Both the position numbers and the translations under genes were made by a program. Positions 1-64,000 of a stretch of 64,000 bases of DNA are shown here, piece by piece (within the stretch, counting starts at the first letter, position 1; each line of letters begins with the position of its first letter). The notes under the pieces were generated by a model. That model was given only the letters and a program-made list of their open reading frames with translations. It did no database searches and had not been told where the DNA came from. The DNA comes from an uncultured Chryseobacterium sp. (GTDB taxonomy: Bacteria > Bacteroidota > Bacteroidia > Flavobacteriales > Weeksellaceae). The stretch covers positions 1 through 64,000 of the forward strand of contig CAJYWD010000045.1 in the NCBI GenBank assembly GCA_913778505.1, read 5' to 3'.

Positions 1-58
1 CATTTTTCAAGGACTTGTAGAAATCCTTGTTGTTTAATAATTCTTCTTTGTCGATCAT
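1..58 (-). CDS. N-terminus of a probable IS256-type transposase (cut by window edge)
   Basis: An ATG at 58 on the minus strand opens a frame running off the window after 19 codons (begins MIDKEELLNNKDFYKS). The acidic/lysine-rich start resembles, from memory, the N-terminus of IS256/Mutator-type transposases of Bacteroidetes. Support comes from context: the start lies just inside a large hairpin and an IS-like end. With so few residues the family is a guess; any small ORF is possible. Confidence 0.4.
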   Translation of the reverse strand, partial: MIDKEELLNNKDFYKSLKN

Positions 59-80
59 AACTATATAGGTTAAAAATAAT

Positions 81-146
81 AAAAAGTTATTTCCGAAAAA
101 TTTTTTGAGCTGTAAGGGGCTCAAAAATTTTTCAGAATAACTTTTT
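81..146. repeat. Long inverted repeat at the probable IS end
   Basis: Two arms of 28-30 bases (81-110 and 119-146) are nearly perfect reverse complements, reading AAAAAGTTATT then GAAAAATTTTTTGAGC, around an 8-base loop. It lies between the partial ORF and the sequence TTAGTGAGACACTACC that could be the IS terminus. As RNA it would form a very strong stem in front of the transposase start. Confidence 0.7.
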
Positions 147-179
147 AACTTACACAGTTAGTGAGACACTACCAAAAGA

Positions 180-216
180 ATCCGTCTCACAACTAAAAAG
201 TGAGGCGGATTTTTAT
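180..216. terminator. Hairpin terminator downstream of carB
   Basis: ATCCGTCTCAC (180-190) pairs with GTGAGGCGGAT (200-210) with one G-T wobble and a 9-base loop. It sits about 55 bases beyond the carB stop. The T run is best on the plus strand (TTTTTATTT), weaker on the minus strand (TCTTTT), so it may work both ways and separate carB from the adjacent probable IS. Confidence 0.65.
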
Positions 217-266
217 TTGGATGGATTTTTAATTTATTACTTTTTCATTTTAATGTGGCTAAGAAA

Positions 267-3200
267 CTACATCGTTTCCATCTTGAAACTCATACTTTCA
301 ATGACTTTTAGAATGGCTTCAACTGTGTCCATTGATGTCAGACAAGGAACGCCGTTTTCTACCGACATTCTTCGGATTTGGAAACCATCTCTTTCGGCTT
401 GTTTTCCTTTCGTAGTCGTATTGACCACGTATTGAACTTTTCCCTTCTGAATCAAATCAATAAGATTCACATCCTCTTCACCGATTTTGTAACCGATTTT
501 TGTCTGGATTCCTTTTTCCTCGAAGTATTTCGCCGTTCCTTCCGTAGCCCAGATTCTGAAACCAGCTTCCTGAAATCTTTTTGCCAACAAAGAAGCTTCT
601 TCTTTATCTGAATCTGAAACCGTAAACAAGATAGAACCGTGCGTTGGAACTTTTCTTCCGGCTCCGATTAATCCTTTATACAAAGCTTTTTCGAAGGTTG
701 AATCTTTTCCCATAACTTCTCCCGTCGATTTCATTTCAGGACCGAGAGAAATATCTACTTTCGTTAATTTACTGAAAGAGAAAACCGGAACTTTCACGAA
801 GATTCCTTCTTTATTCGGAACCAAACCTGATTGGTAACCAAGGTCTTTCAGTTTTGTTCCAAGGATTGCTTTTGTTGCCAGGTTTGCCATTGGAACATCA
901 GTGATTTTTGATAAGAAAGGAACAGTTCTGGACGAACGTGGATTCACTTCGATGACGAAAACTTCTCCTCCGGAAATTACGTATTGGATATTCATCAATC
1001 CAATAACATTCAGACCTTTTGCTAATCTCTGGGTATAATCTTCAAGAGTTTTTATTTGAGTTTCCGTCAAAGTCTGAGGCGGATAAACTGCAATCGAATC
1101 TCCGGAGTGAACGCCCGCTCTTTCGATGTGTTCCATAATCCCCGGAATTATTGTTGTTTCACCGTCGCAAATCGCATCCACTTCTACTTCTTTTCCCGTC
1201 AGGTAACGGTCAATCAGAACCGGATGTTCCGGACTTGCATCCACCGCATTTTCCATATAATGAGCGAGTTCTTTTTCAGAGTAAACAATTTCCATCGCTC
1301 TTCCTCCCAAAACATAGCTCGGACGAACCAAAACCGGATATCCGATTTCATTAGCAATCACAATCGCTTCTTCTTTGGAAGTCGAAGTTTTCCCCAATGG
1401 TTGTGGGATTCCTAAATCTTGTAAAGCTTTCTCAAATTTATCTCTGTTCTCGGCTCTGTCCAGATCTTCCAGCGAAGTTCCCAAAATCTGAACACCGTGA
1501 GCCGCCAATTTATCAGCCAAATTAATCGCAGTTTGGCCTCCGAACTGAACCACAACGCCTTTTGGTTTTTCAAGTTCGATGATGTTCATTACATCTTCTT
1601 CTGCCAAAGGTTCGAAGTATAATTTATCCGAAATCGAGAAGTCTGTGGAAACGGTTTCCGGATTGGAGTTGATGATAATCGCTTCGTAACCCATCTGCTG
1701 AATCGCCCAAACCGAATGAACCGTCGCATAATCAAACTCAACACCTTGACCAATTCTGATGGGACCTGAACCCAAAACGATGATTTTTTCTTTTTCAGAA
1801 ACCACACTTTCATTTTCTTCTTCATAGGTTCCGTAGAAATAAGGTGTTTCCGACTCAAATTCGGCGGCGCAAGTGTCCACCATTTTGTAAACCGGCATTA
1901 TGCGATTCTCTTTTCTGAACTGGAACACTTCTTTCTGAGTGGTTTCCCAAAGATGAGCGATATTCAAATCTGCAAAACCTAATTTCTTAGCTTCAATAAG
2001 AATGTCTCTGTTAAATTTATTGTCTTTGATGGTCGTTTCGAAATCAATCAGTTTCTTGATTTTCCAGATGAAAAATTTATCAATTTTGCTCCATTCTACA
2101 ATCTGTTCCCAATCGTAACCTCTTCGCAACGCATCACCGATGATGAACAATCTTTCGTCATCGCAAACCCGGATTCTTCTTTCGATTTCCTCCGCTGTAA
2201 GAGCTTCGGCTTGTTTTTTCTTTGATCCTAAATGACGAATTCCTGTTTCCAAAGAACGAATCGCTTTTTGCAAGGACTCTTCGAAGTTTCTCCCGATGGC
2301 CATTACTTCGCCTGTTGCTTTCATTTGTGTTGATAATCTTCTGTCAGCCGTTTCAAATTTATCGAAAGGGAATCTTGGAAACTTAGTCACCACATAATCC
2401 AAAGCAGGCTCGAAGCAAGCGTAAGAAGTTCCTGTTACAGGATTTTTGATTTCGTCCAAGGTCAAACCAACGGCAATTTTTGCCGCAATTTTTGCAATCG
2501 GATAACCTGTTGCTTTACTCGCTAGAGCTGATGAACGCGACACTCTAGGATTCACCTCGATGATATAATAATTGAATGAATGCGGGTCTAACGCCAGCTG
2601 AACATTACATCCACCCTCGATTCCTAAAGCTCTGATGATTTTCAGAGAAGCGTTTCTCAACAACTGATATTCTCTGTCAGAAAGCGTCTGCGAAGGTGCC
2701 ACAACAATCGAATCTCCTGTGTGAACGCCAACCGGGTCGATGTTTTCCATATTACAAACCACAATCGCATTGTCGTTGGAATCTCGCATCACCTCGTATT
2801 CGATTTCTTTGAAACCAGCGATTGACCTTTCAATCAGACATTGAGTTACCGGCGAATGTTTCAATCCCAACTCCGCAATTTCACGGAGTTCAGTTTCGTT
2901 GGAAGCAATGCCGCCGCCTGTTCCTCCCATCGTAAAAGCAGGGCGGACAATCACGGGATAACCCAAATTATCAGCAAAAGCTAAAGCGCTTTCAACCGTA
3001 GTTACGATATCAGATTCCGGAACTGGTTCGTTCAATTCTCGCATCAGTTCACGGAAAAGGTCTCTGTCTTCTGCCTGATTGATTGCGGATAGTTTGGTTC
3101 CTAAAACTTCCACTTTACATTCTTCCAGGATTCCGGATTTCTGTAACTCGACCGCCATATTCAGTCCGGTTTGTCCTCCCAAAGTCGGAAGAAGCGCATC

Positions 3201-3446
3201 CGGACGTTCTTTGCGGATAATTCTGGAAACGAATTCCAGAGAAATCGGTTCAATATAAACTTTGTCGGCAATCTCCACATCCGTCATTATGGTTGCTGGA
3301 TTGGAATTAATCAAAATCACTTTGTAGCCTTCTTCCTTCAAAGAAAGACAAGCCTGTGTTCCCGAATAATCAAATTCCGCAGCCTGACCAATAATGATTG
3401 GACCTGAGCCGATTACTAAAATTGTTTTTATGTCTGTTCTTTTCAT
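267..3446 (-). CDS. carB: Carbamoyl-phosphate synthase large subunit
   Basis: Makes carbamoyl phosphate from bicarbonate, ATP and glutamine-derived ammonia, feeding pyrimidine (PyrB) and arginine (transcarbamylase) synthesis. The 1059 residues match the family length of about 1060-1070. Two homologous halves are visible, each opening with a nucleotide-fold motif ([19 protein letters not shown] near residue 11, [18 protein letters not shown] near 560) and each with an ATP-grasp core ending in EVNPR motifs ([36 protein letters not shown]). The C-terminal ~120 residues form an MGS-like allosteric domain. It lies downstream of carA in the same direction but with a small unknown ORF and a palindrome between, an unusual spacing for carAB. 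Confidence 0.97.
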
Positions 3447-3575
3447 TTTTACTTTTTTGTCCGAAGTCCGATGATGGATGTCGGAAGATTTTTATTTATT
3501 TTTTACGTTGCTTTGTCATTCCGTAGGAATCTCGCTTTAGATTCCTGCGGAATGACAAATAACATTTTCCAACTT
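3447..3575. repeat. carB upstream spacer with palindromic repeat
   Basis: The spacer holds a dispersed palindrome at 3512-3559: TTTGTCATTCCGTAGGAATCT facing AGATTCCTGCGGAATGACAAA. The same sequence recurs at 8382-8433 and 11712-11761 and inside the MITE-like element near 55320. A second small inverted pair (GTCCGAAGTCCGA and TCGGAAG) lies at about 3460-3487. Neither is followed by a clear T run, so they look like REP-type repeats rather than terminators. Confidence 0.7.
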
Positions 3576-4025
3576 TTAATCATCATATCTAAAATACAAT
3601 AGATACTTTGATTTTTTATTATGTATAAAAAAGTAAGAGTAATAAATGCCTAATTCATAATAAGTTTCATTTGTAGAATCAAATCCCACTTGAATAATTT
3701 TTGTTATTTCACTAATGGAATTTAGGACATTATAAAAATTATTAACTTCATAATTTCGCCTAGTTTCATTTAGATTAATTTTAGATAATTCGCCATTTAA
3801 AAAAAACCAATCAAAAATCTGTTTTTTAAATTCTGACTCATTAATATCTATCATTGACATTTTACACTCAATCGGCAAATTGAAATATTGTCTTAAATAC
3901 AAAATTTCATTCTCAATTTTATCTTCTATTATTTCAAAATTATAAGACAATGTGCTATTAGGCATATTCAAGTTAGAATATGTATGTAAAATTCCTTTTA
4001 AATAGTCAAAACTGAATTCGCTCAT
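3576..4025 (-). CDS. Small unknown protein between carA and carB
   Basis: I do not recognise this 149-residue protein. It has no signal peptide or membrane segment; it is rich in Asn, Ile, Tyr and Glu (ends YFIHNKKSKYLLYFRYDD) and its DNA is clearly more AT-rich than carA and carB on either side. It starts 32 bases after the carA stop in the same direction, so it could ride on the carA transcript. Composition and position suggest a late insertion, perhaps an immunity or orphan protein, but nothing in the sequence shows a function. Confidence 0.6.
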   Translation of the reverse strand: MSEFSFDYLKGILHTYSNLNMPNSTLSYNFEIIEDKIENEILYLRQYFNLPIECKMSMIDINESEFKKQIFDWFFLNGELSKINLNETRRNYEVNNFYNVLNSISEITKIIQVGFDSTNETYYELGIYYSYFFIHNKKSKYLLYFRYDD

Positions 4026-4057
4026 AACTTTAAAATTTATTATTAAATTAATTACGA

Positions 4058-5128
4058 TTACTTAAAATCCTCCATCAAAGTGATGAAATCATCAAATAGA
4101 TAATTCGCATCTTCCGGACCAGGACTTGCTTCCGGGTGATATTGAACTGAAAAACAAGGATGGATTTTGTGTTTCACGCCTTCGTTTGTTCTGTCATTCA
4201 GAGCGATGTGAGTTTCTACTAAATCTGTATTTTTCAAGGATTCCTGGTCAATCGCATAACCGTGATTCTGCGAAGTGATAGCGACTTTATTTTTCTCCAA
4301 ATCCAAAACCGGATGATTGCCGCCTCTGTGTCCGAATTTCAGTTTGTAAGTTTTTGCGCCACAAGCTAATCCAATCAATTGATGACCTAAACAAATCCCG
4401 AAAATCGGAACTTTCCCCAACAATTTCTGAATCATTACCAAAGCTTCCGCATTATCTTCCGGGTCGCCGGGACCGTTGGAAAGCATAATTCCGTCCGGGT
4501 CCATTAATAGAATTTCTTCTGCGGTCGTGTCGTGAGAAACCACGATGATGTCACAGTTTCTTTGAGACAATTCGCGGATAATTCCCAATTTGGAACCGAA
4601 ATCCACCAAAACCACTTTGAAACCTCTTCCAGGACTGGCGTAAGATGTTTTTGTCGAAACTTGTTCAACTTGATTGGTTGGAAATTGAGTCGCTTTCAGT
4701 TCTTCGATTACGGTTTTTTCATCGGCGTCTGCATTGACTATTTTTCCTTTTTCAACCCCTTTGTTTCTAAGGATTCTGGTCAGTCTTCTGGTGTCGATGC
4801 CGGAAATTCCGGACAAGTTCTTCTTTTCGAACAATTCGTCCAGCTTCATTTGTGTTCTGAAATTGGATGGCAAATCACAAAGTTCCTTTACAATCAGACC
4901 TTTGATTGCCGGCTCGATGCTTTCGTAATCGTCACGATTAATGCCGTAATTTCCAATCAGCGGATAGGTCATACAAACGATTTGTCCGCAATAACTCGGG
5001 TCGGAAATCAGTTCCTGATAACCTGTCATTCCCGTGTTGAAGACCACTTCTCCGGCAGTCTCCTGTTCTGCTCCGAATCCCGTTCCATAAAAAACTTCGC
5101 CGGATTCTAATATTAACTTCTTTTTCAT
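4058..5128 (-). CDS. carA: Carbamoyl-phosphate synthase small (glutaminase) subunit
   Basis: Hydrolyses glutamine and passes ammonia to CarB. The 356 residues fit the family. The N-terminal half is the CPSase small-chain domain; the C-terminal half is a class I glutamine amidotransferase with nucleophile Cys246 in FGICLGHQL and the His331/Glu333 pair in QYHPEASPGPED. The GATase triad is complete. A terminator separates it from pyrB upstream (5192-5215), so carA probably has its own promoter; the 57-base gap in front contains an imperfect inverted pair (TTGTACATG and CATTGTACAA) that could be an operator. Confidence 0.97.
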   Translation of the reverse strand: MKKKLILESGEVFYGTGFGAEQETAGEVVFNTGMTGYQELISDPSYCGQIVCMTYPLIGNYGINRDDYESIEPAIKGLIVKELCDLPSNFRTQMKLDELFEKKNLSGISGIDTRRLTRILRNKGVEKGKIVNADADEKTVIEELKATQFPTNQVEQVSTKTSYASPGRGFKVVLVDFGSKLGIIRELSQRNCDIIVVSHDTTAEEILLMDPDGIMLSNGPGDPEDNAEALVMIQKLLGKVPIFGICLGHQLIGLACGAKTYKLKFGHRGGNHPVLDLEKNKVAITSQNHGYAIDQESLKNTDLVETHIALNDRTNEGVKHKIHPCFSVQYHPEASPGPEDANYLFDDFITLMEDFK

Positions 5129-5191
5129 TTTTAAATTTTATTGTACAATGTAAAAGGTATCATGTACAAGACTTACTTTAGATTTTTACTC

Positions 5192-5215
5192 AAAAAAAAC
5201 ACGCCCGAAAGCGTG
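5192..5215 (-). terminator. Intrinsic terminator after pyrB
   Basis: On the minus strand CACGC TTTCGG GCGTG is followed by eight T. It starts 10 bases beyond the pyrB stop and lies before carA, so most pyrB transcripts should end here. Confidence 0.85.
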
Positions 5216-5225
5216 AATCAATATG

Positions 5226-6128
5226 TTATTTTTTGGAGTCGATGAATTCGAATCCTTTGTTTTCCAAATCATATTTAAGGATGGCCATTCTCGCAAAAAC
5301 ACCGTTTTGCATTTGCTTGAAAATTCTCGACCTTTCACATTCAACCAATTCCGAATCAATCTCCACACCTCTGTTGATGGGCGCCGGATGCATAATGATG
5401 GCATTCGGTTTCATCTTTTTTTCTCTTTCTTTGGTCAAACCGAATTTCTTCAAGTAATCTTCCGGTTTGAAATTGAAGTTTCTCTCGTGGCGCTCGTGCT
5501 GGATTCTTAGCAAAATCAAAACATCCACTTCCTTCACCAAATCATCGAACTGCATATAAGTTCCGTTCACCAACATTCCTTCATTGAACCAAAATTCCGG
5601 ACCTGAGAAATATACTTTTGCGCCCAATCTTCTGAATAATCCTGCATCAGAATTCGCAACTCTACTGTGTTTCACATCGCCTACGATTCCGATTTTAAGA
5701 CCTTCAATCTTTCCAAATTCCTGAATGATGGTCAAAGCATCCAGAATGGCCTGAGTCGGATGATGTCCCGTTCCGTCACCTGCATTTACGATACTGAGTT
5801 TAGTATCTTTCAATGCATCATAATAACGCGTTTCCGAATGTCTGATTGCAGCCACTTCCACACCAATGGCTTCCAGAGTTTTCAGCGTATCCAGCATTGT
5901 TTCGCCTTTTGCAATCGAACTTTTATCCGCTTCGAAATCGATGACCTGAAGTCCCAATTTCTTTTCCGCCACTTCAAAACTGGTTTTGGTTCTTGTGCTG
6001 TTCTCAAAAAACAAGTTGGCTACAAAAACATCGCCTTCGATTTTACTGATTTTTCCTTCCGAAAAAGCCTGAGCTTCTTGTAAAATCTTTTCGATACTGT
6101 CTGTAGAAATGCGTGAAAGCTTAATCAT
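5226..6128 (-). CDS. pyrB: Aspartate carbamoyltransferase catalytic chain
   Basis: Condenses carbamoyl phosphate with aspartate, the committed step of pyrimidine synthesis. The 300-residue length is typical of the catalytic chain. The carbamoyl-phosphate loop is FFENSTRTKTSFE (STRT at 44-47), the shared ATCase/OTCase signature; HHPTQAILD and MHPAPINRGVEI are the other active-site segments. No pyrI regulatory-chain gene is visible next to it. The upstream leader (about 120 bases) carries a short ORF and an intrinsic terminator, so expression is probably controlled by attenuation. Confidence 0.96.
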   Translation of the reverse strand: MIKLSRISTDSIEKILQEAQAFSEGKISKIEGDVFVANLFFENSTRTKTSFEVAEKKLGLQVIDFEADKSSIAKGETMLDTLKTLEAIGVEVAAIRHSETRYYDALKDTKLSIVNAGDGTGHHPTQAILDALTIIQEFGKIEGLKIGIVGDVKHSRVANSDAGLFRRLGAKVYFSGPEFWFNEGMLVNGTYMQFDDLVKEVDVLILLRIQHERHERNFNFKPEDYLKKFGLTKEREKKMKPNAIIMHPAPINRGVEIDSELVECERSRIFKQMQNGVFARMAILKYDLENKGFEFIDSKK

Positions 6129-6152
6129 AAATTCAAATTTTTAAATAAAAAA

Positions 6153-6175
6153 AACGAAGCCTAAAAGACTTCGTT
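6153..6175 (-). terminator. Terminator in the pyrB leader (attenuator)
   Basis: On the minus strand AACGAAGTC TTTTA GGCTTCGTT forms a 9-bp stem (one G-T pair) followed by eight T. It lies 25 bases upstream of the pyrB ATG. The neighbouring gene on the other side is divergent, so no gene 3' end exists here for it to terminate; it must act on pyrB's own leader. Confidence 0.85.
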
Positions 6176-6248
6176 AAATATAAAAAATATTGTTGTTGTC
6201 GGCAAACTTGCCAATTATATTTGTCGCTAAATTCTGTACCAGATTCAT
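6174..6248 (-). CDS. Candidate pyrB leader peptide, 24 codons
   Basis: ATG at 6248 opens a 24-codon frame (starts MNLVQNLATN, ends NNNIFYI) whose TAA covers the first two bases of the terminator stem. The last codons are U-rich (ATTTTTTATATT), the layout that in enterobacterial pyrBI couples a paused polymerase to a translating ribosome when UTP is low. The ATG sits only 7 bases past the -7 box, so translation would be nearly leaderless. A chance ORF cannot be excluded. Confidence 0.45.
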   Translation of the reverse strand: MNLVQNLATNIIGKFADNNNIFYI

Positions 6249-6254
6249 TGGCTA

Positions 6255-6262
6255 CAAAGATA
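6255..6262 (-). promoter_or_regulatory. pyrB: Candidate pyrB promoter -7 box
   Basis: TATCTTTG on the minus strand is a perfect match to the Bacteroidetes -7 consensus TAnnTTTG. No good -33 TTTG is present at normal spacing. Initiation here would give a leader of about 120 bases that includes the short ORF and the terminator. Confidence 0.5.
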
Positions 6263-6344
6263 CCAATATTTTTTAAATGATAAAATCTTTCAAAAAAAAA
6301 TTATGTTAAATCAATGAACGTCTGCGCTTGTCAAATTTTTTATT

Positions 6345-6352
6345 TACTTTTG
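6345..6352 (+). promoter_or_regulatory. Candidate promoter -7 box of the Lrp/AsnC gene
   Basis: TACTTTTG matches TAnnTTTG exactly and ends 19 bases before the ATG. A TTG at 6328-6330 could be the -33 element, but the spacing (14 bases) is short for the Bacteroidetes consensus. Confidence 0.45.
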
Positions 6353-6371
6353 AGATAATGATTTTACCATT

Positions 6372-6833
6372 ATGGCTCTGGACAAAAAAGACAAACTGAT
6401 ACTTTCGCTTCTACAAGAGGATTCTACACTATCTGTAAAAGAAATTTCCGAAAAAATCGGACTCACTTTCACACCAACTTACGAACGCATCAAAAACCTT
6501 GAAAAACAAGGCGTTGTAGAAAAATACGTTGCCATCCTGAACCGTGAAAAACTTGGCATCAATATCGTGGTGTACTGCAATATCCGTCTGAAAGAGCAAT
6601 CTCAGAAAACCCTCAAAGAATTCGAAGATTATATTTCCAAATACGATGAAGTTCAGGAAATCATCAGTCTTTCAGGGGAATATGACTATATGCTGAAGAT
6701 TCTTGCGAATGACATCAATTCTTATAATACTTTCACAGTAAATATTATTTCCAACGGCCCTAACATTGGACAATATCACAGTTCTATTGTTCTAGCCGAA
6801 GTTAAAAAAACGACTAAGTTTAAGTTGGATTAA
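6372..6833 (+). CDS. Lrp/AsnC-family transcriptional regulator
   Basis: A 153-residue regulator of typical Lrp/AsnC size. Residues ~5-55 form the winged helix-turn-helix (KLILSLLQEDSTLSVKEISEKIG, then FTPTYERIKNLEKQGVVEKY); residues ~65-145 form the RAM/ligand-binding domain with the family's VIISLSGEYDYML-like strand (IISLSGEYDYMLKI). Members sense amino acids. It is divergent from pyrB and convergent with the arg cluster, so control of either is possible, but the sequence does not show which. Confidence 0.92.
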   Translation: MALDKKDKLILSLLQEDSTLSVKEISEKIGLTFTPTYERIKNLEKQGVVEKYVAILNREKLGINIVVYCNIRLKEQSQKTLKEFEDYISKYDEVQEIISLSGEYDYMLKILANDINSYNTFTVNIISNGPNIGQYHSSIVLAEVKKTTKFKLD

Positions 6834-6840
6834 TCGTTTA

Positions 6841-6961
6841 ATCGCAAAGGCGCAAAATCGTTTTTTTTTTGATGCTATCAAAAATCGCAATCTTCTTAGC
6901 GAAGTTAAAGCTTTGTGCCTTAAAAGCAGTTTAATTTTCAATTGCTTTGTGCCTTTGCGAT
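6841..6961. repeat. Dispersed repeat, GCAAAG family, with terminal inverted repeats
   Basis: The element fills the gap between the convergent Lrp and argH genes. ATCGCAAAGGCGCAAA (6841-6856) is inverted as TTTGTGCCTTTGCGAT (6946-6961), 15 of 16 pairs. Related copies lie at 8285-8370, 10450-10551, 11565-11695, 12990-13068, 14263-14337 and 51375-51546. Confidence 0.7.
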
Positions 6962-6965
6962 AAAT

Positions 6966-8270
6966 CTAACCTAACAGTTTATCTCTCACTTTATTGAATT
7001 GATATTCGATTTCGTCGAGACAAAGATTGCCTAAACTGCCTTGATGAGAATGATTAAGTTCTTTGTAATCATACTCAAACACATCATTTTCAATTTCTTG
7101 TCCGATTTGGATGTATGCATCACGAAAGGATTTTCCATTCTTCACTTCTTCGTTGATTTTTTCTACGCTGAAGATGTATTTATATTTCTCATCGTCCAGA
7201 ATTTGGTCTTTCACTTCGATGTTCGGAAGCGTGTAAATCAATATTTCCAGACATTCTTTCAAAGAATCAATTGCAGGGAAAAGGATTTCTTTGGTTAATT
7301 GCAAATCTCTGTGATAGCCGGAAGGCAAATTGTTGGTCAGCAAAATCAATTCATTGGGCAAGGCCTGAAGTCTGTTGCATCTTGCTCTTACCAGTTCAAA
7401 AATATCCGGATTTTTTTTGTGTGGCATGATGCTGCTTCCCGTCGTAAACTCTTTCGGAAAGCTGATAAAATCGAAGTTCTGACTCAAATAAAGACAAACA
7501 TCGTAAGAAAACTTAGACAAAGTTCCAGCTAAAACCGAAAGGGAATTTGCCAATAATTTTTCCGATTTCCCACGCGTCATTTGGGCGTAAACCACATTGT
7601 AATTCAGCGTTCTGAAATCCAGTTTATAAGTCATACTTTCTCTGTCAATCGGGAAAGATGAACCGTAACCGGCAGCCGAACCGAGTGGATTTTTATTGAT
7701 GATATTCTTCGTTGCAAACAGCAGTTCCAAATCGTCCACCAAAGATTCTGCATACGCTCCAAACCACAAACCGAAAGACGAAGGCATCGCCACCTGAAAA
7801 TGTGTATAACCAGGCAATAACACATTTTTATGCTGATTCGCTTTTTCTTTCAAGATTTGAAAAAACGAATCCGTCAGTTCAGTAATTTCTCTGATTTCGT
7901 CTAATAGATAAAGTTTGATATCCGTCAAAACCTGATCGTTTCTAGATCTGGCAGTGTGAATTTTCTTTCCTGTTTCACCAAGCTTCTCGATGAGAATCGA
8001 TTCGATTTGTGAATGGATGTCTTCTGCGGTTTTATCAATTTCGAAATTTCCTTTTTCGATGTTGTTAAGAACTTCTTCCAAAACCGCAACAATATCCTGC
8101 TCTTCATCCAAACGAATCAAACCCACTTCTGCCAGCATTTTGGCGTGGGCAATAGAACCCAACACATCGTATTTTGCTAATCGGTCGTCAAAGTCCAGGT
8201 CTTTCCCTACGGTGAATTGGTTGACCAAATCATTGGTTTTTGCATTGTCTTTTTGCCAGATTTTTTTCAT
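6966..8270 (-). CDS. argH: Argininosuccinate lyase
   Basis: Last step of arginine synthesis: cleaves argininosuccinate to arginine and fumarate. The fumarase/lyase superfamily signature is intact (TTGSSIMPHKKNPD, with the catalytic Ser loop), as are RSRNDQV and the N-terminal DDRLAKYDVLGS segments. I start at the ATG at 8270 (MKKIWQKDNAK, 434 residues); the open frame extends 23 codons further up through repeat-derived AT-rich sequence that is unlike any ArgH N-terminus. It is the last gene of the arg cluster, 324 bases beyond the deacetylase. Confidence 0.95.
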   Translation of the reverse strand: MKKIWQKDNAKTNDLVNQFTVGKDLDFDDRLAKYDVLGSIAHAKMLAEVGLIRLDEEQDIVAVLEEVLNNIEKGNFEIDKTAEDIHSQIESILIEKLGETGKKIHTARSRNDQVLTDIKLYLLDEIREITELTDSFFQILKEKANQHKNVLLPGYTHFQVAMPSSFGLWFGAYAESLVDDLELLFATKNIINKNPLGSAAGYGSSFPIDRESMTYKLDFRTLNYNVVYAQMTRGKSEKLLANSLSVLAGTLSKFSYDVCLYLSQNFDFISFPKEFTTGSSIMPHKKNPDIFELVRARCNRLQALPNELILLTNNLPSGYHRDLQLTKEILFPAIDSLKECLEILIYTLPNIEVKDQILDDEKYKYIFSVEKINEEVKNGKSFRDAYIQIGQEIENDVFEYDYKELNHSHQGSLGNLCLDEIEYQFNKVRDKLLG

Positions 8271-8594
8271 TTTCTTAATTTTTTTGAACACTAAGTTCAC
8301 AAAGTTTATTTTAAAATTCAAACTGCTTTTAAGTTTCACAAAGGCGCCGATGCTTAGCGAAGACTTAAACTTTAAAGCTTTTTTGTCATTCCGGTAGGAA
8401 TCTCAACAATCTGGTTTCCTACGGAATGACAAACTTTGTGGTTATAACCTTCTTTTGTTTTATGCTGAATCTGCAGCCCGGCCTGAGTGGAGCTCATTTT
8501 TTTCGAAGTCTTCATTTTATTTTATATCAAAAACTTCTGGCAAAAAATAGCGGGAACGGAGGACGGAAAAGCTGCCCAAACCTTTAAAATTATT
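8271..8594. repeat. Repeat-filled gap between deacetylase and argH
   Basis: No gene is visible in these 324 bases. They hold three different dispersed repeats in a row: a GCAAAG-family copy (8285-8370), a GTCATTCCG palindrome (8382-8433) and a GCAGCCCGG element (8473-8577, ending GCTGCCC). argH is therefore separated from the rest of its operon by repeats only. Confidence 0.75.
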
Positions 8595-9677
8595 TTATAA
8601 TATTTTTTCTAATATCTTGATGTAAATATCGATGCCTTCACGGATTTCATCGATGTAAACAAACTCGTCTGCGGTGTGAGAACGGAGACTGTCGCCAACG
8701 CCCAACTTGACCGATGTGCAAGGAATAATCGCCTGGTCGGAAGAGGTCGGCGAGCCGTAAGTTGTCCTGCCCAAGGCCAATCCAGCCTGAACAAACGGAT
8801 GACTGACCTCAATTTTTGAGGAATTGAGACGGAATGACCTCGGCGTGAGTTTCGATTTCATCTGGGACTGGATGATTTCGAAAACTTCCCGGTTCGTGTA
8901 TTCGTCTGTCACACGCACGTCCAAAGTGAAATTACATTTTTCCGGAACTACGTTATGCTGAGTTCCTGCATTGACAACCGACAAAGTCACTTTCACCTCA
9001 CCCAGATAATCCGAAACTTTCGGAAACTTGAAGTCCAAAATATTCTGCAAATCCTGCATACATTTCACAATCGCATTGTCATTGTTCGGATGGGCGGCGT
9101 GAGAAGGTGTTCCCGTCATTTCGCCGTCAATTACCAGCAAACCTTTTTCTGCGATAGCGAGATTCATTTTTGTAGGTTCGCCCACGATGGCTAATTCTAC
9201 ATTCGGAAGTTGCGGAAACAGGGCTTCGATGCCATCTAAACCGGATATTTCTTCCTCGGCTGTGAGAGCGATAATCAAATTATGGGTCAAATCTTCGGCT
9301 TCATAAAAATACAGAAAGGTCTGCGCCATCGCCACCAAAGAGGCGCCGGCATCGTTGCTTCCCAAACCGAATAGTTTTCCGTCTTTCTCCACAGGTATAA
9401 ACGGGTCCAAAGTATAAGCCTTGTTCGGTTTTACCGTGTCGTGATGGGTATTGAGAAGAATTGACGGTTTGGCGGCATCAAAATGTTTGTTGGTAGCCCA
9501 GATGTTGTTTTTGAAACGGTTGGCTTTGATTTGATGCTCATTGAAAAATCCTTCTATGATGAGCGAAACGTTATATTCGTCGCGGCTCATAGACGGCGTT
9601 GCGATGAGTTTTTTCAGTAGTTTTACGGCATTTTCCGTGAGTTCTTCTCTGCTAAAGACAGATTTCAGTTCCTTCAT
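8595..9677 (-). CDS. argE: M20-family deacetylase of the arginine pathway (N-acyl-citrulline hydrolase)
   Basis: A 360-residue zinc peptidase-family (M20) enzyme. Metal-site motifs are present: NTHHDTVKPN, GSNDAGASL, ALTAEEEISG and VGEPT. In clusters with an acyl-ornithine transcarbamylase this enzyme removes the acyl group from N-acyl-citrulline, giving citrulline for ArgG. Because the neighbouring transcarbamylase looks succinyl-specific, the substrate here is probably N-succinylcitrulline. Its start overlaps the argB end by 26 bases, which implies translational coupling and supports this ATG. Confidence 0.88.
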   Translation of the reverse strand: MKELKSVFSREELTENAVKLLKKLIATPSMSRDEYNVSLIIEGFFNEHQIKANRFKNNIWATNKHFDAAKPSILLNTHHDTVKPNKAYTLDPFIPVEKDGKLFGLGSNDAGASLVAMAQTFLYFYEAEDLTHNLIIALTAEEEISGLDGIEALFPQLPNVELAIVGEPTKMNLAIAEKGLLVIDGEMTGTPSHAAHPNNDNAIVKCMQDLQNILDFKFPKVSDYLGEVKVTLSVVNAGTQHNVVPEKCNFTLDVRVTDEYTNREVFEIIQSQMKSKLTPRSFRLNSSKIEVSHPFVQAGLALGRTTYGSPTSSDQAIIPCTSVKLGVGDSLRSHTADEFVYIDEIREGIDIYIKILEKIL

Positions 9678-10443
9678 TTCCTAGTTGTATTTGGTCTGAT
9701 AATTTTTCTTCTTTAATTAAAGCCACTTTCTGAACGCCATTTTCTTTGGCCCGGAAAGCGTTTTCGAGTTTTGGTAAAATTCCTTTATGAAGCTTTCCTT
9801 CGGATTTCAGTTCAGAAAATTCTTGTTTGTTGATGGTTTTCAAATTTGAATTGTCGTCCTCAACATTTTCCAAAACCCCGTTTTTATCGAAGCAGAACAG
9901 TAATTCTGTATCGAAATATTTTGATAAAGCCTGAGCGATAGTTCCGGCAATCGTGTCTGCATTGGTGTTAAACAGATTTCCTTTTTTATCGTGAGTGATG
10001 GCAGAAAACACCGGAACCAAGCCCAGATTTATCATATTGATGATCAATTCGTGATTGATACTTTTTTCATCGATATCGCCAACGAATCCAAAATCAATTT
10101 CCGGATGCTGTCTTTTTTCGGCTTTAATCATATTCCCGTCTGCTCCGGAAAATCCAATGGCATTACAATCGAAACTTTGAAGTTTTGCCACCAGATTCTT
10201 ATTAATTCGTCCGGCATAAACCATTGTTACAACTTTCAGGGTTTTTTTGTTGGTGATTCGTCGCCCATCAATCATCGTTTGGCTGATTTTCAGTTTTGCC
10301 GCTAGTGTTTCTGCTAATTTTCCGCCGCCGTGAACGAGTATTTTCGCACCTTCAATTTCAGAAAACTGCTGAAGGAAAGCTTTCAATGCTTTTTTGTCAT
10401 CGATTAAATTTCCGCCTATTTTTATGATGTGTAGTTTTTGCAT
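9652..10443 (-). CDS. argB: N-acyl-glutamate kinase
   Basis: Phosphorylates N-acetyl- (or here N-succinyl-) glutamate. The 263-residue length and amino-acid-kinase fold fit: the N-terminal IIKIGGNLIDD, the glycine loop LVHGGGKLAETLAAK, and NTNADTIAGTIAQAL for substrate/ATP binding, followed by KLHKGILPKLENAF. It lacks the extra N-terminal helix of arginine-inhibited hexameric kinases, so feedback inhibition by arginine at this step is not suggested by the sequence. Confidence 0.93.
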   Translation of the reverse strand: MQKLHIIKIGGNLIDDKKALKAFLQQFSEIEGAKILVHGGGKLAETLAAKLKISQTMIDGRRITNKKTLKVVTMVYAGRINKNLVAKLQSFDCNAIGFSGADGNMIKAEKRQHPEIDFGFVGDIDEKSINHELIINMINLGLVPVFSAITHDKKGNLFNTNADTIAGTIAQALSKYFDTELLFCFDKNGVLENVEDDNSNLKTINKQEFSELKSEGKLHKGILPKLENAFRAKENGVQKVALIKEEKLSDQIQLGNEGTEICL

Positions 10444-10449
10444 TATTTT

Positions 10450-10599
10450 TAACGCAAAGAGCGCAAAGGTTTTTATTAATTATTGAAAATATTTTAAGGT
10501 TCGCAAAGGCGCTTACGCTCAGCTAAGTTTGAACCACAAAAGGCACAAAAGATTTTTGTATTTCTAATCCAATTATTTCTTTTGTGACTTTTGTGGTTT
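10450..10599. repeat. GCAAAG-family repeat and an inverted pair reaching into the transcarbamylase gene
   Basis: A GCAAAG-family copy (AACGCAAAGAGCGCAAAG at about 10451) is followed by AACCACAAAAGGCACAAAAGA (10532-10551). The latter is inverted, nearly perfectly, at 10578-10599, inside the last codons of the transcarbamylase gene. The stem brackets the stop codon at 10573-10575, so the repeat supplies the C-terminal residues KPQKSQKK. Confidence 0.65.
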
Positions 10600-11550
10600 A
10601 CCTAATTCATCCAAAATTTCACTGAAAACAACTTGTGCAGAGAAGATTCTGTTTTTTGCCTGCTGATAAATGATTGAGTTTTTTCCATCCATTACCTCAT
10701 CACTCAGTTCCAGATTTCTGCGAACCGGCAAACAATGCATCACTTTTGCGTCATTAGTCAATGCTAATTTTTCGTTGGTCAAAATCCAGTTTTCTTCAAC
10801 TTTCGGCATTGCCGCATAATCTTCAAACGAAGACCAGTTTTTCACATAAACGAAATCCGCATCTTTCAACGCTTCATCCTGATTATGAATGACTTTTGTG
10901 TCTTTTGTGAAATTTTTATCCAAATCGTAACCTTCCGGATTGGTAATTACAAAATCAACATCCATCTGCTGCATCCATTCTGTGAACGAGTTACCAACCG
11001 CCTGCGCAATTGGTTTGATGTGTGGCGCCCAAGTCAAAACGACTTTTGGTTTGCGATGTTCTGTGCAGTTTTCTGTAATCGTGATGCAATCCGCCAAACT
11101 TTGCAACGGATGTCGCGTTGCCGATTCCAGAGAAACCACAGGAACTTTGACGTGTTTAAGAAACTGGCTCAGAATACTTTCGTTCACATCATCTTCCTTA
11201 TTTTTCATTCCGGCAAAACATCTTACGGCAATGATATCGCAATATTGATTCAGAACTTCGATGGCGTCTTTGATATGCTCCACCGTATCGCCATTCATTA
11301 CCGTTCCGTCTGCAAATTCCAGATTCCAGGCTTCCTGAGCAGCGTTGAGAATTAAGACATTCAACCCTAAATTCTGAGCGGCGATTTGGGAACTCAATCG
11401 TGTTCTGAGACTGGAATTGAGGAAAACCAAACCAATCGTTTTTCCTTTTCCTTTGGTCGGATTTTCTAACGGATTTTCTTTTATTTTTAAAGCTTTTGCA
11501 ATGGTATTTTGCAAATTGTCTATATCGTAAACCGAAGTGAAATTTTTCAT
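10573..11550 (-). CDS. argF': N-succinyl-/N-acetylornithine carbamoyltransferase, probably succinyl-specific
   Basis: Transfers the carbamoyl group to N-acyl-ornithine. The 325-residue protein has the carbamoyl-phosphate motif SSLRTR (46-51) and HCLPVRRN near residue 275. The segment GTVMNGDTVEHI places Val90 where the Xanthomonas acetylornithine enzyme has Glu92 and the Bacteroides fragilis succinylornithine enzyme has Pro90; published mutants of that Glu to Pro, Ser, Ala or Val became succinyl-specific. That makes this a likely succinylornithine transcarbamylase. It replaces ordinary ornithine carbamoyltransferase, which is absent here. Its last codons derive from a dispersed repeat. Confidence 0.9.
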   Translation of the reverse strand: MKNFTSVYDIDNLQNTIAKALKIKENPLENPTKGKGKTIGLVFLNSSLRTRLSSQIAAQNLGLNVLILNAAQEAWNLEFADGTVMNGDTVEHIKDAIEVLNQYCDIIAVRCFAGMKNKEDDVNESILSQFLKHVKVPVVSLESATRHPLQSLADCITITENCTEHRKPKVVLTWAPHIKPIAQAVGNSFTEWMQQMDVDFVITNPEGYDLDKNFTKDTKVIHNQDEALKDADFVYVKNWSSFEDYAAMPKVEENWILTNEKLALTNDAKVMHCLPVRRNLELSDEVMDGKNSIIYQQAKNRIFSAQVVFSEILDELGKPQKSQKK

Positions 11551-11564
11551 TTCTTAATTGTTTT

Positions 11565-11761
11565 GAACGCAAAGTGCGCAAAATTCATTGTTAATTTTGT
11601 TGAAAACATTTTAAGGTTCGCAAATCAAAGATTCATCTATTCCTTTAAATTCAAAATATTAAATTGAGATAAAGGCGCTTACCCTCAGATAAGCAATTTT
11701 AAAACATCCACTTTGTCATTCCGTAGGAATCTAAACATTGAGGTTCCTACGGAATGACAAA
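11565..11761. repeat. Repeats between argD and the transcarbamylase gene
   Basis: A degraded GCAAAG-family copy (11565-11695, containing GAACGCAAAGTGCGCAAAA and AAAGGCGCTTACCCTCAG) is followed by a GTCATTCCGTAGGAATC palindrome (11712-11761). Nothing else is seen in the gap. Confidence 0.65.
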
Positions 11762-11771
11762 AATTATGTTT

Positions 11772-12941
11772 TTAGTTCTCTGTTAAAACTTGTTGTTTTT
11801 CATCAATTACTTTCAGAGTTTTTTCTAAAGCATTGATGAACAAATCGGACTCTTTTTCCGAAATATTGAGCGCCGGCAAAATCCGCAGAACGTTTTTGTC
11901 ATTGGCATTACCCGTGAAAATAAAATGCTCAAACAGCAATACTTTCCTGACATCTGCACAAGGCTGGTCTAGCTCAATTCCAATCATCAATCCGCGCTTT
12001 TTGATGTTTTTGATGTGAGGAAAATCTTTGATTTTGTCTTCGATGTAAGCTCCGATTTTTTCTGAATTTTCGATTAAATTCTCGTTTTCGATGACTTCCA
12101 AAACCGCTAATCCGGCAACACAAGCCAAATGATTTCCGCCAAATGTGGTTCCCAATAATCCATAACTCGCCTGGAATTTTGGACTAATCAAAACACCACC
12201 GATCGGAAAGCCATTTCCCATTCCTTTGGCAATCGTAATCAAATCCGGTTTGATGTCGAATTCCTGATGTGCAAAGAATTTCCCGGAACGTCCGTAACCG
12301 GACTGAACCTCGTCCAAAATCAAAACGGCATCGTTTTCTTTGCATAATTTTTCAATCGTTAAAATGAAATCTTCCTTTAACAAATTAATTCCTCCAACAC
12401 CTTGGATCCCTTCAACAATCACCGCAGAGATTTCGTTTTGATTTTCAGTGAAAATTTTTGTCAACTCTTCTGAATTATTAAATTCGCATTTGATAAAATT
12501 CTCCGATTCGTTGACAGGAGCGACAATTTTGGGATTGTCTGTTACCGCAACCGCCGCCGAAGTTCTTCCATGAAAGGATTCGGAGAAATAAACGACTTTC
12601 TTTTTACCATTATGAAATGAAGCCAGCTTCAAAGCATTTTCATTCGCTTCAGCTCCGGAATTGCACAGGAACAAAGAATAATCTTCGTAACCTGACAGTT
12701 TCCCTAATTTCTCCGCCAGTTCTTCCTGAATTTTGTTCTCCACAGAATTGGAATAAAAACTGATTTTTTCCAACTGATTTTTTAATTTTTCCACATAATG
12801 CGGATGATTGTGGCCAATGGAAATCACAGCGTGACCGCCGTAAAAGTCAAGATATTTTTGTCCCTTTTCGTCCCAAAGAAACGAGCCTTGAGCTTTAACA
12901 GGATTGATATTGAAAAGTGGATATACGTTGAATAAATTCAT
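11772..12941 (-). CDS. argD: N-acyl-ornithine aminotransferase
   Basis: A class III PLP-dependent aminotransferase of 389 residues. It aminates N-acyl-glutamate semialdehyde to N-acyl-ornithine using glutamate. The cofactor aspartate (LILDEVQSGYGRSG, Asp210), the PLP lysine (ITIAKGMGNGFPIGG, Lys239) and LCNSGAEANENALKLA at 92-107 are all intact. Position between argC and the transcarbamylase fixes the role. The acyl group may be succinyl rather than acetyl, as argued for its neighbour. Confidence 0.93.
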   Translation of the reverse strand: MNLFNVYPLFNINPVKAQGSFLWDEKGQKYLDFYGGHAVISIGHNHPHYVEKLKNQLEKISFYSNSVENKIQEELAEKLGKLSGYEDYSLFLCNSGAEANENALKLASFHNGKKKVVYFSESFHGRTSAAVAVTDNPKIVAPVNESENFIKCEFNNSEELTKIFTENQNEISAVIVEGIQGVGGINLLKEDFILTIEKLCKENDAVLILDEVQSGYGRSGKFFAHQEFDIKPDLITIAKGMGNGFPIGGVLISPKFQASYGLLGTTFGGNHLACVAGLAVLEVIENENLIENSEKIGAYIEDKIKDFPHIKNIKKRGLMIGIELDQPCADVRKVLLFEHFIFTGNANDKNVLRILPALNISEKESDLFINALEKTLKVIDEKQQVLTEN

Positions 12942-13281
12942 AATTTTTATAATTGATAATCGATAAATGATTATTGATTAATTTTTACTTTGAACACAAA
13001 GGTCACAAAGGATTTCCCTACTACTCAATGTTTTTAAGTTCACAAAGCCGCTTCGCTTAGATAAGCTCAAAACATCAATTGATTATCTTTATTTACAAAC
13101 GCTTCGCTCAGCGTGACAATTCTATCCTAAACATTGTCAGTCTGAGGTTCTCGAAGACTCATAATAATTTTTAACATCTATAAATTTTGGCTAAAGCCAA
13201 TTACTATCTATCTTTTGAAAACGGGCTAAAGCCCATTCCTATTGATTTTTTTATTTTCAAACTGCTTTTAAGTCGCAAAGT
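12942..13281. repeat. Repeat-filled gap between argC and argD
   Basis: No gene is visible. It contains a GCAAAG-family copy (12990-13068: GAACACAAAGGTCACAAAG, then TTCACAAAGCCGCTTCGCTTAG) and two small palindromes, TTGGCTAAAGCCAA (13187-13200) and GGGCTAAAGCCC (13223-13234). The stretch 13085-13170 holds other repeat-like fragments (ACGCTTCGCTCAGCGTGAC). Confidence 0.65.
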
Positions 13282-14259
13282 TTAGAATGCTAAAGATTTT
13301 AAATTTAATCCTAAATTTTGTTCCCAGCCATTGGCGATATTCATATTTTGGACAGCTTGTCCGGATGCGCCTTTCAAAAGGTTGTCTATTGCAGAATGGA
13401 CTGCTATTTTATTTCCTTGTTTTTCGATTTGGATAACACAAAAATTGGTATTGACAACCTGTTTCATATCCATCGGTTTTTCTGAAATTTTCACGAAAGG
13501 CGAATCTTTGTAAAAATCTTTAAATATTGAATAGATTTTTTCTAATTCCAAATCACATCCGATAATAGAACTTGTGAAAATCCCTCTGGCAAAATCACCG
13601 CGCCAAGGCAGAAAATTGAGTTCTACCTCTTGATTATTCAGCGAATTGACTTGTTTCAAAATCTCATCCACGTGCTGATGATTTAGCGTTTTGTAGGCTG
13701 AAATATTATCATTACGCCAAGTGAAATGTGTGGTTGGTTGCAAAGATTGCCCTGCTCCGGTGGAACCTGTGATTCCAGTTGTGTAAACATCTTTCAACAA
13801 ATTTTCTTTCGCTAAAGGCAGTAACGCTAACTGAATCGCAGTTGCAAAACATCCAGGATTGGCAATACTTTTAGAACTTTGGATTTTACTAAAATAAATT
13901 TCCGGTAAACCATAGATGAAATTTCTGTTTCTGAAATCGCCTTTTAATCGGAAATCGTTTCCTAAATCGATAATCAAAGTTTCATCTGACACCGGATTTT
14001 CATTCAGCCAATTCTGACTTTCTTTGTGCGGAAGACAAAGGAAAAGAATATCGGTTTCTGAAATTTCATTCGTCAAAACCAAATCGCAAACCGACTCCAA
14101 ATCAGGATATAAATCTGAAATCCTGACACCAGAATTGGAACGGCTGAACAAAAACTTTAATTCAACATTCGGATGAAAAGCCAGCAACCGAACAAGTTCG
14201 CTTCCTGTATAGCCATTGGCTCCGATGATTCCGACTGATTTTTTCATTTTTATTTTCAT
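13282..14259 (-). CDS. argC: N-acyl-gamma-glutamyl-phosphate reductase
   Basis: NADPH-dependent reduction of N-acyl-glutamyl phosphate to the semialdehyde. The 325 residues begin with a Rossmann dinucleotide motif (VGIIGANGYTGSELVRLL) and carry the catalytic cysteine in SIANPGCFATA (Cys137). HxxEI-type segment HQHVDEI supplies the later active-site histidine. Two starts four codons apart are possible (14259 and 14247); the second begins MKKSVGIIG. Confidence 0.94.
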   Translation of the reverse strand: MKIKMKKSVGIIGANGYTGSELVRLLAFHPNVELKFLFSRSNSGVRISDLYPDLESVCDLVLTNEISETDILFLCLPHKESQNWLNENPVSDETLIIDLGNDFRLKGDFRNRNFIYGLPEIYFSKIQSSKSIANPGCFATAIQLALLPLAKENLLKDVYTTGITGSTGAGQSLQPTTHFTWRNDNISAYKTLNHQHVDEILKQVNSLNNQEVELNFLPWRGDFARGIFTSSIIGCDLELEKIYSIFKDFYKDSPFVKISEKPMDMKQVVNTNFCVIQIEKQGNKIAVHSAIDNLLKGASGQAVQNMNIANGWEQNLGLNLKSLAF

Positions 14260-14525
14260 TTTTAACGCAAAGAGCGCAAAGATTTTTTTATTCTAATTGA
14301 AAATATTTTAAGTTCGCAAAGGCGCTTACGCTCAGCAAAAGTTCATTAAACATTGAATCACTCGCAGCCCGGCTTGAGCGGAAATCCTTTTTTGCTTGTA
14401 CTTTAGTTCTATTTAAACTGAAATCGTCTGCAAAAAAGATTGTCTTCGTCACCACTTCGTTAGGTTTGGGAGCCCTTCGACAAGCTCAGGATAAACTACA
14501 GACGGATTAAGCTGCCCCACTAATT
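14260..14525. repeat. Repeats between argG and argC
   Basis: A GCAAAG-family copy (14263-14337) is followed by a GCAGCCCGG element (14364-14518). The latter has a variable interior stem (CTTTTTTGC with GCAAAAAAG) and the conserved end GACGGATTAAGCTGCCCC. No coding signal. Confidence 0.65.
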
Positions 14526-15719
14526 CTAATTCAGTTTATTGACCTGATGATAGATATTGAGCGCGTTGCTGAGGATTTTGGTAAAACCTTTCACATCGTC
14601 TCCGCTCCAGGCGAGATTTTCTTCGCCATAACTTCCAAATTTTGAAGACATTAAGTCATTTTCAGATTCGATTCCGTTCAGAATAAAACGATACGGATGA
14701 AGTGTGATGAATACCTTTCCATTCACGGTTTTCTGAGAATCCTGCAAAAATGATTCGATATTCCGCATCACCGGGTCAAGGAAAAGCGCCTCGTGAAGCC
14801 AGTTTCCGTACCAATCGGACAATTGTGATTTGATTGTCTGCTGGTATTTTGATAAGGTGTGTTTCTCCAGCAAATGATGCGCTTTGATGATAATTAATGC
14901 CGCAGCAGCCTCAAAACCGACACGGCCTTTGATACCGACAATTGTGTCTCCAACGTGAATATCACGACCGATTCCGTAAGGTGAAGCCAATTCTTCAATC
15001 TTCTGAATCGCCAAAACCGTGTGTGAAAATGTTTCACCATTCACAGAAAATAATTCTCCGTTTTTGAATTCGATTTCCAATTGAGAAGGTTCTGTTTTCT
15101 CGATTTGAGAAGGAAATGCTTCTTCCGGAAGGTAATTCTGAGATGTCAAAGTTTCCTTTCCACCAACCGAAGTTCCCCAAAGTCCTTTGTTAATGGAATA
15201 TTTTGCTTTGTCAAAATCCATTTCGTAATTGTGATTTTTCAAAAATTGGATTTCATCTTCACGTGACAAACTCAAATCCCGAATCGGCGTGATGATTTCG
15301 ATTTTCGGACACATCACATTGAACATCAAATCAAAACGAACCTGGTCATTTCCGGCTCCGGTACTTCCGTGCGCAATCGCATCGGCTCCGATTTCCAAAG
15401 CCACTTCCGCAATCGTCTGCGCCTGAATGGTTCTTTCCGCACTCACAGACAAGGGATAGGTATTGTTTTTCAGAACGTTACCAAAAATCAAATACTTGAC
15501 ACAATCGTTATAATATTTCTCCGAAGCATCCACAAACCTGTAAGAAGCCACGCCTAATTTTTCCGCTTTTTCTTTAAGCAAAACCTCATCTTCCTTATCA
15601 AAACCGCCTGTATTAATCGTAACTGCGTGTACTTCGTAACCCAAAGTTTCACTCAGATATTTGGCACAATAGGAAGTATCCAAACCTCCGCTGAATGCCA
15701 AAACTACTTTCTTACTCAT
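14526..15719 (-). CDS. argG: Argininosuccinate synthase
   Basis: ATP-dependent joining of citrulline and aspartate. The 397-residue protein has the family signature at its N-terminus (KVVLAFSGGLDTSYCAKYL, the pyrophosphatase loop SGGLDTS) and the second signature GSTGAGNDQVRFD near residue 117. Its ATG overlaps the end of the upstream GNAT gene by 8 bases, so the two are translationally coupled and GNAT is the first gene of the operon. Confidence 0.96.
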   Translation of the reverse strand: MSKKVVLAFSGGLDTSYCAKYLSETLGYEVHAVTINTGGFDKEDEVLLKEKAEKLGVASYRFVDASEKYYNDCVKYLIFGNVLKNNTYPLSVSAERTIQAQTIAEVALEIGADAIAHGSTGAGNDQVRFDLMFNVMCPKIEIITPIRDLSLSREDEIQFLKNHNYEMDFDKAKYSINKGLWGTSVGGKETLTSQNYLPEEAFPSQIEKTEPSQLEIEFKNGELFSVNGETFSHTVLAIQKIEELASPYGIGRDIHVGDTIVGIKGRVGFEAAAALIIIKAHHLLEKHTLSKYQQTIKSQLSDWYGNWLHEALFLDPVMRNIESFLQDSQKTVNGKVFITLHPYRFILNGIESENDLMSSKFGSYGEENLAWSGDDVKGFTKILSNALNIYHQVNKLN

Positions 15720-16290
15720 TGTTGTTATTTATAGATTCAAAATTTTTCTTTTTCTCTTGGCTCAGATTTTCGGGAACGAAAAGCATTGCTGTGCATAGAC
15801 AATTTTTGCGTTCTTTCATCATCAGAATATCATAATTGACGCAATTTTTGCAACCGTTCCAGAATTGTTCGTCCTGTGTCAGTTCAGAATAAATGACCGG
15901 TTTGTAACCTAAACTGCTGTTGATTTTCATGACCGCCATTCCTGTTGTGAGTCCAAAAATCTTGGCATTCGGATATTTTTCTCGTGACAACTCGAAAATT
16001 CTTTCCTTAATCCGAGTTGCCAAACCTGCATTTCTGAATTGAGGCGAAACAATCAATCCGGAATTGGCAACATATTCCCCATCCGTCCAGGTTTCTATGT
16101 AGCAGAAGCCCGCCCAAGTTCCGTCATCATCTACCGCTATAATAGAATTACCTTCCGAGATTTTTTTTCCCAGATATTCCGAAGACCGTTTTGCGATACC
16201 AGTTCCGCGCTTTCTCGCAGAATCCTCCATTTCGGTTCTGATTTCTTCTACATAAACCAAATGTTTCTCTGAAGAAACTTCTAATTTCAT
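15712..16290 (-). CDS. GNAT acyltransferase leading the arg operon; candidate N-acylglutamate synthase
   Basis: A 192-residue GNAT-fold protein; the acyl-CoA loop lies in SGLIVSPQFRNAGLATRIKERI (78-99, Q/R-x-x-G/A form) with a preceding GFCYIETW strand. It is coupled to argG and no argA or argJ is present in the cluster, so it is the natural candidate for making N-acetyl- or N-succinylglutamate. An unusual C-terminal segment has four cysteines in two pairs (Cys147/150 and Cys164/166: GCKNC and NCLC), suggesting a metal site not standard for GNATs. The assignment of the reaction is inference from position. Confidence 0.75.
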   Translation of the reverse strand: MKLEVSSEKHLVYVEEIRTEMEDSARKRGTGIAKRSSEYLGKKISEGNSIIAVDDDGTWAGFCYIETWTDGEYVANSGLIVSPQFRNAGLATRIKERIFELSREKYPNAKIFGLTTGMAVMKINSSLGYKPVIYSELTQDEQFWNGCKNCVNYDILMMKERKNCLCTAMLFVPENLSQEKKKNFESINNNNE

Positions 16291-16311
16291 TGATATTATC
16301 TAATTAAGCCA

Positions 16312-16344
16312 CAAATTTAAAAATATTTATCTTTACAAACCAAA
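16312..16344 (-). promoter_or_regulatory. arg operon promoter
   Basis: On the minus strand TTTG (16341-16344) and TAAATTTG (16312-16319) match the Bacteroidetes -33 and -7 boxes exactly, 21 bases apart. Transcription would start near 16307 and the GNAT ATG is at 16290, a leader of under 20 bases. Confidence 0.7.
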
Positions 16345-16350
16345 CATTAA

Positions 16351-16394
16351 AGATAATATTATCTGTTAAATTTACATTAACAATAATATTATCT
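16351..16394. promoter_or_regulatory. Paired AT-rich palindromes between arg operon and acs
   Basis: AGATAATATTATCT (16351-16364) is a perfect 14-base palindrome; AATAATATTATCT repeats it at 16382-16394, 31 bases on, and TGATATTATCTAA at 16291-16303 is a third, partial copy at the arg transcription start. The first abuts the arg -33 box. This is the arrangement of a repressor or activator binding cooperatively; ArgR or the nearby Lrp-type protein are candidates, neither shown. Confidence 0.5.
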
Positions 16395-16480
16395 TAATAA
16401 TGAATGGTTTCCAGTTCATATTTGTCTAATTTTTGTAAATTGGCTTGTACATTAATTCTAAATATCAAGTCATCAAGTCT

Positions 16481-18388
<1,908 letters not shown>

Positions 18389-18403
18389 TATTATTAAAAA
18401 AAA

Positions 18404-18432
18404 ACGTTCAGAAATTCTGAACGCTTTTTTTT
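18404..18432 (+). terminator. Intrinsic terminator after acs
   Basis: CGTTCAG AAATT CTGAACG followed by CTTTTTTTT, 16 bases beyond the acs stop. Confidence 0.9.
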
Positions 18433-18491
18433 GCAGAGAAAAGAAAGAAGCTTAATTCTTGTTGTGGTATTTCCGGTGCAAGTCCAATTGA

Positions 18492-18638
18492 TTCATTCTA
18501 AGCCTTCGACCGTCGCACGACATTTGGAACTTGTGGCCTACAGTTGTAGCTGTCAATAACTCCATCATTGAAAATGTCTTTGCGAAATCAGATCCGTACA
18601 AACAGGAAATTTATGCTGTCGCTATCATAGTAACGTGA
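18492..18638 (+). pseudogene. Possible C-terminal gene remnant
   Basis: A 48-codon frame with no start codon or ribosome site ends in TGA at 18636. Its residues (SLRPSHDIWNLWPTVV, then NNSIIENVFAKSDPYKQ) look protein-like and the codon use is coding-like, unlike the repeats around it. I cannot name the parent family. It probably is the tail of a deleted gene, though a chance frame remains possible. Confidence 0.3.
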
Positions 18639-18708
18639 AGAAGTATTTAATTTAACTGCGCATGAACTTGAACCTGATCGTTTTTTTTGAATTTTTTGAA
18701 AAGCTTAA

Positions 18709-18891
18709 TGAATGTCCTTAATTATTAATAAATCAAATTTTTAAGTGTTTGTTTGTCATTGACTGCATCGAATCGTCGATTTCCGAAGGAATCTCGATAC
18801 GCTGAAAATTAAACATTTGAGATTCTTTTAGAATGACAAAATGACTGCTGATTTAAGCGTTATGATTAGTTCTGTTTACAACGGACATTCA
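18709..18891. mobile_element. MITE-like element, copy 1
   Basis: About 183 bases bounded by TGAATGTCC and GGACATTCA. The interior (TTTGTCATTGACTGCATCG, TTCCGAAGGAATCTCGATAC, AATGACAAAATGACTGC) aligns along its whole length with the copy at 48007-48180 and, less closely, with 55277-55428. It encodes nothing, so it would be moved by an enzyme encoded elsewhere. Confidence 0.65.
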
Positions 18892-19020
18892 TAAAAAGCT
18901 TCAGTCATATTTATATCTACACCAATTAACTGCATAAAACTAAGCAGCATTATAATGAACATTGCGTCTATTTTATTAGTGACCGTTTTTACATTTTGTT
19001 AACAATTACATGGTAAGAAA

Positions 19021-20163
19021 TCATGACTCTTCCTCCTCCGTATTTTTCAGTTTCATTAAAAGCGTATAGGCATTTTTGGTCACGATCTTCTTATTCTTAA
19101 AATCATCAAAATTAAGAATCTGGATAAACCCGTTTTCGGTTTCTCCCAACATTACAGGTGTTAACCGGTAGGTCTGTTTTTTCACCTCAACGAACACAAA
19201 ATCTTTGCCTTCAAAATTAACGATGCTTTCTTCCGGAACCGCATTGGAAAAAGAGTTGCTGGTTTCAATTTCGGCATTCATATACATTCCCGGAACCAGG
19301 CTGTGATCGTATTTATCGAAATGACAATGTACTTCCGCCAGACCGCCCTGGCTGATATCTTTGCTGATGAGAAGAATTTCGCCGTAATATTTCCTGGCCG
19401 GATCTGCATTGGTATAAGCCGCAAAACGCTGTCCTTTTTTCAGGTTTTCCAGATCTTTTTCATACACTTTAAGATTCAGGTGGATATCATCCGGATTGAT
19501 GAGCTCAAAAAGTACATCCGAAGGGTTTACATATTTCCCTATATTCACATTTACTTTGCTTACAAAACCGTTGATCGAGCTGTACACAGGAACACTTTTG
19601 GTAATACTTCCGGATTTTAAGGATTCCGGATTGATATTGATCAGTCTGAGCTGTTGTGCCAGGGAATTCATCAGAATTCTCTGGCTGTTCATTTCAGATT
19701 GAGCAAGCTGCATCGCTTTATCACTGCTTGCCTGGCTTTGGTTCAGGGTTTTCTGACGGTTATAATCCAGTTCCGCAAAATGTGCTTTGGATCTTGCCAT
19801 TAAATAATCCTGCTGAAGCTGAATGAACTGCGGGTTTTCGATCACGGCAATGACCTGACCTCTGGAAACCGGCATTCCCGGAAGAAGATTGCTGGATTTC
19901 AGATAACCTCCGAGAGGAATACTTACGGAAACCAGATTTTGGGGTGGAACATCGATCATTCCGTTTAATTTCAAGGTGGAAGCGATATTCTGTAATGAAA
20001 GCGTGGTTGTTTCTATCGGTGCATTTCTTAACTGTGCATCGGTTAAAGTCACTACATTTTCGTCTTTCGGGAGACTTTTTTCCTGCTTCGGAGCTTCTTC
20101 TTTTTTACATTGAATGAATACAAAAAAGCTGATTAATAAGGTATATATTGAAATTGATTTCAT
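19021..20163 (-). CDS. RND efflux periplasmic adaptor, lipoprotein (CzcB/CusB-like)
   Basis: Membrane-fusion protein joining the RND pump to the outer-membrane channel. The 380 residues start with a lipoprotein signal (lipobox FIQC, Cys19), so it is anchored to a membrane. A barrel-sandwich/lipoyl half (VSVSIPLGGYL..VIAVIENPQF near 75-112), an alpha-helical hairpin (~115-170) and a beta-barrel domain (~200-290) are in the usual order. No His-rich metal-binding N-terminus is seen. Last gene of the efflux operon, 3 bases after the channel gene. Confidence 0.9.
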   Translation of the reverse strand: MKSISIYTLLISFFVFIQCKKEEAPKQEKSLPKDENVVTLTDAQLRNAPIETTTLSLQNIASTLKLNGMIDVPPQNLVSVSIPLGGYLKSSNLLPGMPVSRGQVIAVIENPQFIQLQQDYLMARSKAHFAELDYNRQKTLNQSQASSDKAMQLAQSEMNSQRILMNSLAQQLRLININPESLKSGSITKSVPVYSSINGFVSKVNVNIGKYVNPSDVLFELINPDDIHLNLKVYEKDLENLKKGQRFAAYTNADPARKYYGEILLISKDISQGGLAEVHCHFDKYDHSLVPGMYMNAEIETSNSFSNAVPEESIVNFEGKDFVFVEVKKQTYRLTPVMLGETENGFIQILNFDDFKNKKIVTKNAYTLLMKLKNTEEEES

Positions 20164-20166
20164 TTT

Positions 20167-21393
20167 TTACGGATTTAAAGTAAGGTATTCCAGTTCAATG
20201 GCGCTTTGGTTAAGTTTCCAGACGGCATCGGTATAATTGTTTTTAAGCTGTACCGCCTGGTTAACGAGGATTACAAATTCAAGATAATTGATCTCACCGC
20301 CGATGAATTGTCTTTTCGCCGTTTCGGTAATGACATCTGCATTTTTCAGGTCGGAAGTTTCATATTTTGAAACAATTTCCAGATTGGACTGATAGATTTC
20401 TCTGGCTTTTTTAAGCTGATTCTGCAAATTGAATTCAGCATTTTTCAGTTCACTTTCAGCGACAGACTGCGCCACTTTTGCGGCTTCAATTCTCGCTTTC
20501 TGACCTCCGGAAAATATCGGAAGCGAAACACCCACCTGAACCGAATGAAACTGAGGCGTTGCATTATACAGTTTATCATCCGGACCTAATCCTTGAAAAC
20601 TGTTCAGGTTGTACGCCAATTGCAGACCGGGAAGCATTTTCGCTTTTTCCAGTGCGATCTGTTCTGCGGAAATATTTTTCTGCTGTTCCCAGATTTTCAG
20701 CAAAGGATGATCCGTCAGTTTTTCGTTTAAAGAATTGGCAAAAGATTTTGAATCTTCGGGAATGAAATCGGTTTCCGTATTCAAAAGCCACTGAAACTGG
20801 ATCTTTAAGACCGCCAGTTCCTGCTGCAATTGTTTTAACTGAATTTCGATCGCCGATTTCTGGCTTGAAGCGGTTGTTTTTTCAAGAATATTGCTCTCCC
20901 CAGCTTTAAGTCTAAGGTTCGCTTTGTCGGAAAAGTCGGTGTACAGTTGCAGGATTTCATTCAGTAGCTTTTCTTTTTCCTTCAAGTACAGAATATTGTA
21001 GAAAGTAAGACTCACTGCTTTTTTAAGTTCATATTCTTTAAGGGAGACATTCAGCAAAGATTTTTTCCATTCTTCGGTGTACACATTTTTCTGCTTTTTA
21101 TAGACCGTTGGAAAAGCAATGTTTTGGGAAACGCCAAATTTCATATCGTTGTACGCACTGTTGATCTGTCCGTAATCGAACGTTACACCAGTCTGCGGAA
21201 TATCATTGGCCGATTTTATCAAAGCTTTAGAATATTCCGATTTCAGCTTTTCGTTTTTAAGATTTCTGTTATTTTCCAGTGCGGTATTAATCGCCGTCTG
21301 AAGATTGATCGGCTTTTGCGCCTTCAGCCCGAATCCCGCAAAGCTGAATAGCAAAATGAATACAGCCGTTATATTGTTGTGATTATTTTTCAT
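20167..21393 (-). CDS. TolC-like outer-membrane efflux channel (CzcC/CusC-like)
   Basis: Outer-membrane factor of the tripartite pump. I start at the ATG at 21393, which gives a clean signal peptide (MKNNHNNITAVFILLFSF...GLKAQ) and 408 residues; the open frame continues up to an ATG at 21444 that overlaps the pump gene's stop by 4 bases, so coupling from that start is possible. The two long heptad-like helical regions (about 40-200 and 250-400) are typical of the TolC fold. Confidence 0.88.
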   Translation of the reverse strand: MKNNHNNITAVFILLFSFAGFGLKAQKPINLQTAINTALENNRNLKNEKLKSEYSKALIKSANDIPQTGVTFDYGQINSAYNDMKFGVSQNIAFPTVYKKQKNVYTEEWKKSLLNVSLKEYELKKAVSLTFYNILYLKEKEKLLNEILQLYTDFSDKANLRLKAGESNILEKTTASSQKSAIEIQLKQLQQELAVLKIQFQWLLNTETDFIPEDSKSFANSLNEKLTDHPLLKIWEQQKNISAEQIALEKAKMLPGLQLAYNLNSFQGLGPDDKLYNATPQFHSVQVGVSLPIFSGGQKARIEAAKVAQSVAESELKNAEFNLQNQLKKAREIYQSNLEIVSKYETSDLKNADVITETAKRQFIGGEINYLEFVILVNQAVQLKNNYTDAVWKLNQSAIELEYLTLNP

Positions 21394-21440
21394 TATGTAG
21401 ATATTTATTTTTTTAAAGGTCATATGTAATCGCGTTTTCT

Positions 21441-24400
21441 TCATAGGCGTTTCCGTTTTACAAATGATGGCGATTTCATTTTAAATCCTTTTTCAATGGT
21501 TACATAAAGAAGCGGCAGTACAAAAAGCGTAAGGAAGGTTGCCACGAGCAGACCTCCGATCACCACGGTTGCCAACGGACGCTGAACTTCCGCTCCTGCT
21601 CCGTTGCTGAGTGCCATCGGAATAAATCCCAGAGAGGCCACGAAAGCGGTCATCAGAACCGGACGAAGTCTGGATTCTCCGCCATCAATTACAATTCTTA
21701 CGATATTCCGGATTCCGCTTTTGTATAATCTGTTGAATTCTGAGATGAGAACGATTCCGTTGAGAACCGCCACTCCGAAAAGAGCGATAAAGCCTACTCC
21801 TGCACTGATGCTGAAAGGCATTCCTCTTAAAGCCAGAAGAAATACGCCGCCAATAATTGACAGTGGAATTGCGGTATAAATCAGCAGGCTTTCTTTCACC
21901 GAGCCGAATGCTAAAAACAGCATCACAAAAATAAGCGCCAAAGCAACCGGAACGGCAATCATCAGACGCTGTTTTGCATTGTTCAGGTTTTCAAAAGAAC
22001 CTCCGTACGTCATATAATAACCTGTTGGAAGTTTTATCTCTTTGTTAACTTTAGCCTGAAGTTCTTCCACGATGCTCTGAACGTCTCTTCCTTTGATGTT
22101 AAAGCCAACCACAATTCTGCGCTGTGCATTTTCTCTCTGTATTTGGTTGGGTCCGTTTTTTACCTCAACTTTCGCAAGCTGGGAAAGCGGAATCTGGTTT
22201 CCGAAAGGTGTCGGAACGAGCAGGTTTTTAATATCATCCACATTTTTACGGACTTTGTAATCGAGACGAACGACCATATCAAAACGTTTTTCGCCTTCAA
22301 AAACGAGACCTGTACTCTGCCCTGCGAATGCAGCATTCACGATCCGGTTGATGTCCGAAATGGATAAGTGATACTGTGCAATAACAGGACGGTTGTATTC
22401 TATGGTTACCTGCGGCATTCCTGCAATCGGTTCAATGTAAAGATTCTGTGCTCCGTTAACGGTTTCAATAATTTTCCCGAGTTTTTGGGCATTTTTTGAA
22501 AGAACGTCCAGATCATCACCAAAAATCTTCACCACGACATCCTGTCTTGCTCCCGTCATCAGTTCATTGAAACGCATCTGTACCGGAAACTGGAAGCTTA
22601 CTGTCACTCCGGGAACATCCTGCAGTTCTTTGCTCATTTTATCCGCCAGTTCCGGAAATGTAGATGCGGAAGTCCATTCTTTTTTGTCTTTCAGAATCAC
22701 CATTAAATCGGCAGCATCCATCGGCATCGGATCTGTAGGAACTTCCCCGCTTCCGATTTTTGTCACGACTTTTTGTACTTCGGGAAATCTTGATTTCAGA
22801 ATATGAGCGGCTTTTTGGGTACTTTCAATGGTTGTATTCAGATTACTTCCCGGCAAAACTCTGGTTTCTACCGCAAAATCTCCTTCTTCAAGGGAAGGAA
22901 TAAATTCTCCTCCCATTCTGCTGAGAATGAAAATTGCCAAGACAAAAAGTAAAGCCACGATGGAGAATACGATTTTCGGAACTCTTAAAATTTTAAGTAA
23001 TGTTTTCAGATAGATTTTCTCTACTTTTTTCATCATCCGGTCGGATAAGGTTGGTTTTGAGTTTCTTTTTCTCAACAGCAAAGAGCTCATCATCGGAATG
23101 TATGTCAACGACAATAAGAATGCTCCTAATAAAGCAAAAGCTACAGTCTGAGCCATCGGTTTGAACATTTTCCCCTCAATTCCCTGTAAGGTAAGAATGG
23201 GAAGATAAACAATCAGGATGATGATCTGACCGAAGACTGCACTGTTCATCATTTTTCCGGCAGAATCGGTAACAATAGTGTCCATTTCTTCTTTTCCGAC
23301 GGAGAATATTTTTTTGAATTTTGAATTATGGCTGAACTGGTGCAGGACAGATTCTACAATAATGACCGCACCGTCGATAATCAATCCGAAATCCAGTGCA
23401 CCGAGACTCATCAGGTTTCCGCTGACTCCGAAAAGATTCATCATACAGATGGCAAAAAGCATTGCGAGCGGAATTACGGAAGCCACAAGCAGTCCTGCGC
23501 GTACATTTCCGAGGAACAGAACCAGTACAAAAACAACAATTAATGCGCCTTCCGTAAGGTTTTTTTCTACGGTTCCGATGGCATTGTTTACCATTTTGGT
23601 ACGATCCAGAAACGGTTCTATCACCACTCCTTTCGGAAGTGTCTTCTGGATCTGGGCAATTTTTTCTTTTACGTTTTTAATCACCTGGTTGCTGTTTTCG
23701 CCTTTCAGCATCATCACCACGGCTCCGGAAACTTCTCCCTGATCATTGAAGGTCATGGCACCGTACCTTGTGGCAAAGCTTGTTTTTACCTCTGCGATGT
23801 CTCTTATAAATAATGGAATTTCATTGGTTTTGGAAGCGATCGCAATATTCTTGATGTCTTCGATATTTCCAATCAGACCTTCGCTTCGGATGTATAAAAC
23901 GGTGGGACCTTTTTCGATATAAGCACCGCCGGTATTCTGGTTATTGGTGTTCAAGGCATCGAAAACATCATTGATGGTAATTCCGTAAGCATTTAACCTG
24001 TCGGGATTGACGGCAATTTCATATTGTTTCAGTTTTCCTCCGAAACTGCTGACTTCAGCAACGCCTTTTACGCCAAGAAGCTGCCTTCTCACGATCCAGT
24101 CTTGGATGGTGCGGAGTTCCGTGATGTCGTATTTTTTCTCGTAGCCTTTTTCGGGACGGATCACATATTGGAAAATTTCGCCTAACCCTGTAGAGATAGG
24201 TCCCAATTCGGGGGTTCCGATCCCCTGCGGAATCTGGGTCTGAACCTGCTGCAGCCGTTCTGCCACTTGTTGTCTTGCCCAGTAGACATCTACATCATCC
24301 TCGAAAACGATGGTAACGAGCGATAAACCGAAACGTGAAAAACTGCGGATCTCTTTTAATCCTGAAATATTGTTGTTTGCCTGTTCGATGGGAAAAGTCA

Positions 24401-24593
24401 CCAGTCTTTCGATATCTGTTGCTCCAAATGAAGGGGCAATTGTGATCACCTGAACCTGGTTGTTGGTGATATCCGGAACGGCATCGATCGGCAATTTGGT
24501 TATCTGATAGGAGCCAATGCCTATCAGTCCCAAAACCAACAGCGCAATGATGAGTTTATTCTTTACAGAAAACTCAATGATTTTTGTAAGCAT
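21441..24593 (-). CDS. czcA: Heavy-metal RND efflux pump, CzcA/CusA type
   Basis: Inner-membrane proton/metal antiporter of 1050 residues, with 12 predicted membrane spans in the RND pattern (span 1 near residues 10-30, a cluster at 345-500, another at 870-1040) and two large periplasmic loops. In span 4 the motif DFGLIIDGAVIIVES (Asp401, Asp407, Glu414) matches, from memory, the HME1-type signature for divalent cations (Zn/Co/Cd) except Ser for Asn at the end; Cu/Ag pumps have a different motif. Metal choice is therefore probably divalent, with moderate certainty. Confidence 0.93.
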   Translation of the reverse strand: MLTKIIEFSVKNKLIIALLVLGLIGIGSYQITKLPIDAVPDITNNQVQVITIAPSFGATDIERLVTFPIEQANNNISGLKEIRSFSRFGLSLVTIVFEDDVDVYWARQQVAERLQQVQTQIPQGIGTPELGPISTGLGEIFQYVIRPEKGYEKKYDITELRTIQDWIVRRQLLGVKGVAEVSSFGGKLKQYEIAVNPDRLNAYGITINDVFDALNTNNQNTGGAYIEKGPTVLYIRSEGLIGNIEDIKNIAIASKTNEIPLFIRDIAEVKTSFATRYGAMTFNDQGEVSGAVVMMLKGENSNQVIKNVKEKIAQIQKTLPKGVVIEPFLDRTKMVNNAIGTVEKNLTEGALIVVFVLVLFLGNVRAGLLVASVIPLAMLFAICMMNLFGVSGNLMSLGALDFGLIIDGAVIIVESVLHQFSHNSKFKKIFSVGKEEMDTIVTDSAGKMMNSAVFGQIIILIVYLPILTLQGIEGKMFKPMAQTVAFALLGAFLLSLTYIPMMSSLLLRKRNSKPTLSDRMMKKVEKIYLKTLLKILRVPKIVFSIVALLFVLAIFILSRMGGEFIPSLEEGDFAVETRVLPGSNLNTTIESTQKAAHILKSRFPEVQKVVTKIGSGEVPTDPMPMDAADLMVILKDKKEWTSASTFPELADKMSKELQDVPGVTVSFQFPVQMRFNELMTGARQDVVVKIFGDDLDVLSKNAQKLGKIIETVNGAQNLYIEPIAGMPQVTIEYNRPVIAQYHLSISDINRIVNAAFAGQSTGLVFEGEKRFDMVVRLDYKVRKNVDDIKNLLVPTPFGNQIPLSQLAKVEVKNGPNQIQRENAQRRIVVGFNIKGRDVQSIVEELQAKVNKEIKLPTGYYMTYGGSFENLNNAKQRLMIAVPVALALIFVMLFLAFGSVKESLLIYTAIPLSIIGGVFLLALRGMPFSISAGVGFIALFGVAVLNGIVLISEFNRLYKSGIRNIVRIVIDGGESRLRPVLMTAFVASLGFIPMALSNGAGAEVQRPLATVVIGGLLVATFLTLFVLPLLYVTIEKGFKMKSPSFVKRKRL

Positions 24594-24683
24594 AATGATT
24601 TGTTGAGCTTATTATGAATAAATAAGGTAATGGTCTGATACCAATTAATGCCTGTTTTTAAGCCCTGGAATTTATACTTGCTT

Positions 24684-24779
24684 GCAGCCCGACCTGAGTG
24701 GAGCTCTTTTGTAATTTTGCGGTTGGAAAAGCGTTGGCAAAATTACAAAAAGCGGGAACGGAGGGCGGATTACCTGCCC
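24684..24779. repeat. GCAGCCCGG element with perfect internal stem
   Basis: Conserved ends GCAGCCCGACCTGAGTGGAG and GCGGGAACGGAGGGCGGAT...CTGCCC enclose a perfect 14-bp stem, TTTTGTAATTTTGC (24707-24720) with its complement at 24737-24750. Other copies (8473-8577, 14364-14518, 47884-47981 inverted) keep the ends but have a different internal stem sequence. Confidence 0.7.
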
Positions 24780-24859
24780 AAATAAAAAACCTGTATAAAA
24801 TTTACCAATAAGCATCAGAAATCTCCCAAAATGACATTTGAGAGAAATTCAGAAAAAAA

Positions 24860-25243
24860 TCAACAGGATTTCGGCGGCTGCCAGATGGAATTGAGAATAT
24901 CTTTATTGTAAAAGATACTTTTGTAAAACGTCTGTTTTAATTTAATGACCGGATTGGATTCTTTGCCGGACAGCTGAAAACTGAAGGGCGTCGCAGGGGT
25001 ACATACAACTACCAGATGCGTTGCGTGTGAAGCAAACGGAAGCTGCTGGTCTTTATTGTAATCCGAATCCTTTACCGGATTGTCATAATGGATTTTGAAG
25101 AATGAACCAATGGTGATTGCCGGATTTTCCGCCTTATGCTCCAGATAATGTTCGATCAAGGCAGGAATTTTCAAAAACTGATAGAGCTCGGTTGTAGAAA
25201 CCAAGTATAAACCAAGCAATAGTATCGAGATCAGTTTTTTCAC
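24860..25243 (-). CDS. Small secreted protein heading the metal-efflux operon
   Basis: A 127-residue protein with an N-terminal hydrophobic segment (MKKLISILLLGLYLVSTTEL) and a C-terminal IWQPPKSC. The start is GTG at 25243; a TAATTTTG box at 25249-25256 would put transcription almost at the start codon. I recall similar short proteins before CusA/CzcA genes in Bacteroidetes but no named function. A cysteine at the very end and histidines in the middle (HYLEHK, HATHL) would suit metal contact, which is inference. Confidence 0.7.
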   Translation of the reverse strand: MKKLISILLLGLYLVSTTELYQFLKIPALIEHYLEHKAENPAITIGSFFKIHYDNPVKDSDYNKDQQLPFASHATHLVVVCTPATPFSFQLSGKESNPVIKLKQTFYKSIFYNKDILNSIWQPPKSC

Positions 25244-25532
25244 TTTTGCAAAATTATGAAATGTTTCGTTAAGAATGAATCTATATTATATTCAGCTTTT
25301 AAATCAGCCATCTGACTTTACATTGTAATGCTTCCAGTAAATGATTCCGGATCGGAAAGCAATGATATGGCAGCGCAGAAAACAGAGTACTATAAAGATG
25401 TTTTTAGTAGATTTCAAACCCTGAAAATGAGCAGACCTGAGTTTTTTATCAAGTCAAACCTTTGACTATAAAAAAAACAAAAAGGAATTGATTAGATAGT
25501 AAAAACGCCAAGGTCATCTTAGCGTTTTTGAT
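25244..25532. other. Gap between haem locus and efflux operon
   Basis: Apart from the terminator at 25504-25531, this 289-base gap shows no gene. Only a possible TAATTTTG promoter box for the efflux operon (25249-25256) stands out. Confidence 0.5.
25504..25531. terminator. Intrinsic terminator after the ChaN-like gene
   Basis: On the minus strand AACGCTAAG ATGAC CTTGGCGTT (9-bp stem, one G-T pair) is followed by TTTTTAC. It marks the end of the haem locus transcript. Confidence 0.8.
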
Positions 25533-26405
25533 TTAATAGGTTTTAGTCATATCATTAGGAATCACCAGATTAAAATCTGTGGGTACAACATCTTTTGAAG
25601 GTAATTTCAGGTCCTCTTGCTCTGACTCAAAAACTGAGATGACTGCAACTTTCAGTTCGGGTTTCAGCTTTTTCAGATACCAGTAAATTCCGCCATACTG
25701 TTTGCTGTGATAGTCACCATTAACGTGAATAAAGACTTTGCCGGGCTGCCAGTTGTTCAGAATTGATTCTGCCATTGTAGCATCTTTGATGGCTTGTGCA
25801 GAGATGAAATTCATAAGTTTCATTTCATCCACATGATCACCCATCAGAGATTTCATCTCCTTGTAGCCCGGCGTATCCAGCGTCACTTCAACAGGCAGTT
25901 GGGCGATCCATTTTTTCTCATCAGCCGGTAATGCATTCAGACTTGTAATCCCTTGTTTAGAAGTTTGAGAAGCATATTTTCTGGGAACATTGGTCGCAAT
26001 GAAAGCAATCTTTTTGTCTCTAGCAAAATCTACCAAGGGGCGGTAATCGGTTTCGTAATTGTTCCAAAGTCTTACCGAATCTTTGAGATTTTTGGCTTCA
26101 ATTTTTCCGTCCAGATAAGCATTCAACGGTTTTTGATTATCCCTTTCAAACATCTCTGCACCTAAAATGACCCGACCTTTTTTCTTGTCGAAAATAGCTT
26201 CTGTAATTCTTTTTTCCAGCCAGTGATTGATAGAATTATCATGATGTTCTCCCAGCAGCACCACATCAAAACCGACCAATTTTTGAATCATATTTTCAGG
26301 TGAAACCGGGCGGGATTGTTTATCATAGAACCGGAATGCCTCAAAATTTTGAGCAGTGATTCTAACTAAACCAAACATAGCCATAAACAGCAATAATTTT
26401 CTCAT
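25533..26405 (-). CDS. ChaN-like haem-associated protein
   Basis: A secreted protein of 290 residues (signal MRKLLLFMAMFGLVRITAQ). The hallmark GEHHDNSINH (52-61) and the distal HVNGDYHSKQ motif identify the ChaN/DUF399 family, members of which bind haem as dimers. There is no lipobox, unlike Campylobacter ChaN. It is the last gene of the haem locus but follows a terminator, so it may be transcribed by read-through or from its own promoter. Confidence 0.88.
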   Translation of the reverse strand: MRKLLLFMAMFGLVRITAQNFEAFRFYDKQSRPVSPENMIQKLVGFDVVLLGEHHDNSINHWLEKRITEAIFDKKKGRVILGAEMFERDNQKPLNAYLDGKIEAKNLKDSVRLWNNYETDYRPLVDFARDKKIAFIATNVPRKYASQTSKQGITSLNALPADEKKWIAQLPVEVTLDTPGYKEMKSLMGDHVDEMKLMNFISAQAIKDATMAESILNNWQPGKVFIHVNGDYHSKQYGGIYWYLKKLKPELKVAVISVFESEQEDLKLPSKDVVPTDFNLVIPNDMTKTY

Positions 26406-26417
26406 TTACAATAATTT

Positions 26418-26461
26418 AAAAAAGGCTATTCCATACCAACCTTGGTTACTATAGAATAACC
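26418..26461 (-). terminator. Intrinsic terminator after hmuS
   Basis: On the minus strand GGTTATTCTATA pairs with TATGGAATAGCC, with AACC/GGTT inner pairing, then six T (26418-26423). It lies between hmuS and the ChaN-like gene. Confidence 0.7.
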
Positions 26462-26475
26462 TCTAATCATTTTTT

Positions 26476-27498
26476 TTACAATCCGGAAATCAGATTTTTC
26501 CATTCCGCAAGTTCGGGATTTCCAGGCTTTCTCTTACCAAAAAACTGCACAATAAACTCTCCGTTTTTATTGAATACTTCTACAGCCGTCACCTCGCCAT
26601 CTTCAGTCGGTTTCTTAACAATCCATGCTTCAGCAATTTTGGTGGTATCCAGATGCAGGTTAAAATCCGGATCCATCACATTGAACCATTGCTGATGCCA
26701 AAGCGTCTTTTTCACATCTCCCGTGTGAATCTGAATCACGCCACGGTTTCCCACAAAAATCATAATCGGCAGCTGTTTTTCGGAGGCATCTTCCAAAACG
26801 TTGACCACTTTCGAATTTTCAATTTTATATGCAAAACCTTCCGGTGCCAATCTTAAAGCCTGCGTTCTGCTCACCCCGAATTTTCTGGTCATCATAAAGA
26901 ACTCGTGCGTGTCTTTCAAATCTTTCCAAGCCTGTTGGAAAGCTGCAATATCTATTTCTGAATCCGGTTTTTCTGCTGCCTTTTGAGCTACCGGTTCTGT
27001 CACCAATTCTGATAGTTGACCGGCGGCTTTGTATTTTTCTGTCAGAGCATTAAATTCAGAAACGTTGCTGTCCTTTGTCAGATAAACTTTATGAAGAGCC
27101 AAACCGTCTTTTCCAAAAAACTGGAAACTTTTCTTATCACCTTCTACCACGGAAAATCCAAATTTCCACGAGTTGATAAAAATTCTCAGATCAATGTCCT
27201 CGCCCACAAAGACCTGTCCATGGGGATTGCTGAAATCGGGATTCAGATATACACCTTTCCGTTCGTGGACACACTCGTTATTGCGTGTGAGCGCCATCAC
27301 TTTGCCAAGTTTTTCTACCTCCTGCAGGAGTGCTGCAAAATCGTCTGTAAGAGCTGTGACGCCATTTCCGACGTTGGTTGCCAGCAATTCTGCCTCACTT
27401 ACCCCTAATTGCTCTGCAGCATTTCTGATCCTGAGATGAGGATTTTCAGATTTCAGAGCTTCCCACCGGTCTTTCAATTGAGTTGTCATTCTATTCAT
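26476..27498 (-). CDS. hmuS: Cytoplasmic haem carrier/degrading protein (HmuS/HemS)
   Basis: A 340-residue protein with the duplicated HemS fold: two related halves, each with the LK..HEFFMMTRKFGVSRTQALRLAPEGFA / LRIRNAAEQLGVSEAELLATNVGNG pattern and a VFVGNRGVIQIHTG or ALTRNNECVHERKGVY strand. It takes haem from the ABC importer and may open the ring. LWHQQWFNVMDPDFNLHLD near 260 is the conserved loop of the second half. Starts at 27498 or 27489 are equally possible. Confidence 0.92.
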   Translation of the reverse strand: MNRMTTQLKDRWEALKSENPHLRIRNAAEQLGVSEAELLATNVGNGVTALTDDFAALLQEVEKLGKVMALTRNNECVHERKGVYLNPDFSNPHGQVFVGEDIDLRIFINSWKFGFSVVEGDKKSFQFFGKDGLALHKVYLTKDSNVSEFNALTEKYKAAGQLSELVTEPVAQKAAEKPDSEIDIAAFQQAWKDLKDTHEFFMMTRKFGVSRTQALRLAPEGFAYKIENSKVVNVLEDASEKQLPIMIFVGNRGVIQIHTGDVKKTLWHQQWFNVMDPDFNLHLDTTKIAEAWIVKKPTEDGEVTAVEVFNKNGEFIVQFFGKRKPGNPELAEWKNLISGL

Positions 27499-27595
27499 AA
27501 TATTATTTTTAGGTTTAATTTATTTGCTAATGTATATTTAATAGGACAGTGAATAAAGCTTCCAGATATAAAATAATTCGTTGGATAAACCATGT

Positions 27596-28372
27596 TCATC
27601 CAAACCATATCATGGTATCCTTATTAACCGGATGTTTGCAGATGGTGCAGGGAAACTGATAGGCCTTGCTGATTGTTTCCTGGGTGAAAACCTTCTCCGG
27701 CGAACCGTGAGCTAACACTTTCCCATTGGCCATTAGTAAAATCTTATCTGCAAACCGTGCCGCCAGATTGAGGTCATGCAGAACGACAATTGCTGCATTG
27801 TCTTTTCGAGTCAGTTTTTTAATCAGTTCTAATGTTTTGTATTGATGCTTCACATCTAGGTTATTCAGCGGCTCGTCTAGAAATAATAATCTCTGAGGAA
27901 TATCATTATCCAGCTGGGCGAGAACTCTTGCCAGATGAACGCGCTGTTTTTCTCCTCCGGAAAGCGTATTGTAATCCCGGTTTCGGAGATGCATGATGTC
28001 AGTTTCCGCCATCGCATCATTTACAGCTTCGTAATCCCGGGAATTGGGCTGGGAATGGAAATAAGGATAACGCCCCATCATCACCACATCCTCTGTCAGC
28101 AAAGGAATATCCTGAGAATAATGCTGGGAAAATTTGGCTTTATGTTTGGATAAATCCTCAAGTTTCCAGTTAATGAGCAATTTTTCCTTAAAATAAATTT
28201 CCTGATTTTTTTTGGTCGTGATCTCATTAGCCAGGACATTAAGAAGAGTGGATTTCCCGGCACCATTAGGACCAACAATTGCTAAAAATTCTCCATAGCC
28301 GACCTCAATATTTACATCTTTTAAAATACTTACTTCATGGTGATCATATCCTATATGACTTGCTCTAATCAT
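27596..28372 (-). CDS. hmuV: Haem ABC importer ATPase
   Basis: ATPase of 258 residues. Walker A GPNGAGKST (34-42), signature LSGGEKQRVHLARVLA (about 137-152), Walker B RLLFLDEPLNNLD and the switch histidine in VLHDLNLAARFAD are all present. It overlaps the permease gene by 4 bases (ATGA), so the pair is coupled. Confidence 0.95.
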   Translation of the reverse strand: MIRASHIGYDHHEVSILKDVNIEVGYGEFLAIVGPNGAGKSTLLNVLANEITTKKNQEIYFKEKLLINWKLEDLSKHKAKFSQHYSQDIPLLTEDVVMMGRYPYFHSQPNSRDYEAVNDAMAETDIMHLRNRDYNTLSGGEKQRVHLARVLAQLDNDIPQRLLFLDEPLNNLDVKHQYKTLELIKKLTRKDNAAIVVLHDLNLAARFADKILLMANGKVLAHGSPEKVFTQETISKAYQFPCTICKHPVNKDTMIWFG

Positions 28373-29409
28373 CTTAAGTTATTTTTGAATTTAAGTAAAA
28401 TAGCGATGAAAACCGGACCGCCCATCACGGCAGTAAGGATACCAATCGGTAATTCCGACGGTGCCACGATAGTTCTGCTGAGCGTGTCTGCAAAGAGCAG
28501 CAGAATGCCACCGAAAATTGCTGACAATGGCAACATGAAATGATAATCTGAGCGAAACAGCATCCTTAAAATATAAGGCACAATGAGACCTACAAATCCT
28601 ATGGTTCCGGAAAACGCTACACAAGTTCCTACCATCAGTGCGGCCAGTATGACAATTTTTTTCTTCAATTTTTCTACCTGAATCCCCAGGTGCTGAGCAT
28701 CTTTTTCACCAAGCATCATCGCATTGAGAGCCTTACCCATCGGCAGTAAGACAAAATACGAAACCAGAAGAACGCTTAACAAAATAAGATTCTTGACCCA
28801 GCTGGCAGAGGCAAGGCTTCCTAAATTCCAGAAAGTTAAATCTCTCAGCTGATCGTCTTTGGAAATGTAAATGAGCAATCCGGTGATGGCAAAACCAATG
28901 GCCGTGGTCGCAACGCCGCTCAGCAACATCATGACGACATTGGTTTTCCCCCCGGAAGTTGAAATTCGGTATACCAAAATCATCGACAACAGTGCGCCCA
29001 AAAATGCTGATATGCTGACCAGAGAAAAACGCATCCATTCCGGGAGATAGTTCTGAAATGTGTGTCCCAAGACTATAGCAATGGCAGCCAGAAGTGTAGC
29101 GCCGGATGTTAGCCCAATCAGATCGCCGGTAGCCAGCGGATTTCTGAACATTCCCTGCAACGCAGTTCCGGAGACGGCCAGCATACTGCCAATCAGAACT
29201 GCCATTACGATCCTGGAAGCGCGGACTTCCCAAATGACATATTTTTCGCTGAGCGATAATGATGCATTGTCAGTAATGTATCTCCAGAAAACTCCGTAAG
29301 CAGAAGATTTTCCGAAATCATAAACACCAATATTGAGTGCGGCAATAATCATCGTAATTAAAAATATCAGACCGATAACGACGTAAAAACTTAGACTTTT
29401 TGATTTCAA
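28369..29409 (-). CDS. hmuU: Haem ABC importer permease
   Basis: FecCD/BtuC-family permease of 346 residues with about ten membrane spans. The family landmarks GNPLATGDLIGLTSGA (near 90) and the EKDAQHLGIQVEKLKK coupling loop that contacts the ATPase (near 235) are visible, followed by GFVGLIVPYILRM. Confidence 0.95.
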   Translation of the reverse strand: MKSKSLSFYVVIGLIFLITMIIAALNIGVYDFGKSSAYGVFWRYITDNASLSLSEKYVIWEVRASRIVMAVLIGSMLAVSGTALQGMFRNPLATGDLIGLTSGATLLAAIAIVLGHTFQNYLPEWMRFSLVSISAFLGALLSMILVYRISTSGGKTNVVMMLLSGVATTAIGFAITGLLIYISKDDQLRDLTFWNLGSLASASWVKNLILLSVLLVSYFVLLPMGKALNAMMLGEKDAQHLGIQVEKLKKKIVILAALMVGTCVAFSGTIGFVGLIVPYILRMLFRSDYHFMLPLSAIFGGILLLFADTLSRTIVAPSELPIGILTAVMGGPVFIAILLKFKNNLR

Positions 29410-29435
29410 AATTGGGAATTTGACAGGTAATTAAA

Positions 29436-30317
29436 TTATTGATGGGATCCGAGCAATAACTTGTTCAGGTTCAAAGCTGCTTCTCCAACTCTTGGTCCGA
29501 ACGCTGACAATAATCCGCCATCCATGGCAATCACTTTCTTATTTTTCCCGGCATTGGTCTGGGAGACGCCCGGCATTTTAAGAGCACCTTCTACGCCGCC
29601 GTTGCCCCGCAATCCGCTCGTAAAAAACAATAAGACATCAGGATTAGCATTCACTACAGCTTCAGGAGTCAATGGTTTAAAATCTTCGAAATCATGGACT
29701 GCATTCTCTCCGCCTGCAATATTAATGATGCTTGCCATTGGCGTATTTTTCCCGGCCACCATCAGCATATTGCCTCTTGCATAGATGAAAAGTACTTTTG
29801 GTTTTTTAGCAATTGGCTGGATTTGCTTTAGATCAGCATCAATTTTATCTAACAAAGCTTGCTGATTGGTATTTCCCAAAACTTTTGCAACGTGATTAAT
29901 CAAGGCTTTGGTTCCGGCAATTGAAAATTCTTGTTTAAACAATTCAGTTTGAATTCCGGAAGTTTTGATTTTCTCCAACAGATCAGAATTGATGTCTTTA
30001 TCAGAAGCTAAAATCAAGGTAGGATTGAGCTTCATAATCGGCTCAATGGTCATAGAGCGAACATGACCAAGGTCTTGTGCTGTGGATTTCAAAGTTTCCG
30101 GATAAGTGCTGGTGACATCCGTTCCAACGATCTCTTTAGCGTGGCCAAGCGCAGCAACAATCTCAGTAACGCCACCGCTGAGGCTGACAATTCTTTGCCT
30201 GGAAACCGTGTTTTCTGTTTCATTGGATGAAGAATGTGTAATTTTAGAATCGTCTTTTTTGCAGGAAATTCCTGACAGAAATAGTGCTGAGAGTACAGCG
30301 ATCTTTAGTGATTTCAT
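29436..30317 (-). CDS. hmuT: Haem-binding lipoprotein of the ABC importer
   Basis: Class III substrate-binding protein of 293 residues. It has a lipobox (SGISC, Cys19). Motifs RIVSLSGGVTEIVAALGHAKEIVGTDVTSTYP at the start of the mature fold and the central linker helix are typical of haem/siderophore binding proteins. It precedes the permease by 26 bases in the operon and delivers haem to it. Confidence 0.93.
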   Translation of the reverse strand: MKSLKIAVLSALFLSGISCKKDDSKITHSSSNETENTVSRQRIVSLSGGVTEIVAALGHAKEIVGTDVTSTYPETLKSTAQDLGHVRSMTIEPIMKLNPTLILASDKDINSDLLEKIKTSGIQTELFKQEFSIAGTKALINHVAKVLGNTNQQALLDKIDADLKQIQPIAKKPKVLFIYARGNMLMVAGKNTPMASIINIAGGENAVHDFEDFKPLTPEAVVNANPDVLLFFTSGLRGNGGVEGALKMPGVSQTNAGKNKKVIAMDGGLLSAFGPRVGEAALNLNKLLLGSHQ

Positions 30318-30353
30318 TGTTTATTTATTTTAATTTATAGTTGTTGACCCAGT

Positions 30354-31466
30354 CTATAGTATTTCGTATTCAAACTGCGGATATCCTCTTTCCCCTTTAT
30401 CATTCATCATTTTATTGAACCGAAGTTTAAAGAAAAAGCCCTCGGCATCCTTTATGATATAAAATCGATCTCCGTACACCTGCGCTCCATTGCTACCGGT
30501 AACTGTACGCCAATGATCTCCGATAGCTCTTTGGTCATTAAAGATAAATTTAGACGCATCAATATCGTTTGACTTGAAATTGCTGTAATACTGATCCGCA
30601 TTAATCCCTGAAGGCACATTAACTTGATATGCTCCAACTCCATCAGTGATATTGCTGATTACAAAATCCGCATAAACATAGCTTCCGGCTGAAACACCCG
30701 GCGAATAAAAAACTTCATTCGTCAGAACTGTAAAACCAATGTCCCAACCCTTTCTCTTGGGCTGAATGGTCACTTCCTTACCTCTCGTCAAACTGAAAAA
30801 ATTAAGAGCATAATCTGAATTTTTTGAGAGCATGTACTCCAAGTGAGTTTTTTTAGAACTCAGATCTTTATATTTTAATTTATACCCGTTATTGCTTCTC
30901 GTGATCTGCAATAAGTACCAACCTCTGGCGTCACCTCCCACTATGGCCGAACCTGGGGTTATAGTGCCACTATAGATAGCTCTGCCCATATTAATCAAGT
31001 AAACAGGATTATCGGCATCATTTGCTTTAATCGCTTCAATTCCAGTGGTTTGAGATAAAACCATCCCGTTCGGATTATCGACGTACTGAAGATTAGAAGC
31101 CAGAAAACTTCCTACCATCACTTCATTTTGTAAAGAAGCCACCTGAGCCTCCGTCACAGCATCGATATCACTGACGTCCGGAATTTTACCTGCTGCCATG
31201 ATGATGGAACTGTTAATGATTACGCGAAATTCCTCTCCGGAATAAAAACCCAAATCCCAATCAGTCCGCAAGTTGGAGGTCATACTTCTGGATTCCGGCT
31301 CAGAAAGATCCACCCAAACCTGATTGCTTTGCTTAGCTCCTCCTAAATCAGGACTCAGTGTTTCTCCTGTGATGGGCGGAACACTTACCGGATCTTCATC
31401 GGCAGCCAAGCAGGATTGTAAAGCCATTGCGAATAATAAAATGAATAAAACTTTAATTGATTTCAT
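30354..31466 (-). CDS. hmuY: HmuY-like haem-binding surface lipoprotein
   Basis: A 370-residue lipoprotein (lipobox LQSC, Cys19). Two WD(L/I)GF segments (WDLGFYSGEEFRVIINSS and WDIGFTVLTNEVFYSP) and the final KIRF-type strand EGFFFKLRFNKMMNDKGERGYPQFEYE are typical of HmuY, which scavenges haem outside the cell and passes it to the TonB receptor. The receptor gene is only 10 bases upstream. Longer than Porphyromonas HmuY (about 215 residues), so extra material is present in the first half. Confidence 0.88.
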   Translation of the reverse strand: MKSIKVLFILLFAMALQSCLAADEDPVSVPPITGETLSPDLGGAKQSNQVWVDLSEPESRSMTSNLRTDWDLGFYSGEEFRVIINSSIIMAAGKIPDVSDIDAVTEAQVASLQNEVMVGSFLASNLQYVDNPNGMVLSQTTGIEAIKANDADNPVYLINMGRAIYSGTITPGSAIVGGDARGWYLLQITRSNNGYKLKYKDLSSKKTHLEYMLSKNSDYALNFFSLTRGKEVTIQPKRKGWDIGFTVLTNEVFYSPGVSAGSYVYADFVISNITDGVGAYQVNVPSGINADQYYSNFKSNDIDASKFIFNDQRAIGDHWRTVTGSNGAQVYGDRFYIIKDAEGFFFKLRFNKMMNDKGERGYPQFEYEIL

Positions 31467-31476
31467 AACTGGAGAT

Positions 31477-33579
31477 TTAAAATTGATAAGTTAATCTTGC
31501 TATATAGCTTCTTCCATAGAAAAGATTACTGACGCCAGTTGGCGTTTCGTGACCGACAGAGTGGACTGCAGAATTATTGACAGAAGTAACATCAAAAATA
31601 TTTTTTATGCCCAGGGAAAAGTCCATCCGGTTTTTCCAAAATGGCTGTGTGATGATAAAATCCATCATGTGAAAATCTCCTATTTTGCCTAGATCGTAAC
31701 CTGTGCCGTTAGAAATGTAAATTCTTTCTTGTCCTGAATATTTGTAGTACAATGCCAGTTGTGTCTTCGCATTTTTGAGACTGTACGTCATTGAGGCACC
31801 TGCCTGGAGATTGTATTTAAAATCCGTTGGAGAACTTTGAGCCAAATCCTTCATTTCTCTTGAAACACCATTAATAGAGGCTCTCATTCCAAATGCAAAC
31901 TGGTTTTTTTTGAAGTCTAAATTGGCTGAGAACAGCAAACTTTTATAAGCATTGATGTTAAGATATTTATAGGTCGATGGAAGTTGTATGGTTACCAATT
32001 CTATCCTGTCTTTTACATCCAGATAGATGGCATTCAGACTGTAAGCTATGCTCCAATGGTTGGATGTTGTAAAATCCTGATCCCAGAAAGCACCAACAGA
32101 AAAACCCGTTTCCGGATCCAGATCCGGGTTGCCCTGTACATCGTGGTTCGTATTTACAAAATACATGAAAAGTTCTTCGTATGTAGGATATCTGTTAGCA
32201 CTGCCAAAAACGCTACGGACATTAGAGGTTTCAGAAGTTTTATACTTTGCGGACAGTGAATAATTGATTTGATTATCAAACTGATTACTTACCGTTAGTC
32301 TTGCACCGGGCCTTATTGTAAAACGGTCAGTGATATTCCATTCTGCCGAAACAAAATTAGCATAGGTAAAAACTTTTCGCTTTACAACATCGTCACCCAA
32401 ACCCTCCAGGGCGATAAGTGCAGCATAACCATTGGTATGATCCAGCTCGTATCCTAATTGAAAATCGAATGTTTTATTATCCAGAAAATTACTGAACATT
32501 CCTCTGGAATAAAAGACTTTTGTATTATAATAAGACTGTTTTTCTTCTTCTGATTGTACAGCTCTCTGAGGTATGTCATAAGTATAATCTTGGTATTGGC
32601 GATCCTGACTTTGGTAAGAAAAATCTCCCAGATACCGCACTTTCCCCACTTGCGTTTGAATATTCAATTGATGCATCCAGCGTTCTGTGTTATATTCTCT
32701 ATCCTTACTGATAAAGGTTACACCGCCTTCTCCGTCATTCAGCGGATTGCGGTCTACGACAGGATTATAAAAATTGAATGTTTCCTGCAAATAAGAAATC
32801 TTATAGAACAAAGAAGTATTTCCTTTCGAATACCTCAATAATGCATTGGTATCATATTGTTCCTTAGGATTCCAGTCATAACCTCGTCCATTATCGCGTT
32901 CGAAGTATTTGTAGCCTTTTTTTATCCCTTCAAAACCCATGAAATCATTATGACCAAAACTTACATTAGCAAACCAGTTTTCATTTAGATTTAATCCTAA
33001 AGCGATATTCTGTATGTGTCTGCCTCTTCCTCGTTTTCTTAAATTATAACCATTTCCAACGGTTTCTTCTTGAACGGACGCTCGGAGGTTTACATTACTG
33101 GAAGCAGATTTTTTAGTAATAATATTAATCACACCAGCCAGAGCACCATTACCGTACTCTACTCCCATGCTGCCACGCACAACTTCTATCCGTTCTATAT
33201 TGCTGAGACTGAGTTTTGTGAGATCTATATTACTTCCTAGACCGGTATCGCCCACCACAGGAATATTGTCGATCAGAATCTTAACATAATTACCATCCAA
33301 ACCCAGAATGTTAGCCGTAGAATTTCCGGATTTAGTATCCGGTGTTATCATAATGTTGAGGCTGTAATTCAAAACTTCGGCAACATTGTTTGCGGCCATA
33401 TTTTTTATATGTTCTGCATTGATGACCTCCACTTTGTAGATGGATTTATTGATTGACTGTGCATTGTACTGTCCAGTAACCACCACTTCCTCAATGTTTT
33501 TTCGGCTGAGTGTGTCTTGCTGTGCATGCAGCAAAACTACTGACAAAAGCCCTGCAACACTCATTATTTTTAGATTCAT
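31477..33579 (-). CDS. hmuR: TonB-dependent haem receptor
   Basis: Outer-membrane receptor of 700 residues. Signal peptide MNLKIMSVAGLLSVVLLHAQ, TonB box region VVVTGQY, plug domain to about residue 160 (VRGSMGVEYGNGALAGVINIITKK), and a 22-strand barrel ending in YIARLTYQF with C-terminal Phe. It is the first gene of the haem operon. A Fur-like palindrome overlaps its promoter. No SusC-type N-terminal extension is present, so it is a classical receptor. Confidence 0.94.
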   Translation of the reverse strand: MNLKIMSVAGLLSVVLLHAQQDTLSRKNIEEVVVTGQYNAQSINKSIYKVEVINAEHIKNMAANNVAEVLNYSLNIMITPDTKSGNSTANILGLDGNYVKILIDNIPVVGDTGLGSNIDLTKLSLSNIERIEVVRGSMGVEYGNGALAGVINIITKKSASSNVNLRASVQEETVGNGYNLRKRGRGRHIQNIALGLNLNENWFANVSFGHNDFMGFEGIKKGYKYFERDNGRGYDWNPKEQYDTNALLRYSKGNTSLFYKISYLQETFNFYNPVVDRNPLNDGEGGVTFISKDREYNTERWMHQLNIQTQVGKVRYLGDFSYQSQDRQYQDYTYDIPQRAVQSEEEKQSYYNTKVFYSRGMFSNFLDNKTFDFQLGYELDHTNGYAALIALEGLGDDVVKRKVFTYANFVSAEWNITDRFTIRPGARLTVSNQFDNQINYSLSAKYKTSETSNVRSVFGSANRYPTYEELFMYFVNTNHDVQGNPDLDPETGFSVGAFWDQDFTTSNHWSIAYSLNAIYLDVKDRIELVTIQLPSTYKYLNINAYKSLLFSANLDFKKNQFAFGMRASINGVSREMKDLAQSSPTDFKYNLQAGASMTYSLKNAKTQLALYYKYSGQERIYISNGTGYDLGKIGDFHMMDFIITQPFWKNRMDFSLGIKNIFDVTSVNNSAVHSVGHETPTGVSNLFYGRSYIARLTYQF

Positions 33580-33595
33580 CGGAAATAATTTTTGA

Positions 33596-33657
33596 CAAAT
33601 ATATATATTTATTTAGAACAATTAAAAATAATTATATAGTTTTGTAGAATAATTCTA
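33596..33657. promoter_or_regulatory. Divergent haem promoters with two Fur-like palindromes
   Basis: Plus strand: TAGTTTTG (33637-33644) matches TAnnTTTG and TAGAATAATTCTA (33645-33657) lies right at the start site. Minus strand: TATATTTG (33596-33603) matches, and TTAGAACAATTAAAA (33613-33627) covers the upstream box. Both palindromes share the TTAGAAT/ATTCTAA half-site expected of an iron repressor. Which protein binds is inference. Confidence 0.6.
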
Positions 33658-33682
33658 AATAAAAATAACAAGATCAAACATT

Positions 33683-34966
33683 ATGAAAACAAAACTATTC
33701 TTTGCGGGTCTTCTTGGATTGTCAGTCAACCAAAATGTGTTGTCGCAGACTGATAACTTGGGATACCATTCTGTGAACCTGACAATGGGACCGCAATACC
33801 AAAACCGTGTATTCTTTGACCTCTCCGCTAATACTATGATTTCGCAGCCAGCCAATACTTGGGATATTGCTTTCTACAGAAACTCGACAATGGATTTTGG
33901 AGAACGGATCAATGATGCTAACAATGTCAAAGTTTATCAGGTTTCTGCAACACCATCCGCATTTGATAATATAAATCTTACCGATAAGGCCAATTGGGGT
34001 GAGCCTCTTTACAATCCCGATCAGACAGAGAAATTGCAGGACGGTGCATTCGTGAACGCTTCACTCCTACCTGCGTCACCATTTAATTTCGGGTGGGGTT
34101 CTTATGACCTGGTCTCGCACAAGATTTTAGGAAAAGTGGTTTTTGTACTGGAATATCCGAATGGGGAGCACTATAAGTTTTTCATCAGCGAATATTATGG
34201 TGGCTATACTTTTAAATATGCCAAATGGAACGGAACCGCATGGGAAGCCACGCAAACCCGGACTCTAGCAAACGGATCGGATGACGCTTTTTTCAATTAC
34301 TTCTCCTTTTCCAGCGGCAATAAAGTAGAAAATCTTGAACCGGCAAAAGCCAATTGGGACCTGATGTTCACCAGATACTGGACTTTTTATAACGGACAGA
34401 TGATGTACCGATTATCGGGAGTTATCCAATCACCAAACGTCTCAGTAGCCAAAGTTCAGGAAAAACAGGCTAGCTCTACTTATGCAGCGCCTGCATCTTC
34501 GCAATTTTCAAATAATCTTACAACAATCGGCCATTCCTGGAAGCCCACGACCGGAGTCTATGACAATGTGGTATATTATGTCAAGGAAGGAAATAGCTAC
34601 TACAGATTATATTTTACATCCAATGGCGGTGCTTCTACCGGCGACATGTTTTTTAAATACAAGAATATCACCAGTGAACTGTCTGTAGCCGACTTTGGAA
34701 AAAAAGGAAGTTTTGCCATTTATCCTAACCCGACAAAGGAAGACAGAAAGGTCAGCATTTTATTGGACGTTAAAGAAATATCAGGAAAAGACGGCAACGT
34801 AGAACTTTATGATTTGGCAGGAAAAAAAGTTTATGAAACGTCCATCGTAAATCACTCAGGATTTTCCGCAAAAGAAATAAACCTCAACAATGTTGCTGCC
34901 GGCGTTTACCTGGTAAAAATCAGTTACGGAGGGAAAACTGAGACTAAAAAACTAATTGTAAAATAA
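33683..34966 (+). CDS. HmuY-like secreted protein with T9SS sorting domain
   Basis: A 427-residue protein with a signal peptide (MKTKLFFAGLLGLSVNQNVLSQ). It has the HmuY pattern (WDIAFYRNSTMDFG and NWDLMFTRYW, plus SYYRLYFTSNGGASTGDMFFKYKNI) followed by a C-terminal T9SS type A sorting domain (FAIYPNPT near 347, GVYLVKISYGGKTETKKLIVK at the end). It is thus exported through the outer membrane rather than anchored by lipid. Divergent from the receptor gene and with a matching palindrome, it probably belongs to the same haem response. Confidence 0.82.
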   Translation: MKTKLFFAGLLGLSVNQNVLSQTDNLGYHSVNLTMGPQYQNRVFFDLSANTMISQPANTWDIAFYRNSTMDFGERINDANNVKVYQVSATPSAFDNINLTDKANWGEPLYNPDQTEKLQDGAFVNASLLPASPFNFGWGSYDLVSHKILGKVVFVLEYPNGEHYKFFISEYYGGYTFKYAKWNGTAWEATQTRTLANGSDDAFFNYFSFSSGNKVENLEPAKANWDLMFTRYWTFYNGQMMYRLSGVIQSPNVSVAKVQEKQASSTYAAPASSQFSNNLTTIGHSWKPTTGVYDNVVYYVKEGNSYYRLYFTSNGGASTGDMFFKYKNITSELSVADFGKKGSFAIYPNPTKEDRKVSILLDVKEISGKDGNVELYDLAGKKVYETSIVNHSGFSAKEINLNNVAAGVYLVKISYGGKTETKKLIVK

Positions 34967-34992
34967 ACCATATCCACTTTTATTCTTTATGG

Positions 34993-35014
34993 AGCCACTT
35001 TCGGGTGGCTTTTT
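34993..35014 (+). terminator. Intrinsic terminator
   Basis: AGCCAC TTTCGG GTGGCT followed by TTTT, 26 bases beyond the T9SS HmuY-like gene. Confidence 0.85.
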
Positions 35015-35019
35015 CGTGA

Positions 35020-35484
35020 TCTGGGGTCAGGCCAGTCAGGTAAATATGAGCAAATGTGAGATTCAGAGAAGTTTGAATTTCATCCTTTGTTTGCTACGTT
35101 TATTGCTGCCAGCGCCTGTTGCATTAAAATAATCCCGGCAGTAATGATCTCAATCACTGATCCGCCAAAAGCTTGATCTGGCTAGCCGAAAATTGCAAAT
35201 TCTCCCGCATAGCAGTAAGAACTTCATCGTTATCATCTGCAATAAATCGTGCCTCAAGCGATTCTACGCAGGAAGATTTGCCAAAGAAACGTCTGGAAAG
35301 CTCTCCGGTGACACGATGTTGTCATATCCTGAATTCTGCTGATTATTGCTTCTGAAATTTATAATTTGGTCTCGGTCGATTCGCTCTATCTATGGAATTT
35401 TTAACGGAAAATGAGAGTTACACTCCAACTTAAGACCAATATGCAATTTCGCTCATTACTGTATTGTCCATTTCCATTGTTGAT
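35020..35484 (-). pseudogene. Degraded coding sequence or empty gap
   Basis: This 465-base stretch carries no intact gene. Less AT-rich, coding-like pieces appear on the minus strand in several frames (for example DDNDEVLTAMRENLQFSASQIKLLADQ around 35160-35245, followed by stops), which suggests a broken gene. I do not recognise the family. Confidence 0.3.
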
Positions 35485-37302
35485 TTAATGTTGATTGATT
35501 CCAGCGATCGCAGCCCTTTCCAATCCCCATGCTACTGCGTTGAGCTCCAGAATAGAGTTGAAAACATATTGTGCCTGGGTAGACTGGTTTGGGTACTGGC
35601 CATACCTTTTTGACGTAGGTGTATTACTTTCATAGAGTGAAGGATAATCCGTAAGACTCAGAGAGCTTGTACTGGCACCGACAGAATCCCCGAAATAAAC
35701 GAAATTCTTTGTTTTGTTATACCAAACCGTAGAGTACGCGGGATTGACCATCGTTTTAGAAAACTGATTACTTGCGCTGGCAATCTGCACGGAATTAGCA
35801 GGTAATTTTGTCAGTACAATAGTGCCTGTAGAACTGTTATCCTCTCCCCAATACTGAGCCGCTGCATTGCCGAAAGGACCGCTGATAATAGGGTCAGACG
35901 GGAGATTGGCTACAGGATATACATTGTCATCTACCGAGCCACTGCCTGCCACCTGAGGTTGCGCATTGCCCTCACCGAATATTCCGGTCATCAGATTATT
36001 GACATCTACGTCCCTGCCATCATTGCTACCAAAGATGAGAACACCTCCAGCATTAACATAATTAGAAAGCGCAGTCTCTAAAGCGCTGTTAACCGTGAAA
36101 CCATAAGAAAAATAAAGAACCATATCCGGCTTTACCGTTCCATTGAGATTGTTTGCCGCAGATGTCGCATTGGTAGAAGTCCAGAGATTGGTTAACCCTG
36201 CGATCTTGACAATGCCGTTCGGACCGAAATTAGAGGAGGTGAATGAAGCAATCCTCGGATTATTAGGATGGAAGGTGTAAACATTATCTAAACCAATTAC
36301 TGCATAGGTCATTGGCGGTAAGATAACAGGGATTAACGCATCACAGCTCGCATTCCCGTAAGCCGTATTTGCAGATATTCGTATTGTAAAATCATCATTA
36401 ACCTGCGGTGTTCCGCTGCCTGCTAAAGTAACCTGCTGAAATCCTGTGGAATTAAAATTACCGGAACCTGAGAAACTGATACCATTGATTTTGGACGAGC
36501 TTATGGAATAATAACCTGGCTTGGTAACATTGACACCAATTGTAATTGTATTTGAAGCGTTGAGGCTGGTGCCCTTCTGATAATTCCCATTCACCACCAG
36601 ACCGGAGCATGACAATGAATACTCGGATATCGAAGATCTTACGGTAACACTCGCAGTACAGCTCTGCGTCTGTACACCTGCTCCGGAAATCCTGATCGTA
36701 AAATTATCGGTTTCGGCATTGATTGGTTTTCCCTGGGCTAATAGTTTTACCCTGTGAGTACCGGTATTTAGAAAAACACCAACAGCTACAAAGGAATAAC
36801 CATTATCGCTGTCGCTGGAGGCACTGATTGTGTAGTTGCCAGGCTTTGTTACATTTATATTTTCTATCAGAATAAAATTACTATCATCAGTAGATGTATT
36901 GGAAACAAAAATCCCCTGGACTGAGACTCCGGCGCAGTCGAACGTGTAGGTTGCATCTGAAACACTGCCGCAGGTACTTTTCCAAAGACTCTTGGAAGCG
37001 TTCCAGAAATTATAGCAATTTTCGGTTGTGTTAAAAATGGTAAGCCCGTTATCCTCTGCAGTAAGCCTGATATTCTGCAGATTAGCGGGATCCGAAAAGG
37101 TAAGTATATTACGTTCTGCTTCTGTAAGTCTTGGGATCAGAATACCCTTGATTTTATTTTGGCTCTCCGGATCTGTACTGCGCATCTTTTCAGATACATG
37201 AAACACACTGTTTGAATTGGGCTGATCTGTGTTAATGCCCACTTGGGATGATAGATTTAAAAATGTAATAATGCTAAAAATAAAGAGTAATTTTATTCTC
37301 AT
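35485..37302 (-). CDS. Large secreted protein with repeated domains and amidotransferase-like C-terminus
   Basis: A 605-residue exported protein (signal ending in LSSQ, then VGINTDQPNS). An N-terminal module (KGILIPRLTEAERN, NGLTIFNTTENCYNFW, CGSVSDA) is shared with the protein at 42638-44809. Two ~100-residue repeats follow (about 120-225 and 228-330), each with a Cys start, INVTKPGNY / VNVTKPGYYSIS and SFSGSGNFNSTGFQQVTLAGSGTP. The last ~270 residues resemble a ThuA/GATase-like Rossmann fold (IGLDNVYTFHP, KPDMVLYFSYGF, YVNAGGVLIFGSNDGRD). No T9SS domain is visible. Function unknown. Confidence 0.7.
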   Translation of the reverse strand: MRIKLLFIFSIITFLNLSSQVGINTDQPNSNSVFHVSEKMRSTDPESQNKIKGILIPRLTEAERNILTFSDPANLQNIRLTAEDNGLTIFNTTENCYNFWNASKSLWKSTCGSVSDATYTFDCAGVSVQGIFVSNTSTDDSNFILIENINVTKPGNYTISASSDSDNGYSFVAVGVFLNTGTHRVKLLAQGKPINAETDNFTIRISGAGVQTQSCTASVTVRSSISEYSLSCSGLVVNGNYQKGTSLNASNTITIGVNVTKPGYYSISSSKINGISFSGSGNFNSTGFQQVTLAGSGTPQVNDDFTIRISANTAYGNASCDALIPVILPPMTYAVIGLDNVYTFHPNNPRIASFTSSNFGPNGIVKIAGLTNLWTSTNATSAANNLNGTVKPDMVLYFSYGFTVNSALETALSNYVNAGGVLIFGSNDGRDVDVNNLMTGIFGEGNAQPQVAGSGSVDDNVYPVANLPSDPIISGPFGNAAAQYWGEDNSSTGTIVLTKLPANSVQIASASNQFSKTMVNPAYSTVWYNKTKNFVYFGDSVGASTSSLSLTDYPSLYESNTPTSKRYGQYPNQSTQAQYVFNSILELNAVAWGLERAAIAGINQH

Positions 37303-37471
37303 AGTAATTAATTTATGGTTTTAATTACATCAAAAAAACTGCCACTATAAGACATTACAGCTAGAAAATCTTGTTCCGAGATTAATTTATTTTGTTTAAA
37401 AATAATAAAGTATGTTTAATTATATCATAATAATTGATTTTATCAAGTTAAATTGTAAAATACTTTGAATT

Positions 37472-37531
37472 AAAAAAATACAGCTTCTTAATATCTGGTT
37501 TTATGAGGAACCAGATCATCCGAAGCTGTAT
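37472..37531 (-). terminator. Large two-part terminator after the FISUMP gene
   Basis: On the minus strand ATACAGCTTC and GAAGCTGTAT close an outer stem around an inner hairpin ATCTGGTT / AACCAGAT, with T6 after it. Starts 14 bases past the stop at 37545. Confidence 0.8.
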
Positions 37532-37544
37532 TGGAAATCTCCTT

Positions 37545-39386
37545 CTATCGTTTCAAGAATTTTACGGCCTGGTTGGTATTTTTGATTTTCAGGATATAAA
37601 AACCTTTCGGCAATGTCATGACATCCACACTGTCCTTGAATATTTTTCCAGATGCTACCAGGTCTCCTGCAGCATTGTAAATATCGTAATCGGAATCATT
37701 TAGCACTTTATCAGGGGAAACAATATGAATATAATCTTTAGCAGGATTAGGATAAACAGTGAGTGGAGAGGTATTATTTTTTAGCTTGTCCAGAGCTGTG
37801 GAAAGATGAGTATGACTATCAGAATAAGTGTATGGTAGATCGCCCATGTATCGCTCCGTATCCTTAACACATCTGACACCCATTGCGGCCTGAGGATAAA
37901 AACCCGTTCCCACTGCCAATTTTCCTCCATAACCTGAAACACTGCTCAGATTAAGGCCAATAGCGTAACCTGTATAGAAATCAGCAGGTGAACTGGTCCA
38001 CAAACCTGTCTGATACCTGTAGTTATCAGCATTTGGATAATCACTTTTCAAATTTTTCCAGTCATTCCCTCCCAAAATACCTCGGATTCCGGTCATAGGA
38101 ATATTGCCAATATTAAAATTAGAATCCGGAAAATTAAAAACTATCCCTGATCTGCTGCTCGGCATACTGTCTTGCGCTGTCATCGAAAGAACATATCCCG
38201 GATATTCACGGCTACCCACAGGATTATTTACTGCAGCACCGGTAAGATTAGCGACAGTACTCTGCACCACACCGTAGTCTTTAAAACTGCTGGAAGTATT
38301 ATAACCATTATAGAACCAAGGTGATGATCCTTTGGCATAAGATCCGTTATTTCCCGCAGCAAAAAGGTTGGCATTGGCAGTGTCCGGAACTCTCCAGCCC
38401 GCAGGACAGGGATCATAGACCGACTTGGCTTCTGCGTGCCCCCACCGGTCTTGCGCCTGTCCGTTCTCATCCGATAGCCAGTCCTTGACTTCAATAGTTT
38501 TTGAGGCTAATGTGCCAGATCCTTCGATATCGGATTCATTTCCTGTTCGCTCCTGATACAAATAGCTTAAGGGATTTTCTGTAGCATATTTGATCACCTT
38601 TCGTACTTTTTCAGTTTTAGTATCATCGTCACTAATACCTGACATCTGTCTGTAAACATTCCATTCTCTGGAATATCCTTCCGTAGCGTCTGTGGAAGAA
38701 AACTGTAAGTCAGTTACAGGATTTGTAGTGTCATAAATGATCTGATTCGACGAGTCGAGTCCTATCTGCCGATAAATATTAAATGTAGCATCAGCAAGGA
38801 TGTTGTTATTCAAGCCTGCCAGCTTTTGATTTCCGCCAGGATTGTGAAAGGTCGGAAACGGATCCTTTCTGCCCCACTGATAGTGAAGACCACCAGAATT
38901 CTGGACCAGCATTTTTGAATCATATTCTTCTTTCGTACTACCCGTCTTCATTACAGATGGTAAGGCATTCAATGCCCCCAGGTTTTTATCCATAAATGTT
39001 GTTGTGAGCGGCGTTCCCCCTTTGGAAGGATTGATGATCTGCGCGTTTGTCGTAGGAATTATTCCACCATTTTCTGTACTTTCAGTAGTATAGGTTATTT
39101 GATTTTCCTCTGCATTAGGATCAGTTTCCGGGCACCATAGATGCCAGCTCCACAGAATCTTATCCGGCTGTGAAGTACCAAAGACTCCGTTTTCTCCTTT
39201 ATGAAAGGCTACCACAGCATTTCCTTTTTCACCGGCTGAAATTCTGACCTTCAACTTCTGATCTGGATAATTTCCAACAATTTCTATTTTCTTTACAAGA
39301 TTCGGATTGTCTGACCAAACAACACTACTGGTATTGACGCCTCCGGAAGGCATGCTTTTATCTTTGGACAAATATTGCTTTTGCAT
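37545..39386 (-). pseudogene. Second half of a frameshifted FISUMP surface protein, with T9SS sorting domain
   Basis: This 613-residue open frame has no signal peptide, yet ends in a T9SS type A domain (LTVYPNPAKDYIHI near 530; MTLPKGFYILKIKNTNQAVKFLKR at the end) that is useless without export. It holds a Fib_succ_major-like (FISUMP) domain: FMDKNLGALNA, HYQWGRKDPFPTF, VYDPCPAGWRVP, GLWTSS and MGVRCVKD. Its first residues continue, in another frame, the C-terminus of the ORF ending at 39358 across an A7 tract; the alignment to that ORF's own repeat runs straight through the junction. The two are best read as one gene of about 1190 codons. Confidence 0.8.
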
Positions 39387-41094
39387 AGCATAAGCCTTTT
39401 TTTAAACTGATAAATAAATATTTATCAGTTTGTACTGCGTCATCTTTATCGCCTGTCATCACCACAAAGCTGTTAGGCTCTTTTGTCCACGAATCGTAAT
39501 CATAAGTATCGCCCTGAGTGTCTTTAATATATTCAGTTTCGTATACATCAGGAAGTAGACCCACATTGGGATCGCGCATGCACCTAACCGCTCCAAGACC
39601 ATTGGTTTTGAAGGTCTGATTAACGAAGATACCGTTCCAACCTGTTGTAGAAACATCAGACCTCTCACTGTCGCTATGAATGACCGTTCCTCTGTAACCA
39701 CCCACTCCATAAGTTGCGTTCAGAAGCAAACCATCGGAGGACTGATCCTGATATACAACTTTCGAGTCTGCGCCACCATTTTCTGAATAATAAATATAAT
39801 TTCCAGTTGTCGGCATCATACCTATTTTTCTGGTATCGGTAGAATTAAAATTAATTCCTCTGCCAGGATATACCTTGATGCCTACCAAAGCGTCATTGAT
39901 TGAGTTTGGCATCACATTACTGTATGAAGGATTTATATCATCATTGAACCCGCTATTTTTTCTACCCAACGGATTGAGGTTATTGTTCACAGTATTCCGG
40001 CCATATTGTGATGGAACGCGCCATCCGTTAGGACAAGGATCAAATTCCGACTTGATCTCATACGATTTACTGTCTTTTGCCAGAGATATATTGCTACTTG
40101 AAGCATTACTGTTAAGACCTTTTCTGTTGTCCGACCATAGATCCCATGTTTCAATCAGATCAGAAATGGTGTTATTGTATTTATATTCTTTATCAGAAAA
40201 CCATGTTCCGTCATTGGCAGAGTGAGAAATGATGTCCAATGGGTGAGTTACGGAAAACCTGATATTGTTAGTGATATCATCTCCTCCGGTCTCCACACCA
40301 CGCTTCCAGAATTTAATAGGTGTAGCCTGCAAAGAGGAATAAGAGTGCCTTCTTGTTCCGGCATCACCTGTAATCTCATAGAAACTTCCGTCCTTGTATT
40401 CAAGGCCGGGAATAGGATCTTTCCTTCCCCATTGGTACATGAGACCGCCTGATTTATGCCATCCGTTGCCTAGAAAATTTGCATTTGTAGCACCAAGATT
40501 TCTATCCATATATTGTGGCGTGAAAGGCTGATCGGTGAAATCTGTCTCAAATCCCTGGGCATATTGAGAGCCATTCTGGGGATCATCAGTAACCCACACA
40601 TGCCAGGTCCAGTATATTTGATTATCAACCTTAAATGCTATTGATGCATTACCCTTGCCTTTGGTCTTGTCTATCATTACTTTGATTTTGGCATCCTCCC
40701 CAGAGCCGGTTATCTGTGTTGATGATATAAGCCCATTTACATCTTCCCAATAGAGCGAAGCAGATTGAATTCCGTCCGGATTTATGGGTGTGTAAGATCC
40801 GTCAGCAGATTGCATAAACCGGCCGGAGTTCCACATCTGGTAAGCTTTTGCAACCGGAATGTAAAAACCCAGCGTTTTCTGACCATCCGGAAGTATTCCA
40901 TTCTGATAGAAAATGTAGCTGTTGGGCGCATGAATAAAGTCTGAGTGGGAGGCTCTGTCTGAAACAATAACCGAACTCCACTGTTTCGGAGATAACGAAT
41001 CCTTTCCTGTAATAATTTTTTGTGCTTTGATAAATAATACGGAGGATAATGCGTGGACCAGAAACATCATGTATGGAAAATAAGATTTAGACAT
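39358..41094 (-). pseudogene. First half of a frameshifted FISUMP surface protein
   Basis: I start at the ATG at 41094, giving a signal peptide (MSKSYFPYMMFLVHALSSVL...KAQ). The open frame extends up to 41202. It carries the first FISUMP domain: YMDRNLGATNA, GLMYQWGRKDPIPG, EFDPCPNGWRVPSQ, GLGAVRCMRD. The end (SLKKGLCYAKAIFVQR) is out of frame with its partner; removing one A from the run at 39397-39403 changes it to LKKAYAMQKQYLSKDK, matching VAKAYQMWNSGRF in the first repeat. Divergent from the AraC-type regulator gene at 41534. Confidence 0.8.
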
Positions 41095-41533
41095 AACTGA
41101 AATTTTTAAATTAATAAATAGTGAGATAAACAGTTTAATGATCATTAAAGATTTTGAGTAATGTAACAGGATAGAATCAGTGGCACCAGGAAGGTCTACC
41201 ATTCACCATTGTTACAGTCTGAAAAAGGCCTCATGATTAGCCCTACAAACTGAAAATCAAGTGGTTCAATTTCCAAAAAGTGACTTTTTTTCCGGACTAA
41301 ACTTTTATTATCGTTTACAATCTGTATTTTTGTCCTAAAATCCTCCCTGGAAAAGAATTTGATTCTGTGTTACAAAGATTCTACAATTCCGTAGGATCTG
41401 AAATATCACCTTCAATCAAAAACAATAATTGTTTTATAAAAAGCTAACTGATTAATAATCAATAAGAATTATCAAATAAATATTGGATATGTTTGGAAAA
41501 TACCGAATTTATTCTTGTAGACCGGACAAAAAA
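41095..41533. other. Divergent control region of FISUMP gene and AraC-type regulator 1
   Basis: A 439-base gap with no gene. It should hold both promoters, but I see no box pair good enough to call, and no long palindrome. Confidence 0.4.
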
Positions 41534-42526
41534 ATGAATACCTGGTCGTCAGATGAGATAAAAAGTCAACTGATCAAAGACTACATGTTTCTCATGTCTG
41601 CTATCCTTTTGTTTTATTTTATAGCATTCTGGATGGCTGCGATTAATGATTTCATTATTATTATTACTGGCCTGGGCGCCGCTGCATTAGGCATCCTGAG
41701 ATATGTCCTGAGACATTCTGAGACTAAGCATTTATTATCCTGCGTGAGGCTTTATCTGGCCATTGCACCTTTCTACAATCTTTTATTTATAGTGATTCTA
41801 CATCAGGCATCGATAGGAAACATTATTTGGTTCCTGCCGCTACCCTTGGGAGCGTACGTATTATACTCCAGAAAATCTTCCTTCAGATATTATCTTTATT
41901 CAGGAGCCATTGTTGTTCTAGGGATCTTTTTATCTCTTCTCATCGATAGAATATACGAACCACTTAACCGTGATTTCCGCGTATTTATGGACTTTGCAGA
42001 AACGACAGCCTTCTTTTTTAATGGTTTTCTGATAGTAGTCCTCATTTTTTATAACGATAAAATAAAGGAAGCGGACGCCAAGGCTAGTCTCGGCGCTACA
42101 GAGAAAAAGATAAATACGAGAATCCTGAATGATGAAGGCGGTGCTGATTATATCAAATTCTTTCGCATGATGGATGAAAAGATCAGAAAAGAAAAAAAAT
42201 TTACAGATCCTAATCTTAATATTTCCAGAATATGTATTGATTTCCAGAGTAATGCAAGTCAGGTTTCAAGGGCTATAAGATCGCAGGGTTATTCTAACTT
42301 CAGCAGTTACATCAATCATCTGCGGCTGGAATATGTAAAGGAGCTTTTGGACATACAGGATCTGGAAAAAGTTACTTTGTTTTCAATTTATTCTGATGCA
42401 GGCTTTGCAAACCAACCCACATTCAACCGTGTATTCAAACAATTTGAGGGCGTAACTCCTACCGAGTATATCAAAAACAAATATGACGATCTTTCCGGCG
42501 AGCATCTAATGCATAATGAGGCTTGA
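41534..42526 (+). CDS. Membrane-anchored AraC-type transcriptional regulator 1
   Basis: A 330-residue protein from the ATG at 41534 (MNTWSSDEIKSQ), chosen because it aligns with the start of the broken paralogue at 45407; the frame is open to 41483. About six membrane spans lie in residues 20-195, then a cytoplasmic AraC HTH domain (about 225-325: LNISRICIDFQSNASQVSRAIRSQ and YSDAGFANQPTFNRVFKQFEGVTPTEY). The membrane part would sense something in or outside the envelope. It is divergent from the FISUMP gene, its likely target, and convergent with the fibrinogen-like gene. Confidence 0.85.
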   Translation: MNTWSSDEIKSQLIKDYMFLMSAILLFYFIAFWMAAINDFIIIITGLGAAALGILRYVLRHSETKHLLSCVRLYLAIAPFYNLLFIVILHQASIGNIIWFLPLPLGAYVLYSRKSSFRYYLYSGAIVVLGIFLSLLIDRIYEPLNRDFRVFMDFAETTAFFFNGFLIVVLIFYNDKIKEADAKASLGATEKKINTRILNDEGGADYIKFFRMMDEKIRKEKKFTDPNLNISRICIDFQSNASQVSRAIRSQGYSNFSSYINHLRLEYVKELLDIQDLEKVTLFSIYSDAGFANQPTFNRVFKQFEGVTPTEYIKNKYDDLSGEHLMHNEA

Positions 42527-42570
42527 TGCGTTGCTTCAGTTCAAATAAAATACTTCTTTTAAGGTTAAAA

Positions 42571-42604
42571 AGAAAAAGAGGCTCAGACTTTCCTGAACCT
42601 CTTA
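42571..42604. terminator. Bidirectional terminator between convergent genes
   Basis: AAGAGGCTCAG ACTTTC CTGAACCTCTT (one G-T pair). On the minus strand it ends in TTTTTCTTTTT and serves the fibrinogen-like gene; the plus strand has a weaker tail. Confidence 0.8.
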
Positions 42605-42637
42605 CGGAGTTAAATAATTGATCGTATTAGAATAATT

Positions 42638-44809
42638 TTACTTTACATAGTATTGCAATATTCTACCCTCGTAATTTCCATCTTTCAAATTCAGATTATG
42701 TGCTCTCCAATTGTTCCACCCATTGTTACATTCGGACCCTCCACCGAAGTCATCAGTACTGTTTGCACATGTTCCAATGTGATGGTTTAGCTGATTTTCT
42801 GAATTAAGATACAATCCGAATAAATCGTTGATATAGTACTTATTGAATGTAAATGTTTTTGAGGCATCTGATGTATAGGTGTATGTTATATTGTTGGAGA
42901 CATTACTATTACTTACATATCCTCTGGCACCATAAAATCCGGTAAAGAAGTTGGCAACACTGTAGAAACCAGGAGGGTTAGCTGCGAAAGGTGTGCCATT
43001 AAAAGTATAATTATCAGTACCGGAAACCGTCTTCGAAAGTGGAATATTGAATATCTTTCCTACAGTAGTATTTTGGTTTGAGGTGTAATTAGATACATAA
43101 GGATCAGTTCCGCCAACAATCTTCACCTGCCAATAGTTCTCTCTGGCCCATGTATCATTTATTGGTGCTACTGTAGATCCTTCTACTGCAGAGGCAGAAG
43201 TACCTGTGCTACCTTTTTCTTTAATGATGATTCTAATTTCCTTCGATCCTGAAGTACTTGAGATGTTACTCATTACAGAAGAAGGCACTGAAAAGTTATA
43301 CTCATTGAAAACACCATCGACCGTAGTAATCGCATTTTTAGCGGTCATAGATGAAATGGACATTGCCTGGCTTTTATCCAATACAATCATCTGCCGTTCA
43401 GATCGGGAATTAACCAAAGTCCATCCCCCATTACTCATATCGCAATATGTTTTAAATTTATTATTAGAGTTATCTTTTATCCAATAATAACCATCTCCGG
43501 AACTACCGCTTTGAAGTATTTCCAAACACTTATTTGCCGGATTGGAAAAGGTTCCAATGGAACTGGAAACTGTTACACTCAAAGAACATGCCGAAGAACC
43601 TGGGACCGTAAAACTGTACGTATTAGTACCTGCTGACTGAGGCATTCCTTGTGCATATAGCCTGATAAATGTTGTAGAAGCACTGATAGTAACACTTCCT
43701 GAGGAAAATTTCAAGCCATTGATAGTATTGGTTTCTACTAAAGCGGTTCCTGGTGTATTAACTGCTGTAACCGGAATATCAATATAATTACTGCTATCAG
43801 GCGCTACAGAAGTCTGATAGGTCCCATGGACGGAAGCTGCATTACAGTTGACAACAACATTAGTAGTATTACCCTCCACCTGAATACCGGGTAAAGTACA
43901 GTTAGGCGATACAATAATTCCATTGAACTCCAAAGAACTGACCGCATCTGTCTGAGGTCCCCCATTCGGAGTGCCTTGTCCTTCCAAAGCAACAGTCTGA
44001 GAGCCTGTCTGTGTAAAACTTCCCGATTTACTAAAAGAATAGCCATTGACAGTCCGGAGAGTCATCTGATATGTCCCAATCGATGTGACATTAACTACAA
44101 CTTTATAAATATTGGTACTGTTTAAAGCATTTCCTTTGGTGAAAGTTCCTTCCGGGCCGGTGGGATCAGTGCAGTTGAGTAAATTAAACGAGGCAGGCTC
44201 GCCTGTTCCGCATAAACTCAGCCATTTGGTGCTTGCTGCTGAATAGTAGTTAAAGCAATCTGTAGTAGTGTTGTAAATCAACAGGCCGTTTGCGAGATTG
44301 GTAGGAATAGCATCCCTCTGAGAACTTGTAAGTCTTGGTAAAAGAACACCTTTTTTATTGGAGCTCACTTCAAACTGAGCATTTTCATCAACCGAAAACG
44401 AACCCACAGCTACCGAACCCATCTGATAAATATCCTGTGTATTGGAAGTTGCAGCAGCAAAATTACTAGTGTTATGCCAAGGTTCCGTACCTGTGGCAAT
44501 TCCCAGCCATTGTTCGTCCGCAGCAGAATAATGGTAATAGCCCGGAATGATAATATTTTTGGTCTTATTGGTAGACTGGCCACCAGAGAGCTGCGTAACA
44601 TAAACGATTGCACCGTTCTGTGCAGGCCCATAAGCATCATCTAGAGCCGAGAGCTCGTTTGCAGTAATTCTTGGCGCAATAATACCAGCAGGTAGATTAC
44701 CTTTATTCATAACATCCAGAGTAGCAGCCGGAGAATCGGTATTAATTCCGACTTGTGCATATGACAAACTGGCAAAAATAAATAAAATGGTTTGTAAAAA
44801 TGTTTTCAT
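42638..44809 (-). CDS. Large secreted protein with C-terminal fibrinogen-like domain
   Basis: A 723-residue exported protein (signal MKTFLQTILFIFASLSYAQ, then VGINTDSP). The N-terminal module (GVLLPRLTSSQRDAI, NGLLIYNTTTDCFNYY, WLSLCG) and two ~100-residue repeats (about 212-290 and 318-415, with VNVTSIGTYQ and NGYSFSKSGSFTQTGSQTVALEGQGTP) are shared with the protein at 35485-37302. From Cys428 it turns into a fibrinogen C-terminal-like domain: CLEILQSGSSGDGYYWI, then FKTYCDMSNGGWTLV (Cys456), and near the end NNGWNNWRAHNLNLKDGNYEGR. Such domains bind sugars or proteins. No T9SS domain is seen. Confidence 0.78.
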   Translation of the reverse strand: MKTFLQTILFIFASLSYAQVGINTDSPAATLDVMNKGNLPAGIIAPRITANELSALDDAYGPAQNGAIVYVTQLSGGQSTNKTKNIIIPGYYHYSAADEQWLGIATGTEPWHNTSNFAAATSNTQDIYQMGSVAVGSFSVDENAQFEVSSNKKGVLLPRLTSSQRDAIPTNLANGLLIYNTTTDCFNYYSAASTKWLSLCGTGEPASFNLLNCTDPTGPEGTFTKGNALNSTNIYKVVVNVTSIGTYQMTLRTVNGYSFSKSGSFTQTGSQTVALEGQGTPNGGPQTDAVSSLEFNGIIVSPNCTLPGIQVEGNTTNVVVNCNAASVHGTYQTSVAPDSSNYIDIPVTAVNTPGTALVETNTINGLKFSSGSVTISASTTFIRLYAQGMPQSAGTNTYSFTVPGSSACSLSVTVSSSIGTFSNPANKCLEILQSGSSGDGYYWIKDNSNNKFKTYCDMSNGGWTLVNSRSERQMIVLDKSQAMSISSMTAKNAITTVDGVFNEYNFSVPSSVMSNISSTSGSKEIRIIIKEKGSTGTSASAVEGSTVAPINDTWARENYWQVKIVGGTDPYVSNYTSNQNTTVGKIFNIPLSKTVSGTDNYTFNGTPFAANPPGFYSVANFFTGFYGARGYVSNSNVSNNITYTYTSDASKTFTFNKYYINDLFGLYLNSENQLNHHIGTCANSTDDFGGGSECNNGWNNWRAHNLNLKDGNYEGRILQYYVK

Positions 44810-45406
44810 AATATTTTTTTGGTTCGTAACTAAATGGGAAAGGAGCTGAAATCAACTGCCTTTCCCAATTCATCATGTGGTTTTATATGAAGAAATTGTG
44901 TTTGAGATTTTTTTTAATCAATTATTAAACTAGCTAAGGAAGAGCATGATTTTGAGGTGTAATCTTCTTTTTCACTATTCAGTAATTTTATAAGATTAGT
45001 TGGTCTTGATATATATTTTTTAATACGATCTAGTCATTAAGTTATCTGCACCTACTAACAAATTAGCTTCTTTTAACTATTTAATAATTATCAAGGTCTT
45101 TTAGAATTTCGAATGACCAATCTTGAGTTTTGAAATACCAAGTCAATAGTTGTTAATCAAGCTTAAATAGTATAAAAATGATAATATTTATTATATTTGT
45201 GATAAGCCACTTTGAGGGTCTGCAGAATTGATAATTGTCAGAGCAACTTTTTCGTTCGTTGCTATTTAGCAAAATTATTAAACTGATCATAAAAATAAAA
45301 GAGTCTTGAGCATATTCAGAAATCATTATTCAATAATCATTTACATATCGCAATAGACTAATAACCAACTATATATATAAATGATTATTGGATAATAATT
45401 ATACTT
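44810..45406. other. Divergent control region of fibrinogen-like gene and regulator 2
   Basis: A 597-base AT-rich gap with no gene. The only clear structure is an inverted repeat just before the regulator start (arms 45325-45343 and 45378-45399, CAATAATCATTTA facing TAAATGATTATTGGAT), 34 bases apart. It could be a double operator or a stem in the leader. Confidence 0.5.
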
Positions 45407-46396
45407 ATGAAAAATTTAAAGAACGAATACCTCAAATCTATCAAAGTAGAACTCATATCAAATTATATTAGGCTTACGCTCTGTGCGTTCTTCAGCTTCG
45501 CTTTGATGTTCCATTTTTTTTATTCTTCACGAGATAATTAGTATATATTTTATAATATTATTTTGTGTATTTGGAATTTTTCTACTCGCTAAACCATACA
45601 GGTCTGATCCAGAAATGTACATTAGTATCTATTTCTATCTGGCCCCTCTGGCGATCACCTTTTTGTTGGTATTTTTTATGAGAATTCAACAGCTGTATTT
45701 TTTACATTATTTCCCGTATTGCTGGCAGCCTATATTTTTTCAGATATAAGGAAATTCCTTTGGCTAACAGTCTATATCTTTGCAGTGCTAATCTTAAGTT
45801 ATCTCATTTATTCACTGGATCTTTTTGAGAAAAACTACTATTCTAGGACCGAATCCGTTTTATCATTCATTTTATTATTCTTATATAATGTCAGCGTTAC
45901 GTTTCTTTTAGTAAGATGCCGTGAACAAATTGATAATGCCGAATATCAAAGTGAAGCTGCTGTGGATGAAAAAGGATCAAATTTATCTAAATCAAATCCG
46001 AGTATGCCGAAGAAGTGTATTCAAAAAGAGATCAATGGGACCGAAGCCTGTGAAGTTTTTAAAAGACTTGAATTGTTGATGGCCAACGATCAGCTGTATC
46101 TCAATCCTGAGATAGATATTGCAACTATTAGTACACTACTGAATGTAAATTACAGTTATCTTTCTAAAGTTATACGTTTAAAAGGTTTTGACAATTTCAA
46201 TCAATATCTGAATACTTATAGGATATGTAGTGTAAAAAAACTTATAATCTCTAATGATTTTCAAAAAATGACATTGATGTTCGTATACACCGAAGCTGGT
46301 TTTAAAAATCAATCTACATTTAACAGAGTTTTCAAGCAAATAGAGGGTATGACGCCCAGTGAATACATAAGAAATCTGAAAGAAAGTATTGATTGA
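45407..46396 (+). pseudogene. Broken membrane-anchored AraC-type regulator 2
   Basis: A paralogue of the regulator at 41534. The N-terminus (ATG at 45407, MKNLKNEYLKSIKVELISNY) reads into TAG at 45539. After an extra T in the T8 run at 45514-45521 the protein continues in another frame (EIISIYFIILFCVFGIF, MYISIYFYLAPLAITFLL), then returns to the first frame at a T5 run near 45660 (VGIFYENSTAVFFTLFPVLLAAY). The rest, with the AraC HTH (NPEIDIATISTLLNVNYSYLSK; TEAGFKNQSTFNRVFKQIEGMTPSEY), is intact to 46396. Two single-base homopolymer changes explain everything. Confidence 0.8.
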
Positions 46397-46601
46397 TCAC
46401 AATGTGGCCAGGTTAATACCATATCTAAAACTATTTACGCTAACTATAATGAGCAATTATGATGAATTCTTCAAGTTTTATAGTTAATCAATTCAACATT
46501 GCGTTATGAGTACTTGACAATTCGCATTGAGGCGATTCTGGCAGACACCACAGGATAATCGATTGATGGAGTTCATTTAACTTGCGATAAATCAATTGAA
46601 A

Positions 46602-47864
46602 ATGAATCGACTTAACATCGTGTTTGATAAACTTCAAATTTGCGCCGTCCTAATTTTTGGCTTTTCATTTTGTGTGTGGTCGGCGCAGTCCAAAATGGAA
46701 ATCGGTCATCAAATCTCCAAACCTCAAGGCGGAAAAGTTGTTCCTACGAATCTGAATTGGTCGGAAAGAATGCTGCTTTCCGAAATACATCGTTTTCCGG
46801 AAGCCTGGATGCTGGATTTCAGCAAAAGTCCAAAGTGGACTTACCCTTCTGCCATCGTATTAGATGGCGCCGAAAAACTCTACGAAAAAACGGGCAAGAA
46901 AGAATATTACGATTACATCAGCGGTTTCGGCGAAAAGCTAATCAATGAAGACGGAACCATTCAAACGTATGAACTCGAAAAGTACAATATCGATATGCTG
47001 AATAGCGGAAGCGTATTGCTTTATCTTTATGAAAAAGAAAAAAAGGAAAAATATCTGAAAGCACTTCAGACCCTGCGTTCACAAATCTATGGACAACCGA
47101 GAACCAAAGAAGGATCTTTCTGGCACAAGAAAATCTATCCTTATCAGGTTTGGCTGGATGGTCTTTATATGGGAATGCCTTTCTACACGCATTACACAAA
47201 AGATTTCACAACAGGAAAAGATGCTGAGAAAGCGTATGATGACATTGTTTTCCAGTTTGATTCCGTTCAGAAAAATCATTTAGACAAAAAAACAGGATTG
47301 CTTTATCACGCTTGGGACGAAAGTAAACAAGAAGTTTGGGCAGATAAAGAAACCGGACTTTCTCCTAATTTCTGGGGTCGAGCGATGGGTTGGTACGGAA
47401 TGGCAATGGTAGATGTTCTGGACTTTTTGCCGAAAGACCATCCCGGAAGAGCGAGAATCATTTCCTACATCAAATCCTACGCTGATGCTGTCATCAAAGT
47501 TCAGGATAAAAAATCCGGACTTTGGTATCAGGTCTTAGATAAACCTCTGGAAAATGGTAATTATGAGGAAGCAAGCGCATCGGCGATGTTTGTTTATACG
47601 ATTATGAAATCTGTGAACGAAGGATATTTGCCACAATCTTACAAAGCTGCAGCCAAAAAAGGCTACGGTGGCATTATCAAAAACTTAATCACAGTTGATG
47701 AAAATGGCGTTGTCAATCTCAACAAATGTTGCGCTGTCGCCGGTTTAGGCGGAAAACCATACAGAGACGGTTCTTATGAATATTACGTCAATGAAAAAAT
47801 CCGTTCCAATGACGGAAAAGCAACCGGACCATTTATCCTCGCAAGCTTGGAATTCGAGAAATAA
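46602..47864 (+). CDS. GH88/GH105 unsaturated rhamnogalacturonyl hydrolase
   Basis: Removes the unsaturated galacturonyl end left by lyase cleavage of rhamnogalacturonan/pectin fragments. Start at the ATG at 46602 (a TTG two codons up is open). An N-terminal hydrophobic segment (LQICAVLIFGFSFCVWSAQ) implies export. The (alpha/alpha)6 signature YPYQVWLDGLYMGMPFY contains the catalytic Asp of the YteR family; PNFWGRAMGWYGMAMVDVLDFLP and YEEASASAMFVYTIMKS are the other conserved stretches. First gene of the pectin run. Confidence 0.9.
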   Translation: MNRLNIVFDKLQICAVLIFGFSFCVWSAQSKMEIGHQISKPQGGKVVPTNLNWSERMLLSEIHRFPEAWMLDFSKSPKWTYPSAIVLDGAEKLYEKTGKKEYYDYISGFGEKLINEDGTIQTYELEKYNIDMLNSGSVLLYLYEKEKKEKYLKALQTLRSQIYGQPRTKEGSFWHKKIYPYQVWLDGLYMGMPFYTHYTKDFTTGKDAEKAYDDIVFQFDSVQKNHLDKKTGLLYHAWDESKQEVWADKETGLSPNFWGRAMGWYGMAMVDVLDFLPKDHPGRARIISYIKSYADAVIKVQDKKSGLWYQVLDKPLENGNYEEASASAMFVYTIMKSVNEGYLPQSYKAAAKKGYGGIIKNLITVDENGVVNLNKCCAVAGLGGKPYRDGSYEYYVNEKIRSNDGKATGPFILASLEFEK

Positions 47865-48197
47865 AATTATAATTATTTAAATTGGGGCATCTTTTCCGTC
47901 TTCCATTACCGTTCAAACCTAACGAAGCGGTACGATGATTCCAATGAAAATAAATAATAAATTATCATCAAGCCGGGCTGCGAAAGATTCAACATTAAAA
48001 AACAAAATGAATATCTGTAATTTGTAATAAATTAATTTTCAGGGTTTGTTTGTCATTGACTGTGTCGAATCGTCTATTTCCGAAGGAATTGCGATACGCC
48101 TAAAATTAAACATTTCAGATTCTTTCAGAATGCCAAAATGACTGCTGATTTAAGCTTTATCATTAGAAACGGACATTCATAAAAAAAAACTTCAAAA
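47865..48197. repeat. Repeat-filled gap: GCAGCCCGG element and MITE-like copy 2
   Basis: No gene. An inverted GCAGCCCGG element lies at 47884-47981 (GGGGCATCTTTTCCGTC at the left, AGCCGGGCTGC at the right). MITE-like copy 2 (48007-48180) follows, with left end ATGAATATCTGT and right end ACGGACATTCAT. Confidence 0.7.
48007..48180. mobile_element. MITE-like element, copy 2
   Basis: A 174-base copy bounded by ATGAATATCTGT and ACGGACATTCAT. Its interior is nearly the same as copy 1 at 18709-18891, including TTTGTCATTGACTG, TTCCGAAGGAATTGCGATACG and AAAATGACTGCTGATTTAAG. The right end is 18 bases before the next start codon, so it may supply promoter or leader sequence to the acetylesterase gene. 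Confidence 0.65.
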
Positions 48198-48932
48198 ATG
48201 AATAAAAAACTTTCAATCCTATTTTTGTTCTTTTCATTAATAACATTGGCTCAGAAACCTACATTATTTTTAATTGGTGATTCAACAATGTCCAACAAAG
48301 AAAATCCTGAAAAAAATCCCGAACACGGCTGGGGACAAGTTCTTCCGCAATTTTTCACATCGGGAATCGAAATCCAAAATCACGCAATGAATGGCAGAAG
48401 CTCCAAAAGTTTCAGAACGGAAGGACGCTGGGACAAAGTCGAAAAACAACTGAAAAAAGGTGATTTTGTAATCATTCAGTTTGGACACAATGACCAGAAA
48501 CTAAAAGATTCTACCAAATTTACCAATCCTTATACGCAATACAGAGCTAATCTGGAAAGATATGTCAACGAAACAAGAGCCAAAGGTGCAACACCGATTC
48601 TAATGACCTCCATCACTAGAAGGAATTTCAATGAAAATGGTGTTTTAGTCGATACGCACAAAGAATATCCCTTGGTCGTAAGATTAGTTGCAGATGCAAT
48701 GAAAGTTCCTTTTGTCGACATGCAATTGTTGACGGAACAAATGGAAATTGCAGCCGGTCCGGAAAAATCAAAACTGTTACACCTTCATTTCAAAGCAGGC
48801 GAAAATCCTTATTATGACAAGGATAAAGCGGATGACACACACTTATCCAAGTCAGGTGCAGAAACTGTTGCGAAACTTGCCGTCAACGCTTTGAAACCTT
48901 TAAATACCGGATTAGAAAAATATATCAAATAA
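48198..48932 (+). CDS. Rhamnogalacturonan acetylesterase (SGNH hydrolase)
   Basis: Removes acetyl groups from rhamnogalacturonan. A 244-residue exported protein (signal to LITLAQ) with all SGNH blocks: FLIGDSTMS (Ser29), AMNGRSSKSFRTEGRW with Gly, IQFGHNDQK with Asn, and DDTHLSKSGAE with the Asp/His pair. The GDSTMS and GRSSKSF(R/I)xEGRW forms are typical of the CE12/RhgT group. Lies 24 bases before the alpha/beta-hydrolase gene. Confidence 0.9.
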   Translation: MNKKLSILFLFFSLITLAQKPTLFLIGDSTMSNKENPEKNPEHGWGQVLPQFFTSGIEIQNHAMNGRSSKSFRTEGRWDKVEKQLKKGDFVIIQFGHNDQKLKDSTKFTNPYTQYRANLERYVNETRAKGATPILMTSITRRNFNENGVLVDTHKEYPLVVRLVADAMKVPFVDMQLLTEQMEIAAGPEKSKLLHLHFKAGENPYYDKDKADDTHLSKSGAETVAKLAVNALKPLNTGLEKYIK

Positions 48933-48956
48933 CTCATTATCATTAGACAATTGACA

Positions 48957-49862
48957 ATGAAAAAATTCGGATTTATTGTTTTGATTTTAATTGTAAATCT
49001 AATTTCCGCTCAGGAAAAAATAACGCTCTGGCCAAAAGGTCAGATGCCGAATAGCAAAGGTTTAGAATTAAAAAATGAAGAAAAAGACGGTCGGCTTGTA
49101 CAAATCAAAGAACCTGAATTATTTGCTTTTTTACCGCCAAAAGAAGACAGAAAACCAATGGCCGTGATTGTGATTCCAGGCGGTGGTTATTACAAACTGA
49201 CTTATGACCTGAATGGATTTCAGATTGCAAAATGGTTCAACACTTTGGGAATTTCAGCATTTGTGTTGAATTACAGATTACCAATTTCTCCTGATGTGAA
49301 GCAGAGAGAAATTGCACCGTTGCAGGATATTCAGGCGGCTATTAAATATCTTCGGAAAAATGCTTCTCAATACGGGATTTCACCGGAACAAATTGGAGTC
49401 ATCGGAACTTCTGCAGGCGGACATCTGGCTGCGTCAGCGAGTAATATTTCAAGAGATTACACAGAATTAAAGGACGATTGGACATCCATTTCCACCATTC
49501 CGAATTTTGCAATTCTGGTTTCTCCTGTCATCGATTTGGGAGAATACGCTCACGTTGGGAGTCGCAATAGTTTGCTGGGAGAGAATGCTTCACAAGAAAA
49601 AATCAACGAATACTCGATGCAAAACCGGGTGACTGACAAAACGCCTCCAACTCTATTGATTCACGCACAAAATGATAAAACCGTTCCGGTAATGAACAGC
49701 ATTATATATTATCAGGCTATGACCAAAAATAAAGTGAAAGGCGCATTGTTCATTTTTCCTGAAGGCGAACACAAAATCGGAATCACCAATAAATCTGAAC
49801 TAACGGATAACTGGAAAAAACTATGTTCTGACTGGCTGAAAACCTTATTTTCTAACCAATAA
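48957..49862 (+). CDS. Secreted alpha/beta-hydrolase esterase
   Basis: Probable acetyl- or feruloyl-type carbohydrate esterase of 301 residues (start at the ATG at 48957; a TTG lies two codons up). Signal MKKFGFIVLILIVNLISAQ. Oxyanion-hole IPGGGYYKL, nucleophile Ser152 in GTSAGGHLA, Asp in AQNDKTVPV and His in PEGEHKIG complete the triad, as in the BD-FAE/Axe group. Its place between the RG acetylesterase and GH28 suggests a pectin side-group as substrate. Confidence 0.85.
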   Translation: MKKFGFIVLILIVNLISAQEKITLWPKGQMPNSKGLELKNEEKDGRLVQIKEPELFAFLPPKEDRKPMAVIVIPGGGYYKLTYDLNGFQIAKWFNTLGISAFVLNYRLPISPDVKQREIAPLQDIQAAIKYLRKNASQYGISPEQIGVIGTSAGGHLAASASNISRDYTELKDDWTSISTIPNFAILVSPVIDLGEYAHVGSRNSLLGENASQEKINEYSMQNRVTDKTPPTLLIHAQNDKTVPVMNSIIYYQAMTKNKVKGALFIFPEGEHKIGITNKSELTDNWKKLCSDWLKTLFSNQ

Positions 49863-49955
49863 TCTTGTAACAGACAGTGCAGGATAATTTTTCTCAGTAG
49901 TAATATTAGTTTGCAATACGAAGAAATTCTTCAAAAGCCTTAAACCTAAATCTTT

Positions 49956-51359
49956 ATGAAAAAATATATTCCACTTCTATTAACCTTGTTTTTTTCTGTA
50001 ACTGTTTCTTCCCAGTACCAACCCTGGACTTCCTCAAAGCAACCATTAAAGGAAATCAAAGCTTTAAAAAAGCAAATTAAAAAACCGGAATTCAGAAAAG
50101 TGGATTACCTGATTACGGATTTCGGTGCAGTCGGTGACGGAAAAACAAAAAATACAGACGCTTTCAAAAAAGCGATTGAAAAATGCAATGCAGAAGGAGG
50201 AGGAAGAGTTGTTGTACCAAACGGCGTTTTCTTAACAGGAGCCATTTATTTGAAATCAAACGTGAATCTTTATTTGAGCGATGGTTCTACGATTTTATTC
50301 AGCCAGGACAGCAACGACTACCCTATCGTTTTCACGCGTTGGGAAGGGATGGAATGTATGAATTATTCCTCTTTAATTTATGCATATGAAGAAGAAAATA
50401 TCGCCATTACAGGAAAAGGTACTTTGGATGGAAATTCAGATAATAATAATTGGTGGTTTTGGTGTGGTGCAACAAAATACGGTTACAACGAAACCCGTCC
50501 GGGAAGACAAAATCCTGCCCGGGCAAAACTTCACGAATATATGGCGCAGAGAAAACCTGCCAGAGAAAGAATCTTCGGGGACGGATGGTATTTGAGACCT
50601 AATTTCGTTCAGCCTTACAAGTCGAAAAACTTTTATATGGCGGATGTTTTGGTTAAAAATTCTCCGATGTGGAATCTGAATCCCGTTTTGTGTGAAAATG
50701 TTTTGATTGAAAGGGTAAAAGTCATCAGCCACGGACCAAACAACGATGGTTTCGACCCTGAAGCGTGTAAAAACGTCTGGATTAAAGATTCCTATTTCGA
50801 CACAGGAGATGACTGCATCGCCATTAAATCAGGACGAGACGAGGACGGAAGAGACATCGGAAAACCTGCCGAAAACCACATCATCGAAAACTGCGAAATG
50901 AAAGATGGTCACGGCGGTGTGGTTATCGGAAGCGAGATTGCAGGCGGCGCAAAAAATATTTACGCCATCGGAAACGTAATGGACAGCAAAAATCTAGACC
51001 GAGCGTTGAGAATTAAAACCAGCTCAAGCCGTGGCGGAATCATCGAAAATGTATTTTTCTACAACACAAAAGTTGGAGCTTACAAAGAAGCCGCCGTTCG
51101 TTTCAATATGCATTATGAAAAACCTGGAAATCACATCCCGACGATGAGAAATATCTGGGTTGAAAATCTAACCGTTGACAAAGGCGGAAAATATGCGGTT
51201 TTTTCTGATGCTTATGAATCCTCTCCGGTAATGGATTTCACAATGATTAATGCTAAAATGGTGGGCGTTCAGATTCCTTATAAAGTGGATTATATGAAAA
51301 ACGTGACGCTTAAAAATGTAACCGTTAACGGACAACCATTAACTGAGTTAAAACCATAA
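49956..51359 (+). CDS. GH28 polygalacturonase-type hydrolase
   Basis: A 467-residue exported beta-helix enzyme (signal to TVSSQ). GH28 landmarks: ITDFGAVGDGKTKNTDAFKKAI at the N-terminus, GPNNDGFDPEAC (the NTD-block variant), TGDDCIAIKSG with the catalytic Asp pair, DGHGGVVIGSE with the GHG motif, and RALRIKTSSSRGG with RIK. GH28 covers polygalacturonases and rhamnogalacturonan hydrolases; the surrounding genes favour a rhamnogalacturonan-linked role. Confidence 0.93.
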   Translation: MKKYIPLLLTLFFSVTVSSQYQPWTSSKQPLKEIKALKKQIKKPEFRKVDYLITDFGAVGDGKTKNTDAFKKAIEKCNAEGGGRVVVPNGVFLTGAIYLKSNVNLYLSDGSTILFSQDSNDYPIVFTRWEGMECMNYSSLIYAYEEENIAITGKGTLDGNSDNNNWWFWCGATKYGYNETRPGRQNPARAKLHEYMAQRKPARERIFGDGWYLRPNFVQPYKSKNFYMADVLVKNSPMWNLNPVLCENVLIERVKVISHGPNNDGFDPEACKNVWIKDSYFDTGDDCIAIKSGRDEDGRDIGKPAENHIIENCEMKDGHGGVVIGSEIAGGAKNIYAIGNVMDSKNLDRALRIKTSSSRGGIIENVFFYNTKVGAYKEAAVRFNMHYEKPGNHIPTMRNIWVENLTVDKGGKYAVFSDAYESSPVMDFTMINAKMVGVQIPYKVDYMKNVTLKNVTVNGQPLTELKP

Positions 51360-51374
51360 TTCAACTTTGTATAA

Positions 51375-51546
51375 TTGAACACAAAGTACACAATGGTTTT
51401 TTAAATTCATATTGCTTAAAAGTTCACAAAGCCGCTTCGCTTACATAAGATTTCTTGTAAAAACTTGTGCTTTTTTAAGCGAAGCGGCTTTGTGAGACTA
51501 AAATTATTAGATGATTACCAAAACTCTTTGTGAGCTTAGTGTTCAA
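51375..51546. repeat. Complete GCAAAG-family element with nested palindrome
   Basis: Ends TTGAACACAAAGTACACAA and (inverted) TTTGTGAGCTTAGTGTTCAA enclose a second inverted pair, TTCACAAAGCCGCTTCGCTTA with AAGCGAAGCGGCTTTGTGA. At 172 bases it is the best-preserved copy of this family. It fills most of the GH28 to DUF4450 gap. Confidence 0.75.
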
Positions 51547-51593
51547 AAAATTCAATGTGACAGAAATGAATACAAAATATTTTAAAAATTAAA

Positions 51594-54500
51594 ATGCGCA
51601 GCAAAACCATTTTCGCCGGACTCCTGATTTTATCGGCACTCTCCCATTCTTTTGCTCAATCCAAACATTGGCAAAATATCGAGCGTGAACTGCATTACAA
51701 GGAAGACAAAGGCGATTTTTTATTGGTCAACGGAAAGTACAGATTCAACAGAGCGTTGTACGGAGACAACCGTGCATCAAGAGTTGAAGCCGGAGATTTG
51801 CCGGAATTTGCGTTGTATCTCCCGGGAATGGGCGGCAATCTTCAGTTCGTCATTCAGAAAGGAAATTCCATTAAAAAATTAATTCAGGCTGATAAAATTG
51901 AAACACGTTATCGTCCTGGTTCGATGCTGTATGAAATCAAAGACCCGATTCTCGGAAACGGAACTTTGAAATTAACTGTTTTAGCACAAGCTAAAGAAGA
52001 GGGTTTGGTTTTAAAAATGGAAACTGTCAATATAGATTCATCAACAAAAATCTATGCAGTTTACGGCGGTGCAAGCGGGAAGACTTTCAGCAGAAACGGC
52101 GACATTGGCGCAGACCCGGAATCCGGATTTTATCTGTTGCCTGAATATTGTCTGAATAATCAGTTTCAGTTTAACAAAAATCAGTTTCAGCTTAATTATC
52201 TAAATAAGAAAAAAGAAACTCAAATTGTCAACGGAAGTTTTTCAAACGTCAATTCATTACAGAAAACCGATGCAACGACTTTAGAAAAATTGGCTGTGTT
52301 TACTCAAAATAAAGCAGACAAATCGCCGATTGTCTACGCTTCCTACTCTTCACAAAAAAATCCGGTTTATATCCAAATCGCAAAAGGAAAATCAGATAAA
52401 AGCTTTTCGGATGAAGAATTGAAAAACATTTTTAATGAAGCCGAAAAAGCTCGTTTAACATTAACCAACAGAATTCAACTTAAAACGCCCGATGCAGATT
52501 TAAATAACTTCGGAGCTAATTTAGCGATTGCCGCCGACGGAATCTGGGAAAGTCCGACTTTCCTTCACGGTGCAGTTGCCTGGAGAATGCGGTTGAATGC
52601 CTGGAGAGGAGCTTACACCGCTGATGTGTTGAGTTGGCACGACCGGGCGAAAGAACATTTTGAAAGCTACGCCAATTCGCAGGTTTTGAAGCCGGATTCT
52701 GCACCAGTTGTAATGGACACGATGCGTCATCTTGCCCGTCACGAGGAGAAAATGGGAACTGCCGTTTTTTCAAGCGGATACATTTCCAGAAATCCGAATG
52801 ACAATACGAAACCGCATCATTACGATATGAATCTGGTATTTTTCGACCAGATGTTTTCACATTTCAATTACACGGGGGACAAAGAATTTCTGAAAAAAAT
52901 GTGGCCAACAATGGTTCGTCATATCGATTGGGAAAAGCGGAATTTCAAGCGTGGCGATTTGTATGATGCGTATGCGGCGATTTGGGCGAGTGACGCGCTG
53001 CAATATTCAGGTGGAAAAGTGACGCACACGTCGGCGTATAATTACAGAGCCAACCGTGAAATGGCGAAGCTCGCAAAAATTATTGGCGAAAATCCGCAAC
53101 CTTATGAACAGGAAGCTGATGCGATTTTAAAGGCGATGAAAAATGAACTTTGGATTAAAAACAAAGGCTATTTTGCTGAATATAAAGATGCATTGGGCAA
53201 CAAAATCGTTCACGACCAACCGGGAATCTGGTCGATTTATCACGTTTCTGATGCTTATATTTTAGATGAATTTGAGGATTATCAGAATTTACAATACATC
53301 AATTATTACACCCCGAAAATCCCGATTACCGTAAAAGGTGCAGCTCATAAAGACTATTTTACGTTAGCGACCACCAATTGGCAACCTTACGACTGGTCGA
53401 TTAACAACGTCGCTTTGGCGGAAAATTTACAGACCGCTTTGGCGTATTGGCAAGCCGGAAGAAGTGAGGATGCGTACCAACTATGGAAAGGAAATCTGGT
53501 CGAAAGTATGTATTACGGCATCAGTCCGGGAAATTTTGAACAGCTTTCGCATTACGACGCATTTCGTGGAGAATTGTACCGGGATTTTGCCGACCCGATT
53601 GGTGTGGCTTCAAGAACCTTGACAGAAGGACTTTTCGGCGTTTATCCTAAATTACTGGATGATAAGGTTGAAATAAAACCAGGTTTTCCGAAAGATTGGA
53701 ATTCTGCCGAGTTGAAACTTCCGGATTGGGAATATCAGTTTAAAAGAACTTCGAAAAAAACGGAATATTTATTTAAATCGAAATATCAGAATCCTGTTTC
53801 TCTGGAAATGCAGATTCCTGTGAATGAGTCCAATATTAAATCTGTAAAAGTGAATGGGAAAAATGTGGATTGGAAAATTAAACCTAACTCCATTCTGCAA
53901 CCAAGCATCCGGTTTGAAACGCCGAAAGGAAAAGATTTTAAGATTGAAATTAATTATTCCGGTGAAGAACTGAAAAACGAACAGACGGATTACATTAATT
54001 ATATTTCTGAAAATCTTCAATTGAAATTTGATTCAAAAAAGAAGATTAAAGATATTCTTGACCCTCAGCAATTAATTAAAAACAGAAATGGAAATCAATT
54101 TAGTTTAATTCAGGAAGAAAGAAAAGGAACTTTCTTCGTGCAAGTTGAGCAAAATGGAACCAAGTGGTGGCAACCTGTGAATGTTGATATTCGTTTTCCT
54201 TTGGAGACAAAATGGGTGAATAAAAAACTTCAGATTGAGTCAAAATCTGCAAATCCAATTAATGGAAAATTGGCTGCTAATGGTTTATATAAAACTTTCA
54301 GCATTCAGAAAAATCAAGATACATCGATTGAAATTCCTGCAAATTATCTAAGCAAAGGAACCAATTCTATTGAGCTTGAATACAACGGAATCAAACAAAA
54401 TATTGAAATCACGGATTGGGAAATTGAGAATAAAGGTCAATTCAATACTATTTCTTTAGCTTCAAAATACAATGAAAAAGTCACCGAGATTTTCAATCAG

Positions 54501-55181
54501 AAATACCTTTCGCCAAGGTTGAAAGTCCCTACTCTACAGCTTCCGTGGCAGGGCATCGGGAACTGGTGCTATCCGTTAGCATCTGCAGATATTGATGACA
54601 CCGGCTTGATGGCGCGACGCAAAAATGGCAGAGTTGAATATCTTGGGATTCCTTTTTTAATGGATAACAGTGAGAAAAATATTGTTTTTACAAGTCAATG
54701 GGACAATTATCCGGATTCAATTGAGATTCCTCTGACTGGAAAAGGAAAGAAAATTTATTTTCTGATGGCTGGTTCTACCAATCCGATGCAGTCGCAGATA
54801 GTGAATGGAACAATTACGGTTCAATATGCTGATGGTTCAACTTCGGAACTGGAATTGAAAAACCCAACGAATTGGTGGCCGATTGAGCAGGATTTGTTTG
54901 ATGATAATTTTGCGTTTGAAATTCCGGATGATAAAATTCCGTATCGTGTCAGATTAAAAACAGGTGAATTGTACCAAAACGGAAATAAAGTTAGATATTC
55001 CGATACATTAGGTGTGAAAAATCCGGAGATCACTAAAGGAAAAAGCCGTGAAGTGGATGGCGGTGCAGCAACGATCCTTGATTTGCCGATTGATTCCCAA
55101 AAAGAACTGAAATCAGTAAAGTTGTCCGCAGTAAGCAATGATGTGGTGATTGGAATGATGAGTGCGACGGTTTTGAGATAA
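51594..55181 (+). CDS. Large secreted six-hairpin-like glycosidase, DUF4450 type
   Basis: A 1195-residue exported protein (signal to LSHSFAQ). The N-terminal ~280 residues look like a beta-sandwich; the middle (about 300-680) is an (alpha/alpha)6-type barrel with HGAVAWRMRLNAWRGAYTADVLSWHDRAK, AIWASDALQYSGGKVTHTSAYNYRANREMAKLAK and NVALAENLQTALAYWQAGR; the rest is beta-rich. I link it to DUF4450 from memory of the AWR..GWR..GAY pattern. The catalytic residue and bond specificity are not assigned; in this run a rhamnosidase-like or galacturonidase-like role is plausible. Confidence 0.65.
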   Translation: MRSKTIFAGLLILSALSHSFAQSKHWQNIERELHYKEDKGDFLLVNGKYRFNRALYGDNRASRVEAGDLPEFALYLPGMGGNLQFVIQKGNSIKKLIQADKIETRYRPGSMLYEIKDPILGNGTLKLTVLAQAKEEGLVLKMETVNIDSSTKIYAVYGGASGKTFSRNGDIGADPESGFYLLPEYCLNNQFQFNKNQFQLNYLNKKKETQIVNGSFSNVNSLQKTDATTLEKLAVFTQNKADKSPIVYASYSSQKNPVYIQIAKGKSDKSFSDEELKNIFNEAEKARLTLTNRIQLKTPDADLNNFGANLAIAADGIWESPTFLHGAVAWRMRLNAWRGAYTADVLSWHDRAKEHFESYANSQVLKPDSAPVVMDTMRHLARHEEKMGTAVFSSGYISRNPNDNTKPHHYDMNLVFFDQMFSHFNYTGDKEFLKKMWPTMVRHIDWEKRNFKRGDLYDAYAAIWASDALQYSGGKVTHTSAYNYRANREMAKLAKIIGENPQPYEQEADAILKAMKNELWIKNKGYFAEYKDALGNKIVHDQPGIWSIYHVSDAYILDEFEDYQNLQYINYYTPKIPITVKGAAHKDYFTLATTNWQPYDWSINNVALAENLQTALAYWQAGRSEDAYQLWKGNLVESMYYGISPGNFEQLSHYDAFRGELYRDFADPIGVASRTLTEGLFGVYPKLLDDKVEIKPGFPKDWNSAELKLPDWEYQFKRTSKKTEYLFKSKYQNPVSLEMQIPVNESNIKSVKVNGKNVDWKIKPNSILQPSIRFETPKGKDFKIEINYSGEELKNEQTDYINYISENLQLKFDSKKKIKDILDPQQLIKNRNGNQFSLIQEERKGTFFVQVEQNGTKWWQPVNVDIRFPLETKWVNKKLQIESKSANPINGKLAANGLYKTFSIQKNQDTSIEIPANYLSKGTNSIELEYNGIKQNIEITDWEIENKGQFNTISLASKYNEKVTEIFNQKYLSPRLKVPTLQLPWQGIGNWCYPLASADIDDTGLMARRKNGRVEYLGIPFLMDNSEKNIVFTSQWDNYPDSIEIPLTGKGKKIYFLMAGSTNPMQSQIVNGTITVQYADGSTSELELKNPTNWWPIEQDLFDDNFAFEIPDDKIPYRVRLKTGELYQNGNKVRYSDTLGVKNPEITKGKSREVDGGAATILDLPIDSQKELKSVKLSAVSNDVVIGMMSATVLR

Positions 55182-55276
55182 GTTAATGCTATGAATGCAC
55201 AAACTTTCACTAAAATTAAAACGAGCGAGATTAGCGCATTAATAGGAAGACAATTTCAAAAAGAATTAAACTAGAA

Positions 55277-55428
55277 ATGAATGTCCGTAATTGGTGAAAA
55301 CTTAATTATTAACAGTTTGTTTGTCATTCCGCAGGAATCTAAACTAATTCATTTTCAGTGTGTTGACATTCCTCCGGAATGACAAAATGACTGTTGATTT
55401 TAGCTTTACACTTAAAGACAGACATTCA
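55277..55428. mobile_element. MITE-like element, copy 3
   Basis: A 152-base copy with ends ATGAATGTCCGT and GACATTCA. Its core differs from copies 1 and 2: it holds the plain palindrome TTTGTCATTCCGCAGGAATCT with CATTCCTCCGGAATGACAAA, linking the MITE to the short GTCATTCCG palindromes seen alone elsewhere. Confidence 0.65.
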
Positions 55429-55467
55429 CCAAACTAGAAAATATTTTTTATATTAAAATAAATTAAA

Positions 55468-57603
55468 ATGAAGAAAATTGCCATATATCTAATTCTTTTC
55501 TGCTTCGGATTTTCATCCCTGAATGCCCAGAAAATCGACCGTAAAAAAGTCGTTCAGCGACACAATATCGTCAATGTAAAAGCAGATACTTTATCAACTT
55601 TGACGGTTGGAAACGGGAAATTTGCATACACTGTTGACATTACCGGAATGCAGTCATTCCCTGAATATTACAAAAATGGAGTTTCTCTAGGAACCCAGTC
55701 TGAATGGGGCTGGAACAGTTTTCCGAATACCGAAAATTTTAAATTCGAGGAGACTTTAAAGCCATACGATTTCAACAATAACGGAAGAAAAGCATTGTAC
55801 AGTGTTCAAATCAAAGAACCGGAACGAAACAAAAAAGCGGTTGAATATTTCAGAGTCAATAAACATCGCCTGCAACTCGGAAATGTCGGGATTGAATTGA
55901 TTAAAAAGAACGGCCAGAAAGCGCAGGTTTCAGATATTCAAAACATCAATCAGAAAATTGATTTATGGACGGGAATAATCACCAGTGAATTTTCTCTGGA
56001 AGGAATTCCGGTAAAAGTCTGGACAGCTTCTTTCCAGAATTCAGATAAAATTGGGGTTAAAATCGAGTCTGATTTAATTTCTCAAAAAAGGTTAAAGGTT
56101 TTTGCTCGCTATCCTTATCCAAGCGGACAGTTTTTGGATGAAGGAAGTTTTTACGGAAATGATGATAAACATTCAACAAAATTGATTTCTTCAAATTCAA
56201 CTCAAGGATTAATTGAACACAAATTACAAACTGCAGATTATTTCACGCAATTATATTTTACTGATGGAAAATTAAGCGAATCCGGAAAGCATAATTTCGT
56301 TTTCGAACCTTCTTCGAAAAGTAAAAAACTGGAATTGACGGTTGAATTTTCAGAAAAAAATCAAAAAACCACCAAAAGTTTATTTGCTGATGCTGAAAAA
56401 GAAAGTATTTCAGGATGGAAGAGCTTCTGGGAAAGCGGTGCAGCCGTAGATTTTGAAGGAAGTACGGATAAAAGAGCGAACGAATTAGAACGCAGAATTG
56501 TTTTGTCTGAATACTTAACAAAAGTTCAGTGTGGAGGAAGCAATCCGCCCCAGGAAACAGGTTTGACATTCAATAGTTGGTACGGAAAACCGCATACGGA
56601 AATGCATTGGTGGCACGGTGTTCACTTTGCTTTGTGGGGAAGACCGGAAATTTTGGAAAAGCAATTGGATTATTATTTCAGGTCATTTGAAAAAGCAAAG
56701 AAATTAGCGGAAAGACAAGGTTACAAAGGGGTGAGATGGATTAAAATGTCGGATAATGAAGGAAATGAAAGTCCGTCTTCTGTAGCCGCATTTTTGATTT
56801 GGGAACAACCGCATTTGATTTATATGACCGAACTTTTGTACCGTCATAACAAAGACAAAAAAGTTCTTGAAAAATATAAAGATTTGGTGTATGCAACCGC
56901 TGAATTTATGGCTGATTTCGCAACGTATGACAAAGAGAAAAACCGTTACAACTTAGGAAAAGGTGTCATTCCGGCACAGGAAGTTTTCCCTGCGAAAGAA
57001 ACGTATAACCCGACTTACGAGGTTGCGTATTGGGATTGGGCTTTGAAAATAGCTCAGCAATGGAAGGAGAGACTTGGCGAATCAAGAGATAAAAAATGGG
57101 ATGATGTCATTACAAAACTGGCTCCGCTTCCGGTTCAGGATGGCGTTTATTTATCGACAGAATCGGCGAAAGATTCTTTTACATTTCCAAAATGGATGAC
57201 CGACCATCCCGCAGTTTTAGGAGCGTTGGGAATGGTTCCCGAATCTCCGAAATTGGATAAAAAAATAATGAAAAATACGTTGGATATTGTTTGGGAAAGA
57301 TGGAACTGGAGTCACACTTGGGGTTGGGATTTCCCAATGACAGCGATGACAGCAGCGAGACTTGGACTTCCAAACAAAGCGTTGGATGCGCTTTTTATGA
57401 ATATTCAGACGAATACTTATTTGAAAAACGGTCATAATTTTCAGGATGGAAGATTGAGAATTTACCTTCCCGGAAATGGAGGAACTTTAACAGCAGTTGC
57501 AATGATGCTCGAAGGTTGGGACAGTTCGACCGGACAATTTCCCGGTTTCCCGAAAGACGGAACCTGGAAAATAAAAGCGGAAGGGTTTAAGAAAATGCCT
57601 TAA
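55468..57603 (+). CDS. Secreted six-hairpin-like glycosidase
   Basis: A 711-residue exported protein (signal to SSLNAQ). The N-terminal ~290 residues are beta-sandwich-like; from about 330 a helical barrel carries LSEYLTKVQCGGSNPPQETGLTFNSWYGKPHTEMHWWHGVHFALWGRPE, GVRWIKMSDNEGNESPSS and WSHTWGWDFPMTAMTAARLGLP. This arrangement is that of GH65/GH95-type enzymes. I cannot give a specific family. In context it probably acts on pectin-derived oligosaccharides. Confidence 0.65.
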   Translation: MKKIAIYLILFCFGFSSLNAQKIDRKKVVQRHNIVNVKADTLSTLTVGNGKFAYTVDITGMQSFPEYYKNGVSLGTQSEWGWNSFPNTENFKFEETLKPYDFNNNGRKALYSVQIKEPERNKKAVEYFRVNKHRLQLGNVGIELIKKNGQKAQVSDIQNINQKIDLWTGIITSEFSLEGIPVKVWTASFQNSDKIGVKIESDLISQKRLKVFARYPYPSGQFLDEGSFYGNDDKHSTKLISSNSTQGLIEHKLQTADYFTQLYFTDGKLSESGKHNFVFEPSSKSKKLELTVEFSEKNQKTTKSLFADAEKESISGWKSFWESGAAVDFEGSTDKRANELERRIVLSEYLTKVQCGGSNPPQETGLTFNSWYGKPHTEMHWWHGVHFALWGRPEILEKQLDYYFRSFEKAKKLAERQGYKGVRWIKMSDNEGNESPSSVAAFLIWEQPHLIYMTELLYRHNKDKKVLEKYKDLVYATAEFMADFATYDKEKNRYNLGKGVIPAQEVFPAKETYNPTYEVAYWDWALKIAQQWKERLGESRDKKWDDVITKLAPLPVQDGVYLSTESAKDSFTFPKWMTDHPAVLGALGMVPESPKLDKKIMKNTLDIVWERWNWSHTWGWDFPMTAMTAARLGLPNKALDALFMNIQTNTYLKNGHNFQDGRLRIYLPGNGGTLTAVAMMLEGWDSSTGQFPGFPKDGTWKIKAEGFKKMP

Positions 57604-57638
57604 AAATTACTTTAGTTTTATTTCATATTTTTAATTTG

Positions 57639-57668
57639 AAGTCTGTCAGCAATGGCAGGCTTTTTTTT
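57639..57668 (+). terminator. Intrinsic terminator before the pectate-lyase-like gene
   Basis: AGTCTGTC AGCAAT GGCAGGCT (two G-T pairs) followed by eight T. It splits the pectin run, so the lyase gene needs its own promoter or read-through. Confidence 0.75.
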
Positions 57669-57732
57669 CTACAGCACAGAGCAGGACAATTTAATAAGAT
57701 AAAGATAATAACTTGTTCATTTATTAACAGTT

Positions 57733-59121
57733 ATGAAAAATATAGCAATCATTGCCATTTCGTTCTTTTCGATTTTTTGTCAATCACAAAACCCTAAAAA
57801 GCATGGGACAATACATCCGAAAACCATTGCTTTTCCAGGCGCAGAAGGTTTCGGAAAATTTGCAAAAGGAGCGAGAGCGGCAGCAAAACCAGAAGTCTAT
57901 ATTGTCAGCAACCTCAATGACAGTGGTAAAGGTTCTTTTCGCGAGGCTGTGAGCCAGCCAGGACGATTTGTAGTTTTCTCTGTTGGCGGAATTGTAGAGT
58001 TGAAAAGTCCGGTTACGGTTTCTAAAAACATTACAATTGCCGGACAGACCGCGCCGGGAAAAGGTATTTTTCTATATGGCGAAAAAGTCTCTTTCAGCGG
58101 CGCCGATGATACCATTGCGAGATATTTGAAAATCAGACTCGGGAATAAGAATAAACCATCCAATAATACCGATGCTTCCGGAATATCGAACGGGAAAAAC
58201 ATTATGCTGGACCACCTTTCAATTTCCTGGTCAATGGACGAGGTTTTTTCCATCAACTGGGACAAGCGCGGCATAGAACCCGACAGTATTACGCTTCAGA
58301 ATTCGATTATTGCGCAGGGATTACATCTCTATAACCATTCAGCAGGTGGATTGATTCAGACGAATGGTAGCATTAGCATTATCAAATCACTTTATGCCAG
58401 CAACAAAACCCGAAATCCGAAAGTCAAGGGCAAAAACGAATTCGTCAATAATATTATTTACAATTTCGGAAATCTTGGTAACAAGAATGGTCATACTGTT
58501 TCCGGCGATGGTTACATCATGGGCGGTTCTGTTCAGAAATCGGAGGTCAATATCATCAACAATTATTTTATTGGAGGACCATTGACCTTGGAAGACCGAA
58601 AAACGCCTTTCAGTAGAGGAACAAACACTTTTCATCTCTATGAATCCGGGAATTATTTTGACATTAACAAAAACGGCATTCTGGATGGTCAGTTGGTTCC
58701 TCATAATTCCGAAGGTTTCCCGGGAGAAACGCCCGTTGTCTTTAGTAATTCACCATTCCAATATCCTGATTCCAAAACCAATTTATCTGCCGCACAAGCG
58801 TTTAATTATGTCATCAAAAATGCCGGCGCTAGCTTTCCAAAACGAGATGATGTGGATGAACTTATCATATCGGAAGTTAAATCTCTGGGCGAAAAGGGAA
58901 TCTATGTTTTCACAGAGAATGATTTGCCTTTAGCCAATAATGGTGTTGGCAGTTTCCCGAAAAACGAAACTCTAAAGGATTCAGATGCTGATGGCATACC
59001 AGATGTTGCTGAACTGACAATGGGTCTTAATCCAAATGATTCATCGGATGCAATGAAATTCAACAAAATGCAAAGTGATTATCTCAATATCGAAGTTTAT
59101 ATCAATGACTTGGTGCGTTAA
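57733..59121 (+). CDS. PL1-like pectate lyase with calcium-binding C-terminal motif
   Basis: A 462-residue exported beta-helix protein (signal to FCQSQ). The opening FPGAEGFGKFAKGARAA, VSNLNDSGKGSFREAV and ITIAGQTAPGKGI and the later MLDHLSISWSMDEVFSI match the pectate-lyase branch common in Bacteroidetes (PL1). The C-terminus has DSDADGIPDVAELTMGLNPNDSSDA, an Asp-rich thrombospondin-3/EF-hand-like calcium motif. It would make the unsaturated ends that the GH105 enzyme removes. No T9SS domain. Confidence 0.85.
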   Translation: MKNIAIIAISFFSIFCQSQNPKKHGTIHPKTIAFPGAEGFGKFAKGARAAAKPEVYIVSNLNDSGKGSFREAVSQPGRFVVFSVGGIVELKSPVTVSKNITIAGQTAPGKGIFLYGEKVSFSGADDTIARYLKIRLGNKNKPSNNTDASGISNGKNIMLDHLSISWSMDEVFSINWDKRGIEPDSITLQNSIIAQGLHLYNHSAGGLIQTNGSISIIKSLYASNKTRNPKVKGKNEFVNNIIYNFGNLGNKNGHTVSGDGYIMGGSVQKSEVNIINNYFIGGPLTLEDRKTPFSRGTNTFHLYESGNYFDINKNGILDGQLVPHNSEGFPGETPVVFSNSPFQYPDSKTNLSAAQAFNYVIKNAGASFPKRDDVDELIISEVKSLGEKGIYVFTENDLPLANNGVGSFPKNETLKDSDADGIPDVAELTMGLNPNDSSDAMKFNKMQSDYLNIEVYINDLVR

Positions 59122-59237
59122 TCATTTAATTGAAATAGAAATTTAATCAATTGATATAAAATTTGTAACTTGTCTAATATTTTAGAAACTAATACCAATA
59201 TTCATTTAAAAATAACAAATTATTTTTCCCTAATCCG

Positions 59238-60284
59238 ATGTCTGAAATATTAGAAATTCAAATCAATGAAAATTCCAGGGTCCCCAAATATAAACAGATT
59301 GTGGACTCTATTCTTAATGGAATTGATAATGGCGACATCAAAATCGGGGAAAAAATTCCTTCCATCAATGAGCTCAGCGAATCCTGTTTTCTCTCCAGAG
59401 ACACTGTTGAAAAGGCTTATAAAGAACTCAGAAAACGGCAAATCATCGAGTCTGTAAAAGGCAAAGGTTATTACATCTCGAGAATCAATAAGAGTGACAG
59501 CATCAACATTTTTTTCCTGATTAACAAATCCAGCACGTACAAAATGATGATTTATAATTATTTTGTGGATGCGATTGGAAGCAAAGGCAACGTGGAAATG
59601 TACATCTACCATTGCGATGAAACATTGTTCGTCAATGCCTTGAAAAAGAATATTGGCGTCTATGACTATTACGTGATAATGCCGCATTTTCGCGACGAAA
59701 ATTCCAAGCATACGAGTTCTACAAAAGAAGTGATTGACATCATCGAGAAAATCCCGAAGAACAAACTTCTGCTTCTGGATAATACCAAACCGAACATCTC
59801 CGGCGAATACGGAACGATTTTTCAGGACTTTGAACACGATATTTATAACGCTCTGAAGGAAGGCTTGGAAAAAATCAAGAAATACGAAAAACTGATTTTG
59901 GTTTATCCTGCAAAATCAGTTCATCCCTACCCTTTCCGAATTGTTCACGGTTTTGAGAAATTCTGCAAAGATTACAAACTGGATTATGAAATCCTGGACG
60001 AAATCTATCCCGATATGGAACTTCAGGACAAAGACCTTTTTATCACCATTCAGGAGCGTGATTTGGTTAATTTAGTCAAGCAAATCCGACAGAAAAACCT
60101 AAAATTAGGTGAAGATATTGGCATCATTTCTTACAATGAAACACCGCTGAAAGAACTATTAGGAATTACCGTGGTGACAACGGATTTCAAAGCGATGGCG
60201 GAATCTGCAGCCTATATGGTTTTGAAGAACAAAAAGGAACAGGTGAACAATGTTTTCAAATTTATTGAAAGGGAGTCTTTATGA
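59238..60284 (+). CDS. GntR-type regulator with periplasmic-binding-like sensor domain
   Basis: A 348-residue regulator. Residues 10-78 form a GntR winged HTH (PKYKQIVDSILNGIDNGDIKIGEKIPSINELSESCFLSRDTVEKAYKELRKRQIIESVKGKGYYIS); residues ~85-340 resemble a LacI-type sugar-binding core (KLILVYPAKSVHP, IGIISYNETPLKELLGITVVTTD). This architecture in a rhamnose/pectin neighbourhood points to control of rhamnose catabolism. TCTAATATTTTAGA (59173-59186) upstream is a perfect inverted pair that may be its own operator. Confidence 0.87.
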   Translation: MSEILEIQINENSRVPKYKQIVDSILNGIDNGDIKIGEKIPSINELSESCFLSRDTVEKAYKELRKRQIIESVKGKGYYISRINKSDSINIFFLINKSSTYKMMIYNYFVDAIGSKGNVEMYIYHCDETLFVNALKKNIGVYDYYVIMPHFRDENSKHTSSTKEVIDIIEKIPKNKLLLLDNTKPNISGEYGTIFQDFEHDIYNALKEGLEKIKKYEKLILVYPAKSVHPYPFRIVHGFEKFCKDYKLDYEILDEIYPDMELQDKDLFITIQERDLVNLVKQIRQKNLKLGEDIGIISYNETPLKELLGITVVTTDFKAMAESAAYMVLKNKKEQVNNVFKFIERESL

Positions 60285-60292
60285 TTTTTGTT

Positions 60293-60360
60293 CCGCTCCT
60301 ACGGAGCTCATCATTTTATTTTTGACTATTATCTACAAACATTTCGCTCCTACGGAGCTC
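60293..60360. repeat. Two direct copies of a CGCTCCTACGGAGCT palindrome
   Basis: CGCTCCTACGGAGCTCA at 60294-60310 recurs at 60345-60361. Each is palindromic at its core (GCTCC/GGAGC). They lie between the convergent regulator and dehydrogenase genes. Confidence 0.6.
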
Positions 60361-60396
60361 AACTTCGATTCTATTATAGAATTTTCTTGAATTCAG

Positions 60397-60427
60397 ACAA
60401 AAAGACGGACTTGATAAAAGTCCGTCT
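60397..60427 (-). terminator. Intrinsic terminator after the lactate dehydrogenase gene
   Basis: On the minus strand AGACGGACTT TTATC AAGTCCGTCT is followed by TTTTTG. Confidence 0.8.
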
Positions 60428-60455
60428 GAGTAGAATAACTTAAACAAACAACTAA

Positions 60456-61607
60456 TTATTTTACTCTGAATTTTTGTAAATCTTCCGGATTCTCACAACA
60501 AACCTGCTCCATTACTTGTCGGAACTCCATTTTCAGCATTTCGATGATATGATCGCCGCCTTTTTCGCCTAAAGCGCCGACTGCGTACATAAAAGTTCGT
60601 CCCATAAAGGTAAATTCGGCGCCGCAGCTTAGAGCCCGGGCAACATCGGGACCGGTTCTTACACCGCTGTCCATCATTATTTTGATTTGATTTTTATATT
60701 TTTCACTGATTTCTTTCACCACAGCAATCGTAGATTCTCCTGCGTCCAATTGTCTGCCACCGTGGTTGGAAATAATCATTCCATCGAAACCTAGACGAAC
60801 CGCTTCTGCAGCATCTTCATCGGAAGCAACGCCTTTAATAACCAGTTTTCCTTTCCATTTATCACGAATCGATTTAATTCTGTCAGAATTTAATCTGCCA
60901 GAAAAAGTAGAATTCATAAACTGTCCCAGCTGTTTCACGTTCATATTTTTATCCATATACTTTTCCATTGTTTTGAAACTTGGGACGCCGTGTTTCAGCA
61001 TTTCAAGACACCATTGCGGTTTTACCAAAGCCTGAGAAACATTTCTGAAATTCAGTTGTGGCGGCATTGCCAAACCGTTTCTGATTTCCTTGGCTCTGTA
61101 ACCGAAAGTCGGAACATCGGACAAAACACAAAGCACATCATATCCGGAAGCTTCACAACGTTCAAGAATATCATCTCGTAGCCATTCTTCTCTTGGATGA
61201 TAGAGTTGAAACCAAGCATTTCCTTCCGTCAGTTCAGCAATTCTTTCGATACTGCTTGTGGTAACGGTGCTTAGAATGAATGGAATATTATGTTTGAAAG
61301 CCGCTTTCGCCAGAATTTCCGGAGCATTCGGCCACATCAAGCCCTGCAAACCAACCGGGGAAATTCCAAAAGGCACAGAATATTTGACACCGAATAATTC
61401 GGTTTCCATATTGGCTTCAGCAAAATTATTATTCAAATATTGCGGACGAAGCAAAACTTCACGTAGTTCCGAAGTATTTCTGTCCCGGTTGATATTCTCA
61501 TTACAACCGCCATCCAGATATTCGAAAGCGAAGCGAGGCATTCTTTTTCTGGCTCGTTCAATCAATAATTCTAAAGAGGCATAATTGGTATCAAATGGAA
61601 ATGACAT
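60456..61607 (-). CDS. lldD: FMN-dependent L-lactate dehydrogenase
   Basis: A 383-residue alpha-hydroxyacid oxidase-family enzyme converting L-lactate to pyruvate. FMN and active-site motifs: GISPVGLQGLMWPNAPEILAKAA, AWFQLYHP, SDVPTFGYRAKEIRNG, LVIKGV with the flavin lysine, and SNHGGRQLD with the catalytic His and Arg; MDSGVRTGPDVARAL binds phosphate. Next to rhamnose isomerase and kinase it fits the last step from rhamnose-derived L-lactaldehyde via L-lactate. No membrane anchor is obvious. Confidence 0.9.
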   Translation of the reverse strand: MSFPFDTNYASLELLIERARKRMPRFAFEYLDGGCNENINRDRNTSELREVLLRPQYLNNNFAEANMETELFGVKYSVPFGISPVGLQGLMWPNAPEILAKAAFKHNIPFILSTVTTSSIERIAELTEGNAWFQLYHPREEWLRDDILERCEASGYDVLCVLSDVPTFGYRAKEIRNGLAMPPQLNFRNVSQALVKPQWCLEMLKHGVPSFKTMEKYMDKNMNVKQLGQFMNSTFSGRLNSDRIKSIRDKWKGKLVIKGVASDEDAAEAVRLGFDGMIISNHGGRQLDAGESTIAVVKEISEKYKNQIKIMMDSGVRTGPDVARALSCGAEFTFMGRTFMYAVGALGEKGGDHIIEMLKMEFRQVMEQVCCENPEDLQKFRVK

Positions 61608-61608
61608 A

Positions 61609-61690
61609 ATCAGTTGTTAGTTGTTAGTTGTTGGTATTTGGTTGTTGGTTTTGATTTTGCCATCAACTGACAACTATCAACCAACAACAA
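61609..61690. repeat. GTTGTTAGTTGTTGG repeat with inverted partner
   Basis: A heptamer-like run, AGTTGTTAGTTGTTAGTTG, faces TCAACTGACAACTATCAACC in the other direction, filling the gap between lldD and the kinase gene. No promoter or coding signal. Confidence 0.6.
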
Positions 61691-61693
61691 AAT

Positions 61694-63079
61694 TTAATAA
61701 TTAAAAATTAACGGTTGAAGCACTTTCACCTGATAATGTTGCTGCAGAAAGGTTTCGTCTATTTTTTTGTTCGAAATGACCATTGAAGCGCCCAAAGCTG
61801 AGCCCAACGGAGAATGCGTGGACATCACATTGTAATGCTGAAAATGATGCGACATCAGTTTCATAAAGACATCATTATCCGTAAAACCGCCATCAATATA
61901 GATATTTCTGATTTCAGAATTTCCAATCGCATTCGTTATCGTGTGAATCTGCAAATCCATCAGCTCAATCATCAGTTGATGGTAGGCTTCTTCAAATGTC
62001 GAAAAAGAATTCAGGTCGGTTTCCGTAATCATTTTTCTTTTCAGAACAATCCCTTCGAAACGGAAATAAACCGCTTTGTGCTTCATCAAATGCAGATACA
62101 AATCCTGGTCAAACTGAACTTCTCTGTGCGCACCATATTCTTTGCCATAGTAAGCACACAACTTCTCAACCTGGATTCTGTATTCATTGCCCATAAAAAA
62201 ACGGGAAGCCTTCACACGTTTTCCATCGATTCGCATGTAGTTCAAGCAATTATTTTCGATGTCCTCATGCGTCAGACTTTCATCGTTAAAAGGATTGAGC
62301 GAAATGCTCCAGGTTCCTGTAGATAATAATAAAAAAGGTTCTTTTTTGCTTAAAATATACGGCAACAATGCGGAAGAACTGTCGTGAATTCCAACCCCGA
62401 TTTTGATTTTTTTATTTCTGTAAGACGTATTGATGCTTGCAGAAGTCGGAACTATTGGCGGCAACAAAACATCGACTTCCTCTTCATAAACCCAATTGTG
62501 GTAATCGTTTTTATCGTAATCCCAAAGATTGGTATGACAGCCGATTGACGTAAATTCCGACACACAAATTCCTGTAAATAAATAGGATAAATATTGTGGC
62601 AAATGCAGACTGTAACGGATTTTTTTGAAAACTTCCGGATGTTTGTACTTTAACCAAAACAACTGCAACCCGGAATTCAGCATTCCGGCTTGTGGAGATG
62701 CAGTTTCACGGGATATTCTCGATGGGTCACCGTGTTTTTCATAGAACAAATCCAGGATGTCCTGCTCCATCGGTTTGGTGTAGTTGTATAGCGGAGTCAG
62801 TACATTTCCTTTCTGGTCCAGATGCACGAAACTCGCTCCGTAAGTAGAAAAATTGATGGCCTTAACTTCATAAGTATCATCGTCCTGAATCGCGTTGAAA
62901 TTATCCTTTATCCAGTTCTGAAGTGCCACCAAATCTTCCGTGGGATATCCATCCTCGTCCGTAGTAAGCGGCAGTTCGGTATATTCGCGGAAAATCTCTT
63001 TGTAATTTTTATCAAAGAGAAAGAATTTTTTGTTGGTCTTTCCGATATCAAAGACGATGGTAACCTTTTTTTTGGCCAT
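61694..63079 (-). CDS. rhaB: FGGY-family carbohydrate kinase, probable rhamnulokinase
   Basis: A 461-residue kinase. Phosphate-1 motif FDIGKTNKKFFLFD at 10-23, LSTGTWSISLNPFN for phosphate-2 (about 252-265), and IYIDGGFTDNDVFMKLMSHHF for the adenosine site near 395 mark the ASKHA/FGGY fold. Lying directly after the rhamnose isomerase gene it should phosphorylate L-rhamnulose. Length (461) is slightly below E. coli RhaB (489). It could also be an L-fuculokinase-like enzyme, but the neighbourhood argues against that. Confidence 0.85.
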   Translation of the reverse strand: MAKKKVTIVFDIGKTNKKFFLFDKNYKEIFREYTELPLTTDEDGYPTEDLVALQNWIKDNFNAIQDDDTYEVKAINFSTYGASFVHLDQKGNVLTPLYNYTKPMEQDILDLFYEKHGDPSRISRETASPQAGMLNSGLQLFWLKYKHPEVFKKIRYSLHLPQYLSYLFTGICVSEFTSIGCHTNLWDYDKNDYHNWVYEEEVDVLLPPIVPTSASINTSYRNKKIKIGVGIHDSSSALLPYILSKKEPFLLLSTGTWSISLNPFNDESLTHEDIENNCLNYMRIDGKRVKASRFFMGNEYRIQVEKLCAYYGKEYGAHREVQFDQDLYLHLMKHKAVYFRFEGIVLKRKMITETDLNSFSTFEEAYHQLMIELMDLQIHTITNAIGNSEIRNIYIDGGFTDNDVFMKLMSHHFQHYNVMSTHSPLGSALGASMVISNKKIDETFLQQHYQVKVLQPLIFNY

Positions 63080-63152
63080 TTTCTTCTGTTGAATTAAATA
63101 TATTTAAGGCTTTAAAACCTTTAAATCCATTGGTAAAATAAAATCATTAAGG

Positions 63153-63212
63153 TGTGTTTAGATTTTAACAGCATTATTTTTCCAAGCTAATGCAATTATG
63201 AATCTAAACACA
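63153..63212. promoter_or_regulatory. Perfect 12-bp inverted repeat between rhamnose isomerase and kinase genes
   Basis: TGTGTTTAGATT (63153-63164) and AATCTAAACACA (63201-63212) are exact complements, 36 bases apart. No T run follows, so it is not an ordinary terminator. The TTTAGA/TCTAAA core resembles the palindrome upstream of the GntR-type gene. Confidence 0.5.
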
Positions 63213-63287
63213 TTGTCCTCAATGATAAAAATAAAAACGAGTGGTTATTTTGACTTTCATTTTCGTGATGAAAGTTTTATTTAAAAT

Positions 63288-64000
63288 TTATAATCCTGTT
63301 GCTTTGACATTCAGACCTCTTTCAGAGATTAATGTTTCTCTTACTTTAAGGTTTCTGTAAGCCGCAATCGGGTCTAATGCTGCTCCAGTCTGTAATCTCG
63401 CCGCTTTTAGTAACGGACGAACATCTGTTCTGTACGCATTCTGTAAAATTTCCTGTGCACGAACGACATCATTATTCTGTTGCGCCTCTTTCAATGCTTT
63501 TTGGTCGACCAAAAGAGCCTGTGCATAAGCCATTAAAATCGCTTCCAAAGACTGCAATAAGTCTTCCAAAGGATCTTTGATGTTGTGACTCGCGTCAATC
63601 ATCCAAGCAGGATAAGGATTGTTAGGATTATTTTCCATGCCGTACACCAATTCATTGAAAATCAGGAACAAAGCGTAAGGTTTAATGGAACCTACTGTTA
63701 AATCATCATCTCCATATTTGCTGTCGTTGAAGTGGAAACCTCCTAATTTTCCTTTGTACATCAAGGTTGCAACGATTTGCTCAATGTTGGAGTTTGGTAA
63801 ATGGTGACCCAAATCTACCAACGTATAAGCTCTGTCTCCACAAGCATTGGCTAACATAAACGAAGTTCCCCAATCCTGGATGGTTGTTGAATAGAAATTC
63901 GGTTCGTATGGCTTATACTCGATGAATAATTTCCAGTCTTCCGGTAAATCCGAGTAGATTTCCTTTAAACTCTGTTCGGTTTTTGACAATGCGGTCTGGA
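63288..64000 (-). CDS. rhaI: L-rhamnose isomerase, Pseudomonas-type (5' end beyond window)
   Basis: The C-terminal ~237 residues of a TIM-barrel sugar isomerase; the frame continues beyond base 64000 (an apparent start at 63989 is TTG inside the gene). Metal-site motifs TLVDLGHHLPNSNIEQI and GGFHFNDSKYGDDDLTVGSI, with the His-x-Asn-Asp and Asp-x-Asp groups, match the Pseudomonas stutzeri L-rhamnose isomerase family rather than E. coli RhaA. It converts L-rhamnose to L-rhamnulose for the kinase downstream. A stem (ACTTTCAT with ATGAAAGT at 63253-63275) lies just after the stop. Confidence 0.88.
   Translation of the reverse strand, partial: QTALSKTEQSLKEIYSDLPEDWKLFIEYKPYEPNFYSTTIQDWGTSFMLANACGDRAYTLVDLGHHLPNSNIEQIVATLMYKGKLGGFHFNDSKYGDDDLTVGSIKPYALFLIFNELVYGMENNPNNPYPAWMIDASHNIKDPLEDLLQSLEAILMAYAQALLVDQKALKEAQQNNDVVRAQEILQNAYRTDVRPLLKAARLQTGAALDPIAAYRNLKVRETLISERGLNVKATGL

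Follow-up and report, generated by a model that had tools for sequence, protein, structure and literature searches.

The pyrB leader and its neighbourhood

In the window (the whole 64,000-nucleotide stretch analysed here, from an uncultured Chryseobacterium sp.), pyrB lies on the minus strand behind a leader composed of a -7 promoter box, a short ORF, a hairpin within this ORF and an intrinsic terminator (Table 1). The ATG of the ORF, at 6248, stands 6 bases after the box, and the ORF itself (MNLVQNLATNIIGKFADNNNIFYI) finishes with the codons ATT TTT TAT ATT TAA, the stop codon (6176-6174) sharing two bases with the base of the terminator stem in such a way that its last two bases are the first two of the stem. 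The stem arms are AACGAAGTC and GGCTTCGTT, with a T run directly after the second, and the A/U-only tract ahead of them includes a U run at 6187-6182. A first-pass annotation of this DNA had claimed a -7 box, a 24-codon ORF, a stop codon on the terminator base and U-rich last codons at these positions, and all of them are present.

Table 1. Features of the pyrB leader region in the window.
Feature	Positions	Strand	Basis or remark
-7 promoter box TATCTTTG	6255..6262	-	read in sequence
Leader ORF, 24 codons + TAA	6174..6248	-	start codon predicted ~2 nt from transcript 5' end
Mid-ORF hairpin UUGGCA/UGCCGA, proposed pause hairpin	6199..6214	-	folding z-scores, paired changes, place
A/U-only tract from hairpin to terminator, stop codon included; proposed UTP-sensitive pause region	6174..6191	-	base composition, codon choice
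Intrinsic terminator stem-loop	6153..6175	-	T tail on to 6147; stem pairing in relatives
pyrB, aspartate carbamoyltransferase catalytic chain; regulated gene	5226..6128	-	NF002032.1, 351.7 bits

A box followed closely by an ATG occurs at five sites on the two strands of the window, and only in the pyrB leader does the resulting ORF end on a terminator. By eye, the window has no good -33 TTTG at the usual spacing, while some relatives have one (e.g. L177). The 24 bases between the terminator and pyrB contain no TANNTTTG in the window, and among 23 genera checked such a box was found in this interval at locus L128 only. Reuse of the palindrome ACGAAG..CTTCGT elsewhere in the genome was considered and rejected: it occurs at 3 places, compared with 4 for a reversed control pattern, and at the other two places the stem is not followed by a T run (240 nt viewed).

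A second terminator-like hairpin, CACGCTTTCGGGCGTG with a T run (5200-5215, minus strand), separates pyrB from carA, which lies within 600 nt of pyrB in 37 of 42 named relatives, with a terminator-like hairpin between the two genes in 13 of these 37. On the other side, a divergent gene for an Lrp-family regulator (6372-6833, plus strand) shares the promoter region of pyrB, and a relative is found upstream of pyrB in 30 of the 42 named loci.

Conservation across Weeksellaceae

The leader was compared in 143 pyrB upstream stretches, drawn from the 42 named relatives, further genomes of the family and the window, with some species represented twice, and these were scanned for an ATG 4-9 nt behind a TANNTTTG box. 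Box, near ATG, ORF and terminator are present in 141 of the 143 Weeksellaceae stretches (25 genera and 76 distinct leaders, some species counting twice), and the two misses, L143 and L144, both belong to genus g16. The spacing from box to ATG is 6 nt in 128 of the 141 leaders, 5 nt in 12 and 7 nt in one, and in 126 the stop codon falls within -6 to +2 nt of the stem's first G or C (species duplicates included in both counts). At 12 of the 141 loci the ORF enters or passes the hairpin, remaining open as far as pyrB at 3 of them, and in 3 leaders it stops early, at -9 in one and at -16 in two. Genus g4 (L130, L039), with ~120 nt from terminator to pyrB and an ORF stop 16 nt short of the stem, may have a decaying leader. 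In the stem of the terminator 95.5% of cells are paired over 35 leaders.

The place of the stop codon can be compared with chance by taking one representative per genus. The ORF stops no earlier than -6 nt in 22 of 24 representatives, where dinucleotide shuffles give 5.8, and for 20 of them the stop lies in the interval from -6 nt to the hairpin end, where shuffles give 1.8; the two early stops are at -9 and -16, and the two other frames satisfy these stop-place definitions in 1 and 5 of the 24. Genera share ancestry and the formal probabilities of this test overstate their independence, which leaves a signal that is strong, though less so than the formal numbers. The encoded peptides vary among genera, and it is the start, the openness of the frame, the stop position and the U-tract that stay constant. 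Within two leader types, substitutions in codons 2-12 show no excess at third positions: the variable columns number 7, 4 and 2 at codon positions 1, 2 and 3 among the 17 distinct leaders of the Epilithonimonas type, and 1, 3 and 2 among the 14 of the Chryseobacterium type. Codon positions give no direct sign that the ORF is translated, and their pattern fits a peptide of no importance, in which case translation itself would be what matters.

These features could also belong to a constitutive short RNA, or to a start-proximal terminator that merely lowers pyrB expression, with an ORF that is there by chance. Such an account would agree with the unconserved peptide and the missing codon-position signal, but it is very improbable given that the openness of the ORF and the place of its stop exceed those in shuffles and in other frames, and that the ATG stands 5-7 nt behind the box in all 141 leaders found. 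The first-pass annotation had proposed an attenuation logic of the pyrBI kind, had suggested aligning related genera, and had counted a terminator conserved without its ORF against the idea. In the alignment, ORF, stop place and stem are conserved in 25 genera (g16 lacks this form), the ORF together with the terminator, which supports the proposed logic, with UTP as the presumed signal.

In genus g16 the form with TANNTTTG and ATG is absent from nine stretches (the 2 in the scan above and 7 further ones). In 8 of the 9 genomes (L144, L234-L240) a terminator, CATCTT..AAGATG, lies ~70-100 nt before pyrB, and a TTG-started frame of ~65-90 codons is open from far upstream through this terminator, a post hoc reading, made by eye and with a script, in which the start codon is other than ATG; in L143 no such terminator was seen upstream of pyrB. 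As a lead, the arrangement resembles that of pyrL in Escherichia coli, and g16 may carry a second form of leader within the same family, in which, as in E. coli, the ORF crosses the terminator.

The U-tract and the mid-ORF hairpin

Over 25 genera, positions -15 to -6 consist of 59-70% T, with C or G at most 4%. In the last seven leader codons, Phe is encoded by TTT 26 times and never by TTC (76:92 in nine nearby genes of the window), Tyr by TAT 20 times and by TAC once (61:43 in the same genes), and Ile by ATT, ATC and ATA 23, 3 and 6 times (142:150:22). This preference for synonymous codons ending in U suggests that the nucleotides of the tail, not its residues alone, have been selected.

A leader that couples attenuation to translation might alternatively read ribosome availability or initiation capacity in place of UTP, the A/U tract being an AT-rich spacer. 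The start and the stop are the most fixed elements of the leader, as this would require, and a nearly leaderless ORF could make ribosome loading special; we nevertheless find it unlikely, since it leaves unexplained both the U-ending synonymous codons and the hairpin before the tract, as well as the finding that in the genomes searched the leader model described below matched only upstream of pyrB. An amino-acid attenuator of the trp type, sensing for example arginine, also comes to mind, as pyrB sits in an arg/car cluster and amino-acid operons of Flavobacterium psychrophilum have been proposed to be under leader-peptide attenuation (in part of PMC9723704). Yet Arg is not enriched, making up 3.4% of one part of the ORF and 2.9% of the other compared with 3.2% in nearby genes. 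The tail residues I, N, F and Y are ones that AT-rich codons encode, and a competing antiterminator was not seen. The ORF runs right up to the stem, where an amino-acid attenuator is said to leave more than 20 bp between ORF and terminator (PMC4824070, in an excerpt). Codons, antiterminator and spacing thus all leave amino-acid attenuation unsupported, and we give it very little credence.

The region before the tail folds better than its shuffles, with a mean z of -1.32 over 25 genera, although the signal is weak in most of them (p below 0.05 singly in 3 of 25, and z above 0 in one); the first 44 nt of the leader fold worse than shuffles (+0.56). Single-sequence folding was complemented by pair counts in one register and by a search for the best simple hairpin. 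The three core pairs of the mid-ORF hairpin all show changes on both sides, 68% of cells are paired in one register, and in 22 of 25 genera the best simple hairpin is separated from the first UUU by 7-14 nt (0, 5 and 18 nt in the other three). Folding of the whole alignment with RNAalifold returned 5 terminator pairs only, because the register of the hairpin differs among leaders, and together with the 68% pairing this makes the hairpin less firmly supported than the terminator. Pairing of the 5' arm of the terminator with the upstream leader beyond that of shuffles was not seen (mean z -0.39, with 2 of 25 genera below -2). In E. coli, the pause at pyrL is reported, in an excerpt of PMC9291695, to be independent of NusA and not to be restored by compensatory changes in the stem, so that a role of the mid-ORF hairpin in pausing is a guess.

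Distribution of the leader and origin of pyrB

A covariance model built from 35 leaders, and run under strict filters that lose weak matches, matched 3 of the 395 class genomes searched; each of the three belongs to Weeksellaceae and has a single match, upstream of pyrB. PyrR scored above the family cut-off in none of 100 Weeksellaceae genomes (80 had weak matches only), compared with 6 of 14 control genomes; of 148 genomes sampled across the order, 93 exceeded the cut-off, the 20 Weeksellaceae in this sample contributing none. The first-pass annotation had described the locus as being without pyrI, and PyrI was found in none of 60 genomes of the family. No Rfam family reaches its gathering score in the window, RF00515 included, whereas RF00515 was found in both Bacillus control loci tested (L042, L063); the flavobacterial pyrR loci tested gave no match to it. 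A leader that binds PyrR or some other protein or ligand might account for a hairpin conserved in place upstream of the terminator, but the sequence of this hairpin varies freely, and without PyrR above the cut-off in the 100 family genomes or RF00515 in the window PyrR control is unsupported; a binding leader of either kind seems to us scarcely credible.

In the three loci of other Flavobacteriales that were checked (in genomes G409, G301 and G402) pyrB adjoins pyrR. The PyrB of the window is 53-62% identical to that of Bacilli, which are the closest relatives found outside the family, and among the matches listed it is 38-45% identical to that of other Flavobacteriales; for g16 PyrB, which is separate in the tree, the identity is 50-53%. 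In a tree of 38 PyrB rows, midpoint-rooted and covering Weeksellaceae, Bacilli and Flavobacteriales without other phyla, the Weeksellaceae group with Bacilli and are split from the nine Flavobacteriales rows with 100/100 support. From this pattern of sequence relationships we infer that pyrR-pyrB gave way to a Bacilli-type pyrB, which did not keep its PyrR leader, and the attenuator probably arose in the Weeksellaceae lineage after this displacement. The first-pass annotation had offered two options for such a leader, an independent version or a very old one. An independent origin is now the better supported, because within the class the leader model matches Weeksellaceae only, PyrB is of the Bacilli type and other Flavobacteriales have pyrR beside pyrB, and great age has correspondingly less in its favour; the enterobacterial pyrL peptide differs from the leader peptides here, and the leader model was run on the 395 genomes of the class only.

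Of the 296 family genomes, 33 gave no pyrB match to the query used, among them genera g9, g18, g28 and g29 (family f1), where pyrimidine synthesis may be absent or pyrB very different. The pyrE gene, viewed in 8 genomes, has no attenuator leader, and the stretch from the closest -7 box to pyrE contains no terminator, with two exceptions to the usual layout: L225 has a terminator further upstream and L226 has no box. In L219 (661-2016, minus strand) a UMP-synthase-like fusion of 452 aa joins pyrE to an OMP decarboxylase domain (PF00156 + PF00215), and no attenuator was seen upstream of it.

Proposed mechanism

We propose that the pyrB leader is a UTP-sensitive transcription attenuator that works through the coupling of transcription and translation, a reading which, on the strength of sequence comparison, we regard as likely. 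In F. psychrophilum the -7 box is placed at -12 to -5 (in part of PMC9723704), and when this position is applied here the 5' end of the transcript is predicted ~2 nt upstream of the leader start codon; in that organism 5.5% of mRNAs are leaderless. The ribosome would accordingly load on a nearly leaderless ORF, and RNA polymerase, having passed the mid-ORF hairpin, would enter the A/U-only tract. At low UTP the polymerase would linger in this tract, giving the ribosome time to get to the stop codon at the base of the stem, where it would cover the 5' arm and leave the terminator unfolded, so that pyrB is transcribed. At high UTP the polymerase would be through before the ribosome arrives, and the hairpin would form and end transcription. 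The layout, an ORF of ~75 nt and then the terminator, suits a ribosome that sits at the stop codon and blocks the stem, and does not suit amino-acid attenuation.

A bolder reading, for which we see an even chance, is that UTP attenuation of the pyrBI type has been fully reinvented in another phylum after a horizontally acquired pyrB of the Bacilli type displaced pyrR-pyrB, and that it was built on a leaderless ORF, which would let the two machines, ribosome and polymerase, set off at nearly the same time on an mRNA that has no Shine-Dalgarno sequence, with g16 perhaps representing a second form whose ORF runs through the terminator. If true, repression by UTP-dependent coupling of polymerase and ribosome would have more than one evolutionary origin, and even where Shine-Dalgarno sequences are not used bacteria would couple the two machines tightly enough, within ~75 nt of the start, to regulate a gene. 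The leader would also serve as a short, conserved reporter of coupling in Bacteroidota and would suggest by what means Weeksellaceae regulate pyrimidine synthesis in the absence of PyrR and PyrI. No published description of it was found in the open-licence PMC literature, as judged mostly from listings.

Comparison with known systems

Attenuators of the trpL type likewise combine a leader ORF with a terminator; the pyrB leader differs from them in that it has no run of regulatory codons, no gap between ORF and terminator and no antiterminator that could be seen. The pyr attenuators of Bacillus, controlled by PyrR and recognized by RF00515, are of interest as the nearest PyrB relatives outside the family come from Bacilli, two of which have RF00515 at the loci tested, in contrast to the window, which is without RF00515, and to the 100 family genomes, in which no PyrR exceeds the cut-off.

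The closest likeness is to pyrBI of E. coli with its leader pyrL, where UTP-dependent coupling has been described (in parts of PMC3641672, PMC5021804 and PMC4824070) and where, as here, a short ORF, a U-rich tract and an intrinsic terminator that a ribosome finishing the ORF would block lie upstream of the gene for aspartate carbamoyltransferase (PMC4824070, PMC5021804 and PMC3641672, again in part). As expected of an attenuator of the pyrL type, no competing antiterminator was seen here (mean z -0.39 over the 25 genera). In contrast to the E. coli operon, the locus described here has no pyrI, belongs to another phylum and differs in sequence, and its start codon is predicted ~2 nt from the 5' end, whereas that of pyrL stands behind a Shine-Dalgarno sequence. 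The U-tract adjoins the stem here and lies ~20 nt upstream of the terminator in E. coli, a counterpoint to the proposed mechanism, as the tract may exist for other reasons. The ORF of 24 codons ends on the base of the stem, while that of pyrL has 44 codons and ends 27 nt past the hairpin; an ORF that goes beyond the terminator is absent from the window, occurs at 12 of 141 loci if those entering the hairpin are included, and passes through the terminator in 8 of 9 g16 genomes, and we treat this trait as a variable rather than a defining one of pyrL-type attenuators. Measured alike, pyrL has a hairpin, then 7-10 nt, then TTTTTCTT and then the terminator inside its ORF, and the spacing from hairpin to U-tract is similar in the Weeksellaceae leaders.
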